The position numbers and the translations under genes were made by a program. A stretch of DNA of 64,000 bases from a virus, in IMG/VR virus record IMGVR_UViG_3300029268_000006, positions 62,001-126,000 of that record; one strand, written 5' to 3'. Position 1 is the first letter of the stretch, and each line of letters begins with the position of its first letter. This document shows, in pieces, positions 1 to 64,000 of the stretch. Under the pieces are notes generated by a model that searched no databases, was not told where the DNA came from, and saw nothing but the letters and a program-made list of their open reading frames with translations.

Positions 1-610
1 TTTTGACCCAAATTTTTCCAATTTTCCCATTATTAAATAAACCTAGATTTGTTGTGTTTTTTAATTGTGATATTTTTGATTTAATAAAATTTGGATCTTT
101 ACTTAATTCGTCATATTGATCTGCATCAATTTTTAATCTCATTGCACCTAAACGTTTCATAACTTTTCTCTTAGATAATTCGACTGAAACTACTAATACG
201 TTCGCACCACTATCTGCTGCGTTTTTTGCAGTATTATATAACCACATTGAATTATGACTCAAAATATCATTTGTCCAAAATCTATGATTTTCATCGTTTA
301 GTTGAAAATCAAACATATTTGATTTTTTATCATGAATATCTTTATAACATTTACAAACAACTTCCACACCATTTTTTGTTTGTATTTTATCACCTGATAC
401 TAAGTCTTTAACAAAAACTTCGTTCATATTTTCATCAAAAACAATATGGGTATCTGCACATATTAATTCAGATGTTTGTGTTATTAAAACCCATTCATCA
501 TATTCTATTGTTTTACCTATTGATTTGATATCTGACCAACCATTATCGGTTTCTATTTGCCATTCATCTATTTCTACTGTATCTATAAATTTTCTTTCAA
601 AATCTAACAT
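1..610 (-). CDS. Replicative DNA helicase (gp41/DnaB-like), C-terminal half preceded by C-intein; runs off window
   Basis: This is the downstream half of a fractured helicase gene. The first 120 residues are the C-terminal part of a split intein, ending in the block G motif ILSHN. The extein resumes with Ser121 (SMWLYNTAKNAAD), which completes the Walker A motif GETGVGKS begun by the fragment at 1658-2371. The following VLVVSVELS stretch fits the strand after the P-loop helix in DnaB-type helicases. The ATG lies just after the stop of the endonuclease gene at 629, behind an A-rich leader. Protein trans-splicing of the two halves should restore the ATPase that unwinds DNA at the phage fork. 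The gene continues beyond base 1, so the C-terminus cannot be judged. Confidence 0.85.
   Translation of the reverse strand, partial: MLDFERKFIDTVEIDEWQIETDNGWSDIKSIGKTIEYDEWVLITQTSELICADTHIVFDENMNEVFVKDLVSGDKIQTKNGVEVVCKCYKDIHDKKSNMFDFQLNDENHRFWTNDILSHNSMWLYNTAKNAADSGANVLVVSVELSKRKVMKRLGAMRLKIDADQYDELSKDPNFIKSKISQLKNTTNLGLFNNGKIGKIWVK
251..610 (-). other. C-part of split intein (helicase locus), 120 aa
   Basis: The segment encodes an intein C-part that is long (120 aa) because the break lies unusually early. It contains a block B-like motif (ELICADTHIVFD), a block F-like motif (NHRFWTND) and the terminal His-Asn followed by Ser +1. The last 14 residues resemble the C-part of the known gp41-1 split intein. 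Its N-part is encoded at 1658-1756. All features needed for trans-splicing are visible; activity is inferred. Confidence 0.85.
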
Positions 611-628
611 TTTTTATTTTATTCTTTT

Positions 629-1534
629 TTAACCATTCAAAAAATCTATACACGTTTGAATAGTTTTTTCTTTATGAAATTTATAATCACATTCCCATAC
701 AATTAAAATATTATATCCAACATCTTTTATAGAATCAATTTTCAATTTATCTTTTTCCCAAATTTCATATGCAAACATTTGGAGATATTTATGAAAATAA
801 TTTTTATTATATGTTTTAGGATTACAGTGCCAGTAATCACCGTTGAATTCTATTATTTTTTTATTATATACAAAATCATATGAGAATGTTTTTCCCAATT
901 CTTTAAAATGTCTAAAAAATTGTTTTTTTCCGTAATGAACATTTTCTAATTTTATTTTTTCCAAAATATTTTCAAATAATTCTAATTCTGGTCCGGAATA
1001 ATTATCATATTTAAATTTTACAAAATCACCATTTTTATATTTGGCTTCTATTTTTTCACTCCATTTATTTTGTCTATTATTCCATATTTCTAGACCTTTA
1101 ATTTCACCATATTTTTCTATACATTTTTCTAATGTGAATGTTTTTTGTCTTTCCGATACTTTATTTTTAGATTCATCTTCCGTGAATCCTTTTTTCATCC
1201 AATATAATTTTTGTGTTGGGTTTACATCAGTATATAAGTGTTTATTATCGTGTCTTTTTTTTATTGCTTTTTTAGATATATCATTTTGTATATTTTTTAT
1301 TATTTTTAATGAATCTTCATTATTAAATCCTCTTTTCAACCAAAATTCGATACTTTGTCTGGATTTTTCCTTAAAAAAATTCTTATTTTTTTCGAATGAT
1401 TTTTGTAATCCAATTGTAATTTTTTCACCTCTGTTTAATGCTCTATCATTCATTAAATCAATAGCATCTTTTTTTGATAAACCATATTTATACATAAGAA
1501 ATTCATACGTTCCTGTGGCTCTAGTTTTTCCCAA
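629..1534 (-). CDS. Homing endonuclease of the VSR-like (EDxHD) type, inside the fractured helicase gene
   Basis: The protein sits between the two halves of the split-intein helicase, exactly where free-standing endonucleases lie in published fractured genes. The C-terminal 100 residues hold a PD-(D/E)XK/VSR-like nuclease core: SYDFVYNKKIIEFNGDYWH, then EKDKLKIDSIKDVGYNILIVW and an ending shared with a decayed copy at 23926-24182. The N-terminal 200 residues are basic and helical and probably bind DNA. The listed start is TTG; no ATG exists near the 5' end. The same frame stays open upstream to base 1657 and encodes a zinc-finger-like segment, so the natural protein is probably longer. The likely role is cutting intein-free alleles to spread the split intein. 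Confidence 0.75.
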   Translation of the reverse strand: MGKTRATGTYEFLMYKYGLSKKDAIDLMNDRALNRGEKITIGLQKSFEKNKNFFKEKSRQSIEFWLKRGFNNEDSLKIIKNIQNDISKKAIKKRHDNKHLYTDVNPTQKLYWMKKGFTEDESKNKVSERQKTFTLEKCIEKYGEIKGLEIWNNRQNKWSEKIEAKYKNGDFVKFKYDNYSGPELELFENILEKIKLENVHYGKKQFFRHFKELGKTFSYDFVYNKKIIEFNGDYWHCNPKTYNKNYFHKYLQMFAYEIWEKDKLKIDSIKDVGYNILIVWECDYKFHKEKTIQTCIDFLNG

Positions 1535-1657
1535 ACACTCTTTGGAATTACATATCCTATGATACCCCCCACTTATATTAAAAAAAATTGAAGGGTTTCC
1601 ACAGTAATAACAAGTACCTTCATTTTCCTTTTTAAAGTGTTTATCATAGTATTCAAA
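1535..1657 (-). other. In-frame 5' extension of the endonuclease encoding a Cys4 zinc-finger-like segment
   Basis: Between the TAA that ends the helicase N-fragment (1658-1660) and the TTG at 1534 the same minus-strand frame is open for 41 codons. It encodes CYYCGNP followed by CNSKEC, a likely Cys4 zinc site as found in other phage endonucleases. There is no ATG, GTG or TTG in it. The endonuclease frame is also the helicase/N-intein frame, separated only by that TAA, so non-AUG initiation, stop-restart coupling or readthrough are possible. Confidence 0.5.
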
Positions 1658-1756
1658 TTACAGTTTTAGATAATTGAAAAATTCACCAATTGTAATTTCC
1701 TTTATTTCTTTGGTTTTTTTATTTTTAATTTTTATGTGAGTATTTGATTTACAGCA
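1658..1756 (-). other. N-part of split intein (helicase locus), 32 aa
   Basis: The last 32 codons before the stop encode a short N-intein starting with Cys206 directly after GETGVGK. A 32-aa N-part is far shorter than the roughly 90-100 aa of canonical split inteins and matches the atypical class with 25-40 aa N-parts. It resembles the N-intein at 24378-24479, sharing the run IxIxNKKTxxIxxI. Confidence 0.85.
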
Positions 1757-2371
1757 CTTACCAACTCCAGTTTCACCAAGAAATACATTGAATGTTGATT
1801 TATCCCATCCACCGTGCAAAAGTGTGTCTACACTAGACCAACCGGATGTTATTTTATTTTTGGAAACTTCTTGTTTATGTGATTCTGGATCATCAAAATC
1901 GTCACCCAAATCTTCTTCATCTTCAAGTATTGATATATTACTAAATACTGTTTTTACTTTAGATAAAACATCGACAACATTATCATAATCTATTTCTTTC
2001 AGATTACGAATTAAGTCTATAACAGTATATGTTTTGTTTTTTAAATCATTTGATAATTTCCAAGCTTTGAAATGTCTTTCCAACCATTCTTTATCGTGTA
2101 CGGAATTGTCATTTTTTAGTAATGTTTTTATGACATTATTATTTATCTTTTCTTCCGGATCATTTAATTTGATCATCGCAACAATTTGTTGTGGTGATGC
2201 TACATTTTTTGTTATAATATATTCATCTTTTACTATTTTAAATATAAAACGAATTTCATCGTTTTTAAAGAAATCTGGTTCTACATTTAAGAATTGAGAT
2301 GAATGATCCATTATCCAAGTGAAGAAAAATTTCTCCATTTGAACATTCATCGTTTCTTTATCATTACTCAT
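1658..2371 (-). CDS. Replicative DNA helicase (gp41/DnaB-like), N-terminal half ending in N-intein
   Basis: The 237-residue product is the N-terminal part of a T4 gp41-type helicase. Residues 1-150 fit the helical N-domain. Residues 174-205 (ITSGWSSVDTLLHGGW, then GETGVGK) enter the RecA-like ATPase core and stop at the Walker A lysine. Residue 206 is Cys, the first residue of a 32-aa N-intein, and the gene ends in TAA. The rest of the ATPase is at 1-610. Both halves must be expressed and trans-spliced to make an active helicase. The gene follows an IMPDH-like gene and a small coupled ORF on the same strand. Confidence 0.85.
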   Translation of the reverse strand: MSNDKETMNVQMEKFFFTWIMDHSSQFLNVEPDFFKNDEIRFIFKIVKDEYIITKNVASPQQIVAMIKLNDPEEKINNNVIKTLLKNDNSVHDKEWLERHFKAWKLSNDLKNKTYTVIDLIRNLKEIDYDNVVDVLSKVKTVFSNISILEDEEDLGDDFDDPESHKQEVSKNKITSGWSSVDTLLHGGWDKSTFNVFLGETGVGKCCKSNTHIKIKNKKTKEIKEITIGEFFNYLKL

Positions 2372-2388
2372 TCATAAGTTATTATTTT

Positions 2389-2487
2389 TTAAGAATTTTG
2401 TTCATAGTTCGGTTTTATGGTTGAATCTTGTGCATCCGGACTGACTATTACCCAGATTGGATTTTTTATATCTTTAACATTTTTCAT
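2389..2487 (-). CDS. Small hypothetical protein (32 aa)
   Basis: The ORF begins at an ATG whose last two bases overlap the TGA of the upstream IMPDH-like gene (ATGA), the usual arrangement for translational coupling. The product starts MKNVKDIKNPIWVIVSPDAQ and has no recognisable domain. It ends shortly before the helicase N-fragment start, so the three genes look like one operon. I do not recognise it. Confidence 0.45.
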   Translation of the reverse strand: MKNVKDIKNPIWVIVSPDAQDSTIKPNYEQNS

Positions 2488-3509
2488 TTGTTAAATCTAT
2501 TAAAACTGTTTTGTGATATAAATACATATTCGGAATTTCCTATAAAGTTTTTTAAATCATTATCTCCTTGATATGACATACAAGATTTTAAATAATCTTT
2601 AAAATTATCAACCCAACCACCTATTGAATATTCAACTTTATTCATTCTGATAATACCTTCCGATGTTCTTAATTCTTTTTTACCCCATTTTCTTTGAACA
2701 TCTTTTGTACTCATTCCCCTAAATAATTTATAAATATCACCACCATCTTTAAAATAATCGATTGCATCGTTTTTATCAATTTTTATATATGTTTCATCTT
2801 CTTTTATATAATCTTGTCCACAAGATTCAATTGATTTGTTGATTATATTTCCGAGCATTACACCATCTGATCCTAAACCAATAGATTTTATGATGTCATC
2901 GAAATTTTTAAAACCACCATCAGCTATAATTTTTGTTTTATAATCGTTTTTTATTTTTATGTCATAACATTCTTTTATTAATGATGCCATTGGATAATGT
3001 ATAGAACTGTTTGCGGATGTCGTACATGCGTGCCCCGCCCCTATTCCGCATCGGATATAATTAACATTTAATTTTGCATATTGTTCAAAAGTTTTGGGAT
3101 TTGCAATATTTCCTATCATTAATTCAATATCAATATATTTTTCTTTAATAATTTTAGATATCTCATAAATTCTTATTGAATGTGCATTAGCAACATCAAT
3201 TAATATTCTTTTTGGTAAAGTCTTGTTATTTTTTATTTTCTCTTCTATTTCATCCAAACTATAAGATATGAAACAATCATCTTCAAATTTTGTTTTATCA
3301 TTATTTATTCCTCTAGGAATACAAATATAGAAACCCAAATCTCTAAAAATTTTATAATTGTTTTCATCTATTACTGTATCCATTGGTGATACAAATAATG
3401 GTAAATTGTTATTTTTATCAAATATATTTATTTCTTTTCTAGATCTTATATCACTTATAATAGTTGGTATTAATGAAATATCATTGAAATCGAATTTAAT
3501 ATTATTCAT
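2484..3509 (-). CDS. IMP dehydrogenase / GMP reductase family protein
   Basis: The 341-aa TIM-barrel protein would convert between IMP and GMP or XMP in purine nucleotide metabolism. The start DFNDISLIPT, the SPMDTV motif, the catalytic loop GIGAGHACTT with the active-site Cys, DGGF and GSDGVMLGN (phosphate binding), and the flap segment FRGMSTKDVQ are visible. No CBS domains are present, which with its length is closer to GMP reductase; the SYQG tail region is shared by both enzymes, so the exact reaction is undecided. IMPDH genes are among those known to be fractured by split inteins in related phages; this copy is uninterrupted. Confidence 0.8.
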   Translation of the reverse strand: MNNIKFDFNDISLIPTIISDIRSRKEINIFDKNNNLPLFVSPMDTVIDENNYKIFRDLGFYICIPRGINNDKTKFEDDCFISYSLDEIEEKIKNNKTLPKRILIDVANAHSIRIYEISKIIKEKYIDIELMIGNIANPKTFEQYAKLNVNYIRCGIGAGHACTTSANSSIHYPMASLIKECYDIKIKNDYKTKIIADGGFKNFDDIIKSIGLGSDGVMLGNIINKSIESCGQDYIKEDETYIKIDKNDAIDYFKDGGDIYKLFRGMSTKDVQRKWGKKELRTSEGIIRMNKVEYSIGGWVDNFKDYLKSCMSYQGDNDLKNFIGNSEYVFISQNSFNRFNK

Positions 3510-3588
3510 ATGTTTTTTTCTTTATAATATAAAATAAAAAAGTGAAAGTTTAAGCCATTTCCAATATCAATTCAAATAGACTTTAAAA

Positions 3589-3600
3589 AATTAATATATA
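3589..3600 (+). promoter_or_regulatory. Probable late promoter (TTAATATATA type)
   Basis: AATTAATATATA lies 17 bases before the endonuclease ATG at 3618 and matches the motif found before many genes here. Divergent from the IMPDH-like gene. Confidence 0.4.
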
Positions 3601-3617
3601 AAAATAAAATTTTATAA

Positions 3618-4598
3618 ATGAAAATATTTTTTCATGATAAAACATATGATGATTTCGAATTAATAAATGGGACATTTTTTATAAAAAATAAAATTGGTGA
3701 TACAATTAAATGTAAAAATGCAATAGAATTTGAAATTGAATGTGTGAAATGTTTATCTAAAATTAAAATAAAAAAAATAAAAAGATATCATCTTGATAAA
3801 GATTATATTTGTATAAGATGTAGAACAAAAGGTGAAAATAATCCCATGTATGGAAAAAGAATGAGTGATGAGAAAAAATTAGAGATAAGTAAAAAAAATA
3901 GTGGGGAAAATAATCCGTTTTTTGGTAAGAAACATACAGATGAAACTAAAAAAAAGATAGGTGAAAAAAATAAAGAACATATGAAGGGTGAAAATAATCC
4001 AATGTATAAAAAATCTGTTTTTGATATTTGGGTTGAAAAATATGGTAAAGAAAAAGCTGATGAATTAATGAAAAATAAATCATTGAAACATTCATTTTCT
4101 GGTGAAAATAATCCATTTTTCGGAAAAAAACATACTGATGAAACAAGAAAAAAATTATCAGAATCTTTAAAAAATTCAGATAAATTAAAAAAACTTGTGA
4201 ATAGTAAAGAATATAGAGAAAAAATGTCAAACAAATTAAAAAACAGAAAATTTTCCGATGAACACAAAAGAAAATTAAGATTGTCTAGGATAAAAAATAT
4301 AAAATATTTAAACAACGGACAAATATTACCAAATTTTAGTTTGATTGGTTGTGAAATATTAAATAAAATTTCAACCGAAAAAAATATTTATATACAACAC
4401 GCGATGAATGATGGTGAATTTTATATAAAAGAATTGGGTTACTGGGTTGATGGTTATGATAAATTAAATAATGTTGTTTATGAAATAGATGAAAGTGGAC
4501 ATTTTGATATGAACGGTGAATTAAAAGAAAAGGATATAAAAAGACAAACCCAAATAGAAAATCATTTGGGTTGTCAATTTATTAGAATAAAAATTTAA
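3618..4598 (+). CDS. Free-standing homing endonuclease with NUMOD3 repeats
   Basis: The 326-aa protein carries a CxxC pair on each side of residues 40-70 (CVKC, CIRC) and then several NUMOD3 DNA-binding modules of the form GENNPMYGK or GENNPFFGKKHTDET, spread over residues 74-190. The C-terminal segment GYWVDGYDKLNNVVYEID, then KDIKRQTQIE and QFIRIKI looks like a compact VSR/PD-(D/E)XK-like nuclease core. It stands alone on the plus strand between minus-strand metabolic and recombination genes, as expected for a mobile endonuclease gene. No intron or intein is seen around it. Confidence 0.75.
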   Translation: MKIFFHDKTYDDFELINGTFFIKNKIGDTIKCKNAIEFEIECVKCLSKIKIKKIKRYHLDKDYICIRCRTKGENNPMYGKRMSDEKKLEISKKNSGENNPFFGKKHTDETKKKIGEKNKEHMKGENNPMYKKSVFDIWVEKYGKEKADELMKNKSLKHSFSGENNPFFGKKHTDETRKKLSESLKNSDKLKKLVNSKEYREKMSNKLKNRKFSDEHKRKLRLSRIKNIKYLNNGQILPNFSLIGCEILNKISTEKNIYIQHAMNDGEFYIKELGYWVDGYDKLNNVVYEIDESGHFDMNGELKEKDIKRQTQIENHLGCQFIRIKI

Positions 4599-4632
4599 AA
4601 TATTGTTCCTGTTTTCTTCAAAGATTTATTTT

Positions 4633-4887
4633 TTATTCCACTTGTAATGATTCTTTAGCTCTTTGTAGGAATTCTATTAAATCATCGATTGAACTTTTAT
4701 TGTTCAAATAGAAATTATCTAATTCAATTGAGTCGATATGATGACCAACGGTACAGTTTTTAATATCATCGTCCATTTTCATGTTCATTTCCCAATCATA
4801 AGATTTAATTCTGGTGTACCAAGTTGCTTCATCAGATTTAACACTATCATTAATAAAATCTGGATTAATAATTCTAATTGTTATCAT
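4633..4887 (-). CDS. Hypothetical acidic protein (84 aa)
   Basis: A small acidic protein (starts MITIRIINPDFIN) immediately downstream of the UvsX gene, separated by 17 bases and probably in the same transcript. The C-terminal third (SSIDDLIEFLQRAKESL) looks helical. No family recognised; a role in recombination is suggested only by position. Confidence 0.55.
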   Translation of the reverse strand: MITIRIINPDFINDSVKSDEATWYTRIKSYDWEMNMKMDDDIKNCTVGHHIDSIELDNFYLNNKSSIDDLIEFLQRAKESLQVE

Positions 4888-4904
4888 TTTTTGTAAATTA
4901 TTTT

Positions 4905-6146
4905 TTATTTTAACAAAATATCATCTGACATTTCACTATCAATTTCAAAATCATTATCTTCTTCAAATTCTTTATATTCTTCGTCAAGTTCTTCATTTGA
5001 TTTTTGAATTTCTTCAAAAGATGAATATTTGAAATAATCGAAAACAATAGGTTCTAATGAATTAATTACATCATCATTAAAAACTTTTCCATTGAATAAA
5101 TTATTTTCATGAATTACTTTATCTAAATGTTTCACGTACCATTTTTTAGGTGGTCCAGATTCATATGTAATTTCTCCTGTTTTTTTATCAACAACTGGTT
5201 TTAACATAGCGATACCAACTTTTTCAAAATTTTCGGGTGTGCAGAAAAATTCTAATCCCTTATATGGATTACAACCTTTGGTGTGATCAATTTCAAATTT
5301 TACTTTTTTTGGTTTTGCTAAACGATTTTTACGAGATTTTGCTGTAATAACAACCCCCTGTGAACCAAGTGAAAAATCATCCTTATCCTTATCTTCCAAT
5401 TTCGCAATAGTTAAATAGATGATTACAGATGCTGAATAATTTATACCTTCACCACCAGATTGTTTTTCGGTGGGGAAAAGATCCATTGTCATGTAGATGT
5501 GATTTGTTGCCACTAAAGGTATGTTTAAGTAACCCAAATCGTTAGTAATAACTCTAAACAATGACTTGATTGCTTTGGCTCTACTCATATCAGATTTTTG
5601 TTTACCTTCAAGTGCATCTTCTACTTCTTTTGTAGATGCTAATTGGCCGATACTATCTAATATAAATAATGTTTTTGATACATCGACACCTTTTTCTTTT
5701 TGTTCTTTCAGAGCATCTAAAATTTGAACAACTGCTATTTTAAGATTTTCGACTTTGTTAGAACGAATCAGTTTAAATTTATCTTCATTTTCAATATTAA
5801 TACCGAACATGTCAAAATCAGTATTTTCAATAGAAAATTCAGTATCAATATAAAAAATATTATATCCTTCTTTTTGGGCGTTTCTTACTATATTTAAAGC
5901 GATGTAGGATTTACCTGTTTGTGGAGGACCTGCTAGTATAGTAATTCTATTTTTCGGAACTCCACCTTTTTTAATGCTTTTTGAAATTAATGCATTAAGA
6001 ATATAAATTCCCGTGCTGATATAAGATTTTTCCCCTTTCAGATTATCAATAGTAATCATAGATTTCTTTGATAATCCATCAATTACATTTGAAATTTTTG
6101 AAAAATCAAAATCGTTTTTTGGATTTGATTTTATTTGTTTCGCCAT
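4905..6146 (-). CDS. uvsX: UvsX-like RecA recombinase
   Basis: A 413-aa RecA-family strand-exchange protein. Residues 45-65 give the lead-in helix, residues 73-80 the Walker A motif GPPQTGKS, and TLFILDSIGQLAS the Walker B strand. The segment PLVATNHIYMTMDLFPTEKQSGG is typical of phage UvsX proteins (L2 region with the downstream GGEG). The C-terminus is highly acidic (EELDEEYKEFEEDNDFEID), like the tails that modulate RecA-type proteins. It acts with gp46-type nuclease (33140-34858) in recombination-dependent replication. Length is close to T4 UvsX. Confidence 0.9.
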   Translation of the reverse strand: MAKQIKSNPKNDFDFSKISNVIDGLSKKSMITIDNLKGEKSYISTGIYILNALISKSIKKGGVPKNRITILAGPPQTGKSYIALNIVRNAQKEGYNIFYIDTEFSIENTDFDMFGINIENEDKFKLIRSNKVENLKIAVVQILDALKEQKEKGVDVSKTLFILDSIGQLASTKEVEDALEGKQKSDMSRAKAIKSLFRVITNDLGYLNIPLVATNHIYMTMDLFPTEKQSGGEGINYSASVIIYLTIAKLEDKDKDDFSLGSQGVVITAKSRKNRLAKPKKVKFEIDHTKGCNPYKGLEFFCTPENFEKVGIAMLKPVVDKKTGEITYESGPPKKWYVKHLDKVIHENNLFNGKVFNDDVINSLEPIVFDYFKYSSFEEIQKSNEELDEEYKEFEEDNDFEIDSEMSDDILLK

Positions 6147-6199
6147 TCATGTTTGATTATTTTTTAGATAATATTAATATAAATATTTTCAAGAAAAGT

Positions 6200-7822
6200 T
6201 TAATTTTTCCAGATAAATTTCAAACTACCACTATCATAAATTCGATAAATCTTTCTTTCTAACATGATTTCATGTTCTGTTTTGTTCGGATCAAAACCTT
6301 CACTAACTAATTTATCTTTTCTAAAATTAAATCTATGATAACGTTTTTTATCTATAATATAGTAATAATTTGGTTGAGTTTTGTGAATTAATTTAAATCC
6401 AAGTTGTTTATACAATTCCCCTTGACTCCATGATCTATCAGCGTAACTAATCACTTCCTTATGTTTGTAATTTTCGATAAAATATTTGAATACTTTTTCA
6501 GAGCCACCAATTACTGATGTGTTTAATTTACTACAAAATCTCAACATTTCATAAACACCATCAGAATTACTTTGTTTCATAAATTTACGTTTCGATCCAA
6601 AAGTCATCAAGGAAACCAATACATCATTATAAAACAAACCAAGTTTAATCTGTGATCCGACAAATCCTTGTAAATGACTTTTTTCTAAAAAATCACGAAT
6701 TAATTTATTATCTGTAATTTCTTTAATGATACATTTACGGGCGTAAATTTTATTTGGTGTTTTACCTATTAAATTTAGGATTCTGGATTTAATTATTTCT
6801 TGTTTATAAATCCAATCATCTTCATAAATATGTATTAATTTTATATCTTGTTGTTCACATTTTTCTGTTTTATCTAAATGATAATTATTATCGACACCAA
6901 ATTCATTGTGCCAAAATAATCCATTAAATTCAAATGCCAATTTTAAATCTGGTAAATAAATGTCTAGTTCATATGGTGAAATAATATTTCTTTTATTTAA
7001 TTGAATTTCTTTATTGTAATTTTCTTTAATGAAATTTTGAAGTTGTATTTCATAACCACTATTTGAAAAAGAATTTATCGGATTACAAAATGGACATAAA
7101 ATAGTTTTATATGATATTCTATTTTTTATTGAAGAATTCATTTTAAATATATGTCCTTTTTCACACACATATTCATTATTATTGTTTACTAACATAATAC
7201 CATATTTAGATAAAATATTTAATCTTTTTATCATACGAGTATGTGATGATTTTTTACGAAAATCAGAATTTTTATTTAAATTATCAACTCCATATTTTTC
7301 TAAACATGTTTTTTTATATTGTTCTAAATTATTATAGTTTTCATCACCATATTTTTCAAGTTTAGTTTGCTTTGATTTGTTTTTGAATTCATCCAATTGT
7401 AAAGCGTGTTCTATCCCATAATTTTTAAATATTGTTTTTTTATTTTTTTCTATGTTATTATAGTTTTCATCATTATATCTTTCAATTTTAGTTTGTTTGG
7501 ATTTATCTTTAAAAATATTAGTAGTAAAAAAATATTCATTACCATATTTATTTTTATTTGTAAGTTTATTTTTTACTATACTACATTTTTTACAAGTTAT
7601 AAAATTATATTTTGATAACCTCAAAACGTAAGTTTGATATGACATTTTTAATATTTTTTCACACAAATCACATTTAACTTCAATTATTTGATGAGATCCA
7701 TTTGATAAATGTTCAACAGGAATTTTTAAGATATCTTTTAATTTAATATCATATTTAAGATTTTTATAAAAATTAATATTCTTTTTATTTATTTTTATTT
7801 CAACTTCTTTTGTTATTAACAT
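6200..7822 (-). CDS. Large homing endonuclease (Hef-like; repeat plus nuclease domains)
   Basis: The 540-aa protein begins with two CxxC pairs (CDLCEKI, CKKCSI), continues with repeated units of the form KYGxENYNN...KxxxLEKYG at roughly residues 90-190, a further zinc site (CEKGH, CPFC) and then a PD-(D/E)XK-like core: GYEIQLQNFI, LDIYLPDLKLAFEFNGLFWHNE, DIKLIHIYEDDW. The last 200 residues (FLEKSHLQGF, GLFYNDVLVSLMTFG, ADRSWSQGELYKQLGF) form a second domain often attached to such phage endonucleases. It sits upstream of UvsX, a usual target neighbourhood. The combination supports a mobile, selfish endonuclease; target unknown. Confidence 0.75.
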   Translation of the reverse strand: MLITKEVEIKINKKNINFYKNLKYDIKLKDILKIPVEHLSNGSHQIIEVKCDLCEKILKMSYQTYVLRLSKYNFITCKKCSIVKNKLTNKNKYGNEYFFTTNIFKDKSKQTKIERYNDENYNNIEKNKKTIFKNYGIEHALQLDEFKNKSKQTKLEKYGDENYNNLEQYKKTCLEKYGVDNLNKNSDFRKKSSHTRMIKRLNILSKYGIMLVNNNNEYVCEKGHIFKMNSSIKNRISYKTILCPFCNPINSFSNSGYEIQLQNFIKENYNKEIQLNKRNIISPYELDIYLPDLKLAFEFNGLFWHNEFGVDNNYHLDKTEKCEQQDIKLIHIYEDDWIYKQEIIKSRILNLIGKTPNKIYARKCIIKEITDNKLIRDFLEKSHLQGFVGSQIKLGLFYNDVLVSLMTFGSKRKFMKQSNSDGVYEMLRFCSKLNTSVIGGSEKVFKYFIENYKHKEVISYADRSWSQGELYKQLGFKLIHKTQPNYYYIIDKKRYHRFNFRKDKLVSEGFDPNKTEHEIMLERKIYRIYDSGSLKFIWKN

Positions 7823-7877
7823 ATCATATTTTTATATAAAAATATTAAATTTGTTTTAATTTTTTCAATTTGGAACT

Positions 7878-7897
7878 AATTAATAATATATATAAAT
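7878..7897 (+). promoter_or_regulatory. Probable late promoter
   Basis: AATTAATAATATATATAAAT lies about 30 bases before the ATG at 7927 and inside the longer TTG-initiated frame, which argues for the downstream start. Confidence 0.35.
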
Positions 7898-7926
7898 TAT
7901 CTTCAAAAATCAATCACCTTAAAAAT

Positions 7927-8322
7927 ATGAATTTCTATTTGGTACTAAGTAAAGATAACAGAAAATGGAAGAAATATATTAAAGTAAACAGAATACGAAA
8001 TAAGGTAATAATCGATATTAAGACAGCACTGGAAGAAAATGATATAACAGATGAAAAATTTTCTGATTATTTCAATTTATTAATTTATACCAGAATCATA
8101 CAGGCACTAAATAAAGAAAAGGATGTGTATTACATCCCTAACTTCTCGAATAAGAAATTCGATATAAAAGAAATATTTAAGATTAAAAAGATATTAACTG
8201 GTGGAACTTATTTTAATATCCTGATGTTTTTTGATGAATTTAAGGATGATGTTAGATTCCAGAATGAAGTTTTAACAAATATTACTTTATTTGATAAATC
8301 TCAAATAATTAAGGATTATTAA
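7927..8322 (+). CDS. Hypothetical protein (131 aa)
   Basis: Basic, helical protein starting MNFYLVLSKDNRKWKKYIKV. I chose the ATG at 7927 rather than an in-frame TTG at 7870 because a promoter-like motif lies between the two. It ends four bases into the convergent gene at 8319. No domain recognised. Confidence 0.55.
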   Translation: MNFYLVLSKDNRKWKKYIKVNRIRNKVIIDIKTALEENDITDEKFSDYFNLLIYTRIIQALNKEKDVYYIPNFSNKKFDIKEIFKIKKILTGGTYFNILMFFDEFKDDVRFQNEVLTNITLFDKSQIIKDY

Positions 8323-8786
8323 GATAAATATTTAGATAAGTTTGGACAACCCATTTCATTAAGATACATAGATAAAGCTTTATATCTCAATTCTTTGGAT
8401 AATAATGGATTTTTATCTCTTACGGAAAGAAAATCAACTAAATTTTTCCATCTGGCTGCATATTCTCTATCTTCCCAATCACCAGCAATATTCATCATTT
8501 CCTGCCACTCTTTTTCCTTTTGTTCTATTTCTTTACGTAAAGAATTGCAATAATTTAACCATTTTTCACCCCTATTTGGATCAAATTCTGGACCAAAATC
8601 GTCCATATTTGATATTGATATTTTATTAAATCTACTTTGTATTTCATTTTCATAAAAAGTATCAGCATTAAAAAACATATCATCTGCTTTTTTTCTACAA
8701 TATTGATAACTTTCTGTGGTTTCGGCAATTACTTTTACAGTGGAAGTAATATCATTTCCATTTTCATCAATAACAATATATTTCAT
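8319..8786 (-). CDS. Hypothetical protein (155 aa)
   Basis: Soluble charged protein beginning MKYIVIDENGNDITSTVKV, with a helical middle (KEIEQKEKEWQEMM) and a Trp-rich stretch. No signal peptide or membrane segment. Separated by 9 bases from the upstream gene at 8796, so probably co-transcribed with it. I do not recognise the family. Confidence 0.6.
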   Translation of the reverse strand: MKYIVIDENGNDITSTVKVIAETTESYQYCRKKADDMFFNADTFYENEIQSRFNKISISNMDDFGPEFDPNRGEKWLNYCNSLRKEIEQKEKEWQEMMNIAGDWEDREYAARWKNLVDFLSVRDKNPLLSKELRYKALSMYLNEMGCPNLSKYLS

Positions 8787-8795
8787 ATTTTTAAT

Positions 8796-9320
8796 TTAAC
8801 AAGTAAGTAATTCTAATTCACAGGGTGGTTCGGTAAAAATATCATTTAGAATTGTTCTTCTAGATTCATTGATATATTTTTCTTCATTTTTATATTGAAC
8901 ACCATTTATCCAATATTCTTGTTTAAAAATTTCAATATAAGCTGGATTATTAACTCTATGCCAAAATCCGTTTTTACTGTATATTTTAAGACTATCAGAT
9001 TCATAGGCTGGTAAATCACCATCTCTATGTAATTTTCCATTGATTACCCAAATACATATATCGTTTTTTCTTATAAATGCTGGACCATTTTTTCGATAAA
9101 GTTTGTTATCTAAAAAATAAAGGATATCACCACTAAATATATCTATTTGTCCATAACCTTCTATTTTAATATTACATTTTTCTATATTTTCTGTATATAT
9201 TCTAATTGTTAATTTAATACCATTTTCCATAACATTATCTGTTACAAAATGTGCTATTTTTCGTAAATCTCCACTTCCATGTTCTACTAAATTCGAACTT
9301 GTTCTTTTTTTACCCCACAT
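8796..9320 (-). CDS. Protein with MORN/antitoxin-like 'NGKLHRDG' repeats
   Basis: The 174-aa protein contains degenerate repeats with the pattern NGKLHRDGDLPAY, NGFWHRVNNPAY and NKLYRKNGPAF, each roughly 20-25 residues, resembling the short beta-hairpin repeats of many phage and giant-virus proteins of unknown role. The C-terminus carries two Cys (PPCELELLTC). It belongs to a run of small minus-strand genes next to the cytosine methyltransferase. Function unknown. Confidence 0.6.
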   Translation of the reverse strand: MWGKKRTSSNLVEHGSGDLRKIAHFVTDNVMENGIKLTIRIYTENIEKCNIKIEGYGQIDIFSGDILYFLDNKLYRKNGPAFIRKNDICIWVINGKLHRDGDLPAYESDSLKIYSKNGFWHRVNNPAYIEIFKQEYWINGVQYKNEEKYINESRRTILNDIFTEPPCELELLTC

Positions 9321-9321
9321 A

Positions 9322-9477
9322 TTATTTTACAGTATACCAATCACCATTATAATTTAATTGTGTCTTTTTACAATGAATGCAAGTTCTTGTCACATTAAAA
9401 TCATAAAATGATACTTTTTCTAACCATTCGTGTTTACCAAATAAACATTTTAAATAATTTTTTAGTTTTTCTTTCAT
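9322..9477 (-). CDS. Small zinc-site protein (51 aa, DUF1660-like)
   Basis: The ATG overlaps the TGA of the upstream methyltransferase gene (ATGA), suggesting coupled translation. The product has the pattern CLFGKHEW followed by TCIHCKKTQ, i.e. Cys/His pairs like the small phage DUF1660 proteins. Too short for the usual gene-calling cut-off. Function unknown. Confidence 0.6.
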   Translation of the reverse strand: MKEKLKNYLKCLFGKHEWLEKVSFYDFNVTRTCIHCKKTQLNYNGDWYTVK

Positions 9478-10388
9478 GGTTTAATTTTTGGAATGTTTTT
9501 AAGTATATGTGAAATTACATCAATCGTCCAACCGTTGCCCAACATCTTAAATCTTTCATTAATTGGAACTCCGTCCACTTCAGTATATTTATCTGGAACT
9601 GTTTGTAGTCTTTCCGCTTCAATTATATCTAATTTCCGATAAACATCATTATTATAATCCAGACAAATATTTAACCCAGCACAAGTTGTTGATAATGTAC
9701 AAGTTTTACCATTTGGAAAATATGCTCTATGTCCTTGTGATTTCCACCCAGTATCATTTAAATCCCATTGAACATAGGTTCCTTTTTTAGTTATCCATTT
9801 ACTTCTGGTAATTCTACTATCTTTTTTTAAGAGTCTGTGTTTTGCGTTATTATTGATTATGTCCTTAAATGATAAATATTTGTTTTTTGGCAAATCAACA
9901 ACAGGAATATTTGTCCAATAAAGTCTCCGTCTATTTTGAGCAGATACCAAATTACTATTAATTTCGATTAAGATGGTATCCGGATAAATTTTCAACAACA
10001 TTTCTGTTATTTGATTTTTCCATTTTTCTAACATAATAACATTTTCGAGTAAGAAATATTTGGGTTTCGTTTCTTTTAATATTCTTATGAATTCCAAAAA
10101 CAATCCACTTTTAAGACCATTCAACCCCAATCCATTGGGGTTTGATCTACTTAAATCCTGACAAGGACTACCTGCAAACAAAAGGTCAATTTCCTCTTTA
10201 AATGAATGACCATTGACCCCCCGTACATCATTGAGTTGAATTGTATTAGGATAATTACATTGTGTTACTAATTTGGAAAATTGATCAATTTCACTTGCAT
10301 AATAATTATCATATTTTATTCCCGCTTTATTTAGTGCGATTTGTCCACATGACATTCCATCGAATAATGATAAGATATTGTATCCCAT
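9474..10388 (-). CDS. DNA (cytosine-5-)-methyltransferase
   Basis: The 304-aa enzyme transfers a methyl group from S-adenosylmethionine to cytosine C5. Motif I is LFDGMSCGQIAL, motif IV is GSPCQDLS with the catalytic Cys, motif VI is LLENV, motif VIII is QNRRRLYW, motif IX includes RLQTVPD, and motif X is MLGNGWT. The target-recognition region between VIII and IX is short, so this is a compact single-domain enzyme. No cognate restriction endonuclease lies beside it, which fits protection of phage DNA from host restriction. A second methyltransferase of another class is at 21872-22858. Confidence 0.92.
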   Translation of the reverse strand: MGYNILSLFDGMSCGQIALNKAGIKYDNYYASEIDQFSKLVTQCNYPNTIQLNDVRGVNGHSFKEEIDLLFAGSPCQDLSRSNPNGLGLNGLKSGLFLEFIRILKETKPKYFLLENVIMLEKWKNQITEMLLKIYPDTILIEINSNLVSAQNRRRLYWTNIPVVDLPKNKYLSFKDIINNNAKHRLLKKDSRITRSKWITKKGTYVQWDLNDTGWKSQGHRAYFPNGKTCTLSTTCAGLNICLDYNNDVYRKLDIIEAERLQTVPDKYTEVDGVPINERFKMLGNGWTIDVISHILKNIPKIKP

Positions 10389-10397
10389 ATTTTTTAT

Positions 10398-10751
10398 TTA
10401 AAGTTCGTTAATACTATTTCTATCTGTTGTGTCTTTATCAAATACTGTTTCATTTATTTCTTGAACAAAATCTTCAAATTCTCTTCTGTTTTTCATAATC
10501 ATGTAATCACCAGAATCAAATTTTATATAAAAGTTGGTTTTTCTTTCGTGTAACGAAATTAACATTACATTATTACTTGTTACACCCATTCCGAATAGAT
10601 TTGTGTATAATGACAATACATAATCATCATCCATATAAATCAGTGCTTTATTTGGATGATCAGATGATATAACTATGATTTTTTCTGTATTTTTTAGGAG
10701 ATTTCTAACTATTTGAAATAGTTTAGTCCTGACTTCCGGTTTTAATTTCAT
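10398..10751 (-). CDS. Hypothetical protein (117 aa)
   Basis: Soluble protein starting MKLKPEVRTKLFQIVRNLL with an alternating beta pattern in the middle (ALIYMDDDYVLSLY, FYIKFDSGDYMIM). It is first in the minus-strand run that includes the cytosine methyltransferase 9 bases downstream. No family recognised. Confidence 0.55.
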   Translation of the reverse strand: MKLKPEVRTKLFQIVRNLLKNTEKIIVISSDHPNKALIYMDDDYVLSLYTNLFGMGVTSNNVMLISLHERKTNFYIKFDSGDYMIMKNRREFEDFVQEINETVFDKDTTDRNSINEL

Positions 10752-10865
10752 ATTACAAAATTATGAAAAAATAATTAAATAAAAAAATTTAATTGAAATA
10801 TATTTTATATTCCCCTCAAATATAGGAAAAAAATTCAATAAAAAAAAATTCAATAGGTGTTTCCA

Positions 10866-10879
10866 TTTTTAATATATAA
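10866..10879 (+). promoter_or_regulatory. Probable late promoter of the baseplate operon
   Basis: TTTTTAATATATAA lies 23 bases before the ATG at 10903 and would drive the six-gene baseplate block that follows. Confidence 0.45.
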
Positions 10880-10902
10880 AAACAAAAGTAATATAATTTT
10901 AG

Positions 10903-12741
10903 ATGGTTCACAATGAAATGAGTTTTTTATTTAATCCAACAATACAGCCAACTGTGGGTGATCCGATTAGAGTAAACAATAATAACAATACTGGTGATAT
11001 TTTTGGAACGATTCCAACGAAAACTAAAGCTAGAATTTATAAAGATCCGGGTGATGGTAAAAATGTAATAGATTATGTGAATAATAAAATATATGCTAGG
11101 GATAGATTAGAACAAGACCCATATGTTACATTGTTGAATTATTTTAATGATTCTGGAACTAAAGGTCCAATTTCAATGATTTTAAAACCAGCGGATTTTG
11201 TTTATTTAAAAGATTTGGGGGTTTATCCAATCAATAGATTAATAATTTTAAGAAGATATAGGGATGGTTGTATTGTACCAAATAATCTAACATTATTTAA
11301 AGAGAAACCAATAGCAACCGTAATTGGGTGGATTAAAGTGGATGATTCAAATAAAGATTTATTTTCATTTTCTTTTGGTGAAAGTTGGGTTGATCAAACT
11401 GATACATTAGATAAGGTTATTGGAAAAATAATGAAAGAACAATTTGGTGTAAGTGTAGGTGATTTTTTACCAGTTCCTGCTTGGTCACAAGGGTTTTTAT
11501 TTGGTATGTTAAACCGTATGGGTTTAACAACATACAGTGCAACTAATGTTCCTACTGGTGATCCAAATGTATTAAGAACATCAAAAATGAGAGAAGTTGA
11601 ATCACAATCATTAAAAAGTGATTTGAAAATCACTTTTGAAACATCATATGAACAGAAATATATCGATAAAGTAGATCCGGGTTTGGCATTTCAAGATATT
11701 TTGTCAAATTTGGCTAGAATCGGAACATCTGATCAGAGGTTTATTTTAAATGCGGATAATAATAATTCTTTTAGTAAATTTGTTGAGGCCGTAAATGCAA
11801 AAGCCGAATATGCATCAAGTGCGTGGGTCGCGTTTGGAAAACAATTAATAGATGAATTTATGGGTGCGATTACTGATTTTTTTTATGGTGAAAAATCTGA
11901 ATTTGCACCAATATATGATAGTATTACTAAAGAAAATGTAAAATTGGCCGGAAGTGACACAGAAAGGGATAAAAAAATAGCGAGTTTAGATGCTGATATT
12001 GCAAGATTTAAAAAATTAAAAGATAAATCTAAAAATAATAAAGAATTTTGGGACAGACAAATTTTAGATAAAGAAAACAAAAAGAATGAAATTTTAAATC
12101 CAAAAGAAAAACCAAAAATAAAACAAGATTCATTACAAAAAATGAGTGGGGCGAAAGAAACATTTGATGCAATATCAGGTGTAATGGAAAGGGGTGCTAA
12201 TACTTTATTAGCAGGTTCTGTTTATCGTTATCGTTGGCCTTTAATAGGAAGTATTGGTTTAATGAGTGGACTATCTACAACACCTTGGCATTTAACAGTT
12301 GGAAATCCATTTTCACCAATTTTAAGTATGGGAAATGTTTATTTAGAAAATGGTGTTGATTTAAAATTTAGTAATGAATTAGGTTTTCAGGACATGCCCA
12401 AAAGGGTTGATGTTACAATTGATTTAAAAATGGGTAGACCACTTGGTAGATGGGAAATTGAAAGAATGTTTAATAATCAATATGGTAGGGTTTATACAAA
12501 AGCTGCAGTGGATGGTGGGACTTTGGGTGAAGTCGAAATAACAGCTAAACGTGAATCAATTATTAAATCTCCAAATGGCCAAGTAAATTTAGATTTAAGT
12601 AATTTTAAAACTACAATGAAACCAGTTCCGACACTAAATGCTATTGTACCAAATGATAAAACCCAAGATGATCCAGTGACTTATTATGGAAATGGTAATT
12701 TTAAATATCAAGAAAATCCAGAGGGTGGTTATACCTCTTAA
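10903..12741 (+). CDS. Baseplate / tail tube initiator-like structural protein (possibly gp54-like)
   Basis: First gene of a tight plus-strand structural operon; 612 aa. The C-terminal third contains TTPWHLTVGNPFSPILSM, then FSNELGFQDMPKRVDVTIDL and GRWEIERMFNNQYGRVY, which resembles the end domain of contractile-tail tube initiator and baseplate-tube junction proteins. The middle (residues about 355-395) is a charged coiled coil rich in Lys and Asp. No signal peptide. Downstream are gp53-, gp27- and gp5-like genes, so a place in the central baseplate is well supported; the gp54 equivalence is a guess from order and the C-terminal pattern. Confidence 0.55.
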   Translation: MVHNEMSFLFNPTIQPTVGDPIRVNNNNNTGDIFGTIPTKTKARIYKDPGDGKNVIDYVNNKIYARDRLEQDPYVTLLNYFNDSGTKGPISMILKPADFVYLKDLGVYPINRLIILRRYRDGCIVPNNLTLFKEKPIATVIGWIKVDDSNKDLFSFSFGESWVDQTDTLDKVIGKIMKEQFGVSVGDFLPVPAWSQGFLFGMLNRMGLTTYSATNVPTGDPNVLRTSKMREVESQSLKSDLKITFETSYEQKYIDKVDPGLAFQDILSNLARIGTSDQRFILNADNNNSFSKFVEAVNAKAEYASSAWVAFGKQLIDEFMGAITDFFYGEKSEFAPIYDSITKENVKLAGSDTERDKKIASLDADIARFKKLKDKSKNNKEFWDRQILDKENKKNEILNPKEKPKIKQDSLQKMSGAKETFDAISGVMERGANTLLAGSVYRYRWPLIGSIGLMSGLSTTPWHLTVGNPFSPILSMGNVYLENGVDLKFSNELGFQDMPKRVDVTIDLKMGRPLGRWEIERMFNNQYGRVYTKAAVDGGTLGEVEITAKRESIIKSPNGQVNLDLSNFKTTMKPVPTLNAIVPNDKTQDDPVTYYGNGNFKYQENPEGGYTS

Positions 12742-12755
12742 AAAATAAATTAAAA

Positions 12756-13235
12756 ATGGCAAACTTATATACATTAGAAAACGCAACAATTCAAATAGAC
12801 AGTGATGGAAATCCGATCACAAATATTATCACACCATTGGTTATTACACGTGATGATATAACATTATATCCACATATAATAACTATCACGGAGGAAATGA
12901 GACCGGATTTGATTACTTGGTCGATATATGGTAAGAAAGGATATATTGATGAAATTATGACATTAAACAATATAGTTGATGTTTTTTCTATAAGGCAAGG
13001 TGATATAGTGTGGTTTTGTGATGAAAGTGATATTCCAAAATTACAAGTTGCACAAGGTTCAAAAACAAATGCTGAAATTATTAATTCTTTAGTTGATCCG
13101 AATTCTGAAAGAAAAATAGATTTTAATAGAGAAACTGGTGAAAATTTATTACCATCAATTAAGCCAACAAATTTGAAACAAGTTCAGGTTGATTCAAATA
13201 ATAGTACTATAACAATAATTAATAAACTAAAATGA
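12756..13235 (+). CDS. Baseplate wedge protein, gp53-like
   Basis: The 159-aa protein contains EMRPDLITWSIYGKKGYID, then MTLNNIVDVFSIRQGDIVWF, which is the hallmark of gp53-type wedge proteins and their LysM-like fold (polypeptide runs into a YG, then NNI, then a G-D-x-L/I-like turn). T4 gp53 is slightly longer (about 196 aa). It begins 14 bases after the previous gene and overlaps the next start by four bases (ATGA), consistent with coupled translation of baseplate parts. Confidence 0.7.
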   Translation: MANLYTLENATIQIDSDGNPITNIITPLVITRDDITLYPHIITITEEMRPDLITWSIYGKKGYIDEIMTLNNIVDVFSIRQGDIVWFCDESDIPKLQVAQGSKTNAEIINSLVDPNSERKIDFNRETGENLLPSIKPTNLKQVQVDSNNSTITIINKLK

Positions 13236-14653
13236 TAAAAAGAATAACATCATCGGATAAAGTAATGGAGGAATTGGTAATATCTTATAAAGAAGACGTA
13301 ACCGAATCAGATGCTCAGATTTGGGCTAGGGATTTGGGAAAATTTCCGTATATGGTTTTTTCATATGGTAATAAATTGGCATTGGATGCGAATGATATAA
13401 TTTATTTTAAATTAATTGGTGATGGTTATATTCCGGAAATACAAGTTGTTTTTAGAGACCCAACAAATAAACTAATTGATGATAATTTCCCATTAGATAA
13501 ATCAATTGTGAGTTTGATGATAAAATCAAATTCTGAAATTTTAATGCCAATAAGATGTGATTTTTATATTACTAATTTTAATCCAGTTAAAAGTTCGTCA
13601 ATTGGTGATGATAAAGTTTTTACTATGAGAGCTGTATTGGATTTGCCAATAATTATTAAAAATTCCAGTTTTCCAAAAATGACAAGTTTTGATGTGTTGA
13701 AAAAAATTGCAAACGAATGTTTATTGGGTTTTTGTACAAATATCGATAATACAACTGACACTATGACTTGGATATGTCCGGGTGATGATTATATTAAAGA
13801 ATTTATACCAGAAACAGTTTCACAGGCATATAAAAGTAATGATAGTTTCTTATGGTCTTTTGTTGATTATTATTATAATTTAAATTATATTGATATTGAA
13901 ACAGAATTAAACGAAAATATAAATAGTCAATTAACAGTTTTAAACACAAAAGATACAAAAGATACTGAAGAAACAATACCATTAATATTAAATAATCATC
14001 CAAATTCAAAACATTCCAATTTATATATTCAATCTTGGAATTTGATAAATGATAGTACATCTATAAATTTTGATGTTGGTTATGAACCTTATATTTATTA
14101 TTTTGATGATTTGGGAAAGAAATTTAATTATTTATTAATGGATACGATTTCTACAGCTGGTGACGATAAATCAAAAATAGTTTTGAAACAAAGAAATGAT
14201 GATGTTAATACAAACGCTGGAAATGTTCAACAGAAAAAGAAATATTTTATGGGAAAAATTGATACAGATAATGTTCATGAGAATTTTATTTATACCCAAT
14301 TACAAAATAAGAATAACATTAAATCACTTCAAAAAATAAAAATAAATGTTGTTTTACCAAATCCAAATTTTGAACTTTATCGTTTTCAACCAGTTGAAAT
14401 TGTTTTATATGATTTAAATGATATGCAAGCAAAAGCAGGAAAAAGTGATAATAGTGTTCAACAAACAATCAATAATGAAAATAGAATAAATAATAGATTA
14501 TCAGGAAAATGGTTAATAACTGGTATTAATTGGATTTTTGATAAACCAAGTGGAAAATATAGAGGTAATCAAACAGTTTTTAGACAAGAAGTGACACTTG
14601 TTAGAAGAGAATTAACCACATTATATACAAATAAAAAAGTAACAACAACATAA
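13232..14653 (+). CDS. Baseplate hub protein (gp27 / late control D-like)
   Basis: The 473-aa protein has the general pattern of tail hub proteins: an early beta-rich domain (residues about 50-170), then SFDVLKKIANECLLGFCTN and SFLWSFVDYYYNLNYIDIETE, and a C-terminal barrel domain (GKWLITGINWIFD). This pattern is typical of gpD/VgrG-N/gp27-related hubs in large phages. It is followed by a large unknown baseplate protein and the gp5-like spike gene. Assignment rests on context plus these motifs. Confidence 0.55.
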   Translation: MIKRITSSDKVMEELVISYKEDVTESDAQIWARDLGKFPYMVFSYGNKLALDANDIIYFKLIGDGYIPEIQVVFRDPTNKLIDDNFPLDKSIVSLMIKSNSEILMPIRCDFYITNFNPVKSSSIGDDKVFTMRAVLDLPIIIKNSSFPKMTSFDVLKKIANECLLGFCTNIDNTTDTMTWICPGDDYIKEFIPETVSQAYKSNDSFLWSFVDYYYNLNYIDIETELNENINSQLTVLNTKDTKDTEETIPLILNNHPNSKHSNLYIQSWNLINDSTSINFDVGYEPYIYYFDDLGKKFNYLLMDTISTAGDDKSKIVLKQRNDDVNTNAGNVQQKKKYFMGKIDTDNVHENFIYTQLQNKNNIKSLQKIKINVVLPNPNFELYRFQPVEIVLYDLNDMQAKAGKSDNSVQQTINNENRINNRLSGKWLITGINWIFDKPSGKYRGNQTVFRQEVTLVRRELTTLYTNKKVTTT

Positions 14654-14654
14654 T

Positions 14655-17600
14655 ATGGCCGGAGGAGGTTTAATAAGTAGCATATCTAGTATTAGTAATA
14701 GTAGTAGGGGTATTGGGAGTTCAATATATAAAATGAAAAATCCAAATAATTTCGCAACCGCTTCTGTTGAATTGGCAAATTCTGCAATAAATTTAGCTGG
14801 TAGTATTGGTAGTTTACAAAGAGGAATTAATGATTTATTTTATAATGATAGAGATGTTATAAATCAGGATATGAATATAATGACAGGTAATAATTATATT
14901 TCCGGTTACGAGAAGATTCCATTTCAACCACTTATGAATATGATTATTCCGGATGATGCCAAGGAAATTATGGGGATGAAACAAGACATCAGAACTCAAC
15001 CGATGGTTGATTATGATATGGAAAATTTTAAATATTCATTGGATAGACAAACCGATAATACGGATTATTATTATGAAGACCCATTATTTGTTTCATTTGA
15101 TTTAATGTTTGATGATATGGAATCACCATTATTTACTGAAGTGGATAATTTCTTTGAAACTTATTATACTAACAATGATAATATTGCATTTTTTAAAGCT
15201 TGGAGTTATTATGATAAATTCAAACAATTATTTTGGAAAATATTTAATTCAACATCACACCCAGATAAAAAATCAAATAAAGTTTGGTATATAAATTCTA
15301 TTACTGGATTGGATAAATTAACATCAAAAATTCCAAAATATACTGAAGATAAATTGACAATCACATTATCGGAAGATATTGCAATGTTGGTTAATTATTT
15401 GGTAGATTCATATAATAATTTTGCATATAATTATAGGGATCAAAGATATAATTTACCAGATAATTTATTAAGATTTAAAATGATGATTCAATTTACAGAT
15501 ATGAGAACAATGAAATTGTTGGATCATTTCGAAACACCGGGATATATGTATGATAAAGCGACCCAAATATACACATTATATGATTGTAACTTTGATTTTT
15601 TCAATTCTAAGAACTTCGCTGACGAAGTTATAAATGGTGGATATGGTGCGTCTAAAAATGACACACCCGCAACAGTTAAATTTGATATAATATACAAATC
15701 GATTCAAAAGGAATTTAGAACACCTTTACTCAAAGGTGAAAGAGATAATATAGTTGATAATAAAGAATATGATGTGTCATCAAGAAATATTTTAAATTTC
15801 AGAAGTAATTTGAAAAGAACTGATGAAAATGAATTGGAATTAAAAGATATTTTAAAAAATGCATTTGGTATCGCTAATTCATTAAATAATATGTTACAAG
15901 ATTATATACCAAAAATTCCAATCCCAATTCCAAGCTTACCCCCAGATGTTTTGGGTACGACATATGAGAGTGTAATACCAGTTAATAAGGCTTTGATTTT
16001 AAATCAAGATACAGACGATAGAAAAATTAATCCGTTGGCTGCTAGAAAAAAATTAATTGAAGATTTTACAAAATCGATGGAACCATCATTAATACCAAAT
16101 TTGAGAATAACTGGAACTACTATAAATAGTTTGGGATATGATTTTGAACAAATAATTGAATTACCAAGGTCTGAATCATTGAAAAATGTTTTTGAAAATA
16201 ATGTATCATCACCTTTACCTGTTTATACAAATCTTGGATTTATTGAATTGTTTTTAAAATCACCTTTTTCTGGTAATTTGGGTGAAATTGAATTATATTT
16301 AAAACCGACATTTTCTGGCAATTTGGGTGAAATTGAATTATATTTAAAACCACCTTTTTCAGATGATTTGGGATATAATTATCAAAACATATCAACACCA
16401 ACACACGATAATCTTGGAATTTTGCCGTTTATTACAAACCCATTTGTTGTTGGAAATTTGGGTTATGATTTTCAGAATATTTCGAATCAGGAACATGAAA
16501 ATTTAGGAATTTTACCTTTTATTATTAATCCTGTTATTGTTGGTAATTTGGGATATGATTATCAAAATTTACCCACTATATTACATGGTGATCTTGGAAT
16601 AGAATTTGAAAATAATATAAATATTGTACCACAAAATTTAGGTAATGATTATCTTAATATTGGAAAAAGACCACCGATTCCAGATATAATTTTATTTGGA
16701 GGATCTATAATAAACCCATCAAATTTGGGTTATATTTATACAAATATTCAAGAGTTGACGAATATAAATTTAGGAATAAATTTTGATAATACAGTTAAAA
16801 GACAATTAACATCCTTAAATACTTTATATAATAATTTTATTAAAAAACAAGAAATTATATTGGGTAATGATTTCACAAATTTAACTAAAATTAAAAATGA
16901 ATTAAATTTGGGAAATTCGTTTGATATTTCTGAAAAAATAAATATTGAATTGAAATTATTAAATGTTTATGATAATGTTGGTCAAAAAAATAATATTGAT
17001 AATGTTGTTCTTTTTGAAAAATCAGAAAAACAAATATCTGAATTAAATAATATATTTGATAATGTTGTTGAAAAAAAATCAATTATAAATATGGGTGAGT
17101 CGTTTATTGGGGTTGAAAAATCGTTAATTGATGATATGGGTGAAGTCTTTACGGGAACCGAAAAATTACCAACCAATGATATGGGTGAAGTCTTTACAGG
17201 AACCGAAAAATTACCAACCAATGATATGGGTGAAGTCTTTACGGGAACTGAAAAATTACTAACCAATGATATGGGTGAAGTCTTTACGGGAACCGAAAAA
17301 TTACAAATTAATGATATGGGTGAGGTGTTTATTGGAACTGAAAAATTACCAACCAATGATATGGGTGAGGTGTTTACAGGAACTGAAAAATTACTAACCA
17401 ATGATATGGGTGAAGTCTTTACGGGAACCGAAAAATTACTAACCAATGATATGGGTGAAGTCTTTACGGGAACCGAAAAATTACCAATTAATGATATGGG
17501 TGAAGTCTTTACGGGAACCGAAAAATTACTAACCAATGATATGGGTGAAGTCTTTACGGGGGGTGAAAAATCGTTAATTGATGATATGGGTGAAGTTTTT

Positions 17601-18806
17601 ACAGGAACTGAAAAATTACCAATTAATGATATGGGTGAGGTGTTTATTGGGGTTGAAAAATCGTTGATTGATAATATTGGTGAAATTTATTCTAATTTAC
17701 AAACAAAAAATAAAACAAATATGGATGATATTTTTATTAATAATATTGATAAACAAGATAAATATCTAAAAACAACACAAACTGGTGATGTTTTAGGATA
17801 TTCTTATGATAAATACGGTAATTTGATTCCTATTTTTATACACGATGAAGAAAATGAAACTGTAACAACAAATATATATAAATCTTTAGATACAAATATA
17901 TCAGACACCACAAAAAAAGAAATAATTTTTTCTGATATGGGACAGGTATTTAATGGTATAAACCAACCACCAATAGCCGATATGGGACAAGTTTTCAATG
18001 GTATAAACCAACTACCGATTGAAGATATGGGTCGGGTATTTAATGGCATGAACCAACCACCGATTGAAGATATGGGTCAAGTTTTCAATGGTATAAATCA
18101 ACCACCGATTGAAGATATGGGCCAGGTATTTAATGGTATGAACCAACCACCGATTGAAGATATGGGTCAGGTATTTAATGGTATAAATCAACCACCGATT
18201 GAAGATATGGGTCAAGTTTTCAATGGTATAAACCAACCACCAATAGCCGATATGGGACAAGTTTTCAATGGTATGAACCAACCACCGATTGAAGATATGG
18301 GTCAGGTATTTAATGGTATAAATCAACCACCGATTGAAGATATGGGTCAAGTTTTTAATGGTATAAATCAACCACCGATTGAAGATATGGGTCAGGTATT
18401 TAATGGCATGAACCAACCACCGATTGAAGATATGGGTCAGGTATTTAATGGCATGAACCAACCACCGATTGAAGATATGGGTCAAGTTTTTAATGGTATA
18501 AATCAACCACCGATTGAAGATATGGGTCAGGTATTTAATGGCATGAACCAACCACCGATTGAAGATATGGGTCAAGTTTTTAATGGTATATATGATAATA
18601 ATATAATAAAAGATACCAAATTAGATGACGAAACAGTTTTTATTCAAAAACAAGAACAAAAGAGTGAAATTAATTTGGGTAATGATTTCACAAATAAATC
18701 TGATAATAAAAAAAGATTAAATGATGATAATATTTATGAACAAAATAATGAAAAACAATCAGAAAATTTGGGTAAAACATATGAAAATAATTTAGATGAC
18801 GAATGA
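14655..18806 (+). CDS. Very large baseplate/tail protein with tandem 15-residue repeats
   Basis: At 1383 aa this is the longest gene here. Residues 1-420 are a folded domain beginning with a Gly/Ser-rich stretch and containing YYYEDPLFVSFDLMFDDMES. From about residue 480 the protein becomes a long series of degenerate 15-residue units of the type xLGxxFxNxxxxxxx, which sharpen into two near-perfect arrays: DMGEVFTGTEKLPTN (13 units) and DMGQVFNGINQPPIE (15 units). The end returns to degenerate units (EINLGNDFTNK, ENLGKTYENN). It lies between the hub and spike genes. A fibrous or tape-like extension of the baseplate is possible; no enzymatic motif is seen. Confidence 0.65.
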   Translation: MAGGGLISSISSISNSSRGIGSSIYKMKNPNNFATASVELANSAINLAGSIGSLQRGINDLFYNDRDVINQDMNIMTGNNYISGYEKIPFQPLMNMIIPDDAKEIMGMKQDIRTQPMVDYDMENFKYSLDRQTDNTDYYYEDPLFVSFDLMFDDMESPLFTEVDNFFETYYTNNDNIAFFKAWSYYDKFKQLFWKIFNSTSHPDKKSNKVWYINSITGLDKLTSKIPKYTEDKLTITLSEDIAMLVNYLVDSYNNFAYNYRDQRYNLPDNLLRFKMMIQFTDMRTMKLLDHFETPGYMYDKATQIYTLYDCNFDFFNSKNFADEVINGGYGASKNDTPATVKFDIIYKSIQKEFRTPLLKGERDNIVDNKEYDVSSRNILNFRSNLKRTDENELELKDILKNAFGIANSLNNMLQDYIPKIPIPIPSLPPDVLGTTYESVIPVNKALILNQDTDDRKINPLAARKKLIEDFTKSMEPSLIPNLRITGTTINSLGYDFEQIIELPRSESLKNVFENNVSSPLPVYTNLGFIELFLKSPFSGNLGEIELYLKPTFSGNLGEIELYLKPPFSDDLGYNYQNISTPTHDNLGILPFITNPFVVGNLGYDFQNISNQEHENLGILPFIINPVIVGNLGYDYQNLPTILHGDLGIEFENNINIVPQNLGNDYLNIGKRPPIPDIILFGGSIINPSNLGYIYTNIQELTNINLGINFDNTVKRQLTSLNTLYNNFIKKQEIILGNDFTNLTKIKNELNLGNSFDISEKINIELKLLNVYDNVGQKNNIDNVVLFEKSEKQISELNNIFDNVVEKKSIINMGESFIGVEKSLIDDMGEVFTGTEKLPTNDMGEVFTGTEKLPTNDMGEVFTGTEKLLTNDMGEVFTGTEKLQINDMGEVFIGTEKLPTNDMGEVFTGTEKLLTNDMGEVFTGTEKLLTNDMGEVFTGTEKLPINDMGEVFTGTEKLLTNDMGEVFTGGEKSLIDDMGEVFTGTEKLPINDMGEVFIGVEKSLIDNIGEIYSNLQTKNKTNMDDIFINNIDKQDKYLKTTQTGDVLGYSYDKYGNLIPIFIHDEENETVTTNIYKSLDTNISDTTKKEIIFSDMGQVFNGINQPPIADMGQVFNGINQLPIEDMGRVFNGMNQPPIEDMGQVFNGINQPPIEDMGQVFNGMNQPPIEDMGQVFNGINQPPIEDMGQVFNGINQPPIADMGQVFNGMNQPPIEDMGQVFNGINQPPIEDMGQVFNGINQPPIEDMGQVFNGMNQPPIEDMGQVFNGMNQPPIEDMGQVFNGINQPPIEDMGQVFNGMNQPPIEDMGQVFNGIYDNNIIKDTKLDDETVFIQKQEQKSEINLGNDFTNKSDNKKRLNDDNIYEQNNEKQSENLGKTYENNLDDE
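17091..17675 (+). repeat. 13 tandem 45-bp coding repeats (MGEVFTGTEKL type)
   Basis: The array is in frame with the large baseplate gene. Units begin ATGGGTGA and are 45 bases long; consecutive copies differ mainly at CTA/CCA and AAC/ATT, so recent copies are nearly identical while outer copies have drifted. Confidence 0.95.
17934..18608 (+). repeat. 15 tandem 45-bp coding repeats (DMGQVFNGINQPPIE type)
   Basis: A second array in the same gene with its own consensus. It has the same 45-base period and the same DMGxVFxG core as the first, which points to two separate expansions of one ancestral unit. Copies alternate ATA/ATG (Ile/Met) at one codon. Confidence 0.95.
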
Positions 18807-19483
18807 AGTTATTAGATGGTAAAATGTTTTTTGGAATCGTTGAGGATAATAAAGATCCGAATAGAAGAGGTCGTGTTAAGGTTAGGGTTCAAAGTGTTTT
18901 TGATGATATACCATTGGAAGATATTCCATATGCTTCCCCAACATTGGCATCTGATGGGAAAAGTTTCAGTATACCGGATGTTGGTAAAGTAGTAACTGTT
19001 GTTTTTGCGTGGGGGGATCAATATCAACCATATTATATATCAAGTGTTTATTTTAACATAAATTTGGAAGAGAAATTAAATGATTTATCTGATGATCAAT
19101 ATACTAGTTTTTCTGCTTTATTTTTTGATAACAATACCCAGATTTATGCAGATGAGGTGGATTTGACTATTGATTATCTTTTCAATAAAATTACAATTTC
19201 AGATAAAAATATAAATTTAGAATTGAAAGATAACGATAGAAAATTAACTTTGGGAACAGTAGAAGCTGATCAACAGGCATTATTATCGAACCATTGGTTT
19301 AAATGGTTTGATAAATTGGTTGATGCTTTGGTAAAACCAAGTTCATTGATCGGAAATAGTGGTGGTCCTATTTTAAAACCAGAAGTTGATCAACTTTTAG
19401 CTGAATATAAATTAATAAAGGATACGTTTTTATCAAAAAATGTTTATATTGTTGATAATGGTGATGTAAAAAAATTAAAATAA
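18803..19483 (+). CDS. Baseplate spike/hub OB-fold protein (gp5 N-domain-like)
   Basis: The N-terminal 100 residues contain FFGIVEDNKDPNRRGRVKVRV, then IPYASPTL and IPDVGKVVTVVFAWGD, the standard OB-fold of gp5/gpV spike proteins. The C-terminal half (DNNTQIYADEVDLTIDYLF, ISDKNINLELKDNDRKLTLG) looks like the start of a beta-helical spike. There is no lysozyme domain; the adjacent gene supplies a peptidase instead. The ATG overlaps the previous TGA (ATGA). Confidence 0.75.
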   Translation: MKLLDGKMFFGIVEDNKDPNRRGRVKVRVQSVFDDIPLEDIPYASPTLASDGKSFSIPDVGKVVTVVFAWGDQYQPYYISSVYFNINLEEKLNDLSDDQYTSFSALFFDNNTQIYADEVDLTIDYLFNKITISDKNINLELKDNDRKLTLGTVEADQQALLSNHWFKWFDKLVDALVKPSSLIGNSGGPILKPEVDQLLAEYKLIKDTFLSKNVYIVDNGDVKKLK

Positions 19484-19484
19484 A

Positions 19485-20609
19485 ATGGCTGGAATAAGAC
19501 CGAGTAAACCAAATTTAGACGATGTTGATACTAAAATAAACAAAGATAATTATAAAGATAGTGATTATATTGCACCAGAAGCAAAGGAATCTATAAAGAA
19601 TACAACCAATAAAGAAACTGATAAAATGTCCACTTCTACTTCTACATCATCAACAATAGAATGTGATACTAGTCCAGTTACTGGTGCTTTATCTGATGTA
19701 ACACCCGATGAAAATGACAAAATAATAGAAAAATCTTTACAAAAATCTGATGTTGAAAAAATGCAATATATTTCCCAAAATAATCCAGAATATTTAGATG
19801 AAATGGGATTATCACCCGATGAAATCTTTGGAATAAATATGTCTGGTGATTCTGGTTATACTTATCAAGATAATGAAATAGTAATGGATGAGAATGGTTT
19901 AGTATATGTTGAACAAACAACACAAACACAAACAGAAAGTCAATTATCTAATATTACTTCCGGGAACGTGGAAACTGGTAATCAAATAATTGGAACAGGA
20001 CAACCAACAATAATTAAAGTTTCCAGTGTGTTTGCACACCCAACAAATAATGTTGGTAAGTTGTCTAGTAGTTTTGGTTTGAGAATTTTACCAGCCGAAC
20101 GATATTGGCAATTACATTCTGGAATTGATATATCTGCACCTAAAAATACACCAATTTATGCAATATCTGATGGAGTTGTGGTTTCTATAAATACAAATAG
20201 AGATGGTGGTGGTTATGGAAATTTTATAAAATTAGCATTTGCATATAGTGGCAAACCATATTTTGTCTTTTATGCACATTTGGAATATGTCGAGGTTATT
20301 AAGAATCAAAAAGTTGTTAAGGGTCAAAAGATGGGTGGTGTCGGTGGAACTGGAAAGAAACCAGAATATGGTCCTCATTTACATTTTGAAGTGAGAGATG
20401 CATCAAATAGAAAAATAACATATATAAGAGGTTCAATCAATGATACATTTGTTGGTGACGAAAAACCGAGAGAAAGAAAATCTAAAAACATTTCAGATAG
20501 AAGTTTAAAATGGATACCAAATTCAAATACTGATTTTGAAATTCAAAATGAATTTAAATCATATATTAATCCAAGTGATTTTCTTTCCAATCCATCAAAA
20601 TATACTTAA
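19485..20609 (+). CDS. Tail-associated M23 (LytM-type) peptidase
   Basis: The 374-aa protein has a low-complexity N-terminal half rich in Ser, Thr and acidic residues and a C-terminal M23 zinc metallopeptidase domain: LHSGIDISAP (first zinc ligands H and D), FYAHLEYV and GPHLHFEVRD (H-x-H). It would cut peptidoglycan cross-links during infection. Its place right after the gp5-like OB gene suggests that the lytic function of T4 gp5 is carried here by a separate protein. No signal peptide, fitting assembly into the tail rather than secretion. Confidence 0.85.
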   Translation: MAGIRPSKPNLDDVDTKINKDNYKDSDYIAPEAKESIKNTTNKETDKMSTSTSTSSTIECDTSPVTGALSDVTPDENDKIIEKSLQKSDVEKMQYISQNNPEYLDEMGLSPDEIFGINMSGDSGYTYQDNEIVMDENGLVYVEQTTQTQTESQLSNITSGNVETGNQIIGTGQPTIIKVSSVFAHPTNNVGKLSSSFGLRILPAERYWQLHSGIDISAPKNTPIYAISDGVVVSINTNRDGGGYGNFIKLAFAYSGKPYFVFYAHLEYVEVIKNQKVVKGQKMGGVGGTGKKPEYGPHLHFEVRDASNRKITYIRGSINDTFVGDEKPRERKSKNISDRSLKWIPNSNTDFEIQNEFKSYINPSDFLSNPSKYT

Positions 20610-20652
20610 ACTATTTTCATATTTTTCCTTATAATAAATAAAAATTTTATTT

Positions 20653-21609
20653 ATGAAAGTTATAAATGATCTGTTCTGGGAGAAATATAGACCAAAATCT
20701 TTAAATCAAATGGTTCTTCTACCTAGAATTAGAGAAGAATTGAATGAAGGTTTTAAAAAGAATTATTTATTTCATGGACATGCTGGAACTGGTAAATCTA
20801 CTATTGTTAGGATATTATTAAAAGATAAAGATTTTATCAGAATAAATGCATCTAAAAATGGTGGAATTGATACACTTAGGGATGAAATGGATGATTTTTG
20901 TACTGCGATGAGATCACCATTTACCAAATCTGATGATAAGATGAAATATATTTATTTAGAAGAATTTGAAGGTTCGACAAAGGATTTTCAATATGCTTTT
21001 AAAGCATTTACCGAAGATTATGATAAACGGGTCAGATTTATTATCACCATGAATGATTTATCTGCTGTTAAAGTACCGGAACTTTTATCAAGATTTAATC
21101 CTTTGATCAAATTTGATCCGATAAATGATTCAGAAAGAGAATATCTTCAACAGGGATATTTCAAATATTTATCAGCAATATCCAAACATACCGAATTAAA
21201 TCTAAAAGATGAAACTATAAAGAATTTGATAAATACTTATTTCCCGGATTTAAGATCAGCGGTCGAGGGTGTTCATCAAATTTTTATAACCGGAAAGGAA
21301 GATGTTGAAATACAAGAATCATATTCTGATATTTATAAATTCATATTAAGTAATAGAACATCATTTGATGACATTTATAATTTTGTTGTTGATAATTATA
21401 CGAATAGACCAAAGGAATTAATGGTTGTTCTGGGTAGACCTTTCTATAAATATTTAACTGATAATCATAAAAATATTATTGAAAAAAGTGGATTCAAATT
21501 AATGGGGATTTCAAAACAATATAATGCTGAATATGAAACAACAATAGATCCAATTATACATTTGATTTCTTACATATCGGATTTGAAAAAAATAATAAAT
21601 GAAGTATGA
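20653..21609 (+). CDS. Sliding clamp loader subunit (gp44-like AAA+ ATPase)
   Basis: The 318-aa AAA+ protein loads the polymerase sliding clamp. EKYRPKSLNQM opens the domain, Walker A is GHAGTGKST near residue 43, and TMND gives sensor 1. The Walker B region reads YIYLEEFEGS, so the usual DExx is replaced by EExx, and the clamp-loader SRC motif reads SRF. Length matches T4 gp44. It is followed by a coupled small zinc protein and a methyltransferase. A possible small subunit (gp62-like) is at 57711-58115. Confidence 0.82.
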   Translation: MKVINDLFWEKYRPKSLNQMVLLPRIREELNEGFKKNYLFHGHAGTGKSTIVRILLKDKDFIRINASKNGGIDTLRDEMDDFCTAMRSPFTKSDDKMKYIYLEEFEGSTKDFQYAFKAFTEDYDKRVRFIITMNDLSAVKVPELLSRFNPLIKFDPINDSEREYLQQGYFKYLSAISKHTELNLKDETIKNLINTYFPDLRSAVEGVHQIFITGKEDVEIQESYSDIYKFILSNRTSFDDIYNFVVDNYTNRPKELMVVLGRPFYKYLTDNHKNIIEKSGFKLMGISKQYNAEYETTIDPIIHLISYISDLKKIINEV

Positions 21610-21872
21610 TAACAAAAATTGAATATAAAAAAGCAATGGAGGTTGTTAAACAATATGAAAAGGAACAATCTGAAAAATGGAGATGTGAGAAATGTGAGAA
21701 GCAGTTTAGTAATCCGTTTGATGAATATTATTGTACAGATGGATTTGATTTAAGAAATGATAAAGATTGTAAAGGTAAAAATTTTATGAATCATAATGAT
21801 TTAATGCAAAACGGTGGACATTTGTATTCAGGTCATTATTCATCACAAGGAGATCAGGGGAAAACGAATTAA
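21606..21872 (+). CDS. Small zinc-ribbon-like protein (88 aa)
   Basis: Starts at an ATG overlapping the clamp-loader TGA (ATGA) and ends TAATG overlapping the next start, so translation of all three is probably coupled. CEKCEKQF and later YYCTD and DCKGK provide four Cys, a plausible zinc site. The C-terminal 30 residues are Gly/His-rich. Function unknown; not recognisable as gp62. Confidence 0.6.
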   Translation: MITKIEYKKAMEVVKQYEKEQSEKWRCEKCEKQFSNPFDEYYCTDGFDLRNDKDCKGKNFMNHNDLMQNGGHLYSGHYSSQGDQGKTN

Positions 21873-22858
21873 TGAAGATCATATATAAATCCCATTGGGA
21901 AAATATGAATGACGATGATTTGATCGTATTTAAAAAATTTATATTTGATTATTATAGAAACAAAGGGTTTCCATATTTTCCGATACCGGACATAGAAAAA
22001 GATATTATCAAAATAAAAAAATATCTTGATAACAACACGATAATATCAGATAAGATAATAAAACAGACCATGCATGGTCTAAATATATGTTGGTATTATT
22101 TTCCCCATTCTTGGGAAGTGAAATGTAACAATATGTTTTCTCCAATGGAAACTTTTTTAGATGATTCGAAATTAAAAAGAGTTATTGATAAACGAATAAA
22201 AAACGATACATACATTAGTGATGGTGGTATGAGAAAACAATTAAGAATATTTACCGGAACACAAAGTGTATCAAATTTCAGACCGACTTCGGCATATGGA
22301 ATTTATGAATATTTTGGTGGTGGGGTAGTGTATGATATGTCATCTGGATACGGTGGAAGATTACTTGGGTCTTTTTTAAGTGATAAAGTGAAAAAATATA
22401 TTGGAGTCGATCCATGTAAAAAGACATATGAAGGGCTGATAAATTTGAAAAATGATTTGAATTATAAAAAATCAGAATTATATAATATTGGAAGTGAAGA
22501 TTTCATACCAGATAAAAATAGTTTAGATTTGTGTTTCACATCACCACCTTATTTCGATACCGAAAAATATTCAGATGAAGATACACAAAGTTGGAAAAAA
22601 TATCAAACAAAAAATTCATGGTTGAATGATTTTTTATTCACAACAGTTAAAAATTGTATTTATGGTCTAAAAACGGGTGGTTATTTGGCAATAAATATTT
22701 CTAATGTTAAATCATATACTGATTTAGAATTTGATTTTATTTATATGATGAATAAATTTGATGAATTAAAATATATTGATAAATTGTTTTACACATTAAG
22801 TGCGATAAATAAAGGTGGTTTCAAATACGAACCAATTTTCATTTTTCAAAAAATATAA
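21872..22858 (+). CDS. SAM-dependent DNA methyltransferase (TSPPY type, N4-cytosine or N6-adenine)
   Basis: The 328-aa enzyme shows motif I as VYDMSSGYGGRLLG and the catalytic motif IV as FTSPPYFDTEKY, followed by GGYLAINISNV. S/TPPY is typical of exocyclic amino-group methyltransferases. The N-terminal 130 residues (RPTSAYGIYEYFGGG before motif I) resemble phage methyltransferases of the D12/ParB-associated kind. The gene ends at a strong hairpin terminator. Together with the cytosine-5 enzyme it gives the phage two chemically different DNA marks. Confidence 0.8.
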   Translation: MKIIYKSHWENMNDDDLIVFKKFIFDYYRNKGFPYFPIPDIEKDIIKIKKYLDNNTIISDKIIKQTMHGLNICWYYFPHSWEVKCNNMFSPMETFLDDSKLKRVIDKRIKNDTYISDGGMRKQLRIFTGTQSVSNFRPTSAYGIYEYFGGGVVYDMSSGYGGRLLGSFLSDKVKKYIGVDPCKKTYEGLINLKNDLNYKKSELYNIGSEDFIPDKNSLDLCFTSPPYFDTEKYSDEDTQSWKKYQTKNSWLNDFLFTTVKNCIYGLKTGGYLAINISNVKSYTDLEFDFIYMMNKFDELKYIDKLFYTLSAINKGGFKYEPIFIFQKI

Positions 22859-22861
22859 AAC

Positions 22862-22885
22862 AAACCCCGGAAAATCCGGGGTTTT
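22862..22885. terminator. Bidirectional hairpin terminator
   Basis: AAACCCCGGA, loop AAA, TCCGGGGTTT: a perfect 10-bp stem flanked by A and T runs, between the convergent methyltransferase gene and the ABC ATPase gene. GC-rich stem stands out in the AT-rich surroundings. Confidence 0.85.
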
Positions 22886-22933
22886 ACATTAGGTGTTTAA
22901 TCTCAAAAAAAGGATCTTCTAGTAATTATATAA

Positions 22934-23923
22934 TTATTTCTTTTCGTTATCGATCTTATCTGAGAAATCATCAATATAATTAATATAATCGAGAAATTTT
23001 GGTTCTCTTTTTAACGAATTTTTCCGTTCATTTGGTAAATCGATTTCAATATGACAACGAAGAGTTGCTGGATTTGCATCTAATATAAAAATATCGGTTG
23101 AAAGAAATACAGCTTCTCGAATATCATGTGTGACTAACAAAATAGTTGGGTCTAAACCATTATTATCTTGGAAGATTTTACGAAGAAATAATTGCATTGA
23201 TCGTCTGGTTACGGTGTCTAATGCACCAAACGGTTCATCCATCAATAAAATATTCGGATTAGCCACCAAATTACGAGCTATGGCAACTCTTTGTAACTGA
23301 CCCCCGGATAGTATAGGGTATTTTGCCCACTTCGATTCATGACCACTTAAACCCACAATTTTAATCATCTCCATTGCTTTCTCACGAGCTTCCTTTTTTG
23401 GTGTTCCACTTAGGATTAACGGAAGTGCAACATTATCCAAAACAGATTTCCAAGGGAATGAAGAATATTGTTGGAAAACCATCGGGATGTGATTATCGTC
23501 CTTGAGTTTTGTACCGTGAAGATAAACACTACCGGATGTTGGTTTTTGTAAACCACAAATATAACGTAATATTGTACTATTATGTGATAAAATACCATTA
23601 ACAAAAAATCTTCTTTGAGATATTTCTGTTAATTCTATATCTATCATGTTATCTTCAACTTTTGTTTCAATTATAGATATAACTTTTTCTAAACCATTAT
23701 TTGTTATAATTAAATTATCAATTTTTAAATCTTTAACAAATATTTCATTTATATTTTTATCAAACACTATATGTGTGTCTGCACATTTTAATTCGTGATT
23801 TTCGGTTTTCAATATCCATATTATATATGGAATTGTAATTGATATAGATTTAATATCAACAAAACCATCATCTGTTAATATTTCATATTCATCATTTTCT
23901 AAAATTTTAATATATTTTCTCAT
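22934..23923 (-). CDS. ABC transporter ATPase, C-terminal half preceded by C-intein
   Basis: The downstream half of a fractured ATPase of the NitT/TauT/SsuB type. About 115 residues of C-intein end in GILSHN, then Ser starts the extein STILRYICGL, completing GKSGCGKS. The remaining ATPase motifs are all present: Q-loop MVFQQYSSFPW, signature LSGGQLQRVAIARNL, Walker B ILLMDEPFGALD and H-loop LLVTHDI. I chose the ATG at 23923 because the upstream ATG at 23950 lies inside the decayed endonuclease 3' end, and the stop of that remnant precedes 23923 by only two bases, as in the helicase locus. The product powers uptake with the permease at 24989-25792 once spliced. Confidence 0.85.
   Translation of the reverse strand: MRKYIKILENDEYEILTDDGFVDIKSISITIPYIIWILKTENHELKCADTHIVFDKNINEIFVKDLKIDNLIITNNGLEKVISIIETKVEDNMIDIELTEISQRRFFVNGILSHNSTILRYICGLQKPTSGSVYLHGTKLKDDNHIPMVFQQYSSFPWKSVLDNVALPLILSGTPKKEAREKAMEMIKIVGLSGHESKWAKYPILSGGQLQRVAIARNLVANPNILLMDEPFGALDTVTRRSMQLFLRKIFQDNNGLDPTILLVTHDIREAVFLSTDIFILDANPATLRCHIEIDLPNERKNSLKREPKFLDYINYIDDFSDKIDNEKK
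23579..23923 (-). other. C-part of split intein (ABC ATPase locus), about 115 aa
   Basis: Resembles the C-intein at 251-610 along its length (shared ELxCADTHIVFD, IKSI, VFVKDL-like and ILSHN segments). The terminal His-Asn and Ser +1 needed for splicing are intact. In block F the residue matching the helicase intein His (NHRFW) is Arg (QRRFF), which might slow splicing. Confidence 0.8.
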
Positions 23924-23925
23924 TT

Positions 23926-24182
23926 TTATGTATTTAAAAATATTAAACAATCATTTATTGTTTTTTCTTTATTTTCTTTATAATCATATTCAAAACAAAA
24001 TAACCATTTTTTTTAATTTCTTCATCTCTTATTAAATCTCTTTTTTTATTTTCAGAATTTTTTCTATGAATTCAATAATTTTATTTTTATTTTTTATAAA
24101 AAAAATCCGGTTTAATTATTTTATTTTCTAATTTTAATCTATATTCATTATTTTTACCACTATCGTCTAATCTTGTGAGATG
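23926..24182 (-). pseudogene. Decayed VSR-like homing endonuclease inside the split-intein ABC gene
   Basis: Three consecutive reading frames together spell an endonuclease C-terminus: NKIIKPDFF / IKNKNKIIEF, then HRKNSENKKRDLIRDEEIKK with NGY, then FEYDYKENKEKTINDCLIFL. Each piece aligns with the intact enzyme at 629-1534 (KKIIEFNGDYWH, IKDVGYNIL, KEKTIQTCIDFL). Frameshifts lie mainly in A/T runs. The N-terminal part is gone. It lies exactly where the intact endonuclease lies in the helicase locus. Confidence 0.75.
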
Positions 24183-24300
24183 CGTATTTAAAGCTTCAAA
24201 TCAATTGAAAAAGATGAAAGACCTTGATTTAATTGGTGATAATGGAGAAAATCCTAAATCAAATAATTACAGATATGTATATAATCCTGCTAATTAAACG

Positions 24301-24353
24301 CATGGTCAAACACATGGTCAAACTGTCCATGCTCGCATGGTCATTCGCATGGT
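24301..24353. repeat. Short CATGGTCA repeats between the split halves
   Basis: CATGGTCA occurs at 24301, 24313 and 24336, with CATGGT at 24348, plus one near-inverse copy (GTCCATGC). The patch is richer in GC than its surroundings and lies in about 190 bases (24185-24375) that match neither the intein nor the endonuclease; a small foreign insertion is possible. Confidence 0.6.
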
Positions 24354-24374
24354 AGTATTTAAAGTCTTTTTTGG

Positions 24375-24986
24375 TTAATTTGGATGTTGTAAACGTTTTA
24401 TCATTTCTTCTGCTTTTATTTTTTCAATTTTTTGTGTTTTTTTATTTCTAATTGTAATAATAGAATCCATAGTAAAACACTTCCCACATCCAGATTTTCC
24501 TAAAATTGTAACAAATTGACCCCTACCTTTAATATCTTTAACACTTAAATTCAAATTTTCAAATACGACATTTTTCCCCTTAACAAGTTTTGGTGCTGGT
24601 GGTTTTAAAAACATTGAATTTTTCTTATTCGTAACATTTCCGGTACTATCAGTTTTACCCGGAACTGTTGGTAAGATAACATCATATTCTTGTTTTATAT
24701 CAACAAGATCAATGATGTTTACTTTTTCGTAATGTTGATTCGGACTTTTGACTTCAATAATATTTGTATCTTCAAAGTCATTGATAAACATTTCTGGCTT
24801 TGGTTCTGGTTTATCTTCACTTTCAATTGTTTCTGGTTCTTCAACCACTTTAGGTTCTTCAACCTTTAATTCGACCTTTAATTCATCGAATTTATTTTCG
24901 ATTTTTGATTCTTCGACATTTTCCGGTTGAACCTTTGATTCTTCAATAGGTTCGGGTTTTTTTCTATTACTAAAAATATTTCCCAT
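24375..24986 (-). CDS. ABC transporter ATPase, N-terminal half ending in N-intein
   Basis: The 203-aa product starts with an unusual acidic, Pro/Glu/Lys-rich extension of about 130 residues (many EEPK/VEE units), followed by the start of the ATPase fold (VVFENLNLSVKDIKGRG, FVTIL) and Walker A GKSGCGK at residues 163-169. Cys170 opens a 34-aa N-intein, then stop. The other half is at 22934-23923. It follows the permease gene by two bases on the same strand, so it is part of one importer operon. The acidic extension is not usual for this ATPase family and may mediate partner or membrane contacts. Confidence 0.85.
   Translation of the reverse strand: MGNIFSNRKKPEPIEESKVQPENVEESKIENKFDELKVELKVEEPKVVEEPETIESEDKPEPKPEMFINDFEDTNIIEVKSPNQHYEKVNIIDLVDIKQEYDVILPTVPGKTDSTGNVTNKKNSMFLKPPAPKLVKGKNVVFENLNLSVKDIKGRGQFVTILGKSGCGKCFTMDSIITIRNKKTQKIEKIKAEEMIKRLQHPN
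24378..24479 (-). other. N-part of split intein (ABC ATPase locus), 34 aa
   Basis: Begins at Cys170 right after GKSGCGK. Shares with the helicase N-intein the core IxIRNKKTQKIEKI-like run. Very short, as in atypical split inteins; the insertion point (between Lys and Ser of Walker A) is identical in both genes. Confidence 0.85.
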
Positions 24987-24988
24987 TG

Positions 24989-25792
24989 TTATACGTATTT
25001 GAATTTGAAACTACTTTTATCAATCCATTTGAAAAGTTTATCCGATAAATATCCGATAAAGATAATTTCCAATAAAATGGCGTACAACATATCGCTTCTA
25101 GACGCCTTTTGAATGGGGAAAGTCATACCACCCAAACCACCTTGATTATTAATCATTTCAGCAACTACAACATAAGTCCAAGAAATTGCCACAAGTACCC
25201 TGATATCATCTGAAACTCTTGATATTACCAATGGTAAATATAAATGTCTTATTTGTTGCCAACGACTAGCACCTAATGTTAGAATTGTTTGTTTGTATAT
25301 TTTATCGATTTCATCAATACGTTGTACCACCACAGGAATTAAATATACAGCGATACCAAATGCTAGGAAATGAACCTTAACACCAAAATAAATACCAAAT
25401 AAAGATATAAATATTCCGGTTGCTGCGGGTAATGGTAGGAATCGAACAGAATCAATTTGTTTACTTAATAATGATCTAAATATAGGGAATAGACCAATAA
25501 GAAAACCTAGTGGGATGGCGATTATAATTGCTTCTAAATATCCAAGAAAATTGATTGATAACGAATAACCAGTATTAGAAATTAAATTATATGTTGGATC
25601 TTTGATCATCTCACCATATGACATAAGAACGTTAATTGGATTTGGTAGGATACGACTATTAATCCAACCCATCGTTGATGTCAACAACCAAAGAAATATA
25701 AGAAGAATCCAACCAATGATTTGTGTGATGGTGGCAGTTTTTTTATCTACCTGACCATCCATTTTAAACAATTCTTTTATTTGAGAATTCAT
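24989..25792 (-). CDS. ABC transporter permease (NitT/TauT type)
   Basis: A 267-aa inner-membrane protein with about six hydrophobic segments. It carries the cytoplasmic coupling motif GASRWQQIRHLYLPLVISR (EAA loop), typical of the BPD_transp_1 family used for taurine, sulfonate, nitrate, bicarbonate or riboflavin-precursor uptake. Residues 20-45 form the first helix, preceded by a short cytoplasmic N-terminus. The gene lies between the ATPase N-half and the solute-binding gene. The substrate cannot be told from sequence. Confidence 0.88.
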   Translation of the reverse strand: MNSQIKELFKMDGQVDKKTATITQIIGWILLIFLWLLTSTMGWINSRILPNPINVLMSYGEMIKDPTYNLISNTGYSLSINFLGYLEAIIIAIPLGFLIGLFPIFRSLLSKQIDSVRFLPLPAATGIFISLFGIYFGVKVHFLAFGIAVYLIPVVVQRIDEIDKIYKQTILTLGASRWQQIRHLYLPLVISRVSDDIRVLVAISWTYVVVAEMINNQGGLGGMTFPIQKASRSDMLYAILLEIIFIGYLSDKLFKWIDKSSFKFKYV

Positions 25793-25835
25793 TCTTTATT
25801 TTTATGTGATTAAAAAATTGAGGAATAAGAAAAAT

Positions 25836-25871
25836 ATATATTCCTACCCCAAGATAGGAGTAGGAATATAT
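25836..25871 (-). terminator. Intercistronic hairpin between binding-protein and permease genes
   Basis: ATATATTCCTAC and GTAGGAATATAT form a perfect 12-bp inverted repeat around a 12-base loop. It lies just after the solute-binding gene stop and before the permease. It could stabilise or partly terminate the message, giving more binding protein than permease, as is common in ABC importer operons. Confidence 0.55.
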
Positions 25872-25888
25872 GAAGTCATATGAAGTTA

Positions 25889-27475
25889 TTATCTGTTGAT
25901 GAGTTGAAATTCAGTACGGCGATTTTTTGATTTCATTTCGTTTGTACTTTCAGTTTCACACCCAACAACTGGTTTGGATGATCCATTACCAATTACAGCC
26001 ACAATATAGGATGAATTGATACCTCTTTTAATCATATAATCAGCCACCGATTGTGCCCTCTTTTTGGACAAAATGACGTTTGATTTTGGATTACCAGTTT
26101 TATCGGTATTACCTTCCAAACGAAATTTAGAACCACCAGCAACACCTTTGGCGATAGGAATAATTTCCCTATCTATTTTTTCCATTGCGTATTCATCTAA
26201 AGTGAAAGAATTAACAGCAAATTCAATGGATACTGGTTTAATTGCTGATGCTTCAGCCGTTTTGATATCTTCACTAACAGATGAAAAAACGATTTCACCT
26301 TCAGCTGAATGAATTCCACCACTCAAAGTAGTAATACCCTGAATAAGACTAGGATCAGAAACCTGACGCCAAGGGAATGGATTTTTAGCCAAACCAACTT
26401 CAGTATAAACCCTTGTCATTTTAGTATAAAGTTCATCACCGTCAACACCATTAAAGGATGAATTGAGTCCGAAGAAGTTTACATTATCACCATATGTTGA
26501 ATACCTCACTTTATACATACCATCAGCGACAACAAATTTTGGTGCGTTGAAAGCCTTCGAAAAAGTAGATGCGATACTATCATATATTGGTGGAATACTA
26601 TTTGGTTTACCATCAGACATTTTACTGATTTCATCGGTAAATATAGTAGGATCGATTTTTTTACAAAGTTCGTTAGTTTCTGCGTTGATTGTCAACCAAG
26701 CAACTGCTATTTTTTCAAAATATTTCTTTTTCTTTTCAAAAACATCTTTACGAACTATAATACCATCCATAATAATGTTACGAGCGAATTTAGTTGAAAA
26801 AATTTCATGTGAACCGGCAATGGCTGTGTAACAATCACCATCATCTGGGGACCAAACTACAGCAACGGGAACTTCACCACTTTTGAACATTTTAGCGGAT
26901 TCAATACCGTCGCCAACTTTTACCAATTCAACATCATTTTGTGTAAGACCGGCGGTTTCAAGTACCCTTAAAAGAAGTGTATGTGATGCTGTTCCAACAG
27001 CCACTGCTATTTTCTTACCTTTTAAATCAGATACACTTTTAATAGTACGAACACCAACAATAACATCGGCACCACGACTATCATCAATTTTAAGAATTTG
27101 TACAACACCTAATTTCATCAAGTCTGACATTTCTCCATTTTCGATTGGTGAAATATCGGTGGTAGTATAAATAAAATCTACCTTACCTTCTTTCAAAGCG
27201 TCAATACAATTTGAACGAACATCCATTTGTTCAATCTTCAATTTAAGACCAAACTCCTTTGTAAGACGTGATTCTTTATTCACATCTTTTCCATGATTGA
27301 GATATACAATCGGAGCAAATCCACTCCAAGTGTTAAGAGATCCTGTCAAATCGGCGGATGAATCACCTGTCAATGACTTACTGATTGTCGGCCAAAAATA
27401 AATAGATGCCGGGATTACGATGATGAGGGCGATTACCGTCCAAGTTAACCATCCAATTTGTCTTAAAAAATTCAT
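25889..27475 (-). CDS. Solute-binding protein (NMT1/SsuA-like) fused to an OmpA peptidoglycan-binding domain
   Basis: The 528-aa protein starts with a signal anchor (LTWTVIALIIVIPASIYFW) and an SBP_bac/NMT1-like periplasmic binding domain (residues about 45-390: GFAPIVYLNHG, GKVDFIYTT, LKGKKIAVAVGTASH). Residues about 410-528 are an OmpA-like domain: VSIEFAVNSFTLDEYA, LEGNTDKTGN, LSKKRAQSVADYM and NRRTEFQL, including the Asp and Arg that bind diaminopimelate in peptidoglycan. The N-terminal anchor and OmpA domain would tether the sensor between membrane and cell wall. Its leader has a true Shine-Dalgarno site, rare here, and its codons look richer in GC than neighbours. Confidence 0.85.
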   Translation of the reverse strand: MNFLRQIGWLTWTVIALIIVIPASIYFWPTISKSLTGDSSADLTGSLNTWSGFAPIVYLNHGKDVNKESRLTKEFGLKLKIEQMDVRSNCIDALKEGKVDFIYTTTDISPIENGEMSDLMKLGVVQILKIDDSRGADVIVGVRTIKSVSDLKGKKIAVAVGTASHTLLLRVLETAGLTQNDVELVKVGDGIESAKMFKSGEVPVAVVWSPDDGDCYTAIAGSHEIFSTKFARNIIMDGIIVRKDVFEKKKKYFEKIAVAWLTINAETNELCKKIDPTIFTDEISKMSDGKPNSIPPIYDSIASTFSKAFNAPKFVVADGMYKVRYSTYGDNVNFFGLNSSFNGVDGDELYTKMTRVYTEVGLAKNPFPWRQVSDPSLIQGITTLSGGIHSAEGEIVFSSVSEDIKTAEASAIKPVSIEFAVNSFTLDEYAMEKIDREIIPIAKGVAGGSKFRLEGNTDKTGNPKSNVILSKKRAQSVADYMIKRGINSSYIVAVIGNGSSKPVVGCETESTNEMKSKNRRTEFQLINR

Positions 27476-27480
27476 AATTT

Positions 27481-27486
27481 CTCCTT
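27481..27486 (-). promoter_or_regulatory. Shine-Dalgarno site AAGGAG
   Basis: AAGGAG stands five bases before the ATG of the solute-binding gene. Nearly all other genes here have only A-rich leaders, so this hints at origin from a donor that uses Shine-Dalgarno initiation. Confidence 0.7.
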
Positions 27487-27526
27487 TTTTTAATTATTAA
27501 ACACTAAATTGATTATTTATTGATAT

Positions 27527-28546
27527 TTATTTTAAACCATCAAAAGCACCACCTTTTGTGAAAGTTGAAGTTTCGATTTTATTCATTCTGTTAGATGATT
27601 CCAGAAAATTTTCAGGTTCGGGTTCCATCAAAGATTTGAAATCTGTAATTTTACTGAATGTTTCTTCATTGTACATTGACAAATATTGTTGTCCGGATTC
27701 ACTTTGAATCGAATCCTGAATATCCTTATTCAAAACCCAATCCCTACTTTGTTCAGTGAATCTTTTGATGTTAGCCACATGTTCGGAAATTATTTGTGCG
27801 TAAGCTTCATTAGCTTCATCGAATAAAATTCTGGCGTTAGAATTACCGTTGATGTAAGATTGTGCCATTTTGAAAACACCGTTTGTTTTCGAAAGAATAG
27901 AAAGGTTACGTTTCTTTTCCCTGATGTCGTCCTTCAATAACATAAGATCATCTTCCCAAGCGGTAAACACCCTTTTACAATAGTTAAGTGATGTCTGAAT
28001 GGCCTGAAGTTTAGGAATAAACATTGTATTCGAATCAACCCTGCGTTTGGCCATGATAGCGTTTACGTTTGCTTTCTTCTTATAATCTGGGTTGTTTCTT
28101 TCTACAGCCAATCCTTCAGCCGCCTTGGCTTCACTCATCTTTTGATTGGCATCATCCTGATTTTCTTTCATAACCCTCAATAAATCTTCTTCAGCTGCCT
28201 GTAAAGTCTTAATATCATCATTAAGTTTTTCCTTTTCCCTTAACCAATTTGAATATTGAATTTCCATAATAGTTATTGGATTACTGTTAATCATCGCTGA
28301 CCAAATTTTCTTAATTATAATTTGATAAGCCAATGAAATCATTTTTCGATTACTTACAATAAGACCAATAAAGATTACTGTTCCCGCAACCATACTAACA
28401 AATATTAGTATATTGGTAACTAAACCAATTAAAAATGGAAGTATGATATAAAGACCGTATCCACCTCCAATTAAAAGTGCAAGAGCGAAAATATAACCAA
28501 TCACTCGTTCTGAACCTGTCCAGACTTTTCTTTCTGTGTTTTCCAT
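27527..28546 (-). CDS. Membrane-anchored coiled-coil protein (PspA-like layout)
   Basis: The 339-aa protein has two adjacent transmembrane segments near the N-terminus (residues about 15-60: IGYIFALALLIGGGYGLYII and the IFVSMVAGTVIFIGLIV helix). The remaining 270 residues are cytoplasmic, charged and helical, with long heptad-like stretches (EKLNDDIKTLQAAEEDLLRV, DDIREKKRNLSIL). The layout recalls PspA/IM30-type membrane-stress proteins with an added anchor, but no specific motif proves it. It lies between the OmpA-fused binding protein and a soluble coiled-coil gene in the same operon and probably belongs to the transporter complex. Confidence 0.6.
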   Translation of the reverse strand: MENTERKVWTGSERVIGYIFALALLIGGGYGLYIILPFLIGLVTNILIFVSMVAGTVIFIGLIVSNRKMISLAYQIIIKKIWSAMINSNPITIMEIQYSNWLREKEKLNDDIKTLQAAEEDLLRVMKENQDDANQKMSEAKAAEGLAVERNNPDYKKKANVNAIMAKRRVDSNTMFIPKLQAIQTSLNYCKRVFTAWEDDLMLLKDDIREKKRNLSILSKTNGVFKMAQSYINGNSNARILFDEANEAYAQIISEHVANIKRFTEQSRDWVLNKDIQDSIQSESGQQYLSMYNEETFSKITDFKSLMEPEPENFLESSNRMNKIETSTFTKGGAFDGLK

Positions 28547-28572
28547 AATTGTTTTTTAATTTGTTTTTAAAT

Positions 28573-29307
28573 TTAATTATTTAGGTATTGTTTGATTTTA
28601 GAAATATCATCATTAATTTTAGTAATAATGATGTTGAAAGCTTTTTCGAATTTACTCTTCTTTAAATTGAGTTTTTCAGTTTCTACTTCGATAATAGAAT
28701 TATTTTCTTCAATTTTTGAATTGTTTGTATCAATTTGTGATTCCATTAAAGTAATTTGTTTTTTCAATTCTCCAATTTTTGTAATGGAATCATTATTTAT
28801 TTTTTCCAATTTGATGATTTCATCTGTTTTTGAACCAATTGTTTTTTGGGATTCAGAAACCAGATAAACATCAAATTCTTTTTTGTGTTGTTCAAATAAT
28901 TGAATATATTTTTGAGCGGTTTCAAGAAGAGTGGGTACTGGGAGATTTTGTTTATACGCCACTTTATATGTCATTTGGAAGATTTTTTCTTCCGATGCCC
29001 CCTCCAATTCGGTAGTCATTTCATCAAGCGAATTGGCAAATTCAAAATAATCGGGTCCGGGGAAATTATTTTTTGTCATAAAATCATACAAATGATTAAT
29101 ATAACTTTCATCAATTTCACCATTATCCATAACTGGTTGTGGTTGTACCGTTATGGGTGTGAATGATGTTTTCCTCATGGATTGACTAACCCTTTGTGTG
29201 GTCTGTCGTGCTTGTGAAACTGTTTGTGTTGAAGTTGTTTCGATTTTTCCAGCTTCTGAATCAAACAACGCTTTTTGCCACCATGATTTTTTTACTTCTG
29301 TTGCCAT
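28573..29307 (-). CDS. Soluble coiled-coil partner protein of the ABC module
   Basis: The 244-aa protein starts MATEVKKSWWQKALFDSEAG, has a Gln/Thr/Ser-rich linker (residues 20-60), a compact middle domain (YINHLYDFMTKNNFPGPDYF, FANSLDEM) and a C-terminal coiled coil of about 90 residues. It is first in the transporter operon, 26 bases before the membrane coiled-coil gene. The middle domain may bind the partner ATPase or the phage host membrane complex; this is inference only. No enzymatic motif. Confidence 0.6.
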   Translation of the reverse strand: MATEVKKSWWQKALFDSEAGKIETTSTQTVSQARQTTQRVSQSMRKTSFTPITVQPQPVMDNGEIDESYINHLYDFMTKNNFPGPDYFEFANSLDEMTTELEGASEEKIFQMTYKVAYKQNLPVPTLLETAQKYIQLFEQHKKEFDVYLVSESQKTIGSKTDEIIKLEKINNDSITKIGELKKQITLMESQIDTNNSKIEENNSIIEVETEKLNLKKSKFEKAFNIIITKINDDISKIKQYLNN

Positions 29308-29375
29308 TTTTTTATTTTTTGATGATTACAATGTTAATGAATTAATTTGAATAAAAAAAATTATTTTTAAAAATT

Positions 29376-30050
29376 TTATTTTTTTGTCAATCCCCACATA
29401 CATTTTCCCAACCCCTCAATATCACCCTTTTCTTTATATAGGTGTAAAAGGTTATTTATTTTTGTAATTTTTTGTTTTTCGGGGGTGTCCTTTGGTAATG
29501 AATTAATTAAAATTGATACAAGTTCCCTTTTTGTTTTTGGACCATTTGATAATGTATCCTTAACAATAGTAAATAATTTCTCGAATTTAACTTTTTCGAA
29601 TTTGACTTTCTTTTTTTCCAGAATTTTAACTGGTTCTTCTGCACTTGTAAATGGGTCTTGAACTATTTTAGGTTGATTCAAAAAAACTTTTGATATTTTT
29701 CTCTTACCATAAGCATTATCATCGTGGATAAAATACTTAGGTGTTGGGAGATTATGTGATTTACAGAAATTTGAAACCCATAATGCACATTCATATCCGG
29801 TTTCCTGATAACATTCTTCATTGAAGAAAATTGTTTTATCTTCTGTTATTGATAACGTTACATTTGATAAAAGAAAATCAAAACTGATAAATCCGGGATA
29901 TGACCCATCTTTTTGAAATTGTGTTTCAATATATTCAACGAAATCCTTGTAATTTTTAATTGTTATACAATTTTTGTAAATCGGATTGTTGAATTTATAA
30001 AACATTTCAGTTGATGTTCTGGAATTATCTAAAAAAATATTATATTCCAT
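29376..30050 (-). CDS. Cyclic-phosphate-processing receiver-like (cREC) domain protein with winged-helix tail
   Basis: The first 130 residues read NIFLDNSRTSTEMF, then GFISFDFLLS, GYECALWVSNFC and FIHDDNAYGKRKI, which follows the plan of the receiver-like domain (xFLDDxRxP, FDxDL, HSxNxxG) found with RNA end-processing enzymes. The C-terminal 80 residues (TIVKDTLSNGPKTKRELVSI) look like a small winged helix. I chose the second ATG because a promoter-like AATAATATAT overlaps the first (30062). Role might be in RNA end repair or nucleotide sensing. Confidence 0.5.
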   Translation of the reverse strand: MEYNIFLDNSRTSTEMFYKFNNPIYKNCITIKNYKDFVEYIETQFQKDGSYPGFISFDFLLSNVTLSITEDKTIFFNEECYQETGYECALWVSNFCKSHNLPTPKYFIHDDNAYGKRKISKVFLNQPKIVQDPFTSAEEPVKILEKKKVKFEKVKFEKLFTIVKDTLSNGPKTKRELVSILINSLPKDTPEKQKITKINNLLHLYKEKGDIEGLGKCMWGLTKK

Positions 30051-30136
30051 ATTTTTTCTCATATATTATTGTTTTTAATTTATTTACACATTTCTTTATT
30101 TACACATTTTTTTCAACTCTTTCCAAGTAACACCAA

Positions 30137-30562
30137 TTACTGCCATATTCCTTTTTTTAATTTATTTACATACATCTTTAAACGATACCAAATACTATAT
30201 TTGTATATTTCTTTAACAAAAATATCCATATATGGATGTGTGTGAAATGAAAATGGAATTGTATAGGTATCATCACCAAAATTTTCAATTGTTGGTTGAT
30301 CTGATAATGTTTGATGAATAAATTGATGGATATCAATAATTTTAAATGATGTTAATCTCATATTATCTTTTTTAAATTTTTCTGGAACCTGTGGATAACA
30401 AGTGAATTCCAAAAATAATTTTTGACCCTTTACATAATTTGGATTTGTTGTCGTAGTAAATGAAAAGATTTCTTTTGAATCTGTTTTATTTTCTTTTTTC
30501 CAAAATGTAATATGAATATCGTATGTCATGTTATTTGGTTTTGTCGATTGTTTATTTTTCAA
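30137..30562 (-). CDS. Hypothetical protein (141 aa)
   Basis: Soluble protein, beta-rich in the first 70 residues (YDIHITFWKKENK, LFLEFTCYP), with IPFSFHTHPYMDIFVKEIY near the end. No family recognised. About 75 bases separate it from the cREC-like gene; that gap contains two copies of AAATGTGTAAATAAA-like sequence and a promoter-like motif. Confidence 0.55.
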   Translation of the reverse strand: MKNKQSTKPNNMTYDIHITFWKKENKTDSKEIFSFTTTTNPNYVKGQKLFLEFTCYPQVPEKFKKDNMRLTSFKIIDIHQFIHQTLSDQPTIENFGDDTYTIPFSFHTHPYMDIFVKEIYKYSIWYRLKMYVNKLKKGIWQ

Positions 30563-30731
30563 TTATTTTTTTATCTTTGGTTGTCATTGAAAACATCATT
30601 ATGATACTTATTATGACATATAGTTTTGAGTTTAAGATTACAAAATTAATCAATTTATTATTAATAAAAAAATTAATCGGATAACATTTTTTTTACTGGT
30701 TGATTTTCAATAAGATAATTATGTAGTGAAA

Positions 30732-30983
30732 CTATTCTTCCTCTCTGTATAATGGGTGGAGGCACCGGAAATATGGTGAATATACTTTCATTCTTTCTGC
30801 CAATGTTTCACAAAGTTTTATACCCAATGACATAATTTGAATAAGATTATCACTACCGAAAATATCCTTCGAACATTTTCTTAATTTCGAATCTTCTGAA
30901 ATGGTTGACTGTTGTAATTCCATCGATAATTCATACAGTTCAACATCACTGAATTGGTCAAAATAATTTTCTGTTGTTTTCAT
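30732..30983 (-). CDS. Hypothetical protein (83 aa)
   Basis: Small helical acidic protein (MKTTENYFDQFSDVELYELS) with two Cys in the middle and one near the end. It lies downstream of GroEL by 50 bases on the same strand. The 170 bases after it (30563-30731) hold no gene I can support. Confidence 0.5.
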   Translation of the reverse strand: MKTTENYFDQFSDVELYELSMELQQSTISEDSKLRKCSKDIFGSDNLIQIMSLGIKLCETLAERMKVYSPYFRCLHPLYREEE

Positions 30984-31033
30984 GTTTATAAATTAGATTA
31001 CAAAGATACAACAGTTTGATGAAATAAAAAAAT

Positions 31034-32641
31034 TTAGATGTCTATTTCGTTATCTTTTTTGTCTTTTATTTCATATACCACACATTCTGTAGTCAAAAAT
31101 AAACCAGCAACTGATGATGCGTTTTCAAGTGCGACCCTTGTAACTTTCTTTGGATCAATAATTCCCATTTCAAACATATTTCCGTATTTTTCATTTCTTG
31201 CATCATACCCATAATCACCCACTCCATTCTTAATGTTGTTAACAACAACCGATGGTTCGCCTCCACCATTTTTAACTATCATCCTTAAAGGTTCTTCTAA
31301 TACTTTACGAATAATATCAATACCTGTTTTTTCATCTTCGTTTTCATATTTTACTTCGGATAACGATGGAATACACCTTATATATGCAATACCACCACCG
31401 GGAACAATACCTTCTTCGATTGCTGCTCTAGTTGCATGTAAAGCATCATCGTAACGGTCTTTCTTTTCCTTTAGTTCGATTTCACTTGCAGCACCAACAT
31501 TTATGATACCAATACCACCCGTTAAATTCGCTAACCTAGCTTCATTCTTTTGAAGATCATATTCGTTTTTATTATTTTCAATTTGATTTTTAATTTGTTT
31601 GATTCTATTTTGAATCATATCTTTATCACCTTTACCACCGACAATAATAGTGGAATCTTTGTTTATTATAATTTTTTCAGCCAAACCCAAATCTTCAATT
31701 TTTATATTTTCAAGTTTACTTCCCATTGTTTCTGAAAGGAGATTACCACCAGTTATAATAGCAATATCATCTAACAAATCTTTTCTCCTATCACCAAACC
31801 CCGGACATTTAATTGAAGCTACCCTTAAAATATTTTTTATTTTATTGAAAACTAAAAGACTTAATACTTCTGTTTCCAAAGTATCTGCAATAATTAACAT
31901 TGGTTTTCCAAGTTTTTTTGTTTCTTCCAAGATTGGTATTAGATTATTTATTGATGATATTTTATCTTCGTGTATCAAAATATAACAATCATCTAAAACA
32001 ACTTCCATTTTTTCTGGATCAGTTATGAAATAAGGTGAAATATAACCTCTATCTAGTTTCATACCATTAACAGTTTTTAATTCAGTTTCCATCCCACCGG
32101 AATCATCAATTGTAATAACACCAGTGAAACCTACACTTTTCATTGCTTCGGTTATCTTATCACCAATTTCTTTATCATTATTTGCACTTATGATTGCAAC
32201 TTGGTTTATTTTTTCATAATCAGTTCCCACCGTAATAGTTTGTTCATCCAGTGTTTTTATAACCATTTCTACCGCCTTATCAATTCCTTTCTTTAAATCC
32301 ATTGGATTTGCACCAGCTGTTACATTCTTCATCCCCTTTTCGACAATAGCACGGGCTAATACAGTAGCGGTTGTTGTTCCATCACCGGCATTATCAGATG
32401 TTTTTGTTGCTGCTTCTTTAATAATTTGACAACCAATATTTTCTAATGTATCTTCTAATTCAATTTCTCTTGCAACTGTAACACCATCTTTGGTTATAAG
32501 TATTTTTAGTCCATCATTTTTTTCAATAATAACATTTCTACCTTTTGGTCCAAGTGTAATTGCAACAGAATCAGTTATTTTATTCATCCCACTAAGTAAT
32601 TTAACTCTTGCTTCGTGACCGAATTCTATATTTTTTTTCAT
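31034..32641 (-). CDS. groEL: Chaperonin GroEL (60 kDa family)
   Basis: A full-length 535-aa group I chaperonin. TLGPKGRNVIIEK, TKDGVTVAREIELED (catalytic Asp region), NAGDGTTTATVLARAI near residue 90, IKCPGFGDRRKDLL and EEGIVPGGGIAYI are all present. The C-terminus is charged (KDKKDNEIDI) instead of the usual Gly-Gly-Met tail, so the cavity floor differs from host GroEL. No GroES-like gene is in this window; T4 phages instead encode a GroES replacement. A phage GroEL would fold capsid or tail proteins independently of the host. Confidence 0.95.
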   Translation of the reverse strand: MKKNIEFGHEARVKLLSGMNKITDSVAITLGPKGRNVIIEKNDGLKILITKDGVTVAREIELEDTLENIGCQIIKEAATKTSDNAGDGTTTATVLARAIVEKGMKNVTAGANPMDLKKGIDKAVEMVIKTLDEQTITVGTDYEKINQVAIISANNDKEIGDKITEAMKSVGFTGVITIDDSGGMETELKTVNGMKLDRGYISPYFITDPEKMEVVLDDCYILIHEDKISSINNLIPILEETKKLGKPMLIIADTLETEVLSLLVFNKIKNILRVASIKCPGFGDRRKDLLDDIAIITGGNLLSETMGSKLENIKIEDLGLAEKIIINKDSTIIVGGKGDKDMIQNRIKQIKNQIENNKNEYDLQKNEARLANLTGGIGIINVGAASEIELKEKKDRYDDALHATRAAIEEGIVPGGGIAYIRCIPSLSEVKYENEDEKTGIDIIRKVLEEPLRMIVKNGGGEPSVVVNNIKNGVGDYGYDARNEKYGNMFEMGIIDPKKVTRVALENASSVAGLFLTTECVVYEIKDKKDNEIDI

Positions 32642-32706
32642 ATTTTAATTTTATTTTTAATTTTATAAATTTATCAATAAACTACCAATTTTAATTTTAT
32701 AAATTA

Positions 32707-32760
32707 TATCATCAATAACTACTTTATAACTAATATCATCAATAACTACTTTATAACTAA
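32707..32760. repeat. Two tandem copies of a 27-bp repeat upstream of GroEL
   Basis: TATCATCAATAACTACTTTA plus TAACTAA occurs twice without gap, followed by a third start TATCAT. The repeat lies 66 bases before the GroEL start in the 190-base gap up to the gene at 32831, which has no supported ORF. It might be a regulatory array or slippage product. Confidence 0.8.
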
Positions 32761-32830
32761 TATCATTTGAATTGTGTCTATTAAAGTATCTAATAATTTT
32801 TCATTTTCTAATATTTGTACATTTAAAAAT

Positions 32831-33067
32831 TTAATTTGTTTTTGTTTCAATATCATAATTTGAAATTTTTATAACAAATTCTTCTTTTTTTAATGGACAC
32901 CAATCTGGTTCCATATTTATAGAACTGTCCAAATTATTATAAATTGATATAATATATTCTTTTTTATTTAAATGACTAGCTAATGAACAATAATCAATTG
33001 TTGCATAATCATCATAATTTGAATCTAAAAAAGGACAATTATGACATCCGTTAACTTTAATATCCAT
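32831..33067 (-). CDS. Small Cys-rich protein (78 aa)
   Basis: The pattern CHNCPFLDSN, then DYCSLA and PDWCPLKKEEF gives four spaced Cys that could hold zinc or an iron-sulfur cluster; the PDWCPL ending is common among small phage proteins. Function unknown. It lies downstream of gp46. Confidence 0.55.
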   Translation of the reverse strand: MDIKVNGCHNCPFLDSNYDDYATIDYCSLASHLNKKEYIISIYNNLDSSINMEPDWCPLKKEEFVIKISNYDIETKTN

Positions 33068-33139
33068 TTTTATTAATATAATTTTTTTTTGGTATTGGAT
33101 CTTTTTTCATTGTATCTTACGAAATTGGAATTAACATCA

Positions 33140-34858
33140 CTATAATTGTTCTTCTTCTTTCTTTTTGTAACTATCGGTAATTATAGAGAAATAATTCTTT
33201 TCAATATGAATAATTCTATCAAACATATTTGTATCAAAATTTATCTGGTGAACAATAACAATATTTATGTTATTTGTTCTCGCGAAATCCCTTAATACTC
33301 TTAACATTATATTAATATTTGATGGACTAATTGAAGAAAAAACTTCATCCAAAAACAAAATATTTATCTTTTTATTTGATTCAATTATTGTTTTAATATA
33401 CGATAACGCAATAGCAATGTTTATTTTTCTTGCACCACCGATTGATAAAGTTTCTGAATCAATATCATCTATATACCTATCTTTAATTATAGCATCAAAT
33501 TCATCATTAAGTTTAACAAAATATTTTGATTCAATTTCTTTCAGGAAAAATTTAAGATTTTCATTGATTGGTCCTATTATAGTATTTATGATATTTTTCC
33601 TTATACCTTTTTCAGATAAATAATCAACTGTTTTGGTGTATAATTCTATTTTTTGTGAAATGATTTTTATTTTTTCATCCAATTCAATATTTTCATCTTC
33701 AAGTTTTTGAATGTTCTTTTTAATTTCATTTATGGATACATCTTCTGTTTCGTATTGTCTTTTTAAATCTTTTAATTTGATGGATATATTATTGAAATCA
33801 TAATTTTTCTTATTCAATTCAATTATAAATTTATTCTTTTCACTGGAAATATTTTTAATTTCACTGTAAATATCAATTGATTCTTTTTTTATTTTGTTTA
33901 TTTCTTCTATTTTTTCATTCTTTTCATTTTCAAGATCTTCTAATCTATGTTTTTTGTGATTTACATCCAGAACTGTTTCACAAATAGGACAAGTTCCACT
34001 ATTAAAAATATCAATCTTATTATTTATTTCTTTCAAATAGAAATTATCTTGGAGAATTTTATTCTTCATACCAACCAACACCTCACTCTTATTTTTCAAT
34101 TCTTTATTAAACTGTGTCATTGATATTGACATATCACCAATTTCGTGTTTCAAATCGGTATAAATAGTTTTGTACGATAACATTTCAGTTTTAATATCTT
34201 CCTTATCTAAACTACCAGTTTGTATTTTGATATTTTCAATATTTTCTTTATATTGTTGGATTGTATTTGTTTTTGAAAGTTTAATATCTTCAAATCTTTC
34301 TTTTTCTTTGTATGTGTTTTTTAGAATTTCTTTTTCTATTGAAAAATATTCATCTATTTCTCTGATATTAAATAATTTATTAAGTAGTTTTCGTTTTGTA
34401 TCTGTATCCAGATTAACAAAATTGGCAAAGTCACTTAGGTTAAGTGATATAAGTGATTTATATGTATTATATTCTAAACCGATAAATTTTTCACGATCTT
34501 CTGGTGACATACTTTTGAATTCTTTAAAAAATGATTTGCCATTTTTAAAGACTTCCATTGATGTTGGTTCTATTTTTCTTCGGATTATTATGTTGTCATT
34601 ATCATCGTTTATAAAATTTATTTCTGTTTCTAAACTTTTATTTTGTCTATTTGGTAGTTTTGTTATTGCAATTTTTTTGGTATTTTTACCTCTTACTATT
34701 CCGTAAAGGGTAAAATCGATAGATTCTATTAAGGAACTTTTTCCAGTTTCATTATCACCGGAAAGTAAAATAAGTTCTCCCCCGTTGTCGAAGAAAACTT
34801 TTTGCATATTATTTCCGTAACTTTTAAAATTCTTTAAACCTATACTATTAATTATCAT
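33140..34858 (-). CDS. Recombination nuclease ATPase subunit (gp46 / SbcC / Rad50-like)
   Basis: The 572-aa protein has an N-terminal ABC-type ATPase half with Walker A SGDNETGKSSL at residue 34, a long coiled coil (residues about 170-430) broken by a zinc hook CPICETVLD, and a C-terminal half with LSIGGARKINIAIAL (signature) and ILFLDEVFSS (Walker B). It would work with a gp47-type nuclease, not in this window, to resect DNA ends for UvsX-driven replication. Length matches T4 gp46 (about 560 aa). Confidence 0.9.
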   Translation of the reverse strand: MIINSIGLKNFKSYGNNMQKVFFDNGGELILLSGDNETGKSSLIESIDFTLYGIVRGKNTKKIAITKLPNRQNKSLETEINFINDDNDNIIIRRKIEPTSMEVFKNGKSFFKEFKSMSPEDREKFIGLEYNTYKSLISLNLSDFANFVNLDTDTKRKLLNKLFNIREIDEYFSIEKEILKNTYKEKERFEDIKLSKTNTIQQYKENIENIKIQTGSLDKEDIKTEMLSYKTIYTDLKHEIGDMSISMTQFNKELKNKSEVLVGMKNKILQDNFYLKEINNKIDIFNSGTCPICETVLDVNHKKHRLEDLENEKNEKIEEINKIKKESIDIYSEIKNISSEKNKFIIELNKKNYDFNNISIKLKDLKRQYETEDVSINEIKKNIQKLEDENIELDEKIKIISQKIELYTKTVDYLSEKGIRKNIINTIIGPINENLKFFLKEIESKYFVKLNDEFDAIIKDRYIDDIDSETLSIGGARKINIAIALSYIKTIIESNKKINILFLDEVFSSISPSNINIMLRVLRDFARTNNINIVIVHQINFDTNMFDRIIHIEKNYFSIITDSYKKKEEEQL

Positions 34859-34909
34859 TCAGTATATATACATTTTTAGTCTATTTTATATGGTTTTTTA
34901 TGGATAAAG

Positions 34910-34920
34910 TTTAATATATA
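34910..34920 (+). promoter_or_regulatory. Probable late promoter
   Basis: TTTAATATATA, 5 bases before a 15-codon ORF and upstream of two small membrane-peptide genes. Confidence 0.4.
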
Positions 34921-34925
34921 CAAAT

Positions 34926-34973
34926 ATGAAATTCTTGATGTTATTCGAATCTTATCTGGAAAGTAACTATTAG
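34926..34973 (+). CDS. 15-residue peptide resembling an isolated capsid-targeting sequence
   Basis: MKFLMLFESYLESNY, then stop. Its first nine residues match the M-K-x-x-x-x-F-E start shared by several longer proteins here. Either a remnant of a deleted internal protein or a chance ORF after a promoter. Confidence 0.3.
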   Translation: MKFLMLFESYLESNY

Positions 34974-35059
34974 AAACTTATGATATAAATAAAAGGTGGA
35001 AAATTACTGATTTTAAATTATAATTTTTTATTACGAAATAATTTTGTAGATTTGTAGTC

Positions 35060-35161
35060 ATGAAAGTTATCGGAAATATAGTTGGAATATTTGGATTTGT
35101 ATTAGTCGGATTATTAATACTACCATCTTTCATATTTTTTAACATTTGGAAAAACTTTTAA
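35060..35161 (+). CDS. Small membrane peptide (33 aa)
   Basis: Starts MKVIGNIVGIFGFVLVGLLI and is nearly one hydrophobic helix with a short charged end. Size and composition suggest a single-span membrane peptide. Unknown role; possibly envelope modification. Confidence 0.35.
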   Translation: MKVIGNIVGIFGFVLVGLLILPSFIFFNIWKNF

Positions 35162-35216
35162 AAATGGAAATAAAATTATGTCATACGAAGAGTTCTATCA
35201 ATTATAAAATAAAAAT

Positions 35217-35345
35217 ATGGAAAAAACACTAAAATGGATTCGTGTAGGATTGTGGATATTCACAATAATATTTATGTGTGTGGTATTTTATGGTACTTAT
35301 TACTCTATAAAAAAAGACAGAGAAAGAACTGAAATCAAAAAATAG
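35217..35345 (+). CDS. Small single-span membrane protein (42 aa)
   Basis: One hydrophobic helix (VGLWIFTIIFMCVVFYGTYY) between a short positive N-terminus and a charged tail KKDRERTEIKK. It follows the 33-aa membrane peptide on the same strand. Holin, antiholin or exclusion roles are possible but unproven. Confidence 0.4.
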   Translation: MEKTLKWIRVGLWIFTIIFMCVVFYGTYYSIKKDRERTEIKK

Positions 35346-35503
35346 TATCTTTCAGAATAATTTTTCTTCTCACATTAATCAATTCTTCATCGGAAGATCT
35401 TCTGAGTTACATAGTCCAAATACAAACCATAATTTATCAATTTCAGTGTAACTATAAACAAAAATACGATTTGAACTATTTTCCAAGGGTCTGATTTTAG
35501 AAT
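35340..35503 (-). pseudogene. Frameshifted gene remnant
   Basis: After the HD-Nudix stop another frame encodes RPLENSSNRIFVYSYTEIDK and LWFVFGLCN, then a shifted frame continues SSDEELINVRRKIILKDTIF to a stop. The pieces look like one decayed C-terminus with a single frameshift. No start codon found. Confidence 0.3.
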
Positions 35504-36640
35504 TTATTTGGAATATTTTTTCATAATTGATAAGGATTTTGAATCATTCAATAATCCCTGTAAACCAAAATGTTTAGGTTTTATATTCATCATTTCATCA
35601 AATGTTACCCATTTGGCATCTTCATTTTCCCAATTTAAATTTGGTTCGAATTCATTTGGGACTAAACCTAAAAAATTATAATATTTGAATTTTTTGTCTT
35701 TAAAAATAAACAAGGGTATTAATTTTATATTGCCGTTATATTTTGTTTCTTCTTCTAATTCTCTAATACACACATCTTCTGGTGAAGAATCATCATCATC
35801 ATTTTTACCACCAAATATTCCATAATAATTAACACCATTACTATCCATCACTTCGGTACTTCTTAAAGAAATTAGAAATCTTTTTGTTTCAATACAAAAG
35901 GGTATAACACCACTAGCTTCGTCACCATAATAATCTCTTTCTAATAAAAAATTATATGTTTCATAGATATTTATTTCTATTAAATGTTTTAAAAAATCAT
36001 TAAAACCATTAAAACTTTTAGTTTCAGTATCATAATATAAATTTTCGCAAAATTCAATTAATCTTTTACTTACATTGAACCTAAGATAATTTGGTATGAT
36101 TTTAGTTCCCAATCTAATCAAATCTAATGCGTCAGCATCTCTTAAAATTGATACTGTGGTATAAAATTGATTGTTTTTTTCTATTTCATTTTTTTGTGAA
36201 TGATTAATAACGGCTAATTTTATTGCATCAAAATCACTTTCAATCATATTATTTTTTTTAAATAAATTTGTATATTTTTCAAAATTTTCAGCTACAGATT
36301 GTTCACCATGAATATGACATGCCCAATCGTGTCTCCTCGATAAATCATGAATAAAAGCTGCACAAAAAGATCTTTTAGTATCAATTATATTATTTAATTT
36401 AAATCCGATCATTAAACAATTATACATAACTCTATAAGTGTGTTTTATACCGTGACAATTTGACGAATGAAAAAAATTTTTATCAGTTAAATTAAAATCA
36501 TTGAAATTGATATTTAAATCATGTATAAATTTAATGAATTTTTCATCATTATAATTATTTTGTGTTTTATAATCTTGATATTTATTCCAATAATTTCTTT
36601 GTTCTAAAAGAAAATTATTAAATTTTAAAATATGCATCAT
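35504..36640 (-). CDS. HD-domain and Nudix hydrolase fusion with capsid-targeting-like N-terminus
   Basis: The 378-aa protein begins MMHILKFNNFLLE, similar to the T4 internal-protein targeting peptide ending in a gp21-type cleavage site (LLE). Residues about 60-175 form an HD phosphohydrolase core (HGIKHTYR, FIHDLSRRHDW, HGEQSV, LRDADALDLI). Residues about 250-370 carry a Nudix-like fold with GGKNDDDDSSPEDVCIREL and EEET, where the first Nudix-box Glu is unclear. It would hydrolyse phosphoesters of nucleotides or signalling nucleotides. Its ATG overlaps the previous stop (ATGA), so it is coupled to another tagged gene. Substrate unknown. Confidence 0.7.
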   Translation of the reverse strand: MMHILKFNNFLLEQRNYWNKYQDYKTQNNYNDEKFIKFIHDLNINFNDFNLTDKNFFHSSNCHGIKHTYRVMYNCLMIGFKLNNIIDTKRSFCAAFIHDLSRRHDWACHIHGEQSVAENFEKYTNLFKKNNMIESDFDAIKLAVINHSQKNEIEKNNQFYTTVSILRDADALDLIRLGTKIIPNYLRFNVSKRLIEFCENLYYDTETKSFNGFNDFLKHLIEINIYETYNFLLERDYYGDEASGVIPFCIETKRFLISLRSTEVMDSNGVNYYGIFGGKNDDDDSSPEDVCIRELEEETKYNGNIKLIPLFIFKDKKFKYYNFLGLVPNEFEPNLNWENEDAKWVTFDEMMNIKPKHFGLQGLLNDSKSLSIMKKYSK

Positions 36641-38151
36641 ACTATTTTACAAATAATTTTTTTATCCCATTTGTCATTTATATCATGTTCTATAATGATT
36701 TCTTTTTCTTTAACGTGTGGTGAAAAATTATACATTAAAATAGAATTCGAAAATATTATTTTATTAATTGGAATTTCAGAAATTACACCAAAATTTGTAG
36801 AAGATTCTATTCCCATTTTTAAATTTCCTTTAATATTTTCTATATTATCATTATTTATTTCGGACCATTGTGAAAAATATCTATTTGAAATCGGATAATA
36901 AAAATTGTCGTTTTTATTTAATTCGTTTACTTTTTTTAAATTACCGTTTGTTAACATAATGTCCATATTTGATGATAAATCAAAAAATCGAATACATTTA
37001 ACTTTTGATCCTAAATTTTTCATTTTCCATTTTTCAAAAATACTCCATTGTTCTGAATTGTTGTTTTTATATAAATCAAATTCCTTTTTTATTTCTGGAA
37101 AAGATCTTGAAGTATAATATCTACCAGAAATATTTCTGAATATTTTTACTAATCCGTTAATAAAAGATGATGTTAATTTTTTAGTTCCATATTCATTTTT
37201 AATAATTTTAAAATTTTTATTTTCTAAAAAGTTATTAAATTTTAAAATAATATCATCATTATTAAAATCTGGTGAATATGATAATGATGAATAATTATCT
37301 TGTTTAGTATAACATAAAAATATAACTATCCAATTGTAGTTTTCATATTCAATTTTAATAATTTCAGATCTTTTTATATCATATTTATCAAATTGATATT
37401 TATAATTATCAATTAAATTGGATAATTTGAATACCATATTATCGGTTTCGACTAATTTATTATTATCAATTGTAAATATTTTTGGATTATCAATGTTTCT
37501 AATTATATAAATTTTTTTATATTCTAATAATTGTGATATACTAATCGAAATATCATTAATTTTATTAAAATTGATATATTCATTTAATTTCTGCAAATAT
37601 TTCATATTCCTTTTTTTTAACAAATCGATAAATTCACTAACATCATTAGATCCAACTTCATATTCGATACTTGATGTTCCACTATCAAAAGTAAACACCA
37701 TAATTTCTTTTTCTGGTGTAAAATTTGAACTTTTACCAATAACGTCTGGAAAATCGGAAACTTTTGGATTTTCAATTTCTTTAGTTTCAGTTTTACCATC
37801 TTTTTTAAATTTATAAATTAATTTAGAACCTTGAAAGACATGATCTTTTGGTAAATTAAAATAATCACCAGCATTTCCAGAAAAACGATCACCATTTTCA
37901 TCTATTAATACTGAACTGATTGCACCATTCCCCCATTTTCCGGTGGAATATGTATCAGCCAACCATAATTTAATAGAATTGGCACCTTTTTTGATTACTA
38001 AATAAACACCTTGATATTTATCAAATTCTTTATAGTATGCATCATATCCTTCTGCTTTTAATAATTCTACAATTTTATCCATATTCACATCTGTAAAATC
38101 TGAATCAGATTCACCCGCTTCGAACAATTTAAAATCTTTTATGTGTTTCAT
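36637..38151 (-). CDS. Putative packaged protein with ADP-ribosyltransferase-like C-terminus (uncertain)
   Basis: The 504-aa protein starts MKHIKDFKLFEAG, a targeting-type peptide with an LFE cleavage site. Residues 20-200 form a first beta-rich domain (VYLVIKKGANSIKLWLADTY). The last 150 residues include VKCIRFFDLS, IESSTNFG and EKEIIIEHD, spaced like the R, S-S/T and E-x-E elements of arginine ADP-ribosyltransferases. That reading is tentative. It sits between a P/Q-rich tagged protein and the HD-Nudix fusion in one minus-strand operon, so co-packaging is plausible. Confidence 0.5.
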   Translation of the reverse strand: MKHIKDFKLFEAGESDSDFTDVNMDKIVELLKAEGYDAYYKEFDKYQGVYLVIKKGANSIKLWLADTYSTGKWGNGAISSVLIDENGDRFSGNAGDYFNLPKDHVFQGSKLIYKFKKDGKTETKEIENPKVSDFPDVIGKSSNFTPEKEIMVFTFDSGTSSIEYEVGSNDVSEFIDLLKKRNMKYLQKLNEYINFNKINDISISISQLLEYKKIYIIRNIDNPKIFTIDNNKLVETDNMVFKLSNLIDNYKYQFDKYDIKRSEIIKIEYENYNWIVIFLCYTKQDNYSSLSYSPDFNNDDIILKFNNFLENKNFKIIKNEYGTKKLTSSFINGLVKIFRNISGRYYTSRSFPEIKKEFDLYKNNNSEQWSIFEKWKMKNLGSKVKCIRFFDLSSNMDIMLTNGNLKKVNELNKNDNFYYPISNRYFSQWSEINNDNIENIKGNLKMGIESSTNFGVISEIPINKIIFSNSILMYNFSPHVKEKEIIIEHDINDKWDKKIICKIV

Positions 38152-38166
38152 AATTTTTGTTTATTT

Positions 38167-38523
38167 TTATAATTTTCCAATTTCACTTTTATCATCTTCA
38201 ATGTTTTTTAATTCGGCAATAAGATTTCTTAATTTGATTAATTGGGTTTTATCCATATCTTTAATTAAATCCACCATTTTCTTAACAGTTTCCGGAAATT
38301 TAGTAACACCATCATTATTATAATTTGATAAATCACCTTGTTTTTGTTCTGTTTGTGCAGATTGATCCGGTTGTGCAGGTTGTTGTGCTTCCGTTTGCAC
38401 TGGTTGTGCTTGTGTTGTTCCTGATGATTGTACTGGTGGTTGGGTGGTTGGTGGTTGTGCCGGTGCTGGTTGTACTGGGGGTAAATCCGCTTCATTTAAA
38501 AACTCCATATATGTTTTTATCAT
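38167..38523 (-). CDS. Putative internal (packaged) protein with T4-type targeting peptide and Pro/Gln-rich linker
   Basis: The 118-aa product starts MIKTYMEFLNEADL, strikingly like the T4 IPII/IPIII leader MKTYQEFIAEA, with a cleavage site FLNE before Ala. Residues 15-60 are a Pro/Gln/Thr-rich linker, and residues 75-118 are a charged helix (VKKMVDLIKDMDKTQLIKL). It heads the operon that also encodes two larger tagged proteins. The leader is the best example here of the capsid-targeting class. Function after injection unknown. Confidence 0.6.
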   Translation of the reverse strand: MIKTYMEFLNEADLPPVQPAPAQPPTTQPPVQSSGTTQAQPVQTEAQQPAQPDQSAQTEQKQGDLSNYNNDGVTKFPETVKKMVDLIKDMDKTQLIKLRNLIAELKNIEDDKSEIGKL

Positions 38524-38599
38524 AATTACTTATTACTTTTTACTTTGTTATATATTATTTTTTTAAATCAAATAATAATCGTAATTTTGTAATTCCAAA

Positions 38600-38610
38600 T
38601 TAATATATAT
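38600..38610 (+). promoter_or_regulatory. Probable late promoter
   Basis: TTAATATATAT ends 19 bases before ATG 38630. It overlaps an earlier in-frame ATG at 38609, which makes the downstream start more likely. Confidence 0.4.
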
Positions 38611-38629
38611 GAAAAAAGATAATCCGAAT

Positions 38630-40111
38630 ATGATAACAACATTTAAGGTTTTTGAAACCGTTGGAGATGGAATCAAACCATCATATTTGATGACTCTTTC
38701 GGAGTATCAAAAAAAAGTTTCACCAGTTTTAAAATCATTTTATAAATTCATAAACAAAAACGAAGATTATCTTAGAAGGGGTTCTTTTTCCTATGGTGGT
38801 GTTCTTTATCTTGATTTTGACGAATATGTTGCTGAAGAAAAAGAAAGATGGAGTAAGAAAAGAAAAGAATCTTGGGAAAAAGAAAAGACTTGGGATGAAT
38901 CTTTTGATAAAGAATATACAATTAAAAAATGGTTGAATCACCCCCCAATTCCTAAAGAAATTAAAAATATATATAAAGAATATAAAGATTTTTTTACCCT
39001 TGTTTTTGGTGAAAAAAATCTTGGTAAAATGGAAAGTGATGAAACAAAATCAAATAAAAGGTCACTCAGACGAGCGATTGAAGATGATACTTATCTCAAT
39101 TTGCTGAAAAATAAAGAATTAACAGTTGAAAAACTAACAGAAATTTTTGAATCTGTTGGTGTAAATATTCCTGTTGGTCTTTTGAAAAAGGTAAATATTA
39201 AACCTATTGTAAAAAAGATAGAAAAAACACCTGAAGAAATTACTAAATTTTTCAATTACACTAAAAGATCATTAACAGACTTTAAAAACAAAAAAATAAG
39301 TCCATATTTCTTGACTACAAGAATGACGAAAACAACCGAAATTAGTTATGCTATGGTTTACTCTTTCAAAAGTATAGTTGATAATTGGAATTATTTTTCT
39401 AATGAACAAAAACAAGAAATTGAAAACGAATTTCCGAATTATGTTACACAAATTAAAAAATTTGTGGCAAAGGGTGATGCAAAAGGTGGAATTGTAGATA
39501 TTGATTTGGATAAAGTATTTTGGCCGATAATTCAAAAATTCAAAGAAGGTATCCAACCTTTGATCGATGAATATAAAATAAAAATTTCGGAAAGAACACA
39601 CGAAGTGTATTTATCTGTACATAATAATAGAAAAAAAATGACGAATGATGAATTTAAAAAATATTATGGTACACCAATTCGTAGTTCTGGATTTTTCAAT
39701 GGAAAGTATGAAAATAAACTAACTGGTGAATATAGTATGACAAAATTTTGGGAATCGGAATTAGGTAAATTTCTTAGAATCCCACTCACCGATGAAACGA
39801 AATTGGAAGATATAATAAAAGAAAAACAAGAAATTTATCAAAATTCCGAATACGAAAAAATCAATTCATTATTTTATCGTTTAAGGGTTAAATATCCAAC
39901 TTTAATTGATTTTAAATTGGATGCTCCGGTAAGAGGAAGAAATGGTGTTGAATTTTACATGAAGGCTTGGGATTCAAAAGAAATAGAATATACAATTCTT
40001 ACAGAAACGATTGTCGCTGGTGGTTATAATATTCAAAGATTACATTTCAGATGGTTGATGTCTGTTTATTGTGGAGAAGATAAAGTTGCCATATTTAATT
40101 CTGAAAAATAA
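38630..40111 (+). CDS. Large unknown protein with targeting-like N-terminus
   Basis: From the chosen ATG the protein has 493 aa and begins MITTFKVFETVGDG, fitting the tagged class (VFE cleavage site). The rest is charged and mostly helical (EKERWSKKRKESWEKEKTWD) with a beta-rich end (GVEFYMKAWDSKEIEYTILT). No catalytic motif recognised. It stands alone on the plus strand between minus-strand genes. Confidence 0.55.
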   Translation: MITTFKVFETVGDGIKPSYLMTLSEYQKKVSPVLKSFYKFINKNEDYLRRGSFSYGGVLYLDFDEYVAEEKERWSKKRKESWEKEKTWDESFDKEYTIKKWLNHPPIPKEIKNIYKEYKDFFTLVFGEKNLGKMESDETKSNKRSLRRAIEDDTYLNLLKNKELTVEKLTEIFESVGVNIPVGLLKKVNIKPIVKKIEKTPEEITKFFNYTKRSLTDFKNKKISPYFLTTRMTKTTEISYAMVYSFKSIVDNWNYFSNEQKQEIENEFPNYVTQIKKFVAKGDAKGGIVDIDLDKVFWPIIQKFKEGIQPLIDEYKIKISERTHEVYLSVHNNRKKMTNDEFKKYYGTPIRSSGFFNGKYENKLTGEYSMTKFWESELGKFLRIPLTDETKLEDIIKEKQEIYQNSEYEKINSLFYRLRVKYPTLIDFKLDAPVRGRNGVEFYMKAWDSKEIEYTILTETIVAGGYNIQRLHFRWLMSVYCGEDKVAIFNSEK

Positions 40112-40162
40112 ATTGATAAATAGTTAAATAGTTAAAAACTCCTGAGCACGAACAGTTGGGGA

Positions 40163-40918
40163 TTATGGTATAATACAAAATATAGGAAATCCTTGTTCAT
40201 CATATTTAGGATGATATTCTTTTTGATATCCTTTTAAATTATAAGTTATTAATCTCCCATTCTTTTTTTCAACAAATAATATAGCTGGATGATATTGTTT
40301 TCCATCAAATTTTCCATATTCCAAATTTTCACCATTTTTTAATTTCCAACATTCCATATCAAATGTTTTTTGTAATAATTCTTTATCAAATTCTTCTATT
40401 TGAAGTATAGTTTCAGCTGAAGCTCTTGATTCTAAACTTTCTTTTTCTATCCAATAAAATTTGTTAGTTTTATTTTCATTTATTTCTGTTGAATTTTCAG
40501 ATTGCCATTTTTCATAGAAATCTCCCCAAGAAGTAATTAAAAATTTTTGTCTATCAGTATCGAAAACGAGTGTTGTATCATAAGTATCACCCATATTAAC
40601 ATATAAACCTATAATATCATAATAATATTTGTTTATAAAAGCGTTTTCATCTGTAATTGGTTCTACACCAAAACCATGAAGTATTTTATTTGCTTTTTTA
40701 AGTATTTCGTCTATTTTTTCATATCTTTCTGTATTAGATAATGATTTAATTTTTGTATTCCATTGTTTAATTTTTTTTTCGATAAAATATAATTTTTCAG
40801 TGAAATTTTCATTTACAAATTCATAATATTTTTTAATATTAGTTCTGATAGACATTAAATGTTGATCTTTTGATAAATCTAATTTTTTTGCGTTGTATTG
40901 TTCGTTTAATTGTTTCAT
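40163..40918 (-). CDS. Hypothetical protein (251 aa)
   Basis: A promoter-like AATAATATATAA lies about 17 bases before the ATG. An internal Met22 begins MSIRTNIKKYYEFVNEN, reminiscent of the targeting peptide (EFVNE) but starting 22 residues in, so tagging is doubtful. Residues about 85-130 (HGFGVEPITDENAFINKYYY, TLVFDTDRQKFLITSWGDFY) look like a small conserved phage domain. Function unknown. Confidence 0.5.
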   Translation of the reverse strand: MKQLNEQYNAKKLDLSKDQHLMSIRTNIKKYYEFVNENFTEKLYFIEKKIKQWNTKIKSLSNTERYEKIDEILKKANKILHGFGVEPITDENAFINKYYYDIIGLYVNMGDTYDTTLVFDTDRQKFLITSWGDFYEKWQSENSTEINENKTNKFYWIEKESLESRASAETILQIEEFDKELLQKTFDMECWKLKNGENLEYGKFDGKQYHPAILFVEKKNGRLITYNLKGYQKEYHPKYDEQGFPIFCIIP

Positions 40919-40933
40919 ATGTAAATTTTATTT

Positions 40934-42502
40934 TTATATATTATTTTCAAAATTTTGAAATTTAGTAATGATCAATTCATTTGATTTGTGTTCATTTTTC
41001 CACAATTTATATAATTCTTTTTCATTTTTGGGTTGAATTTTTTTCCATTTTTTCCATAATTTTCTAGCATCATTTATTGATAATACATCAAGTGTAATCA
41101 TTTTTTTTGCTTCGTTTGGATAAATATAAAGTTCGTGACCGAATCCTCTACCAAAACCAACATGATATTTAACATCACCCAAATCTATTAATACAACATA
41201 ATCTCTCGTATTTTTTGTTCTTGGTTTATCATCTTCATCAAAATTATAATACCAATCCCAATTTTCTAAATCAGATGTTACCATTAAACTACCCTTTTCT
41301 GAATATCCATTAGCCATGCTACTCATATCTTTACTACCAATTTCTGGGTTATAAAACCAATTTGGATCATGAGTTAAATGGAAATATAAACCATGATTAC
41401 CATAAATTGAATATGATTTTGAAAAATCTTCAAAATTTTCATACTTCAATGATTCTCTTTTTAATGGAAATAACATATCATTTTTAAATTTAAATTTAAC
41501 ATCTTCATATGATACTTTTTCTTGATAAATAGCTTGTTTATATGCCAACGGTTTTTCTTTTCCTAATGATTTATAATATTTCAATGGGTCTTTTCCAGCT
41601 TTTCTTAACATATCTTTTTCGGCAAAACTCATTAAATGTAATTTTCTTAATTCATCTGGTTGATTTTCACTTTTTAGATATTCTTCAACAGGTATAATTT
41701 TAATAATTTCATCAGCAAAATGAATATATTTACCGGTAAAAATTTTATCATCAATTAAAACAACTTCTATTTTCCAGTTGTTGTCCCAAATTTTTATTTT
41801 TAATTTTTTTTCTAATTGCGAAACAATTTTTTTAAAATCTTTTAAATTTGGATATTCCCAAAATGATATTATTTTTGACCGTAACCACAAACGTCCCCTG
41901 TAAGCGATTGTTTCTGTTTTTGATGTATGAAAATCACCATGTATTTTTCCATTTTGACCAATATAAACTATTAATTCCGGGTTATCTAATTCAGTATAGG
42001 TATAATCTTTCCAAACTTTATAAGATGAAAATGGAATAGCTTGAATATCATTAAAACATAAATAAAATTTATCATATTTAATAATATCTGGTGATTCGTT
42101 TAAACTTTTTTCATCTGATTCAGAAATATGTTTAATTTTCATATAATCAAATAAATATTCTTGATTTATAGGTATTTCTACAGCAACTTCTGGAATTCCA
42201 AGTTCTTCAGCAGCTAAAATACGATGTCTACCATCACTAAAAGAAATCACACCATTATAAATTCCTATCACACTTGGTTCAAAAATTGGGTATCTTTGTA
42301 ATTTCTTTGCTTCAGGATTATTCCAGTTTTTAATAATATATTCTTTCGCTCTCTGAACCCTATTTCCAATTTGATTCTTACCACCTCTTATACTAAAATT
42401 TGGACTATCCTGTTCTAATCTATCTAATATTTTTGTTGGAGATACAAATATTATTTTATCCCCCTTATATCTAACTTTATATCTGATATTTCTTAAATTC
42501 AT
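40934..42502 (-). CDS. ParB/sulfiredoxin-fold N-domain plus possible ADP-ribosyltransferase-like C-domain
   Basis: The 522-aa protein opens with SPTKILDRLEQD, YPIFEPSVIGIYNGVISFSD and GRHRILAAEELG, a ParB-like nuclease/NTPase fold as found in polyvalent phage proteins. A middle region (residues 140-290) is beta-rich. The C-terminal part has GLYFHLTHDPNW, GSLMVTSDLENWDWYY and YVVLIDLGDV, a layout resembling toxin ADP-ribosyltransferase folds; this is weak. It is probably a multi-domain effector. It is preceded by a good promoter motif. Confidence 0.5.
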   Translation of the reverse strand: MNLRNIRYKVRYKGDKIIFVSPTKILDRLEQDSPNFSIRGGKNQIGNRVQRAKEYIIKNWNNPEAKKLQRYPIFEPSVIGIYNGVISFSDGRHRILAAEELGIPEVAVEIPINQEYLFDYMKIKHISESDEKSLNESPDIIKYDKFYLCFNDIQAIPFSSYKVWKDYTYTELDNPELIVYIGQNGKIHGDFHTSKTETIAYRGRLWLRSKIISFWEYPNLKDFKKIVSQLEKKLKIKIWDNNWKIEVVLIDDKIFTGKYIHFADEIIKIIPVEEYLKSENQPDELRKLHLMSFAEKDMLRKAGKDPLKYYKSLGKEKPLAYKQAIYQEKVSYEDVKFKFKNDMLFPLKRESLKYENFEDFSKSYSIYGNHGLYFHLTHDPNWFYNPEIGSKDMSSMANGYSEKGSLMVTSDLENWDWYYNFDEDDKPRTKNTRDYVVLIDLGDVKYHVGFGRGFGHELYIYPNEAKKMITLDVLSINDARKLWKKWKKIQPKNEKELYKLWKNEHKSNELIITKFQNFENNI

Positions 42503-42530
42503 AAATTAAAAATTTTTTAATTTTTAATAA

Positions 42531-42542
42531 TATATATTAAAT
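42531..42542 (-). promoter_or_regulatory. Probable late promoter
   Basis: ATTTAATATATA on the minus strand, 29 bases before the ATG at 42502. The rest of 42503-42738 has no ORF I can support. Confidence 0.4.
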
Positions 42543-42738
42543 TGATAAATTGATAAATGGTTGATTTTAAAAACTCCGAACAGCACAAATTGTACTCAGA
42601 AGAACTCCAAAGTTAGAAATAAAATTACCAATACTATGTCATACTTCTTATAAAACTTAAACAAATTTGGTATGATATTCTCTGTTAAAATTAATCTCTG
42701 AACTGACTGAACAAAAGTACTTCAAATTGTTTAATAAA

Positions 42739-43065
42739 TTAAAATATTATTTCCGAGGAACTCCAATAGTTGTAGGCAACGAAACCACCAACACCCATTT
42801 TATGTAATAAATAAATTTGACTCAGTTCATCTTTGGTTGGTAATCTCCAGTCATCAAACCCACCACCTCTGTAATCAGAACATAATTTTTTAGCATCTTC
42901 CCAGTTGGTACGACCCAAATCAATTTCAGAAACGATTAATTTTTGTTCCTTATTAACTAGTAAGCCACCGTGAATTTTCGATCCTATTTCTCCCGGTTTT
43001 GGTATAAAAATCTTTATTAGTAGGGATGAGTTTGCCCGAATTAACGCCTTTGGAGAGTAAGTCAA
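42739..43065 (-). pseudogene. Truncated DUF1566/Lcl-like domain fragment
   Basis: The reading frame encodes the front of a DUF1566-type domain: VSEIDLGRTNWEDAKKLC, then FDDWRLPTKDELSQIYLL and NYWSSSE, then stops where the family normally continues with an aromatic and VRPVR-type ending. There is no ATG; the frame opens at TTG. Such domains are common on secreted Bacteroidota proteins. It looks like a fragment left in a cargo island. Confidence 0.5.
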
Positions 43066-43195
43066 TGGACCCTCGTAGAATTAGGAATCAAAAGGTAGAA
43101 TCTGTTATTTTATAATATTTTTATGTAAAATATATGATTTTATTTAACTATTACAGATATTAATGTAATTGAAAAAAATATTATTATTCCATACA

Positions 43196-44533
43196 TTAGT
43201 AAATTAAAATATTATTTCTATAACCAGAATTTGTATTTAACCACCAATCTTGATATAAAGAACCACCAGATTCAGCCCATTCACCAAAATGTAAATATGC
43301 TCCTGATATATCAGATCTTTCTGATGGATAATCAAATTTTCCGTAGATATCAATAGCCCAAGATAAATTTGATTTTGATTTATAATATTTATTTATACCC
43401 GGATTAGTATCATCATCAAAAGTTCCAAATAAAGAAATATCAGCTAAATCTGTTGGTTTATAATTTGGTAAATGAATTTCTTGACCACGAACACTATTTT
43501 TAATCATAAATGGATTCCAACTCTGAATATTTAAATCTTGCAAAGTCACAATATTATTAACAAATTTAATATGTATATTGAAAATTTTCCAAGGACATGG
43601 AGTTTCCCTTTTTATTGTATTCCAAGAACTCATAAATTTATGTGTATCATCAAATATAATGAATGTTGCTTTTGATTGACCAGATTCAGTTCCATTTGAA
43701 TTAATTGAATATCCCGATTGATCACCAAAACCAGTCACACTTATAATTGACGATGGGTTAACATTTGGAAATTGAAAACCAAACCCATTTAATAAGCCAG
43801 CCCCTTGTGCCCTTACAATAAAAGTAACATAAACATCATATATTTTACTTTGTGAATTTGATAAAATTTTAAATTTGTATCCCATAACCAAATCGTTCAT
43901 ATCATAATCACCATAACTTGGCCAAAGATCTTCAAAAGCTAATGTTGAAGTGTCCGTTGCTGGATAATAATTAATTATCGTATCTAGTGGTGTTGGTGGA
44001 ACATAAACATTACAATTATTTGATGGATCAGATACATTAGTTCCGGAAATAACAATATTATCCAATTGTCCTCTTGAATTCCCACCATTTCCTGTCCATT
44101 GCCATCTAATTTTACGAATTCCTGTTTGAGTATTATTAATTGTGGCGTGTTTACTTGAACCATTTGTATATGTAAATGACCAAACATCAGTTTTACTACC
44201 ATCTTCTTTAACAATATAAACAGTTAGTTTTCTTGTTCCATCTTTTGATGGTACAGCATGGTCAAATTCTATATTACCAACACTTAAATTGATCCAAGGG
44301 CTTTCTAATCTACAAATATTAGTGTGACCAAGATTATCAGTTTCACAAACATCTGTACCATTAAAACCATTACCTGTAACTTTAGTATTGAAATATGTAC
44401 TATTAGGACCAATACCCCAACATAAATTGTAATAATATAACCAGTTACCATCTTCAAAATTGTTATTTACTATTTGAGAATAACTAAATAAACCTATTAA
44501 ACTTAATAAGGTTATTAATATTAATTTTTTCAT
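43196..44533 (-). CDS. Secreted LruC-domain protein (Bacteroidota type)
   Basis: The 445-aa product has a signal peptide (MKKLILITLLSLIGLFSYSQ, cleavage after SYS/Q). Residues 20-175 look like a lectin-type beta sandwich (NNNFEDGNWLYYY). Residues 195-445 are a LruC (DUF4842) domain: LAFEDLWPSYGDYDMNDLV, HLPNYKPTDLADISLF, YPSERSDISGAYLHF and GEWAESGG. Such proteins sit on the surface of Bacteroidota and are unusual in a phage. It may alter the lysogenised or infected cell surface or be passenger DNA. Confidence 0.75.
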   Translation of the reverse strand: MKKLILITLLSLIGLFSYSQIVNNNFEDGNWLYYYNLCWGIGPNSTYFNTKVTGNGFNGTDVCETDNLGHTNICRLESPWINLSVGNIEFDHAVPSKDGTRKLTVYIVKEDGSKTDVWSFTYTNGSSKHATINNTQTGIRKIRWQWTGNGGNSRGQLDNIVISGTNVSDPSNNCNVYVPPTPLDTIINYYPATDTSTLAFEDLWPSYGDYDMNDLVMGYKFKILSNSQSKIYDVYVTFIVRAQGAGLLNGFGFQFPNVNPSSIISVTGFGDQSGYSINSNGTESGQSKATFIIFDDTHKFMSSWNTIKRETPCPWKIFNIHIKFVNNIVTLQDLNIQSWNPFMIKNSVRGQEIHLPNYKPTDLADISLFGTFDDDTNPGINKYYKSKSNLSWAIDIYGKFDYPSERSDISGAYLHFGEWAESGGSLYQDWWLNTNSGYRNNILIY

Positions 44534-44563
44534 ATATCTAATTTTTATTTTTTTATTTTATTT

Positions 44564-44947
44564 TTATTCAATAATATAATCAAATGCTATTTCATTTGAT
44601 AATAAATCTATTGTTTTTGTTTTACTACCATATACCAAAACAATTTTTGTTTCAGTTGTTGGGACTGTAAATTTTATAATATAATCTGCATTCATAACTA
44701 AAATATCCATATAATAAGTAGTATCACCAATAGATGATTTAACATATAAGATGTTTAGAATTTGAGAATTGACACTTTTCAATCCAATAATATTTAAAGT
44801 TATTTCTTTTGAAGTTTTCCAATCAAAATTGGAATTGACAATTAATTCTTTGGTTGGTTTTGGTGTATCACTTGGATTAATATCCACCTTTTTACAAGAT
44901 ATTAAAGTGATAATCAATAATATAAATATAAATACTAACTTTTTCAT
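44564..44947 (-). CDS. Small outer-surface lipoprotein related to LruC protein N-termini
   Basis: The 127-aa protein has a lipoprotein signal (LVFIFILLIITLISC with Cys at the lipobox, then KK). The mature part contains NSNFDWKTSKEITLNI, a motif that normally opens LruC-domain lipoproteins in Bacteroidota. It lies 30 bases upstream of the LruC gene on the same strand, so the two may be a split version of one ancestral lipoprotein. An A/T-rich leader without Shine-Dalgarno suits the host group. Confidence 0.65.
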   Translation of the reverse strand: MKKLVFIFILLIITLISCKKVDINPSDTPKPTKELIVNSNFDWKTSKEITLNIIGLKSVNSQILNILYVKSSIGDTTYYMDILVMNADYIIKFTVPTTETKIVLVYGSKTKTIDLLSNEIAFDYIIE

Positions 44948-45127
44948 TTTGTCTAAATTTGTTTCTATTATATATTAAATTCAGACTATATGAGTTTAGT
45001 ATTTTTCTGAGTTAATACTAATTTTGATATTGATAATCAGATAATTGATGTAATTTATGTAGTCACTTTTTTAGTAAGTGTGTTCATTTTTGTATGTTTT
45101 GTGTTTAAAAAAATTATATTTTTGATT

Positions 45128-45440
45128 CGAAATATTTATTTGTTTCTGCCCCCCTTTCTTCCCAAGTTGTGTGATTTCCCATAAATTCATCATCAAATCC
45201 CATGAAATTTATAAAATTAAGGCAATCAATCAATTACATTACCATAAACTTTTGTATTTGAATAAGAAATATCTTTTTCAATTATTTTTGAAAAATATGA
45301 TATCCATAATCTTCGTGAACATTTATCCATTTATGACCATCCTGATAGTCTAATGTTAATGTTACACCCAAATAAAAAAGACTTTGCTTATTTGGTTTAT
45401 TTGGAACCAAATATCCAATGATAATTGCAAATATGTGTTT
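45128..45440 (-). pseudogene. Decayed phage gene interrupted by stops and frameshifts
   Basis: On the minus strand one frame encodes GVTLTLDYQDGHKWINVHED and YGYHIFQK, then a stop; another continues KDISYSNTKVYGNVID, and a third ends NFMGFDDEFMGNHTTWEERG and AETNKYFESKI. The ending resembles a conserved small phage protein. The IS inserted just upstream. Confidence 0.5.
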
Positions 45441-45467
45441 TAATTTATTCGTTTCTTTTTAATTCTA

Positions 45468-46335
45468 TAGGTATAGGCGCTTAGGTATCCCGTGTTTTGA
45501 TACCTTTGAGCCATGGAAACAAGAGAAATTTTCAGCGGCGTGAACTCAATCAAAATGGTCCTGGGAAAAAACCCTTTTCAAGACGCTGTTCAAAATGCAA
45601 ATATGATGAAAGTCCGACTGCAGGAACAATGTTTGATAAAACCAAGTTTTCATTGTTAATCGCGTTCCACATTGTTTTTAAAATTGGGACAAAGAAAAAA
45701 GGGATGTCCTCATTAGAATTAAGTCATGAATTTGAGTTACGGCAAAAAACTTGCTGGGAGTTTAAATGGAAGATACAGCAAGCGATGCAGAGTAGTTTAA
45801 TGTATCCTCTTGAAGGTGAGGTTCATGTTGATGAATTATGGATCGGCGGGCCTGAGCAAATAAAAAGAGGTCGGAGTATAGGATCCAAAAAACTTGTTGT
45901 TTTAGCTTTAGAAAAATTATCTGATGGGGTTGGGAGAGCTTATGCACAAATAATCGAACATACATCAGCAAAAGAATTCAGAGGATTTTTCGATAACCAT
46001 ATTTCAAAGAACGCTAAAATAATAACCGATGAATGGAAAGGATACAGTCCATTAAAAAAAGAGTATCCCGGCATTGAACAACGGAAATCAGACGATGGTA
46101 ATTCTTTTGTTGACCTGCATGTTCATATTATGAATTTAAAAGGTTGGTTGAGAGGAATACACCATCACTGCAGTAAAGAAAGATTACAGGGTTATCTTGA
46201 TGAATACCATTATAGATACAATAGAAGAAATAATATGGACACAATCTTCGATTTGCTCCTTAAAAAGATGGTTATTAATGAACCGATTCGTTTATCTACG
46301 GGCATTTCGGAGGGATAACTAAACGCCTATACCTA
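45468..46335 (+). mobile_element. IS1595-family insertion sequence, 868 bp
   Basis: The element has terminal inverted repeats starting TAGGTATAGGCG at the left, matched at the right as CGCCTATACCTA; the match extends about 24 bases with two mismatches. Flanking 8-bp duplications are perfect. It carries one transposase gene that lacks the usual N-terminal zinc-ribbon half. Its right end supplies the stop codon of the neighbouring gene at 46333. Confidence 0.9.
45497..46318 (+). CDS. IS1595/ISXO2-type transposase, probably N-terminally incomplete
   Basis: The frame encodes an ISXO2-like transposase: second half of the zinc ribbon (RRCSKCKYDESPTAGTMF), then VHVDELWIGG (first Asp), IITDEWKGYSPL (second Asp), and VHIMNLKGWLRGIHHH with YLDEYHYRYNRR at the end. 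Normal family members begin with a CPxCG pair about 30 residues earlier; here a stop codon in the left inverted repeat and only a TTG start leave no room for it. So it may be inactive despite fresh target duplications, or initiates unusually. It differs in base composition from neighbours. Confidence 0.85.
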   Translation: MIPLSHGNKRNFQRRELNQNGPGKKPFSRRCSKCKYDESPTAGTMFDKTKFSLLIAFHIVFKIGTKKKGMSSLELSHEFELRQKTCWEFKWKIQQAMQSSLMYPLEGEVHVDELWIGGPEQIKRGRSIGSKKLVVLALEKLSDGVGRAYAQIIEHTSAKEFRGFFDNHISKNAKIITDEWKGYSPLKKEYPGIEQRKSDDGNSFVDLHVHIMNLKGWLRGIHHHCSKERLQGYLDEYHYRYNRRNNMDTIFDLLLKKMVINEPIRLSTGISEG

Positions 46336-46773
46336 TAATTCTAATTTTAAATCTTCTATATTAAAAAAAACATTTCCACCATTGGACATACAAAAAATAT
46401 ACATTATATCCCATCTTTCTGGTTCTTGATCGAATAACACCCAACATTTTTTACCTTTTCCAATCATATAACCCAGTTCCAGATGACATGATTTTCCGGC
46501 TGGCATTACCAAAACAGCCATATCACAACGATCCAGATGAAACTTATCAAATTCAAATATGTGTTTTGCTGCCCAACCATTAAGTGCTTCTTTATATGAT
46601 ATGTTTTTAGTCTTTTCATATTCTCTCCAAAAATCATCTGCTTCTGGCCCCGGTGAAAACCAATCATCAAAAACATCAAATCCCATTTTTCTTAATTCAT
46701 TTCCGATAACCGGAATTTTCGGGTTCTTCAAAGCACCCATCAAATATATACTTTTTGTTTTTTTAATTTCCAT
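46333..46773 (-). CDS. Nucleoside 2-deoxyribosyltransferase-like protein, 3' end altered by IS
   Basis: The 146-aa protein has the Rossmann-like pattern KSIYLMGALKN, then DRCDMAVLVMPAGKSCHLEL (with the nucleophile-region Glu) and GYMIGKGKKCWVLF, as in nucleoside 2-deoxyribosyltransferases and related TIR-like nucleotide enzymes. The stop TAG is the first three bases of the IS inverted repeat. Joining the frame over the IS to the other side of the duplication would add only Lys-Arg-Asn-Glu before TAA, so function is probably kept. Confidence 0.75.
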   Translation of the reverse strand: MEIKKTKSIYLMGALKNPKIPVIGNELRKMGFDVFDDWFSPGPEADDFWREYEKTKNISYKEALNGWAAKHIFEFDKFHLDRCDMAVLVMPAGKSCHLELGYMIGKGKKCWVLFDQEPERWDIMYIFCMSNGGNVFFNIEDLKLEL

Positions 46774-46816
46774 ATGTTTAGTTATTTATGATTATAGGTT
46801 AAATTCTCTTGAAAGT

Positions 46817-47113
46817 TTATATTCCAAATAAAGGTTTTAAAATTTTATCAATAACAAATTTATTAACTTTGTCGTAATTATAATCTTCTAAATAACCATC
46901 ATTGTCAATTTTTCCTTTAACTAATTTGTTTTTAATTAGACAAATAATTAAATCACCATCCCAAGAAGAATTACCAAATGGTCTTTTACCATTAAATCCT
47001 TCTTGTTCCAACCATAATTTTTCCATCAATTTATAAAAAAATTCACGAATTGTGACTTCTTTATGTAAATCTTGTGATTTGAATTTTAAATTTAAAATTT
47101 CTTCTGTTTCCAT
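46817..47113 (-). CDS. Hypothetical protein (98 aa)
   Basis: Starts METEEILNLKFKSQDLHKEV, contains REFFYKLMEKLWLEQEGFNG and NSSWDGDLIICLIKNKLV, a pattern typical of a widespread small phage protein of unknown function. Three bases after the zinc-ribbon gene, so probably co-transcribed. Confidence 0.55.
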   Translation of the reverse strand: METEEILNLKFKSQDLHKEVTIREFFYKLMEKLWLEQEGFNGKRPFGNSSWDGDLIICLIKNKLVKGKIDNDGYLEDYNYDKVNKFVIDKILKPLFGI

Positions 47114-47116
47114 AAT

Positions 47117-47326
47117 TTAAAAATTTATTTTTTCTTCGTTTAATATTTTTTCTAACTTTTCAAATCTTGTTTTATTAATGTATTTTTCTTCTGATAATAA
47201 ATCTTTCCAATTTACAATGCAATTACATTTATTACATTTCTGAAGAAGGAAATGTCCAAACGGTTGTTTTTGCCAATCATAAGAACCACATTCAGGACAA
47301 CACCAATTTTCAGTCAAAGGAACCAA
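47117..47326 (-). CDS. Zinc-ribbon protein (69 aa)
   Basis: CCPECGSYDW and CNKCNCIVNW provide two Cys pairs of a zinc ribbon; the C-terminal helix is RFEKLEKILNEEKINF. The only start is TTG, overlapping the end of the upstream 55-aa gene. It has a broken paralogue at 47482-47730 and a third fragment near 47735-47795. Confidence 0.55.
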   Translation of the reverse strand: MVPLTENWCCPECGSYDWQKQPFGHFLLQKCNKCNCIVNWKDLLSEEKYINKTRFEKLEKILNEEKINF

Positions 47327-47477
47327 TTTTATAAAAATTTATTTTTTCTGCTTTGTCAATTACATTTTTTATTTTACTATATAATTCTTCACTTATTACG
47401 GGATCATCCCAAGGACCACTTGTTATATCAAATATCATTTTTAATGTTTCTAACAATTCTTTATTGATTTCTTCCAT
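47310..47477 (-). CDS. Small acidic protein (55 aa)
   Basis: Begins MEEINKELLETLKMIFDITS and runs for 55 codons between the two zinc-ribbon copies, overlapping the TTG start of the intact copy by 17 bases. It ends KAEKINFYKIGSFD, sharing the EKINF tail of the zinc-ribbon family, probably by descent from the same tail. Unknown role. Confidence 0.4.
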   Translation of the reverse strand: MEEINKELLETLKMIFDITSGPWDDPVISEELYSKIKNVIDKAEKINFYKIGSFD

Positions 47478-47481
47478 GAAT

Positions 47482-47730
47482 TTATATGTTTATTTTTTCT
47501 TCGTTTAATATTTTTTCCAATGTTTCAAATCTGGTTTTGTTAATATTTTCTTCAATGGATAATAAATCATTCCGAGTTCCTATCCAATTACATTTATTAC
47601 ATTTTTGATTACTTATATTTAAATACCAACACCAATGTCAACATCCATCATCAGAACCACATTCAGGACAACACCAATCAACCAAAGATGTTATATTTTC
47701 AAATTGGTCCAGTGCAAGATTACCACTCAT
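47482..47730 (-). pseudogene. Zinc-ribbon paralogue with internal TGA
   Basis: An 83-codon frame (MSGNLALDQFENITSLVDW then CCPECGSDDGC) is broken only by TGA at 47638-47640, then continues HWCWYLNISNQKCNKCNW to RFETLEKILNEEKINI. Without the TGA it would be a full copy of the neighbour at 47117-47326. Confidence 0.6.
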
Positions 47731-47809
47731 TTGAATTTATTTTTAATTCATCTAATATTTTTTTCAATGTTTCAAATCTTTTTTCATTGATACCAACCAG
47801 AATAAGACA

Positions 47810-50800
47810 TTATTTCAATTTCTTTTTTAATTCATCTAGTTCATCCAACCAAATATCTTCTATTTTGATACTTTCCAGAATTTTCAATTTTTCTTTACTT
47901 TTTTCAAATTCTTCTTTTAATTCAATCAACTTCTCTTTCGTTAAACTAACAATTGACATATTTAAAAGATAAGAATACCCATCGTTGACTTTCATCAAAT
48001 CTAATTTGATAATATCCTTTTCAATATCTTCCCTTGTTCTTTTATTTATTTTTAGTTTATCATCAATAACATTTTTAATAAACAACATCCTGTTTTTAAT
48101 GATTTCTATATCATATTTTAGTTGTTTTATCTGAAAAAGTTTCCTTTTGTTATAGTAATCTAAACGAACATCGAAATAATGATTTATTATATCATATTGA
48201 TTGTCAAATTTTTTAATCTTTTTATTTTCATCAAAAAGGTGCATGTTTCCAAATGGTATGTAAGTTTCCATTTTCAATGATTTCCAAATATTACTTAAAA
48301 ATTCTTTCGGAACATCTCTGGTCAAATAAATTTTTATTTTAATATCCTTTTCATTCCCGTCTTTTGTCCAATCACGAATATATGCCTTCCTTATTAATTT
48401 TCCCTTATCATCTTTTTTATCATCTGATAATTCATCCAGAAATTCAAAATATTTGTTGTTCCAAGTCCACAACGGTAATTCTTTTATTTCGTAAACATGA
48501 TCTGATATTTTATCCATTAATCCTCTGGAAATGTATCTTTTATTTTCTAAATCCATTATAATTTTACCTTTGAAATATTTATAATATGGATTTAATTCTA
48601 TATTTTTCTTTCCTTTAATTTTATTTTGAAGATATGTGATAAGATCAACCGGATTAAAACTAGGAATATCTGTTGAATAACCATATCCAATTCCAGCTGC
48701 ACCATTCATTAAAATTGTGGGTATTATAGGAACATAAAAATTCGGTTCTATTGGAAATCCATCATCATTTTGATATGTAAGAACATCATTATCTTCTTTT
48801 CTAAAAATATAATGTGTTAATTCATTTAATTTTGTAAAAATATAACGTGGACTAGCTGAATCATCACCACCTTTTAATCGTGAACCAAATTGTCCTTTCG
48901 GTAATAAAAGATTAATATTATTTGTTCCAACAAAATCTTGTGCCATTGCAATAATGGTTTGTTCCAAAGAAATATTTCCTTGATGATAAGCTGCAATTTC
49001 AATTATAGAACCAGATAAGGAACTAACTTTTATTTCACCCTTTATATTTTTTTTATATAAAGTATAAATAACCTTTCTTTGACTCGGTTTTAGACCATCT
49101 ACAATACTTGGAATAGTTCTAATGTTATCTGACATTGAAAAATCCATCAATTCATTATTTATAAATTTATCATAGGTTTGTTTGGTTGTAAATTTATCAA
49201 TAAAATCAACAGGATTATAATTTTTCATCCATTCTTTTCGATCATTTGCTCTTTTAGAATTAAAAGCTAAATCAATAAGATCTTCCGTATTCATTTTAAC
49301 GTCATAATAGTAACGTATAAGATGTTTGTTTATATTTTTGAAGAAAGACTTCATCTCATTCGGTTCTATCGTCCCAAGTCCTTTAATCCACTTAATTTCA
49401 CTACCAACCAAATTGTCTTTTTCTTTCTTATAATCTTCCAATCTGTAAAAATATTTCATTTTATTTCCTTTAGTGGTACACTTTATAATTGGTGTAGTAA
49501 AATCTTGTAAAAAATTCATAGATAAAAGTTCTGGCCAAAATGTATCAAACAGATTTATAATCAGTCCTCTAATATGATTCCCATCGCAATCAGCATCTGC
49601 CATCAATACCACTTTACCATATCTCAATTTCGATGTTTCAGTATATTTTTTTCCAAATTCCAATCCTAAAATATTTATTATACTTTTAATTTCTTCATTT
49701 TCTCTTACTTTTTGTAAATTAACATCTCTACAATTCATCGGCTTACCTTTTAGCGGAAAAACACCAAAGTATGACGCATCAACTTCCGACAAACCAGCTA
49801 TAATGGAAGAGCTTGCCGAATCACCTTCTGCGAGAAAAAGCAAGCATTTATCACTTTCATATGTTCCAGCCTTTTTTGCGTCATCCAGTTTTGAAATTTT
49901 TATTTTATGTTTACCAATTTCTTTTTTGGTATCAACTTGTTCTTTAATATTTAGAAATTTAATAACATCTTCAATAATTTTGGAATTTGAAAATTGTTTG
50001 ATCAATTTTTCGGATAATTCCGGACTACCACCATTTATTTTACTTGTCAAAGTTTCTTTCGATTGTTCATCAAATGTTGGATTATCTATTTTTGAATTAA
50101 CAAATAGGAAAATATTATTTTTTATATCATTTGATTTAATATTTAATTTTTTATATTTCTTAGATAATATTTCTTGTGTGCTTTTTGTTAATTGATTCGA
50201 AATATAATTTACGTGTGTTCCGCCTTTATATGTTGATATTCCATTAACCATTGAAACTTGATTGAAACCACCGTCAAATGATTTTGCAATTCCTATTTCC
50301 CAATCATCATTTAATTTTTCTGTAAAGAGTTCGGAATTATCATCAACAAATAATTTCATGTAGTCTTTGAAATTTTTAACTGGTATTAATACATTATTGA
50401 AATACACTTTAATTCCCTGACAATAAACAGAAATATCAACACATCTTCTTAATAAAACGGATTTTATTTCATCATCCATTTCAGTTAAACCAAATCTGTT
50501 GAAATCCGGATAAAATGTTATTTTTGTATAATTCTTTTTTAAACCGGATATTTTTGGTTTTGTTTTTTTAGACATATTATCGGTAAATTCTTGATAATAT
50601 TTATTTTTACCATCTGCTGTTTCAACTATAAATTTTTTAGAAAAAATATTTGTACTTTTAGCCCCGATTCCATTTCGTCCACCCCAAGTTCTTTTTATAT
50701 TATCGTCAAAATTTTCGCTAGTGAAGGTATTTCCGAATAACATTTCCGGCAAGTACATCTTTTCTTTTTTATGTATTACCACTGGAATTCCGGGACCATC

Positions 50801-51088
50801 ATTTGTAATAGAAATATTATCTTTTTCAACATCAACTTTAATATATTTTACCTTTGCTGTTCTTATGAAATGATCAGATGCATTGGTTAGAATTTCATCA
50901 ATAATTTTAAAAAATCCGGGATTATACTTGATATTTTTATTTATAATTTTAATATTATTAATATCTTCAACAATAAAAAGATTTCTATCTTCGGTAATAA
51001 TTGAACCTATGGTAGAATCCGGCCTTAAAAGTATTTGATCTCTATGTTCTAAATGTAAATATTTTTCTTCAATTGTTTTATCTTTCAT
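47810..51088 (-). CDS. Single-chain type IIA DNA topoisomerase (gp39 and gp52 fused)
   Basis: The 1092-aa protein contains the GHKL ATPase domain (IDEILTNASDHF, GRNGIGAKSTN near residue 140), transducer, TOPRIM domain (LAEGDSASSSIIAGL, LMADADCDGNHIRG) and breakage-reunion domain with the SASPRYIFTKLN tyrosine region, followed by a coiled-coil gate (residues about 970-1090). T4 spreads these over gp39, gp60 and gp52; here they are one polypeptide as in eukaryotic topoisomerase II. It would relax torsion during replication. No intein or intron interrupts it. Confidence 0.93.
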   Translation of the reverse strand: MKDKTIEEKYLHLEHRDQILLRPDSTIGSIITEDRNLFIVEDINNIKIINKNIKYNPGFFKIIDEILTNASDHFIRTAKVKYIKVDVEKDNISITNDGPGIPVVIHKKEKMYLPEMLFGNTFTSENFDDNIKRTWGGRNGIGAKSTNIFSKKFIVETADGKNKYYQEFTDNMSKKTKPKISGLKKNYTKITFYPDFNRFGLTEMDDEIKSVLLRRCVDISVYCQGIKVYFNNVLIPVKNFKDYMKLFVDDNSELFTEKLNDDWEIGIAKSFDGGFNQVSMVNGISTYKGGTHVNYISNQLTKSTQEILSKKYKKLNIKSNDIKNNIFLFVNSKIDNPTFDEQSKETLTSKINGGSPELSEKLIKQFSNSKIIEDVIKFLNIKEQVDTKKEIGKHKIKISKLDDAKKAGTYESDKCLLFLAEGDSASSSIIAGLSEVDASYFGVFPLKGKPMNCRDVNLQKVRENEEIKSIINILGLEFGKKYTETSKLRYGKVVLMADADCDGNHIRGLIINLFDTFWPELLSMNFLQDFTTPIIKCTTKGNKMKYFYRLEDYKKEKDNLVGSEIKWIKGLGTIEPNEMKSFFKNINKHLIRYYYDVKMNTEDLIDLAFNSKRANDRKEWMKNYNPVDFIDKFTTKQTYDKFINNELMDFSMSDNIRTIPSIVDGLKPSQRKVIYTLYKKNIKGEIKVSSLSGSIIEIAAYHQGNISLEQTIIAMAQDFVGTNNINLLLPKGQFGSRLKGGDDSASPRYIFTKLNELTHYIFRKEDNDVLTYQNDDGFPIEPNFYVPIIPTILMNGAAGIGYGYSTDIPSFNPVDLITYLQNKIKGKKNIELNPYYKYFKGKIIMDLENKRYISRGLMDKISDHVYEIKELPLWTWNNKYFEFLDELSDDKKDDKGKLIRKAYIRDWTKDGNEKDIKIKIYLTRDVPKEFLSNIWKSLKMETYIPFGNMHLFDENKKIKKFDNQYDIINHYFDVRLDYYNKRKLFQIKQLKYDIEIIKNRMLFIKNVIDDKLKINKRTREDIEKDIIKLDLMKVNDGYSYLLNMSIVSLTKEKLIELKEEFEKSKEKLKILESIKIEDIWLDELDELKKKLK

Positions 51089-51141
51089 AGTCGTTATATA
51101 TTTGATAAAGTATTTTGTTTTGGATTTTTTTTGTTTAAGAA

Positions 51142-51154
51142 TTTTATATATATT
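51142..51154 (+). promoter_or_regulatory. Probable late promoter
   Basis: TTTTATATATATT lies 19 bases before ATG 51174 and inside a longer upstream frame, supporting the downstream start. Confidence 0.4.
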
Positions 51155-51173
51155 GAAAAAATATTATAGTGGT

Positions 51174-51653
51174 ATGAAAGATTTATTTGTGGGTGAGGGG
51201 AAGAATAAAATAAGACTTATTGTAAACGAACAAAAATTAAAAAGAACAGATAAACCAATAATCGATGATCAACCAAAAGAAAGGACAAGAAAAGCAGAAA
51301 TAGAAAGAAAAATCAAGGAAAGGGTTAAAAGTATCATCGACATGAAATATAGAGATATTATTGAACAACAATATGATTTAAACATAAAAAACATAAGTAG
51401 TTATAAACCCCTTTTAGTTAAATTTTTTGGTAAACCGATAAATTTTAAAAATTTGTTAAGTGATTTAAGAGATCTACAAACAGATTATGAAACAATAGAA
51501 TCAGAGAATTCAACATTCGAAAGTTTTGTGGAACAAGTATTATATTCTATTGAAATGTCAAAAATCGGTGCTGAAAAAGACAGACGAAATTTAGTCAAAG
51601 AACATGTTAATAATTTTGGTGATTTCATCCAAAAAAAATTAAAAAAAGATTAA
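51174..51653 (+). CDS. Hypothetical charged helical protein (159 aa)
   Basis: Starts MKDLFVGEGKNKIRLIVNEQ. A basic stretch (KERTRKAEIERKIKERVKSI) is followed by helices. The ATG at 51174 was preferred to one at 51102 because a promoter motif lies between. No family recognised. Followed by 150 bases without a supported gene. Confidence 0.55.
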   Translation: MKDLFVGEGKNKIRLIVNEQKLKRTDKPIIDDQPKERTRKAEIERKIKERVKSIIDMKYRDIIEQQYDLNIKNISSYKPLLVKFFGKPINFKNLLSDLRDLQTDYETIESENSTFESFVEQVLYSIEMSKIGAEKDRRNLVKEHVNNFGDFIQKKLKKD

Positions 51654-51804
51654 ACAAATTTATTGGTACAATAAGTTGATAATCATTTTTTTACATTAAA
51701 TAATGTCAAAAAAGTGGTTTTTTTATTAGATATATATGTTAACGTTAAAAAACGCAAAAAATAAGGTATGAAAAATCCTATAATAAATTAATTATCAGGT
51801 AATT

Positions 51805-52869
51805 ATGAAAACAGATGATTGGGAGTCTTGGCAGTGGCAATTGTCAAACTCGATTAGAAATTTAGAAGATTTAAAAAAAGAGTTAAATCTGTTAGAAGAA
51901 GAAAAAATTGAAAATGTATCCAACGAAGATAAATTATCATCATTATCTTTAAAAATAACACCCTATTATTTAGACTTAATTAAAAAGAACCCAATTTTAA
52001 GAAGAACTGTTGTTCCAACAATATATGAATTTGAACATTCTGATGTGGAAAGTGTTGATCCATTATTTGAAGAACAATATAGAAAGACAGCATGCATAAT
52101 TCAGAAGTATCCAAATAGAGTCCTCTTTACTATCACCAAGCAATGTGCAAGTTACTGTAGATATTGCACCAGATCTCGTATGGTTGGTGATAATAAAAAT
52201 TTTAACAAAGAAGATTGGAATGATGCTTTTGAGTATATAAGAAATAATGATATAAAAGATGTTTTACTTAGTGGTGGTGATGCTTTGATGCTTACAAATT
52301 TACAATTGGAATTTTTATTAAGTAAATTAACAGATATTCCGAACGTAGATATTATAAGAATTGGAACAAAAATTCCTGTTACTCTTCCATTTCGTGTGGA
52401 TTCTGGTTTGATCGAAATTTTAAAAAGATATAATGAAATAAAACCAATATATGTAAACATTCATGTAACACACCCATCCGAAATAACAACCGAATTTATA
52501 GAATCTTGTAATAATCTTTCAATAGAATCTAATTGTATTCTAGGATCACAAACAGTCATTCTTAAAGGAATTAATGATGATGCTCAAATTTTGAAAGAAT
52601 TATTTCATAAATTATTAAAAAATAGAATTAAGCCCTATTATGCATATCAAATGGATAAAATAATAGGTGGTTCACATTTCAGAATAGATATTGAAAAATT
52701 TATAGATTTACAAAAACAATTACTTTCTTATAACTCCGGTTTGGAAGTTCCAGATTTTATAATTGATTCTGAGATAGGCAAAATTCCACTTCGATTGGAT
52801 TATGTGAAAAGAGAAAACGGAAAATATATTTTGACCAGTTTTGAGAAAAACAAATCTATTGAATATTAA
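51805..52869 (+). CDS. Lysine 2,3-aminomutase family radical SAM enzyme
   Basis: The 354-aa protein has the radical SAM cluster CASYCRYC at residues 114-121, followed by TRSRMVG, then LLSGGDAL (SAM binding), NIHVTHPSE, and YAYQMDKIIGGSHFR. The pyridoxal phosphate lysine lies in IDSEIGKIPL. Residues that grip lysine in the aminomutase (Arg after the cluster, Asp in YQMD, Asp in IIDS) are all kept. It would interconvert alpha- and beta-lysine or act on a lysyl residue as EpmB does. Somewhat shorter than typical KamA (about 415 aa). Rare as a phage gene. Confidence 0.85.
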   Translation: MKTDDWESWQWQLSNSIRNLEDLKKELNLLEEEKIENVSNEDKLSSLSLKITPYYLDLIKKNPILRRTVVPTIYEFEHSDVESVDPLFEEQYRKTACIIQKYPNRVLFTITKQCASYCRYCTRSRMVGDNKNFNKEDWNDAFEYIRNNDIKDVLLSGGDALMLTNLQLEFLLSKLTDIPNVDIIRIGTKIPVTLPFRVDSGLIEILKRYNEIKPIYVNIHVTHPSEITTEFIESCNNLSIESNCILGSQTVILKGINDDAQILKELFHKLLKNRIKPYYAYQMDKIIGGSHFRIDIEKFIDLQKQLLSYNSGLEVPDFIIDSEIGKIPLRLDYVKRENGKYILTSFEKNKSIEY

Positions 52870-52873
52870 ACTT

Positions 52874-54136
52874 TTAAACTTTTTTAATCATATGTGAACA
52901 AATTTCATCTAACCATTGATTATGTATGGATTTCTGATAAGCACCAGATGAAAATTCGTGAAATTTATTTCTGGTATCATATTTAAGAGCTTCTTCTCTA
53001 CATTTTTCTTTTGTCCATTGCTTTCTAATCACAATCATATGTGAACAAATTTCATTTAATATTTTCATATTTTGTGCTATTTTATAAGCCACTCCACTTT
53101 TATGTTGAAATTCAGATCTATTTTTATATTTTAAGGATTCCTCTTGACATCTTTCTTTTGTCCAATAATTGTTTTGTTTTTTAATAGATATCATATGTGA
53201 ACAAATTTCATCCAACCAATTGTTATAACGAGATTTTTGATATGATGCTGATGAATATTTTTGAAATTCATTTCTATAATTATATTTCAAAGCTTCTTCA
53301 CGACATTTTTCTTTTTCCAATTTAAACTTTTCTTTATAATCCTTTTGAGTTTTTAGTGAAATTTTTTTTGTTCGAAAATAAGATTTTTCTGGAATTTTCT
53401 TTATCATATGAGAACAAATTTCATCTAGTATTCCTATTCTTTTGGCACTTTGATAGGCACTCATAGAATTTTTATAAAATTCACTTTTGGATATATATTT
53501 TAAAGACTCATCTTTACATTTTTCTTTTGTCCATTTTAAAATATTACCACCAAGTCCACCTGTTTTTCTTTTATTTAATATATACCAACCATTTTTTCTA
53601 TATTCATTCACATAAAAATTTTCAAAATATATTGCCTTTTCAATTTCTATATAATTAGTTAGTTGTTTTAATTCATATGTAAAATTTTGATTTATTTTTT
53701 TATATACTGATGATTTGTTTTCTTTTTTTGTGGAAGTTGTATGTCTTTTGTGTCTATTATTAATATTAAAAGTTAATCCAATATATACAGAATGATCAGG
53801 AAATTCATAAACATATATACAACGTTTCACAATATTTCCAATTATCGTCATATGAGAACAAATATCATCAATAATTTTTAATTTTTTCGATCTATTGTAA
53901 GATGATGGTGAATTTATTGAAAATTCTTTTTTGGTGGAATATTTTAAAGCTTCTTTTCGACATCTTTCTTTTGTCCAGTAACCATTTGGTTTTTTAATTT
54001 CAATCATATGAGAACATATGTCATCAATCCAATGATTTTTCAAAGATGCTGTAGAAGCACCAGAATTTTTATAAAATTCACTTCTTGTTTTACATTTCAA
54101 TGCTTCTTCCCAACACTTTTCTTTAGTCCATTTCAT
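52874..54136 (-). CDS. GIY-YIG homing endonuclease with six DNA-binding-type repeats
   Basis: The 420-aa protein has a GIY-YIG domain at residues about 107-195 (CIYVYEFPDHSVYIGLTFNI, NNRHKRH, EKAIYFENFYVNEYRKNGWY) embedded in six copies of a roughly 48-residue unit: WTKEKCREEALKYxTRxEF, then AYQKS and WLDEICSHM. Two units precede and four follow the nuclease. The units are probably sequence-specific DNA-binding modules. A homologous start (NGYWIFERCKD) lies at the window end (63953). No intron seen; it lies between metabolic and regulatory genes. Confidence 0.8.
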   Translation of the reverse strand: MKWTKEKCWEEALKCKTRSEFYKNSGASTASLKNHWIDDICSHMIEIKKPNGYWTKERCRKEALKYSTKKEFSINSPSSYNRSKKLKIIDDICSHMTIIGNIVKRCIYVYEFPDHSVYIGLTFNINNRHKRHTTSTKKENKSSVYKKINQNFTYELKQLTNYIEIEKAIYFENFYVNEYRKNGWYILNKRKTGGLGGNILKWTKEKCKDESLKYISKSEFYKNSMSAYQSAKRIGILDEICSHMIKKIPEKSYFRTKKISLKTQKDYKEKFKLEKEKCREEALKYNYRNEFQKYSSASYQKSRYNNWLDEICSHMISIKKQNNYWTKERCQEESLKYKNRSEFQHKSGVAYKIAQNMKILNEICSHMIVIRKQWTKEKCREEALKYDTRNKFHEFSSGAYQKSIHNQWLDEICSHMIKKV

Positions 54137-54150
54137 AAATGTTTTTATTT

Positions 54151-54162
54151 CTATATATTAAA
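54151..54162 (-). promoter_or_regulatory. Probable late promoter
   Basis: TTTAATATATAG on the minus strand, followed by AAATAAAAA and the ATG of the GIY-YIG gene at 54136; nearly identical to the plus-strand copy at 54207. Confidence 0.5.
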
Positions 54163-54206
54163 TTTCAAATTTCAAATATCAATAAATGAAATAAATGAAA
54201 CTAATA

Positions 54207-54218
54207 TTTTAATATATA
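54207..54218 (+). promoter_or_regulatory. Probable late promoter
   Basis: TTTTAATATATA followed by GAAATAAAAAGGAA and ATG. With the minus-strand copy at 54151 it forms a divergent promoter pair. Confidence 0.5.
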
Positions 54219-54236
54219 GAAATAAAAAGGAAATGG

Positions 54237-54395
54237 ATGAAAAATAAAAATCAGAAAATTAGAGTATTTTTTACTATGAATCAGGATATTAATTCGATAT
54301 TCGAGAAATATATCGATGATAATTTGTTAAATAAAAGTAAAATTTTGGAAAATTTAATAACAGAATATCTTAAAAAGAATAATATAATGGATTAA
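54237..54395 (+). CDS. Small ribbon-helix-helix-like protein (52 aa)
   Basis: MKNKNQKIRVFFTMNQDINS starts the product; the second half (FEKYIDDNLLNKSKILENLI then TEYLKKN) has the pattern of RHH/CopG proteins, where the SKSxLIxxLIxEYL helix pair binds DNA as a dimer. It overlaps an unused ATG one base upstream in another frame. A phage repressor or antirepressor is plausible. Confidence 0.5.
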   Translation: MKNKNQKIRVFFTMNQDINSIFEKYIDDNLLNKSKILENLITEYLKKNNIMD

Positions 54396-54415
54396 TCTAT
54401 ATATATTGGGATAGA

Positions 54416-54700
54416 CTAAATCTTCTTCCAAGAAATATTATATTTTTTCATATAGAATTCTATTTCTTCGATTGATTTCTTCGAAAAATTTAACAATTCT
54501 CCCGGTTTAAAATTTTCTAATTGTTCCAGACATGTAACACCAATATGTTTCAGGGATTGGTAACTTCTTACAGAAAGATCCAAATCATCAATTTTAATTT
54601 CATTTACAGTATCAAAATTTCCACAACTTAAACAACCATCAAGGTTATCTTGGTGGATATGACAATTTTCATAACTTTTTCCGAAAATACAAATTTTCAT
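54416..54700 (-). CDS. Stand-alone RNA polymerase alpha C-terminal-domain-like protein with zinc site
   Basis: Residues 36-94 match the bacterial RpoA C-terminal domain: IDDLDLSVRSYQSLKHIGVT, then LENFKPGELLNFSKKSIEEI. Arg45 corresponds to E. coli alpha Arg265 and Lys75-Ser76 to Lys298-Ser299, three of the residues that bind UP-element DNA; Asn268 is Gln48 and the loop before the second helix is three residues shorter. Residues 1-35 hold four Cys (CIFGKSYENC, CLSCGNFD), likely a zinc knuckle. It lacks the alpha N-terminal domain, so it cannot assemble as an alpha subunit. It may compete with or redirect host polymerase contacts. Confidence 0.75.
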   Translation of the reverse strand: MKICIFGKSYENCHIHQDNLDGCLSCGNFDTVNEIKIDDLDLSVRSYQSLKHIGVTCLEQLENFKPGELLNFSKKSIEEIEFYMKKYNISWKKI

Positions 54701-54704
54701 ATTT

Positions 54705-55106
54705 TTATTTTTGAAATTCTTCCAATTTTTTAATCAATTCGGATAAAATGACATATTTTATTTCATAATCAGTACTATTTCCATAGTATTCATATTCTGT
54801 TTCATCATTTGTATGAATAAGTTTTTCAATTTCTTTGAATTGTAAATATGTAATTGTTGGCATAAGTTCACTTAAAACCAAATCCAGAATTTCAAAATTT
54901 GGTCTTTCGTTAATACCAATATAATAAGATTGTGGATCACTATCGTCCCAACAAGAACCACCACTTACACCACCAGTTTCCACTCTCATATAAATGACAG
55001 GTTCTTTGATATGTGTGGGGATACCATATGGTTCGGTATAAATACCCTGTTCAGAATCAGGTAATAATTTTTTAATTTTTTCGATTTGTTCTTTAGTCAA
55101 TTCCAT
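54705..55106 (-). CDS. Hypothetical protein (133 aa)
   Basis: Starts MELTKEQIEKIKKLLP and includes VETGGVSGGSCWDDSDPQSY, a Gly/Ser/Asp-rich segment seen in a family of small phage proteins of unknown function. Acidic overall. Four bases upstream of the alpha-CTD-like gene, so the two are probably co-transcribed. Confidence 0.55.
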   Translation of the reverse strand: MELTKEQIEKIKKLLPDSEQGIYTEPYGIPTHIKEPVIYMRVETGGVSGGSCWDDSDPQSYYIGINERPNFEILDLVLSELMPTITYLQFKEIEKLIHTNDETEYEYYGNSTDYEIKYVILSELIKKLEEFQK

Positions 55107-55156
55107 AATTTTATAATTTGATTACAAAATTATAACAAATTTTATAAATAAAAAAA

Positions 55157-55762
55157 TTAGAATGGAATTAAATAAAATCCGATGGTTGTATTTTCAAAAC
55201 CAGATGTAAAATCTTTTATAATTTTATAATTTGGAAAACATTTTTCTAAAATGTACTTATACATTGAATATTTTTTATCAGATGGTTTTCCAAACATAAA
55301 GATATAAATTTTTTCATCTATATCTTTTTTAAATTCACTTATTAAAAATTTTACTCTATTTAATAAATCATATTGTTCCTTTAAATCTGTTGGATCATCG
55401 TAATTTTTTTCGGTACTATTTGCTAATGAATAACCAAGTGAAATAAACTTCTTATTATGTAAGATTTCATTTTTTAAATTGTTATTATCTTCTATTAATG
55501 TGACAAAATCCAATCTATATTCATTCCCGTTTTTTGAATTGAAAAAATAGGTATAATTAAATTCATTTGGATATTTGGGGTGTGGATATTTGGATACTGT
55601 GTAATCAACATTTTTATATTCAGTATCAAAAATTTCATCTATCATCATTCCATCTGGAATACCTTTACTACAAAAAATTTTATGATATTTTGTAAGATTA
55701 TCAGATTTATATTCTTTCAAGAATTCACTATAAGTGAATAGACTTACTTTATAATAATTCAT
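55157..55762 (-). CDS. Hypothetical protein (201 aa)
   Basis: Soluble, mixed alpha/beta. A promoter-like TTTTATATATATT lies about 10 bases before the ATG. The N-terminus MNYYKVSLFTYSEFLKEY contains SEFLKE, loosely like the targeting peptides but farther from the start, so I do not count it with them. No family recognised. Confidence 0.55.
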   Translation of the reverse strand: MNYYKVSLFTYSEFLKEYKSDNLTKYHKIFCSKGIPDGMMIDEIFDTEYKNVDYTVSKYPHPKYPNEFNYTYFFNSKNGNEYRLDFVTLIEDNNNLKNEILHNKKFISLGYSLANSTEKNYDDPTDLKEQYDLLNRVKFLISEFKKDIDEKIYIFMFGKPSDKKYSMYKYILEKCFPNYKIIKDFTSGFENTTIGFYLIPF

Positions 55763-55791
55763 TAAGAATATATATAAAATAAGTTAAAAAG

Positions 55792-55803
55792 TTTTATATA
55801 TAA
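55792..55803 (+). promoter_or_regulatory. Probable late promoter
   Basis: TTTTATATATAA lies 7-18 bases before ATG 55811; a divergent motif serves the gene at 55762. Confidence 0.4.
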
Positions 55804-55810
55804 TCTTAAT

Positions 55811-56131
55811 ATGAGAATACACAAAGCGGAACATTTTAGATTAAAAATAGAAGATGTAAAATATCGTAGAAATGACGATGGTACTTTATCGTTTAGTGAA
55901 TGGACTGGTTATGGTAAAATAATTGTCTCTTTCGGTAAAAGTGTTGGTATAAATAGAGGAACAAGAAAACCAAAATTTAGAATGTTGTATGATAAAACCA
56001 GAATTTTAGATATTGATCTAACTGAATATCTGACAAGACATATTGGTTACTTACACGATAAAGAAGAAAATATGATTACGAAATTTGATGATTTCGAAAA
56101 GAAAAGTGGAGAACAATTGAAACTATTTTAA
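55811..56131 (+). CDS. Hypothetical basic protein (106 aa)
   Basis: Starts MRIHKAEHFRLKIEDVKYRR with a beta-rich, basic middle (GYGKIIVSFGKSVGINRGTR) and an acidic/helical end. No domain recognised. Convergent with the gene at 56148. Confidence 0.55.
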   Translation: MRIHKAEHFRLKIEDVKYRRNDDGTLSFSEWTGYGKIIVSFGKSVGINRGTRKPKFRMLYDKTRILDIDLTEYLTRHIGYLHDKEENMITKFDDFEKKSGEQLKLF

Positions 56132-56147
56132 AAATTTATTGAAAAAA

Positions 56148-56414
56148 TTAAATGTTAAACTTTTTAAACAAATCTTTTACGGGTGGTAAGTTTTTAAATA
56201 TAATTTCTATTAATTTATCTGTATATGGATACTCATATATACTTTCTAAATTTAAATCTTTTAATAATTTTTCATCAACGGTCAAAGTATAATTTGAATT
56301 TTTATCAAACCAAAAAATGATTTCGTAGATTTTATCATCAACATTAAGAGATAATAAAATAGCTACACCATCTTTTATTTTACCAATATAATCAATAACA
56401 GATACACTTAACAT
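56148..56414 (-). CDS. Hypothetical protein (88 aa)
   Basis: Starts MLSVSVIDYIGKIKDGVAIL; alternating hydrophobic pattern suggests a small beta sheet. It diverges from the gp25-like gene over a shared 46-base promoter region. Unknown. Confidence 0.55.
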   Translation of the reverse strand: MLSVSVIDYIGKIKDGVAILLSLNVDDKIYEIIFWFDKNSNYTLTVDEKLLKDLNLESIYEYPYTDKLIEIIFKNLPPVKDLFKKFNI

Positions 56415-56429
56415 TTTGTGTGATGTTTT

Positions 56430-56440
56430 TTTAATATATA
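56430..56440 (+). promoter_or_regulatory. Probable late promoter of gp25-like gene
   Basis: TTTAATATATA lies 20 bases before the GTG at 56461. The longer frame from TTG 56416 would include the promoter, so the GTG is favoured. Confidence 0.45.
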
Positions 56441-56460
56441 TAAAAAAAGTTAAACCAAAA

Positions 56461-56829
56461 GTGACCCCAGATTTTAAAGATTTTTATATTAGGTATCCCG
56501 GTCATATTAAGTATGTACCAAATAAAATGATTCAGGATGATACTATTGAAGTTGTTGTTCAGAAACTTGAAATGTTATTGTTCACTCAAACTGGTGAATT
56601 GTTTGGTGACATTGGTTTTGGTTCCGATTTGGAATATTATTTGTGGCAAACGGACATACCATCAAACGAACTTAGAAATTTAATATCAACACAAATAAGT
56701 AATTATATTCCAGAATTAGAACAAATTGGATATACAATGAGTATAAACATATATGAGGGTACAGTTCAAGATATTTTGGTTTTGGATTTTGTAATCAAAG
56801 GTTATAATATTGAATTCATAATTAAATAA
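56461..56829 (+). CDS. Baseplate wedge protein gp25-like (GPW_gp25 family)
   Basis: The 122-aa product from the GTG start contains DTIEVVVQKLEMLLFTQTGE, then GFGSDLEYYLWQ and IPELEQIGYTMSINIYEG, the standard gp25/IraD-type fold that links wedge and hub in contractile tails. T4 gp25 has 132 aa. It lies far from the main baseplate block, two bases before the ART-like gene. GTG is chosen over TTG because of the promoter position. Confidence 0.85.
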   Translation: MTPDFKDFYIRYPGHIKYVPNKMIQDDTIEVVVQKLEMLLFTQTGELFGDIGFGSDLEYYLWQTDIPSNELRNLISTQISNYIPELEQIGYTMSINIYEGTVQDILVLDFVIKGYNIEFIIK

Positions 56830-56831
56830 AT

Positions 56832-57680
56832 ATGATAATAAATTTTAAAATATTTGAAAGTAAAAAATCTGGTTTAAAAAAGATTTCGAAACAAGAAGCA
56901 ATTGATAGAAAAATGTTTGGCCCGGTTTATCATGGGTCGAGACAAGAAAATTGGAAAAATATTTTTGATCTGGGTTTTAAAATTTTTTATAAAGAACCAT
57001 CTAATACATATTTGAATAATGAATATGAATTAGGATATCCACCACCACTTCACCATTTAGGATACGGGATTTATTTTACTACGGTAAAATCAATAGCAAA
57101 AAAATTTAATTTTGGATCGGAAAAGAATTTAAAAGAATTTTATCTTGATATTCATAATATTTGTGAATTCGGACATCGAACAAAAAAAAGAATGATGGAA
57201 TGGTGGTTAAATAATGGATATGATGGTGAATTGGGTAAAAAGAACAGAGTTAGTGCAACAAAAAAAATGACAGAATATTTAAAAACAAAATTTGATGCTG
57301 TATGGTTTAAAGATAAGGGTATGTATGGTGCGTCATTGGATGGTGATCAGATTGTTATTTATGATACAAGTAAAATATATATGGTAGATGAAAGTTTATC
57401 TGGAAAAAAAGAAATAGGTTCTAATGTTGTTTTAGTTAAAGATATTATGAGAAAAACATTTGAAGTTGATACCAATACAGGTGAATGGATTCGAGGTTTT
57501 GAAATAGATATTCCGAATGGAATGACTGGAAAAATTATAGACAGAAAATCAACAGAAAATATGTTTAAAAATTATAATGATAAAGAAGAACATTGGGCAT
57601 ATGGTTCTGATTATGTATATACTGTTAAATGGAAAAAGGGGGGAACCAGATATAATATTTTAGATGATCAAATAGATTAA
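56832..57680 (+). CDS. Packaged ADP-ribosyltransferase-like protein (PARP-like fold)
   Basis: The 282-aa protein starts MIINFKIFESKKSG, a targeting-type peptide with an IFE cleavage site. Residues 31-36 (PVYHGS) and 77-83 (GYGIYFT) are the two best-known elements of the diphtheria-toxin/PARP-like ADP-ribosyltransferase fold, between which a GF turn (DLGFKIF) is in place. The expected catalytic Glu is not certain (QIVIYD region near residue 180). T4 Alt is also a capsid-packaged ADP-ribosyltransferase, so an analogous role at injection is likely. Coupled to gp25 by two-base spacing. Confidence 0.7.
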   Translation: MIINFKIFESKKSGLKKISKQEAIDRKMFGPVYHGSRQENWKNIFDLGFKIFYKEPSNTYLNNEYELGYPPPLHHLGYGIYFTTVKSIAKKFNFGSEKNLKEFYLDIHNICEFGHRTKKRMMEWWLNNGYDGELGKKNRVSATKKMTEYLKTKFDAVWFKDKGMYGASLDGDQIVIYDTSKIYMVDESLSGKKEIGSNVVLVKDIMRKTFEVDTNTGEWIRGFEIDIPNGMTGKIIDRKSTENMFKNYNDKEEHWAYGSDYVYTVKWKKGGTRYNILDDQID

Positions 57681-57710
57681 ACAATTTTTAATCATTGTTA
57701 TATAATAAAC

Positions 57711-58115
57711 ATGGTAAATTTCATTACAGTTGTAGATTGTATTTTTGTAAACAAGGATAAATATTTGGAATTGACAGATGAAGATAAAATAAACTCATTC
57801 TTCATTATCAATAGAAAATTCAGTATGAAATATCCAAAAATAGCACAATTTTTAAATAATAAATCCATTGATAAAGCATCCGCTGTTGATCAATGGTTTG
57901 TTTTATTTAAAGATCAAAAGGGTATACCGGGGTGGTATTGGAAAACGAAAAGTAAAAAAGATACCGAAAAAGTTAAGAAAGAAAAAAATTATAGTAAAAT
58001 TTCAGATAGATATGAATTAAAAGAAAGTGAAATGAAATTTCTGATTAAATATTTTAAACCAGAATTGGATAAAGAATTGAAACAAATTGAATTATATGAA
58101 AAAGGCGATGATTAA
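57711..58115 (+). CDS. Possible clamp loader small subunit (gp62-like)
   Basis: The 134-aa protein reads DEDKINSFFIINRKFSMKYP, then IDKASAVDQWFVLFK and IPGWYWKTKSKK, a layout recalling phage gp62-type subunits (FIINR helix, then W and basic C-terminal part). It is shorter than T4 gp62 (187 aa) and 36 kb away from the gp44-like gene, so confidence is limited. Leader contains ATTGTTATATAATAAAC before ATG. Confidence 0.4.
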   Translation: MVNFITVVDCIFVNKDKYLELTDEDKINSFFIINRKFSMKYPKIAQFLNNKSIDKASAVDQWFVLFKDQKGIPGWYWKTKSKKDTEKVKKEKNYSKISDRYELKESEMKFLIKYFKPELDKELKQIELYEKGDD

Positions 58116-58126
58116 AAAAGAATTTT

Positions 58127-58450
58127 ATGAAATATAATTGGACTGACAAAAAAGTAATTGATTTTGTAAATTGGTTTTTAGATTTACATAAATTACCATT
58201 TAGATATAAGTTGGAAAATCAAACTATAATTGATAGTTTTAAAAAAGGTGATGATTTTAAACTTTGGCAAAAAAATGATATATATGATGAAAATATTCAT
58301 AATGAAATGAAAACACTTTTAATTACATTACACAATAAATTAGATAGCGTTGGTCCTGATTTCAATTGGGAAGAATTTATAAATATTTCTATTGAATGTG
58401 AAAAAATACAAAATCATATAAAAAATAAAAAAATTATTGATGAAATGTGA
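58127..58450 (+). CDS. Hypothetical protein (107 aa)
   Basis: Helical, starts MKYNWTDKKVIDFVNWFLDL. It overlaps the next gene by 11 bases, so the two are probably translated together. No family recognised. Confidence 0.5.
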   Translation: MKYNWTDKKVIDFVNWFLDLHKLPFRYKLENQTIIDSFKKGDDFKLWQKNDIYDENIHNEMKTLLITLHNKLDSVGPDFNWEEFINISIECEKIQNHIKNKKIIDEM

Positions 58451-58631
58451 TGATTGTGAACATTTAAAATTTCATGATGGTGGAATTATTAAAAAAATTG
58501 ACGATTTATCTTTTCATTATTGTGAAAAAGAACATTGGGAATTTGATGAAAGAGATTTGGGTGAACCGGATTTAAATGAATCGGTAGATATATGGAATGA
58601 TTGTACCGATTTTAAAAATAAAATAAAATAA
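58440..58631 (+). CDS. Small Cys-rich protein (63 aa)
   Basis: From ATG 58440 it reads MKCDDCEHLKFHDGG, then FHYCEKEHWEF and WNDCTDFKNKIK: four Cys that could form a zinc or iron-sulfur site. Preferred over the TTG one codon upstream. Function unknown. Confidence 0.5.
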   Translation: MKCDDCEHLKFHDGGIIKKIDDLSFHYCEKEHWEFDERDLGEPDLNESVDIWNDCTDFKNKIK

Positions 58632-58632
58632 T

Positions 58633-58788
58633 ATGGGAAAGTCTAGAAAACCAGTAAAGAGATTTAGAAAAAATTCAGAAAATAAATGTAAAATGAAAAA
58701 AATGATAAGTAAAAATATAGAAGTTTTAAAATCATTTTCTAATTATTCTATTTTTGTAAATAAATTGAAAACATCAATTAAAAAGTAA
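58633..58788 (+). CDS. Very basic small protein (51 aa)
   Basis: Begins MGKSRKPVKRFRKNSENKCK and is about a third Lys/Arg; the second half is an amphipathic helix. It could bind nucleic acid or be a core/internal protein. One base after the previous stop; A-rich leader. Confidence 0.4.
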   Translation: MGKSRKPVKRFRKNSENKCKMKKMISKNIEVLKSFSNYSIFVNKLKTSIKK

Positions 58789-58804
58789 ATAATTTTAAAA
58801 TTTA

Positions 58805-59206
58805 ATGAAAGATGTTCTATATCACAACCCAAAAATAGAAATTCGCAGATCAACTGTGCATGGATATGGTGTTTTTGCAAAAGATGATATTTCAAAAGAT
58901 GAGGTTTTAGAAGAAATTCCATTTTTGAGTTTACCCATGTCACCATTTGAATCATCATCATTGTTTATTGATTATCGTTTTAATTTTCCGTCTGGTGGAA
59001 AATGGGTGGAACAGACAATTCCATTTGGTTTTGCATGTATTTATAATCATTCCAATCAAAATAATGCAATATGGTTTACTGATAATGAAAATAGACTTTT
59101 TATTTTTTTCGCAAAAAATGATATTAAAAAAGATCAAGAAATTTGTACCTATTATGGTGATGTTTCTTATTGGAATGATGGTAGAAGTCATATAAAAGTA
59201 AAATAA
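58805..59206 (+). CDS. SET-domain protein (protein lysine methyltransferase-like)
   Basis: The 133-aa protein is a minimal SET domain: VHGYGVFAKDDISKDEVLEE near the N-terminus, CIYNHSNQNNA (NHS pseudoknot motif) and KKDQEICTYYGD (the second knot, with Tyr). It would transfer methyl from SAM to a lysine of a host or phage protein. There are no pre- or post-SET cysteines. SET proteins are uncommon in phages. Partner unknown. Confidence 0.8.
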   Translation: MKDVLYHNPKIEIRRSTVHGYGVFAKDDISKDEVLEEIPFLSLPMSPFESSSLFIDYRFNFPSGGKWVEQTIPFGFACIYNHSNQNNAIWFTDNENRLFIFFAKNDIKKDQEICTYYGDVSYWNDGRSHIKVK

Positions 59207-59220
59207 AAGTAAAATAAATT

Positions 59221-60114
59221 ATGATGTTATATAATGATAAATTCTGGAAGGATAATTTTTATGATGTTAAAATAGGAACTAAATCATTTGGTTCTTTATA
59301 TATTAAACTCGTATTGGAATTATTGGAGGAAATATATAAACCTATGGGTAAATGGGGAAAATTATATGGTGAAAGAAATGGTGTTTTCAATACTGGTTAT
59401 TCCTTAGAAAATGTTAAAATGTTTGAAAGTTTAGAGGAAAAATATTATCAATATTTTCATAAAATGACAGATACGGAATGGTCATTTTTCAATAAAGCAG
59501 ACACACATACAACGGGATTAACAACTAATATGAATTATATTATAAAAAGACACAATGTTGATCTTGATTTCAGTATTGGTAATGATAACGAATCATTAAA
59601 GAAAAATAGATTATCTTGGAATAAATTTAAGGATTTAATGATAGAAGAAAAAATGAATATTTTTACACCAAATGGTGAAAATAGTAAAGATATTTTCAAT
59701 GATTTGTTGAGTAATTTGGCATGGACTTATTACGTTGGTGAAAGATCCGAACTTATATCGATGAAAAATTTTAAAAATATACTGGGATATAAAAAAATTG
59801 TCAAAAGTAAAATGGGTCAATTTAAAGATACATTACATGGAAAAGACTTTGAGGCCGATGATGATTCGGTACAAGCAAAAAGTTTTGGTAAAATAGAAAA
59901 AAGAGAAACATATATAAGATTTCCAGATGTTTCAACAAAAAAATATGATAAAGTGAATTTGTTCTCTTTTTGGTGTGACGAAAGAAAATCTTGGTTCGTA
60001 TTTAAAAATGAAAATGTAAGAATGGGTAAGAGAACAGGTTTCACTTTCCCCCTTGATAGTTTAATATATCCATCAAAAACCGATTATTTATCTGAATTAG
60101 AAAAATCATTGTAA
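59221..60114 (+). CDS. Hypothetical protein (297 aa)
   Basis: Soluble, starts MMLYNDKFWKDNFYDVKIGT; includes SLLNKAD-like and WTYYVGERSELISMKNF stretches, with a beta-rich end (YDKVNLFSFWCDERKSWFVF). No motif recognised and no signal peptide. In the plus-strand series that follows the SET gene. Confidence 0.55.
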   Translation: MMLYNDKFWKDNFYDVKIGTKSFGSLYIKLVLELLEEIYKPMGKWGKLYGERNGVFNTGYSLENVKMFESLEEKYYQYFHKMTDTEWSFFNKADTHTTGLTTNMNYIIKRHNVDLDFSIGNDNESLKKNRLSWNKFKDLMIEEKMNIFTPNGENSKDIFNDLLSNLAWTYYVGERSELISMKNFKNILGYKKIVKSKMGQFKDTLHGKDFEADDDSVQAKSFGKIEKRETYIRFPDVSTKKYDKVNLFSFWCDERKSWFVFKNENVRMGKRTGFTFPLDSLIYPSKTDYLSELEKSL

Positions 60115-60116
60115 AT

Positions 60117-60128
60117 AATTAATATATA
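60117..60128 (+). promoter_or_regulatory. Probable late promoter
   Basis: AATTAATATATA lies 19 bases before ATG 60148. Confidence 0.4.
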
Positions 60129-60147
60129 CTTAAAAAAAATAGTATAT

Positions 60148-60756
60148 ATGAAACTAAATAATCTTTTGAATTTTTCAGATTTTGCAAAATCTTGGAATCC
60201 AGAACAACAGAAAAAAACAAAAAGGACTGAAATTGGATTGGATATTATTAAAGAAAATAAAAAACCAACCTTAACAAAAAAGGAATTACAAAAAAGAGTA
60301 TCTGAAGAGGCAAAAAGAATGCAACAAGACCTAAAGAAACAAGGTTCTAGTTGGACCATATCTCAATGTAAAAAAGAGGCAGAAAAAACTTTCAGGGAAG
60401 AATTTGAAATTAAAGAAAATAATGAATTTCAACAATTTTCAGTTTATTATTCTGACCGTGTTGGTCTATTATGTGTTGAAATCGGTGATAATGGTGTTGA
60501 ATTGGCAAAAGAAAATATAATTGGATTAGAACAAGTTTTCAATGATGAAATCAAAAAATATATCAACAGTCACGACAATCCAAAAATAGAAATTAAGAAA
60601 ATATTATTTGATAAAATTAATATTCATTCTTATTTTGTCGATCCTAAAATGGTAAATGAATCACCTGTTAGTATAAATTTAACATCAGAACAAGTTGAAG
60701 AAGTTTTAGAAAAATCAAAAGATTATAATTTAGCATCGGAACTAGATTTTATGTAA
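60148..60756 (+). CDS. Hypothetical charged helical protein (202 aa)
   Basis: Starts MKLNNLLNFSDFAKSWNPEQ, with a long Lys-rich helical first half (TKKELQKRVSEEAKRMQQDL) and a mixed second half. The leader resembles the tagged proteins but has no clear (L/I)xE site. A promoter precedes it. Unknown. Confidence 0.55.
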   Translation: MKLNNLLNFSDFAKSWNPEQQKKTKRTEIGLDIIKENKKPTLTKKELQKRVSEEAKRMQQDLKKQGSSWTISQCKKEAEKTFREEFEIKENNEFQQFSVYYSDRVGLLCVEIGDNGVELAKENIIGLEQVFNDEIKKYINSHDNPKIEIKKILFDKINIHSYFVDPKMVNESPVSINLTSEQVEEVLEKSKDYNLASELDFM

Positions 60757-60772
60757 AATAATTAATTTAAAA

Positions 60773-61273
60773 ATGATAAAAAATTGGAAACAATATAATG
60801 AATCTTTCAATATTCCGGGACTTAGAATAAAAGAAATAACCGGGGGGTTAAAACCAGCTGATAAAGGTCATAAAAATATGATCGCAACATTTTTTAATAC
60901 TTTTGAAAATTATATTGATGTTGAAGATCCTGTTAAACATATTTTTAAAGTAAATGATTTAACTGGTGATGTCCTTAATAGTAATCGTGTTCAATTTAGG
61001 GTTTTAATACTAGGTAAACAAGAAATAGAAGAAACTGTTAGAAATAATATAACCAATTTATCTATGATTGAATTCTATGATAATTTACCAGATACATTAA
61101 ATATCTTCGGTATAAATATGAAACCTATGTCTTTTATAAATAAAGAAGATTTAAAATTCACATTTAATAACTCTTTAACTGTCGATGAAATAATAAAAAT
61201 TATTACAATGATATCAGGATTCCAATATAAATCGGAAAAAGATGGGTATTATATGTGGACAAAACAATTATAA
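60773..61273 (+). CDS. Unknown protein with targeting-like N-terminus (166 aa)
   Basis: The start MIKNWKQYNESF resembles the packaging-type peptides (cleavage would be after YNE). The body is alpha/beta (VQFRVLILGKQEIEETV, MSFINKEDLKFTFN). Sixteen bases after the previous gene on the same strand. No domain recognised. Confidence 0.5.
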   Translation: MIKNWKQYNESFNIPGLRIKEITGGLKPADKGHKNMIATFFNTFENYIDVEDPVKHIFKVNDLTGDVLNSNRVQFRVLILGKQEIEETVRNNITNLSMIEFYDNLPDTLNIFGINMKPMSFINKEDLKFTFNNSLTVDEIIKIITMISGFQYKSEKDGYYMWTKQL

Positions 61274-61276
61274 TCA

Positions 61277-61432
61277 ATGAAAAACATTAAAAATTTTAAA
61301 ACTTTTATTACTGAAAATTTAATAACAGAATCAAGTAGTTATATTTGTAAAGTATGTGGTGATTCCAGATTGGAACATGAAGAATTTGATGATGATCCAA
61401 ATGATGAAAATAAAATTTTTTTATTCCAATAA
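61277..61432 (+). CDS. Small protein with targeting-like N-terminus and CxxC (51 aa)
   Basis: MKNIKNFKTFITENLITESS is a good match to the internal-protein type (ITE site), followed by YICKVCGDSRLEHEEFDDD. It begins three bases after the previous stop. The CxxC could bind zinc but only one pair is present; possibly a truncated member of the tagged set. Confidence 0.45.
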   Translation: MKNIKNFKTFITENLITESSSYICKVCGDSRLEHEEFDDDPNDENKIFLFQ

Positions 61433-61463
61433 ATTTTCTTATATTAGTTTAAAGATATATTAT

Positions 61464-61856
61464 ATGAAAAGTAGGTTCTGTATAAAATGTAATAAAGAAA
61501 TTAAACCATATCTTCCGGATGAAAATGATAAACCAGAATATGGTATGTGGGAAGATGGTATTGTTGAAATAATTAATGGTGGATACGGTAGTAATTTTGA
61601 TGGGAATAAGTATTTAATTGCAATTTGTGATGATTGTATTGAATCTAATTTGGATAAATTAAAATATCCAGATAATTCACATAAAAATTTGTTTTTTAAA
61701 TACAAACCAACCGGACAATGGATTAATTTCAATGAAGATGGTATCTGGTCATTGGATGATGAAAAATCTGAAGAAGATAATATTTATGAGTTCATTAATG
61801 AAATTATGTTAGATTTGAAATGTTCGGAAGATGATATCGAAATACTATATCAGTGA
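61464..61856 (+). CDS. Hypothetical zinc-site protein (130 aa)
   Basis: From ATG 61464 (after GATATATTAT) it reads MKSRFCIKCNKEIKPYLP, then ICDDCIESNLDKL: two Cys pairs forming a likely zinc site, followed by an acidic tail. An upstream in-frame start at 61356 overlaps the previous ORF and is less likely. Its last seven bases overlap the convergent glycosyltransferase gene. Confidence 0.5.
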   Translation: MKSRFCIKCNKEIKPYLPDENDKPEYGMWEDGIVEIINGGYGSNFDGNKYLIAICDDCIESNLDKLKYPDNSHKNLFFKYKPTGQWINFNEDGIWSLDDEKSEEDNIYEFINEIMLDLKCSEDDIEILYQ

Positions 61857-62869
61857 TTCAAAAATTTAACCCAAAGAAATTTAGAACCTACATTATATAC
61901 AAATAAATTTCTTCTAGACCACCATTTTAACAATTTACAATATCTCCACTTATAAATTCTTATTATTTTTCTTATAGTTTTATTATAATCTACCGTTGAT
62001 GTTTTAAGAAACCAAGGCATCCATCTGATTGATTTACTAACTATAATAGGAACCCCCTTATTAACAAAATCCGCACTAACAATATTGAAACTTTCAGTAT
62101 AAGATAATTGTAATCCCAAATCCATTTTTTTAATTAAATGATGAAATTCTTCTTGTTTCATCCAATAATGTTTAACTAATTCGTGATGACTGTCTTTGAA
62201 TAATTCCTCTAGATTTTTTAAAACCGGATTTTTTATTTCACTTTTATCTAAATTCACATCCACACTAATATGAAATTTTAATTTTTTACCAATTTTATTA
62301 GCAGCTTCCATTGAACATATTGCCTGATAACATTGATTTTTTAAAATTCTTAAAGAACCAAAACACCCAATATCAATGTGATCGGATTCACTTTCTTTTT
62401 GTTTATTATGAAAATTTAAATCTATAATATTTGGTAAATAAATAAATTCATAAGATAATACATTTGTTAAATGTTTATTAAATTCATAATAATTGCAAGA
62501 TAAAAATAAATTATTCTTTTTAAGAGAAATATAATCATTGATATATTTCAAGGCCAATGTTTCTGCACTTAAAAATCCAATATCACTATGTATTCTAACA
62601 ATCCATTTAATATGTTTATATCTTTTAATTTCGATCAATTCCTTCATTTTTTCACCAGTTACCCACAACGCTTCAATGATAACTACATCCGGTTTAAATT
62701 CGAAAATTTCCTTATCTATATAATTTCCATCAATAACCTGAACAACTTTGCAAATATATCCAATTGTTTCTAAATATTTAGAAACTTGTTTTGATGAATT
62801 AATCAATCCATATGATTTCGAATGTGTTTTGTTGTAAAATCTGTCTTTCAGGACAAAAAGTATTCTCAT
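61850..62869 (-). CDS. Glycosyltransferase (GT4/GT-B-like)
   Basis: The 339-aa protein starts MRILFVLKDRFYNKTHS, a Rossmann-like first half with PDVVIIEALW, and a second half with IDIGCFGSLRILKNQ, then MDLGLQLSYTESFNIVSADF and NKGVPIIVS. The ESFN/xxAD segment is typical of sugar-nucleotide binding in GT-B enzymes. Likely targets are phage DNA bases or host surface sugars; it cannot be decided. It has its own promoter behind the PhoH terminator. Confidence 0.75.
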   Translation of the reverse strand: MRILFVLKDRFYNKTHSKSYGLINSSKQVSKYLETIGYICKVVQVIDGNYIDKEIFEFKPDVVIIEALWVTGEKMKELIEIKRYKHIKWIVRIHSDIGFLSAETLALKYINDYISLKKNNLFLSCNYYEFNKHLTNVLSYEFIYLPNIIDLNFHNKQKESESDHIDIGCFGSLRILKNQCYQAICSMEAANKIGKKLKFHISVDVNLDKSEIKNPVLKNLEELFKDSHHELVKHYWMKQEEFHHLIKKMDLGLQLSYTESFNIVSADFVNKGVPIIVSKSIRWMPWFLKTSTVDYNKTIRKIIRIYKWRYCKLLKWWSRRNLFVYNVGSKFLWVKFLNH

Positions 62870-62888
62870 TTAATTATAATTTTTGTTT

Positions 62889-62900
62889 TTATATATTGAT
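62889..62900 (-). promoter_or_regulatory. Probable late promoter of the glycosyltransferase
   Basis: ATCAATATATAA on the minus strand, 20 bases before ATG 62869 and downstream of the terminator at 62921-62948. Confidence 0.4.
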
Positions 62901-62920
62901 AAAAAATAATCGAAACAATA

Positions 62921-62948
62921 AAAAAACCCCTTTTTTGAGGGGTTTTTT
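62921..62948. terminator. Hairpin terminator after PhoH
   Basis: AAAAAACCCC, loop TTTTTTGA, GGGGTTTTTT. The stem is flanked by A and T tracts and works in both directions. It separates the PhoH gene from the glycosyltransferase transcript. Confidence 0.75.
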
Positions 62949-62952
62949 ATTT

Positions 62953-63816
62953 TTATTTGAATCTATCTAATATATTTCCGATAATTGGATTTCGAACTAT
63001 ATCTTCTTTTCTAAATTCTATGAACCCCATTCCGGTAATTCCTTGTAAATTGTCATAAACATATTTTAATCCACTTTCTTCCGGTTTCTTAAATCTATCT
63101 ATTTGGTTTAAATCGCCAGATATTATAAATTTAGAATTATATCCAATTCTAGTAAGAAGCGTTTTTATTCCTTTTATTGTCATGTTCTGACTTTCATCAC
63201 TGATAATCAAAGAGTTATCTAAATTTACACCTCTTAAAAACGACATATATAATGGACATAAGATACCACTTTCGACTAATTTCTTTCTGATATCTTCACC
63301 AACAATTTTATCAACCAAATAATAAATAGAATATAAATATGGAAATGTTTTTTGCTCTAAATCTCCTTTGAGGTAGCCGATTTGCTCTTCACTCTCGATG
63401 ATTGGTGTAATAATAAATATTTTTTCATAATTTCCAGATTTAAATAATTCTAATGCTTTAGCTATTGACAAGTAGCTCTTACCTACGCCCGAGTCACCAA
63501 TACAAATTGTTATTTCGTTTTCATCAATTAAATGTATAAACTCCTTTTGTTTTTGATTTTTGCATTTAAGATTAACTTTCTTTAACATCGTTTCAGCGTA
63601 TTGTTTTTTACCGAAAATAATATCATTATTTTTCTTTGATACTTCTTCTATAACATTTTCGTTGTCAAGAAAATTTAGATAATTGTTCTTACTTTTAGCC
63701 ATATGATAAGATTCTTTTTTGTTTAATCCATTAAAAAAACCGATACCTTCTTTTTTCAAAGATGACATCGGTGATTTTAAAGTTTTAAATAATGAAGCAC
63801 GATTACGTTTGATCAT
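62953..63816 (-). CDS. phoH: PhoH-like ATPase
   Basis: The 287-aa protein has the PhoH P-loop GDSGVGKSYLSIAKALE, then IGYLKGDLEQKTFPYLYSI, ILDE-like IISDESQNMTIKGIKTLLTR and FIISGDLNQIDR. The first 70 residues are a basic extension. PhoH ATPases, often carried by phages, are linked to phosphate stress or RNA handling, with no firm role. It is preceded by a promoter-like motif and followed by a terminator, so it is its own unit. Confidence 0.88.
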   Translation of the reverse strand: MIKRNRASLFKTLKSPMSSLKKEGIGFFNGLNKKESYHMAKSKNNYLNFLDNENVIEEVSKKNNDIIFGKKQYAETMLKKVNLKCKNQKQKEFIHLIDENEITICIGDSGVGKSYLSIAKALELFKSGNYEKIFIITPIIESEEQIGYLKGDLEQKTFPYLYSIYYLVDKIVGEDIRKKLVESGILCPLYMSFLRGVNLDNSLIISDESQNMTIKGIKTLLTRIGYNSKFIISGDLNQIDRFKKPEESGLKYVYDNLQGITGMGFIEFRKEDIVRNPIIGNILDRFK

Positions 63817-63822
63817 ACCCCA

Positions 63823-63834
63823 TTATATATTAAT
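63823..63834 (-). promoter_or_regulatory. Probable late promoter of phoH
   Basis: ATTAATATATAA on the minus strand, 7 bases before the ATG at 63816; closer to the start than other copies. Confidence 0.35.
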
Positions 63835-63917
63835 CTAAAAATATGGATTTTATTGAAATACCAGTAATGACTTGGTATTCAGGTGTATTTATTTTAATTT
63901 TTCATTTGACTTTTATA

Positions 63918-63930
63918 TTTTAATATATAA
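63918..63930 (+). promoter_or_regulatory. Probable late promoter
   Basis: TTTTAATATATAA lies 22 bases before ATG 63953, the start of the truncated last gene. The rest of 63835-63952 has no supported ORF. Confidence 0.4.
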
Positions 63931-63952
63931 ATGTAGAATGTAAATTATTAAT

Positions 63953-64000
63953 ATGTTAAAAAAAACAAATGGTTATTGGATATTTGAACGATGTAAAGAT
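63953..64000 (+). CDS. Start of a gene related to the GIY-YIG repeat protein (partial, runs off window)
   Basis: The 16 codons seen read MLKKTNGYWIFERCKD, matching the repeat opening NGYWTKERC of the endonuclease at 52874-54136. Probably a second member of that family; only the first unit begins here. Confidence 0.5.
   Translation, partial: MLKKTNGYWIFERCKD

What the first reader, a model, noticed from the sequence alone, without database searches (positions are those of the whole stretch)
22934..24986. Second split intein, in the P-loop of an ABC importer ATPase
The ATPase is broken between the Lys and Ser of GKSGCGKS, the same point as in the helicase, with related 34-aa and 115-aa intein parts. 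P-loops are common intein sites, but I know of no ABC-importer ATPase gene fractured this way in a phage. Two different P-loop genes in one 64-kb region sharing the intein suggest spread by homing from one P-loop site to another. Cross-splicing between the two loci would be a risk worth testing.
Basis: partly seen in the sequence, partly recalled or inferred. Interest (0 to 1): 0.92.

Follow-up and report, generated by a model that had tools for sequence, protein, structure and literature searches.

The report
Split intein in phage transporter ATPase
In a large phage, the gene for the ATP-hydrolysing part of a nutrient importer is cut in two exactly at its ATP-binding loop by a split intein (a protein piece that should join the two halves after translation), one member of a widespread phage intein family found at the same loop in many unrelated ATPases.

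Summary
On the minus strand the ABC-importer ATPase is split between Lys and Ser of GKSGCGK|S. The N half ends in a 34-aa IntN; the C half starts with a 115-aa IntC ending in LSHN, then Ser. A collinear relative (about 77% DNA identity, C half 89% protein identity) has the uninterrupted gene. The insert is exactly 901 bp (23579-24479). Both gene halves are under purifying selection, so assembly error and pseudogene are unlikely.
The IntC is a HINT splicing domain; its closest solved relatives are split inteins (VidaL, gp41-1, Cat). A dead VSR-type homing endonuclease lies between the halves.
The intein belongs to a large phage family sited at Walker-A GK|S/T: DnaB-type helicase, terminase, ClpA/B (both domains), ClpX-like, SbcC-like. 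The same phage has three (helicase, ABC, terminase). The ABC copy is the only transporter case; 34 other related viral ATPases read here are intact.
P-loop-to-P-loop spread is supported for the family. A direct jump from this phage's helicase is not: the dead endonuclease resembles Clp- and terminase-locus ones, and the splicing-domain tree is unresolved. Splicing and cross-splicing are untested.

The parts
24480..24986 (-). N-extein of the ABC-importer ATPase (169 aa, ends ..ILGKSGCGK)
   Evidence: ORF; 68% aa identity over 169 codons to the intact orthologue in L005, omega 0.195
24378..24479 (-). IntN, 34 aa, starts with Cys1: CFTMDSIITIRNKKTQKIEKIKAEEMIKRLQHPN; stop codon at 24375-24377
   Evidence: Related to helicase IntN (35%, E 4e-5); 50% positional identity over 30 aa to ClpD2 IntN of L041
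23924..24374 (-). 451-bp spacer between the halves with a decayed homing-endonuclease C-terminus (about 24170 to 23925); the first ~200 bp are of unknown origin
   Evidence: Frame 0: 47% over 79 aa, 61 bits, to the endonuclease of Clp-D2 split locus L187; best of 500 shuffles 38 bits; stops and frameshift in the catalytic core
23579..23923 (-). IntC, 115 aa, MRKYIK...FFVNGILSHN; HINT fold
   Evidence: 50% identity to helicase IntC; profile hits VidaL, gp41-1, Cat; AlphaFold2 pLDDT 90.8; top Foldseek hit VidaL 6vgv, TMq 0.81
22934..23578 (-). C-extein of the ABC-importer ATPase (Ser+1; STILRY...; Walker B, LSGGQ), 214 aa plus stop
   Evidence: PF00005 E 3e-19; 89% aa identity to L005, omega 0.061; best solved relatives are nitrate-transport ATP-binding proteins
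23579..24479 (-). Whole 901-bp insertion absent from the collinear relative G001
   Evidence: Alignment blocks abut at G001 55389/55384 where the own phage has about 905 extra bp; empty site printed
24989..25792 (-). ABC permease of the same importer
   Evidence: PF00528 E 2e-14; omega 0.053 to L005
25889..27475 (-). Substrate-binding protein (NMT1-like) fused to an OmpA peptidoglycan-binding domain
   Evidence: PF09084 and PF00691
1658..2371 (-). Helicase N half with 32-aa IntN (1661-1756), stop 1658-1660
629..1657 (-). Open homing-endonuclease frame between the helicase halves (342 aa stop to stop)
   Evidence: phrog_22677 E 6e-16; weak MTES_1575 match
251..610 (-). Helicase IntC, 120 aa, ends ..NDILSHN; helicase C-extein (SMWLYN..) continues to 1 and beyond

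Best explanation
It is an atypically (N-proximally) split intein that fractures a phage ABC-importer ATPase at the Lys|Ser bond of Walker A. Shown: two separate ORFs carry matching IntN and IntC parts at that bond; an intact relative is collinear; the intein family is real and P-loop-sited; the endonuclease between the halves is dead. Inferred: the two proteins are made separately, IntN docks into the near-complete HINT domain of IntC, Cys1 and Ser+1 carry out protein trans-splicing, and a seamless GKSGCGKS ATPase results. The element arrived by homing of a P-loop-sited cassette (split intein plus VSR-type endonuclease) from another P-loop gene; a Clp- or terminase-type locus is a likelier source than this phage's helicase. 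It then lost its endonuclease and can no longer move by itself.
For: Exact GK|C and HN|S junctions and IntN/IntC pair. Collinear empty-site relative and 901-bp insert. Both gene halves under purifying selection, C half omega 0.061 against 0.053 for the intact permease, so the product is still needed. IntC is a HINT domain: profile hits VidaL 1e-10, gp41-1 2e-10, Cat 3e-8; 38 of 49 family members match Pfam Intein_splicing; model pLDDT 90.8 and Foldseek top hit VidaL. In the 49 + 80 viral loci the extein after IntC starts with Ser/Thr and the IntN parts found follow a Walker-A-type GK. Terminase halves of the same family lie 12.5 kb apart in LR756501, which needs joining in trans. Dead endonuclease remnant: 61 bits against at most 38 in 500 shuffles, nearest to Clp- and terminase-locus endonucleases.
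Against: No splicing was observed. The block-B Thr-x-x-His motif reads Ala-Asp-Thr-His in ABC; the whole family alignment has Ala at that place. The single ABC IntC does not reach Pfam's Intein_splicing on its own. The IntC tree does not resolve the donor; AU tests do not reject ABC+helicase (p 0.117) or ABC+Clp (p 0.354). No second independent assembly of the fractured ABC locus was found.
Confidence: 0.88

Rival explanations
1. The ABC intein is a direct copy of this phage's own helicase intein, moved by homing within the genome.
For: Same genome, same K|S point, IntC 50% identical; 18 of 27 bases around the empty ABC site match the helicase site; AU test does not reject a clade of the two (p 0.117).
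Against: The own helicase intein nests in a 9-row helicase-only clade (support 99/94) that excludes ABC. IntC identity to other phages' inteins is as high (53-54%). The endonuclease remnant matches Clp/terminase-locus endonucleases at 50-61 bits and the own helicase one only at about 31. IntN matches Clp-type IntN better, 15 against 11 of 30.
Confidence: 0.12
2. The split ABC gene is a pseudogene or a two-subunit ATPase in which the halves simply associate, with the intein parts inactive.
For: Splicing not tested; endonuclease is dead, so the element is in decline.
Against: Walker A needs Lys and Ser in one chain; IntN and IntC keep Cys1, the C-terminal HN and Ser+1; purifying selection on both halves. 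The phage would lose its importer ATPase, the rest of which is kept intact.
Confidence: 0.06
3. Assembly artefact: two unrelated fragments joined.
For: Fractured ABC locus seen in one contig only.
Against: Complementary intein halves sit at the exact bond, flanks are collinear with an independent metagenome contig on both sides, and the same architecture occurs in tens of independent contigs at other P-loop genes. A second contig is 99.9% identical to the own contig over its helicase side, though it ends before the ABC locus.
Confidence: 0.02

Closest known systems
Atypically split inteins with short IntN (AceL-TerL, GOS-TerL, Cat, VidaL)
   Same: Short IntN with Cys1 (Ser1 in GOS-TerL) and IntC of about 104-115 aa; GOS-TerL is 37 + 115 aa (PMC11766414). 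IntC profile and model match VidaL and Cat.
   Different: Host protein is an ABC-importer ATPase. In L200 and L205 an AceL-like second IntC precedes C(S/E)FLG in terminase, beside the P-loop one, so the P-loop family is a separate site. Identity to solved ones is about 20-24%.
Fractured genes with a free-standing endonuclease ORF between split-intein halves (Dassa et al. 2009; paper not held, named in the reference list of PMC11766414, content from own knowledge)
   Same: Gene halves, IntN/IntC, and a VSR-type endonuclease between them; open at the helicase, decayed at ABC.
   Different: Short-IntN split and P-loop site, instead of the gp41-1-type split and sites.
Classic P-loop inteins (Lys|Thr/Ser), e.g. 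mycobacteriophage TerL1-a (PMC5050341)
   Same: Identical insertion bond in Walker A.
   Different: Those are contiguous; here split, and in a transporter ATPase.
Contiguous terminase intein of Klebsiella phage Magnus and other Ackermannviridae (MN045230)
   Same: Same family of splicing domain (32% identity), same SGK|T bond, annotated as intein.
   Different: 159 aa in one chain, no split, terminase not transporter.

Membership tests
Atypically split class 1 intein | Cys1 (or Ser1) at the start of IntN, directly after the extein | tested here: met
   GKSGCGK|C
Atypically split class 1 intein | Short IntN (15-37 aa) and long IntC | tested here: met
   34 and 115 aa; ranges from PMC13014065 and PMC11766414
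Atypically split class 1 intein | IntC ends His-Asn followed by Ser/Thr/Cys+1 | tested here: met
   LSHN|S
Atypically split class 1 intein | HINT fold | tested here: met
   IntC only: pLDDT 90.8, VidaL TMq 0.81, prob 1.00
Atypically split class 1 intein | Block B Thr-x-x-His | tested here: inconclusive
   His conserved; the Thr position is Ala in the whole family alignment A5 (A-D-x-H); the active Cat intein also varies here (S-D-N-H)
Atypically split class 1 intein | Protein trans-splicing activity | not testable with these tools
   needs expression of both precursors
Fractured gene with free-standing homing endonuclease | Endonuclease ORF between the two halves | tested here: met
   As a decayed remnant at ABC; open ORF at the helicase
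Fractured gene with free-standing homing endonuclease | Intact endonuclease able to drive homing | tested here: not met
   At ABC: stops and a frameshift in the catalytic region; so it has the layout and descent, but is no longer self-mobile
P-loop (Walker A) intein | Insertion between Lys and Ser/Thr of GxxxxGK[S/T] | tested here: met
NitT/TauT-type ABC importer ATPase | Walker A, LSGGQ, Walker B; next to permease and substrate-binding protein | tested here: met
   PF00005; permease and NMT1-like SBP adjacent; same cassette in several of the L005-L016 contigs; nearest solved: nitrate-transport ATPases

The most novel reading that the evidence does not exclude
A phage lineage of split inteins specialised on the Walker-A motif itself moves between unrelated P-loop NTPases (helicase, terminase, Clp D1 and D2, ClpX, SbcC, and here an ABC importer), so that up to three fractured ATPase genes coexist in one phage and must avoid mispairing.
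Probability: 0.5. Interest if true: 0.72.

Novelty: new member of a known kind. Interest (0 to 1): 0.6.

Why it matters
Phage inteins have been noted to cluster at P-loops, but how one lineage comes to sit at the same bond in unrelated ATPases is open. This phage holds three related split inteins at three P-loop genes, one of them with a decayed endonuclease and an empty-site relative available, so jump direction, endonuclease tolerance and orthogonality can be tested directly. New short-IntN split inteins are also sought as protein-labelling tools.

Tried and rejected
Assembly error: rejected by the collinear empty site and by purifying selection. Direct copy of the own helicase intein: disfavoured but not excluded. 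Own-genome Clp gene as donor: no AAA_2 match in this 132-kb fragment, though the genome may be larger. Other copies of the fractured ABC locus: exact junction DNA not found in viral contigs; the N half was found only in the intact relative. Literature: no paper held combines inteins with ABC-transporter P-loops; Dassa 2009 is not held. L111 looked like a second broken ABC gene: its ORF has no P-loop and no intein, so it was set aside. The origin of the first ~200 bp of the spacer was not found.

Full report
Setting. The window is bases 62001-126000 of a 132,134-base IMG/VR virus record. The ABC locus is on the minus strand: substrate-binding protein fused to OmpA (25889-27475), permease (24989-25792), then the ATPase in two pieces.

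Observation. The N piece ends GKSGCGK followed by 34 residues starting with Cys. The C piece starts with 115 residues ending LSHN, followed by STILRY.... In the intact relative L005 the same stretch reads VTLLGKSGCGKSTILRYICGLQKP without a break. Whole-contig alignment of that relative (G001, 77-81% DNA identity near the locus) is collinear on both sides. Its blocks abut where the own phage carries the extra DNA, which by the gene model is 901 bp, 23579-24479. 901 is not a multiple of three, and the insert contains the stop of the N piece. Both ATPase pieces are conserved as protein: C half dN/dS 0.061, the intact permease 0.053, N half 0.195 (its N-terminal part is a loose linker). dS is above 1, so the ratios are rough.

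The intein. The two IntC of the window are 50% identical (E 5e-34) and the IntN 35%. A search of the whole contig gave a third IntC, 38% identical to ABC's, in the terminase large subunit: N half ...ASRQSGK|C..., two endonuclease-like ORFs, IntC ...LSLN|TVSAAIV. An alignment of 49 IntC matches solved split inteins VidaL, gp41-1 and Cat, and most members match Pfam's intein splicing domain. The AlphaFold2 model of the ABC IntC (pLDDT 90.8) finds VidaL first (TMq 0.81), then gp41-1 and Cat.

The family. Two scans of viral contigs gave 49 loci and, with a Clp-weighted query, at least 354 relatives of which the best 80 were kept. In these loci IntC is followed by Ser or Thr of what looks like a P-loop NTPase, and where an IntN was found it follows GK. 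By the extein sequence (assigned by eye, not by profile) these are DnaB-type helicases, terminases, ClpA/B second domain, ClpA/B first domain, ClpX-like, SbcC/gp46-like, and a small kinase-like ATPase. L041 and L045 carry a Clp gene in three pieces, with split inteins at both Walker A motifs. The two IntC of L041 are 62% identical, the clearest sign of movement from one P-loop to another. Ackermannviridae such as Klebsiella phage Magnus have a contiguous version at the terminase P-loop. In the 735-kb phage LR756501 the terminase halves lie 12.5 kb apart, so function there needs joining in trans.

How unusual is the ABC host? 36 viral loci encode a relative of the ATPase. Leaving out L083 (the intact L005 contig again) and L111 (no P-loop, no intein), the 34 others all read an unbroken GxxxxGK[S/T]; the weakest few are general ABC proteins rather than this importer. 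LR756501 (73% identical) is intact too. None of the 12 ABC-bearing records probed for the intein family carries one. I found no paper describing an intein in an ABC-transporter P-loop in the held library, which lacks many subscription papers; intein databases could not be searched.

Endonuclease remnant. The 451-bp spacer has no long ORF, but one reading frame aligns to the C-terminal, catalytic part of the endonucleases of split Clp and terminase loci: L187 47% over 79 aa, 61 bits; L160 61 bits; 500 shuffles of the segment reach at most 38 bits. A second frame continues into the last 24 residues, so a frameshift and stops have killed it. Relatives weakly match the MTES_1575/DUF559 (VSR-like) nuclease families. 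The own helicase endonuclease matches only in the last 24 residues (about 31 bits).

Origin. In the 90-row IntC tree the own helicase intein lies in a helicase-only clade (99/94) without ABC; ABC itself is unresolved. In the 40-row tree ABC fell with Clp rows (95/86) on a long branch. AU tests reject neither ABC+own helicase (p 0.117) nor ABC+Clp (p 0.354). IntN similarity (15 of 30 to Clp-type IntN, 11 to the helicase) and the endonuclease point away from the helicase. I conclude that the three inteins of this phage were probably gained separately from the wider P-loop family.

Mechanism. From the known chemistry of class 1 inteins (own knowledge; PMC11766414): IntN docks into IntC, Cys1 takes the N-extein, Ser+1 receives it, Asn115 cyclises, and the exteins join to GKSGCGKS. 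Until then the ATPase lacks a working Walker A. None of these steps was observed.

Cross-splicing. IntN and IntC net charges are +4/-10 (ABC), +5/-14 (helicase) and +4/-4 (terminase), so charge alone does not separate the pairs. Exchange of IntN between GOS-TerL and AceL-TerL is known (PMC11766414). It is a fair experimental question.

Novelty. P-loop Lys|Thr insertion is called 'classic' (PMC5050341), short-IntN split inteins are known, and split-intein genes with an endonuclease between are known. The ABC-importer host and three P-loop fractures in one phage are additions, so I file it as a new member of a known kind.

Noticed in passing
G000:C1:37000-42116 (outside the window; L020): Third split intein of the same phage, in the terminase large subunit (SGK|T), with two endonuclease-like ORFs between the halves and IntC ending SLN instead of SHN.
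   Followed up: partly
L041:936-6164, L045:448-6155: Viral ClpA/B genes in three pieces with split inteins at both Walker A motifs; D1 and D2 IntC 62% identical in L041.
   Followed up: partly
L203 (LR756501 611056-624371): Terminase halves of this intein family 12.5 kb apart in a 735-kb phage, with unrelated genes between.
   Followed up: partly
L200, L205: Terminase genes with two intein sites: the P-loop and a second, AceL-TerL-like site before C(S/E)FLG.
   Followed up: no
window:22934-27475: Importer cassette (SBP-OmpA fusion, permease, NitT/TauT-type ATPase) recurs in many large phage contigs; the ATPase also has relatives in Lak phages and LR756501. What it imports is unknown.
   Followed up: partly
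window:24175-24374: First ~200 bp of the ABC spacer has no identified origin; it holds repeated GACCATG(C/T)G motifs and a 40-codon plus-strand ORF.
   Followed up: partly
window:23576-23578: First Ser codon after the intein is AGT in the own phage but TCA or TCT in intact relatives; possibly co-conversion from a Thr (ACT) donor.
   Followed up: no
window:31034-32641: Phage-encoded GroEL-type chaperonin (PF00118 E 2e-66).
   Followed up: no
window:14655-18806: 1383-aa protein with long tandem repeats (DMGEVFTGTEKLP, DMGQVFNGINQPPIE).
   Followed up: no
window:6200-7822: 540-aa DUF7487 protein like one of the terminase-locus endonuclease ORFs, next to a RecA/UvsX-like gene.
   Followed up: no
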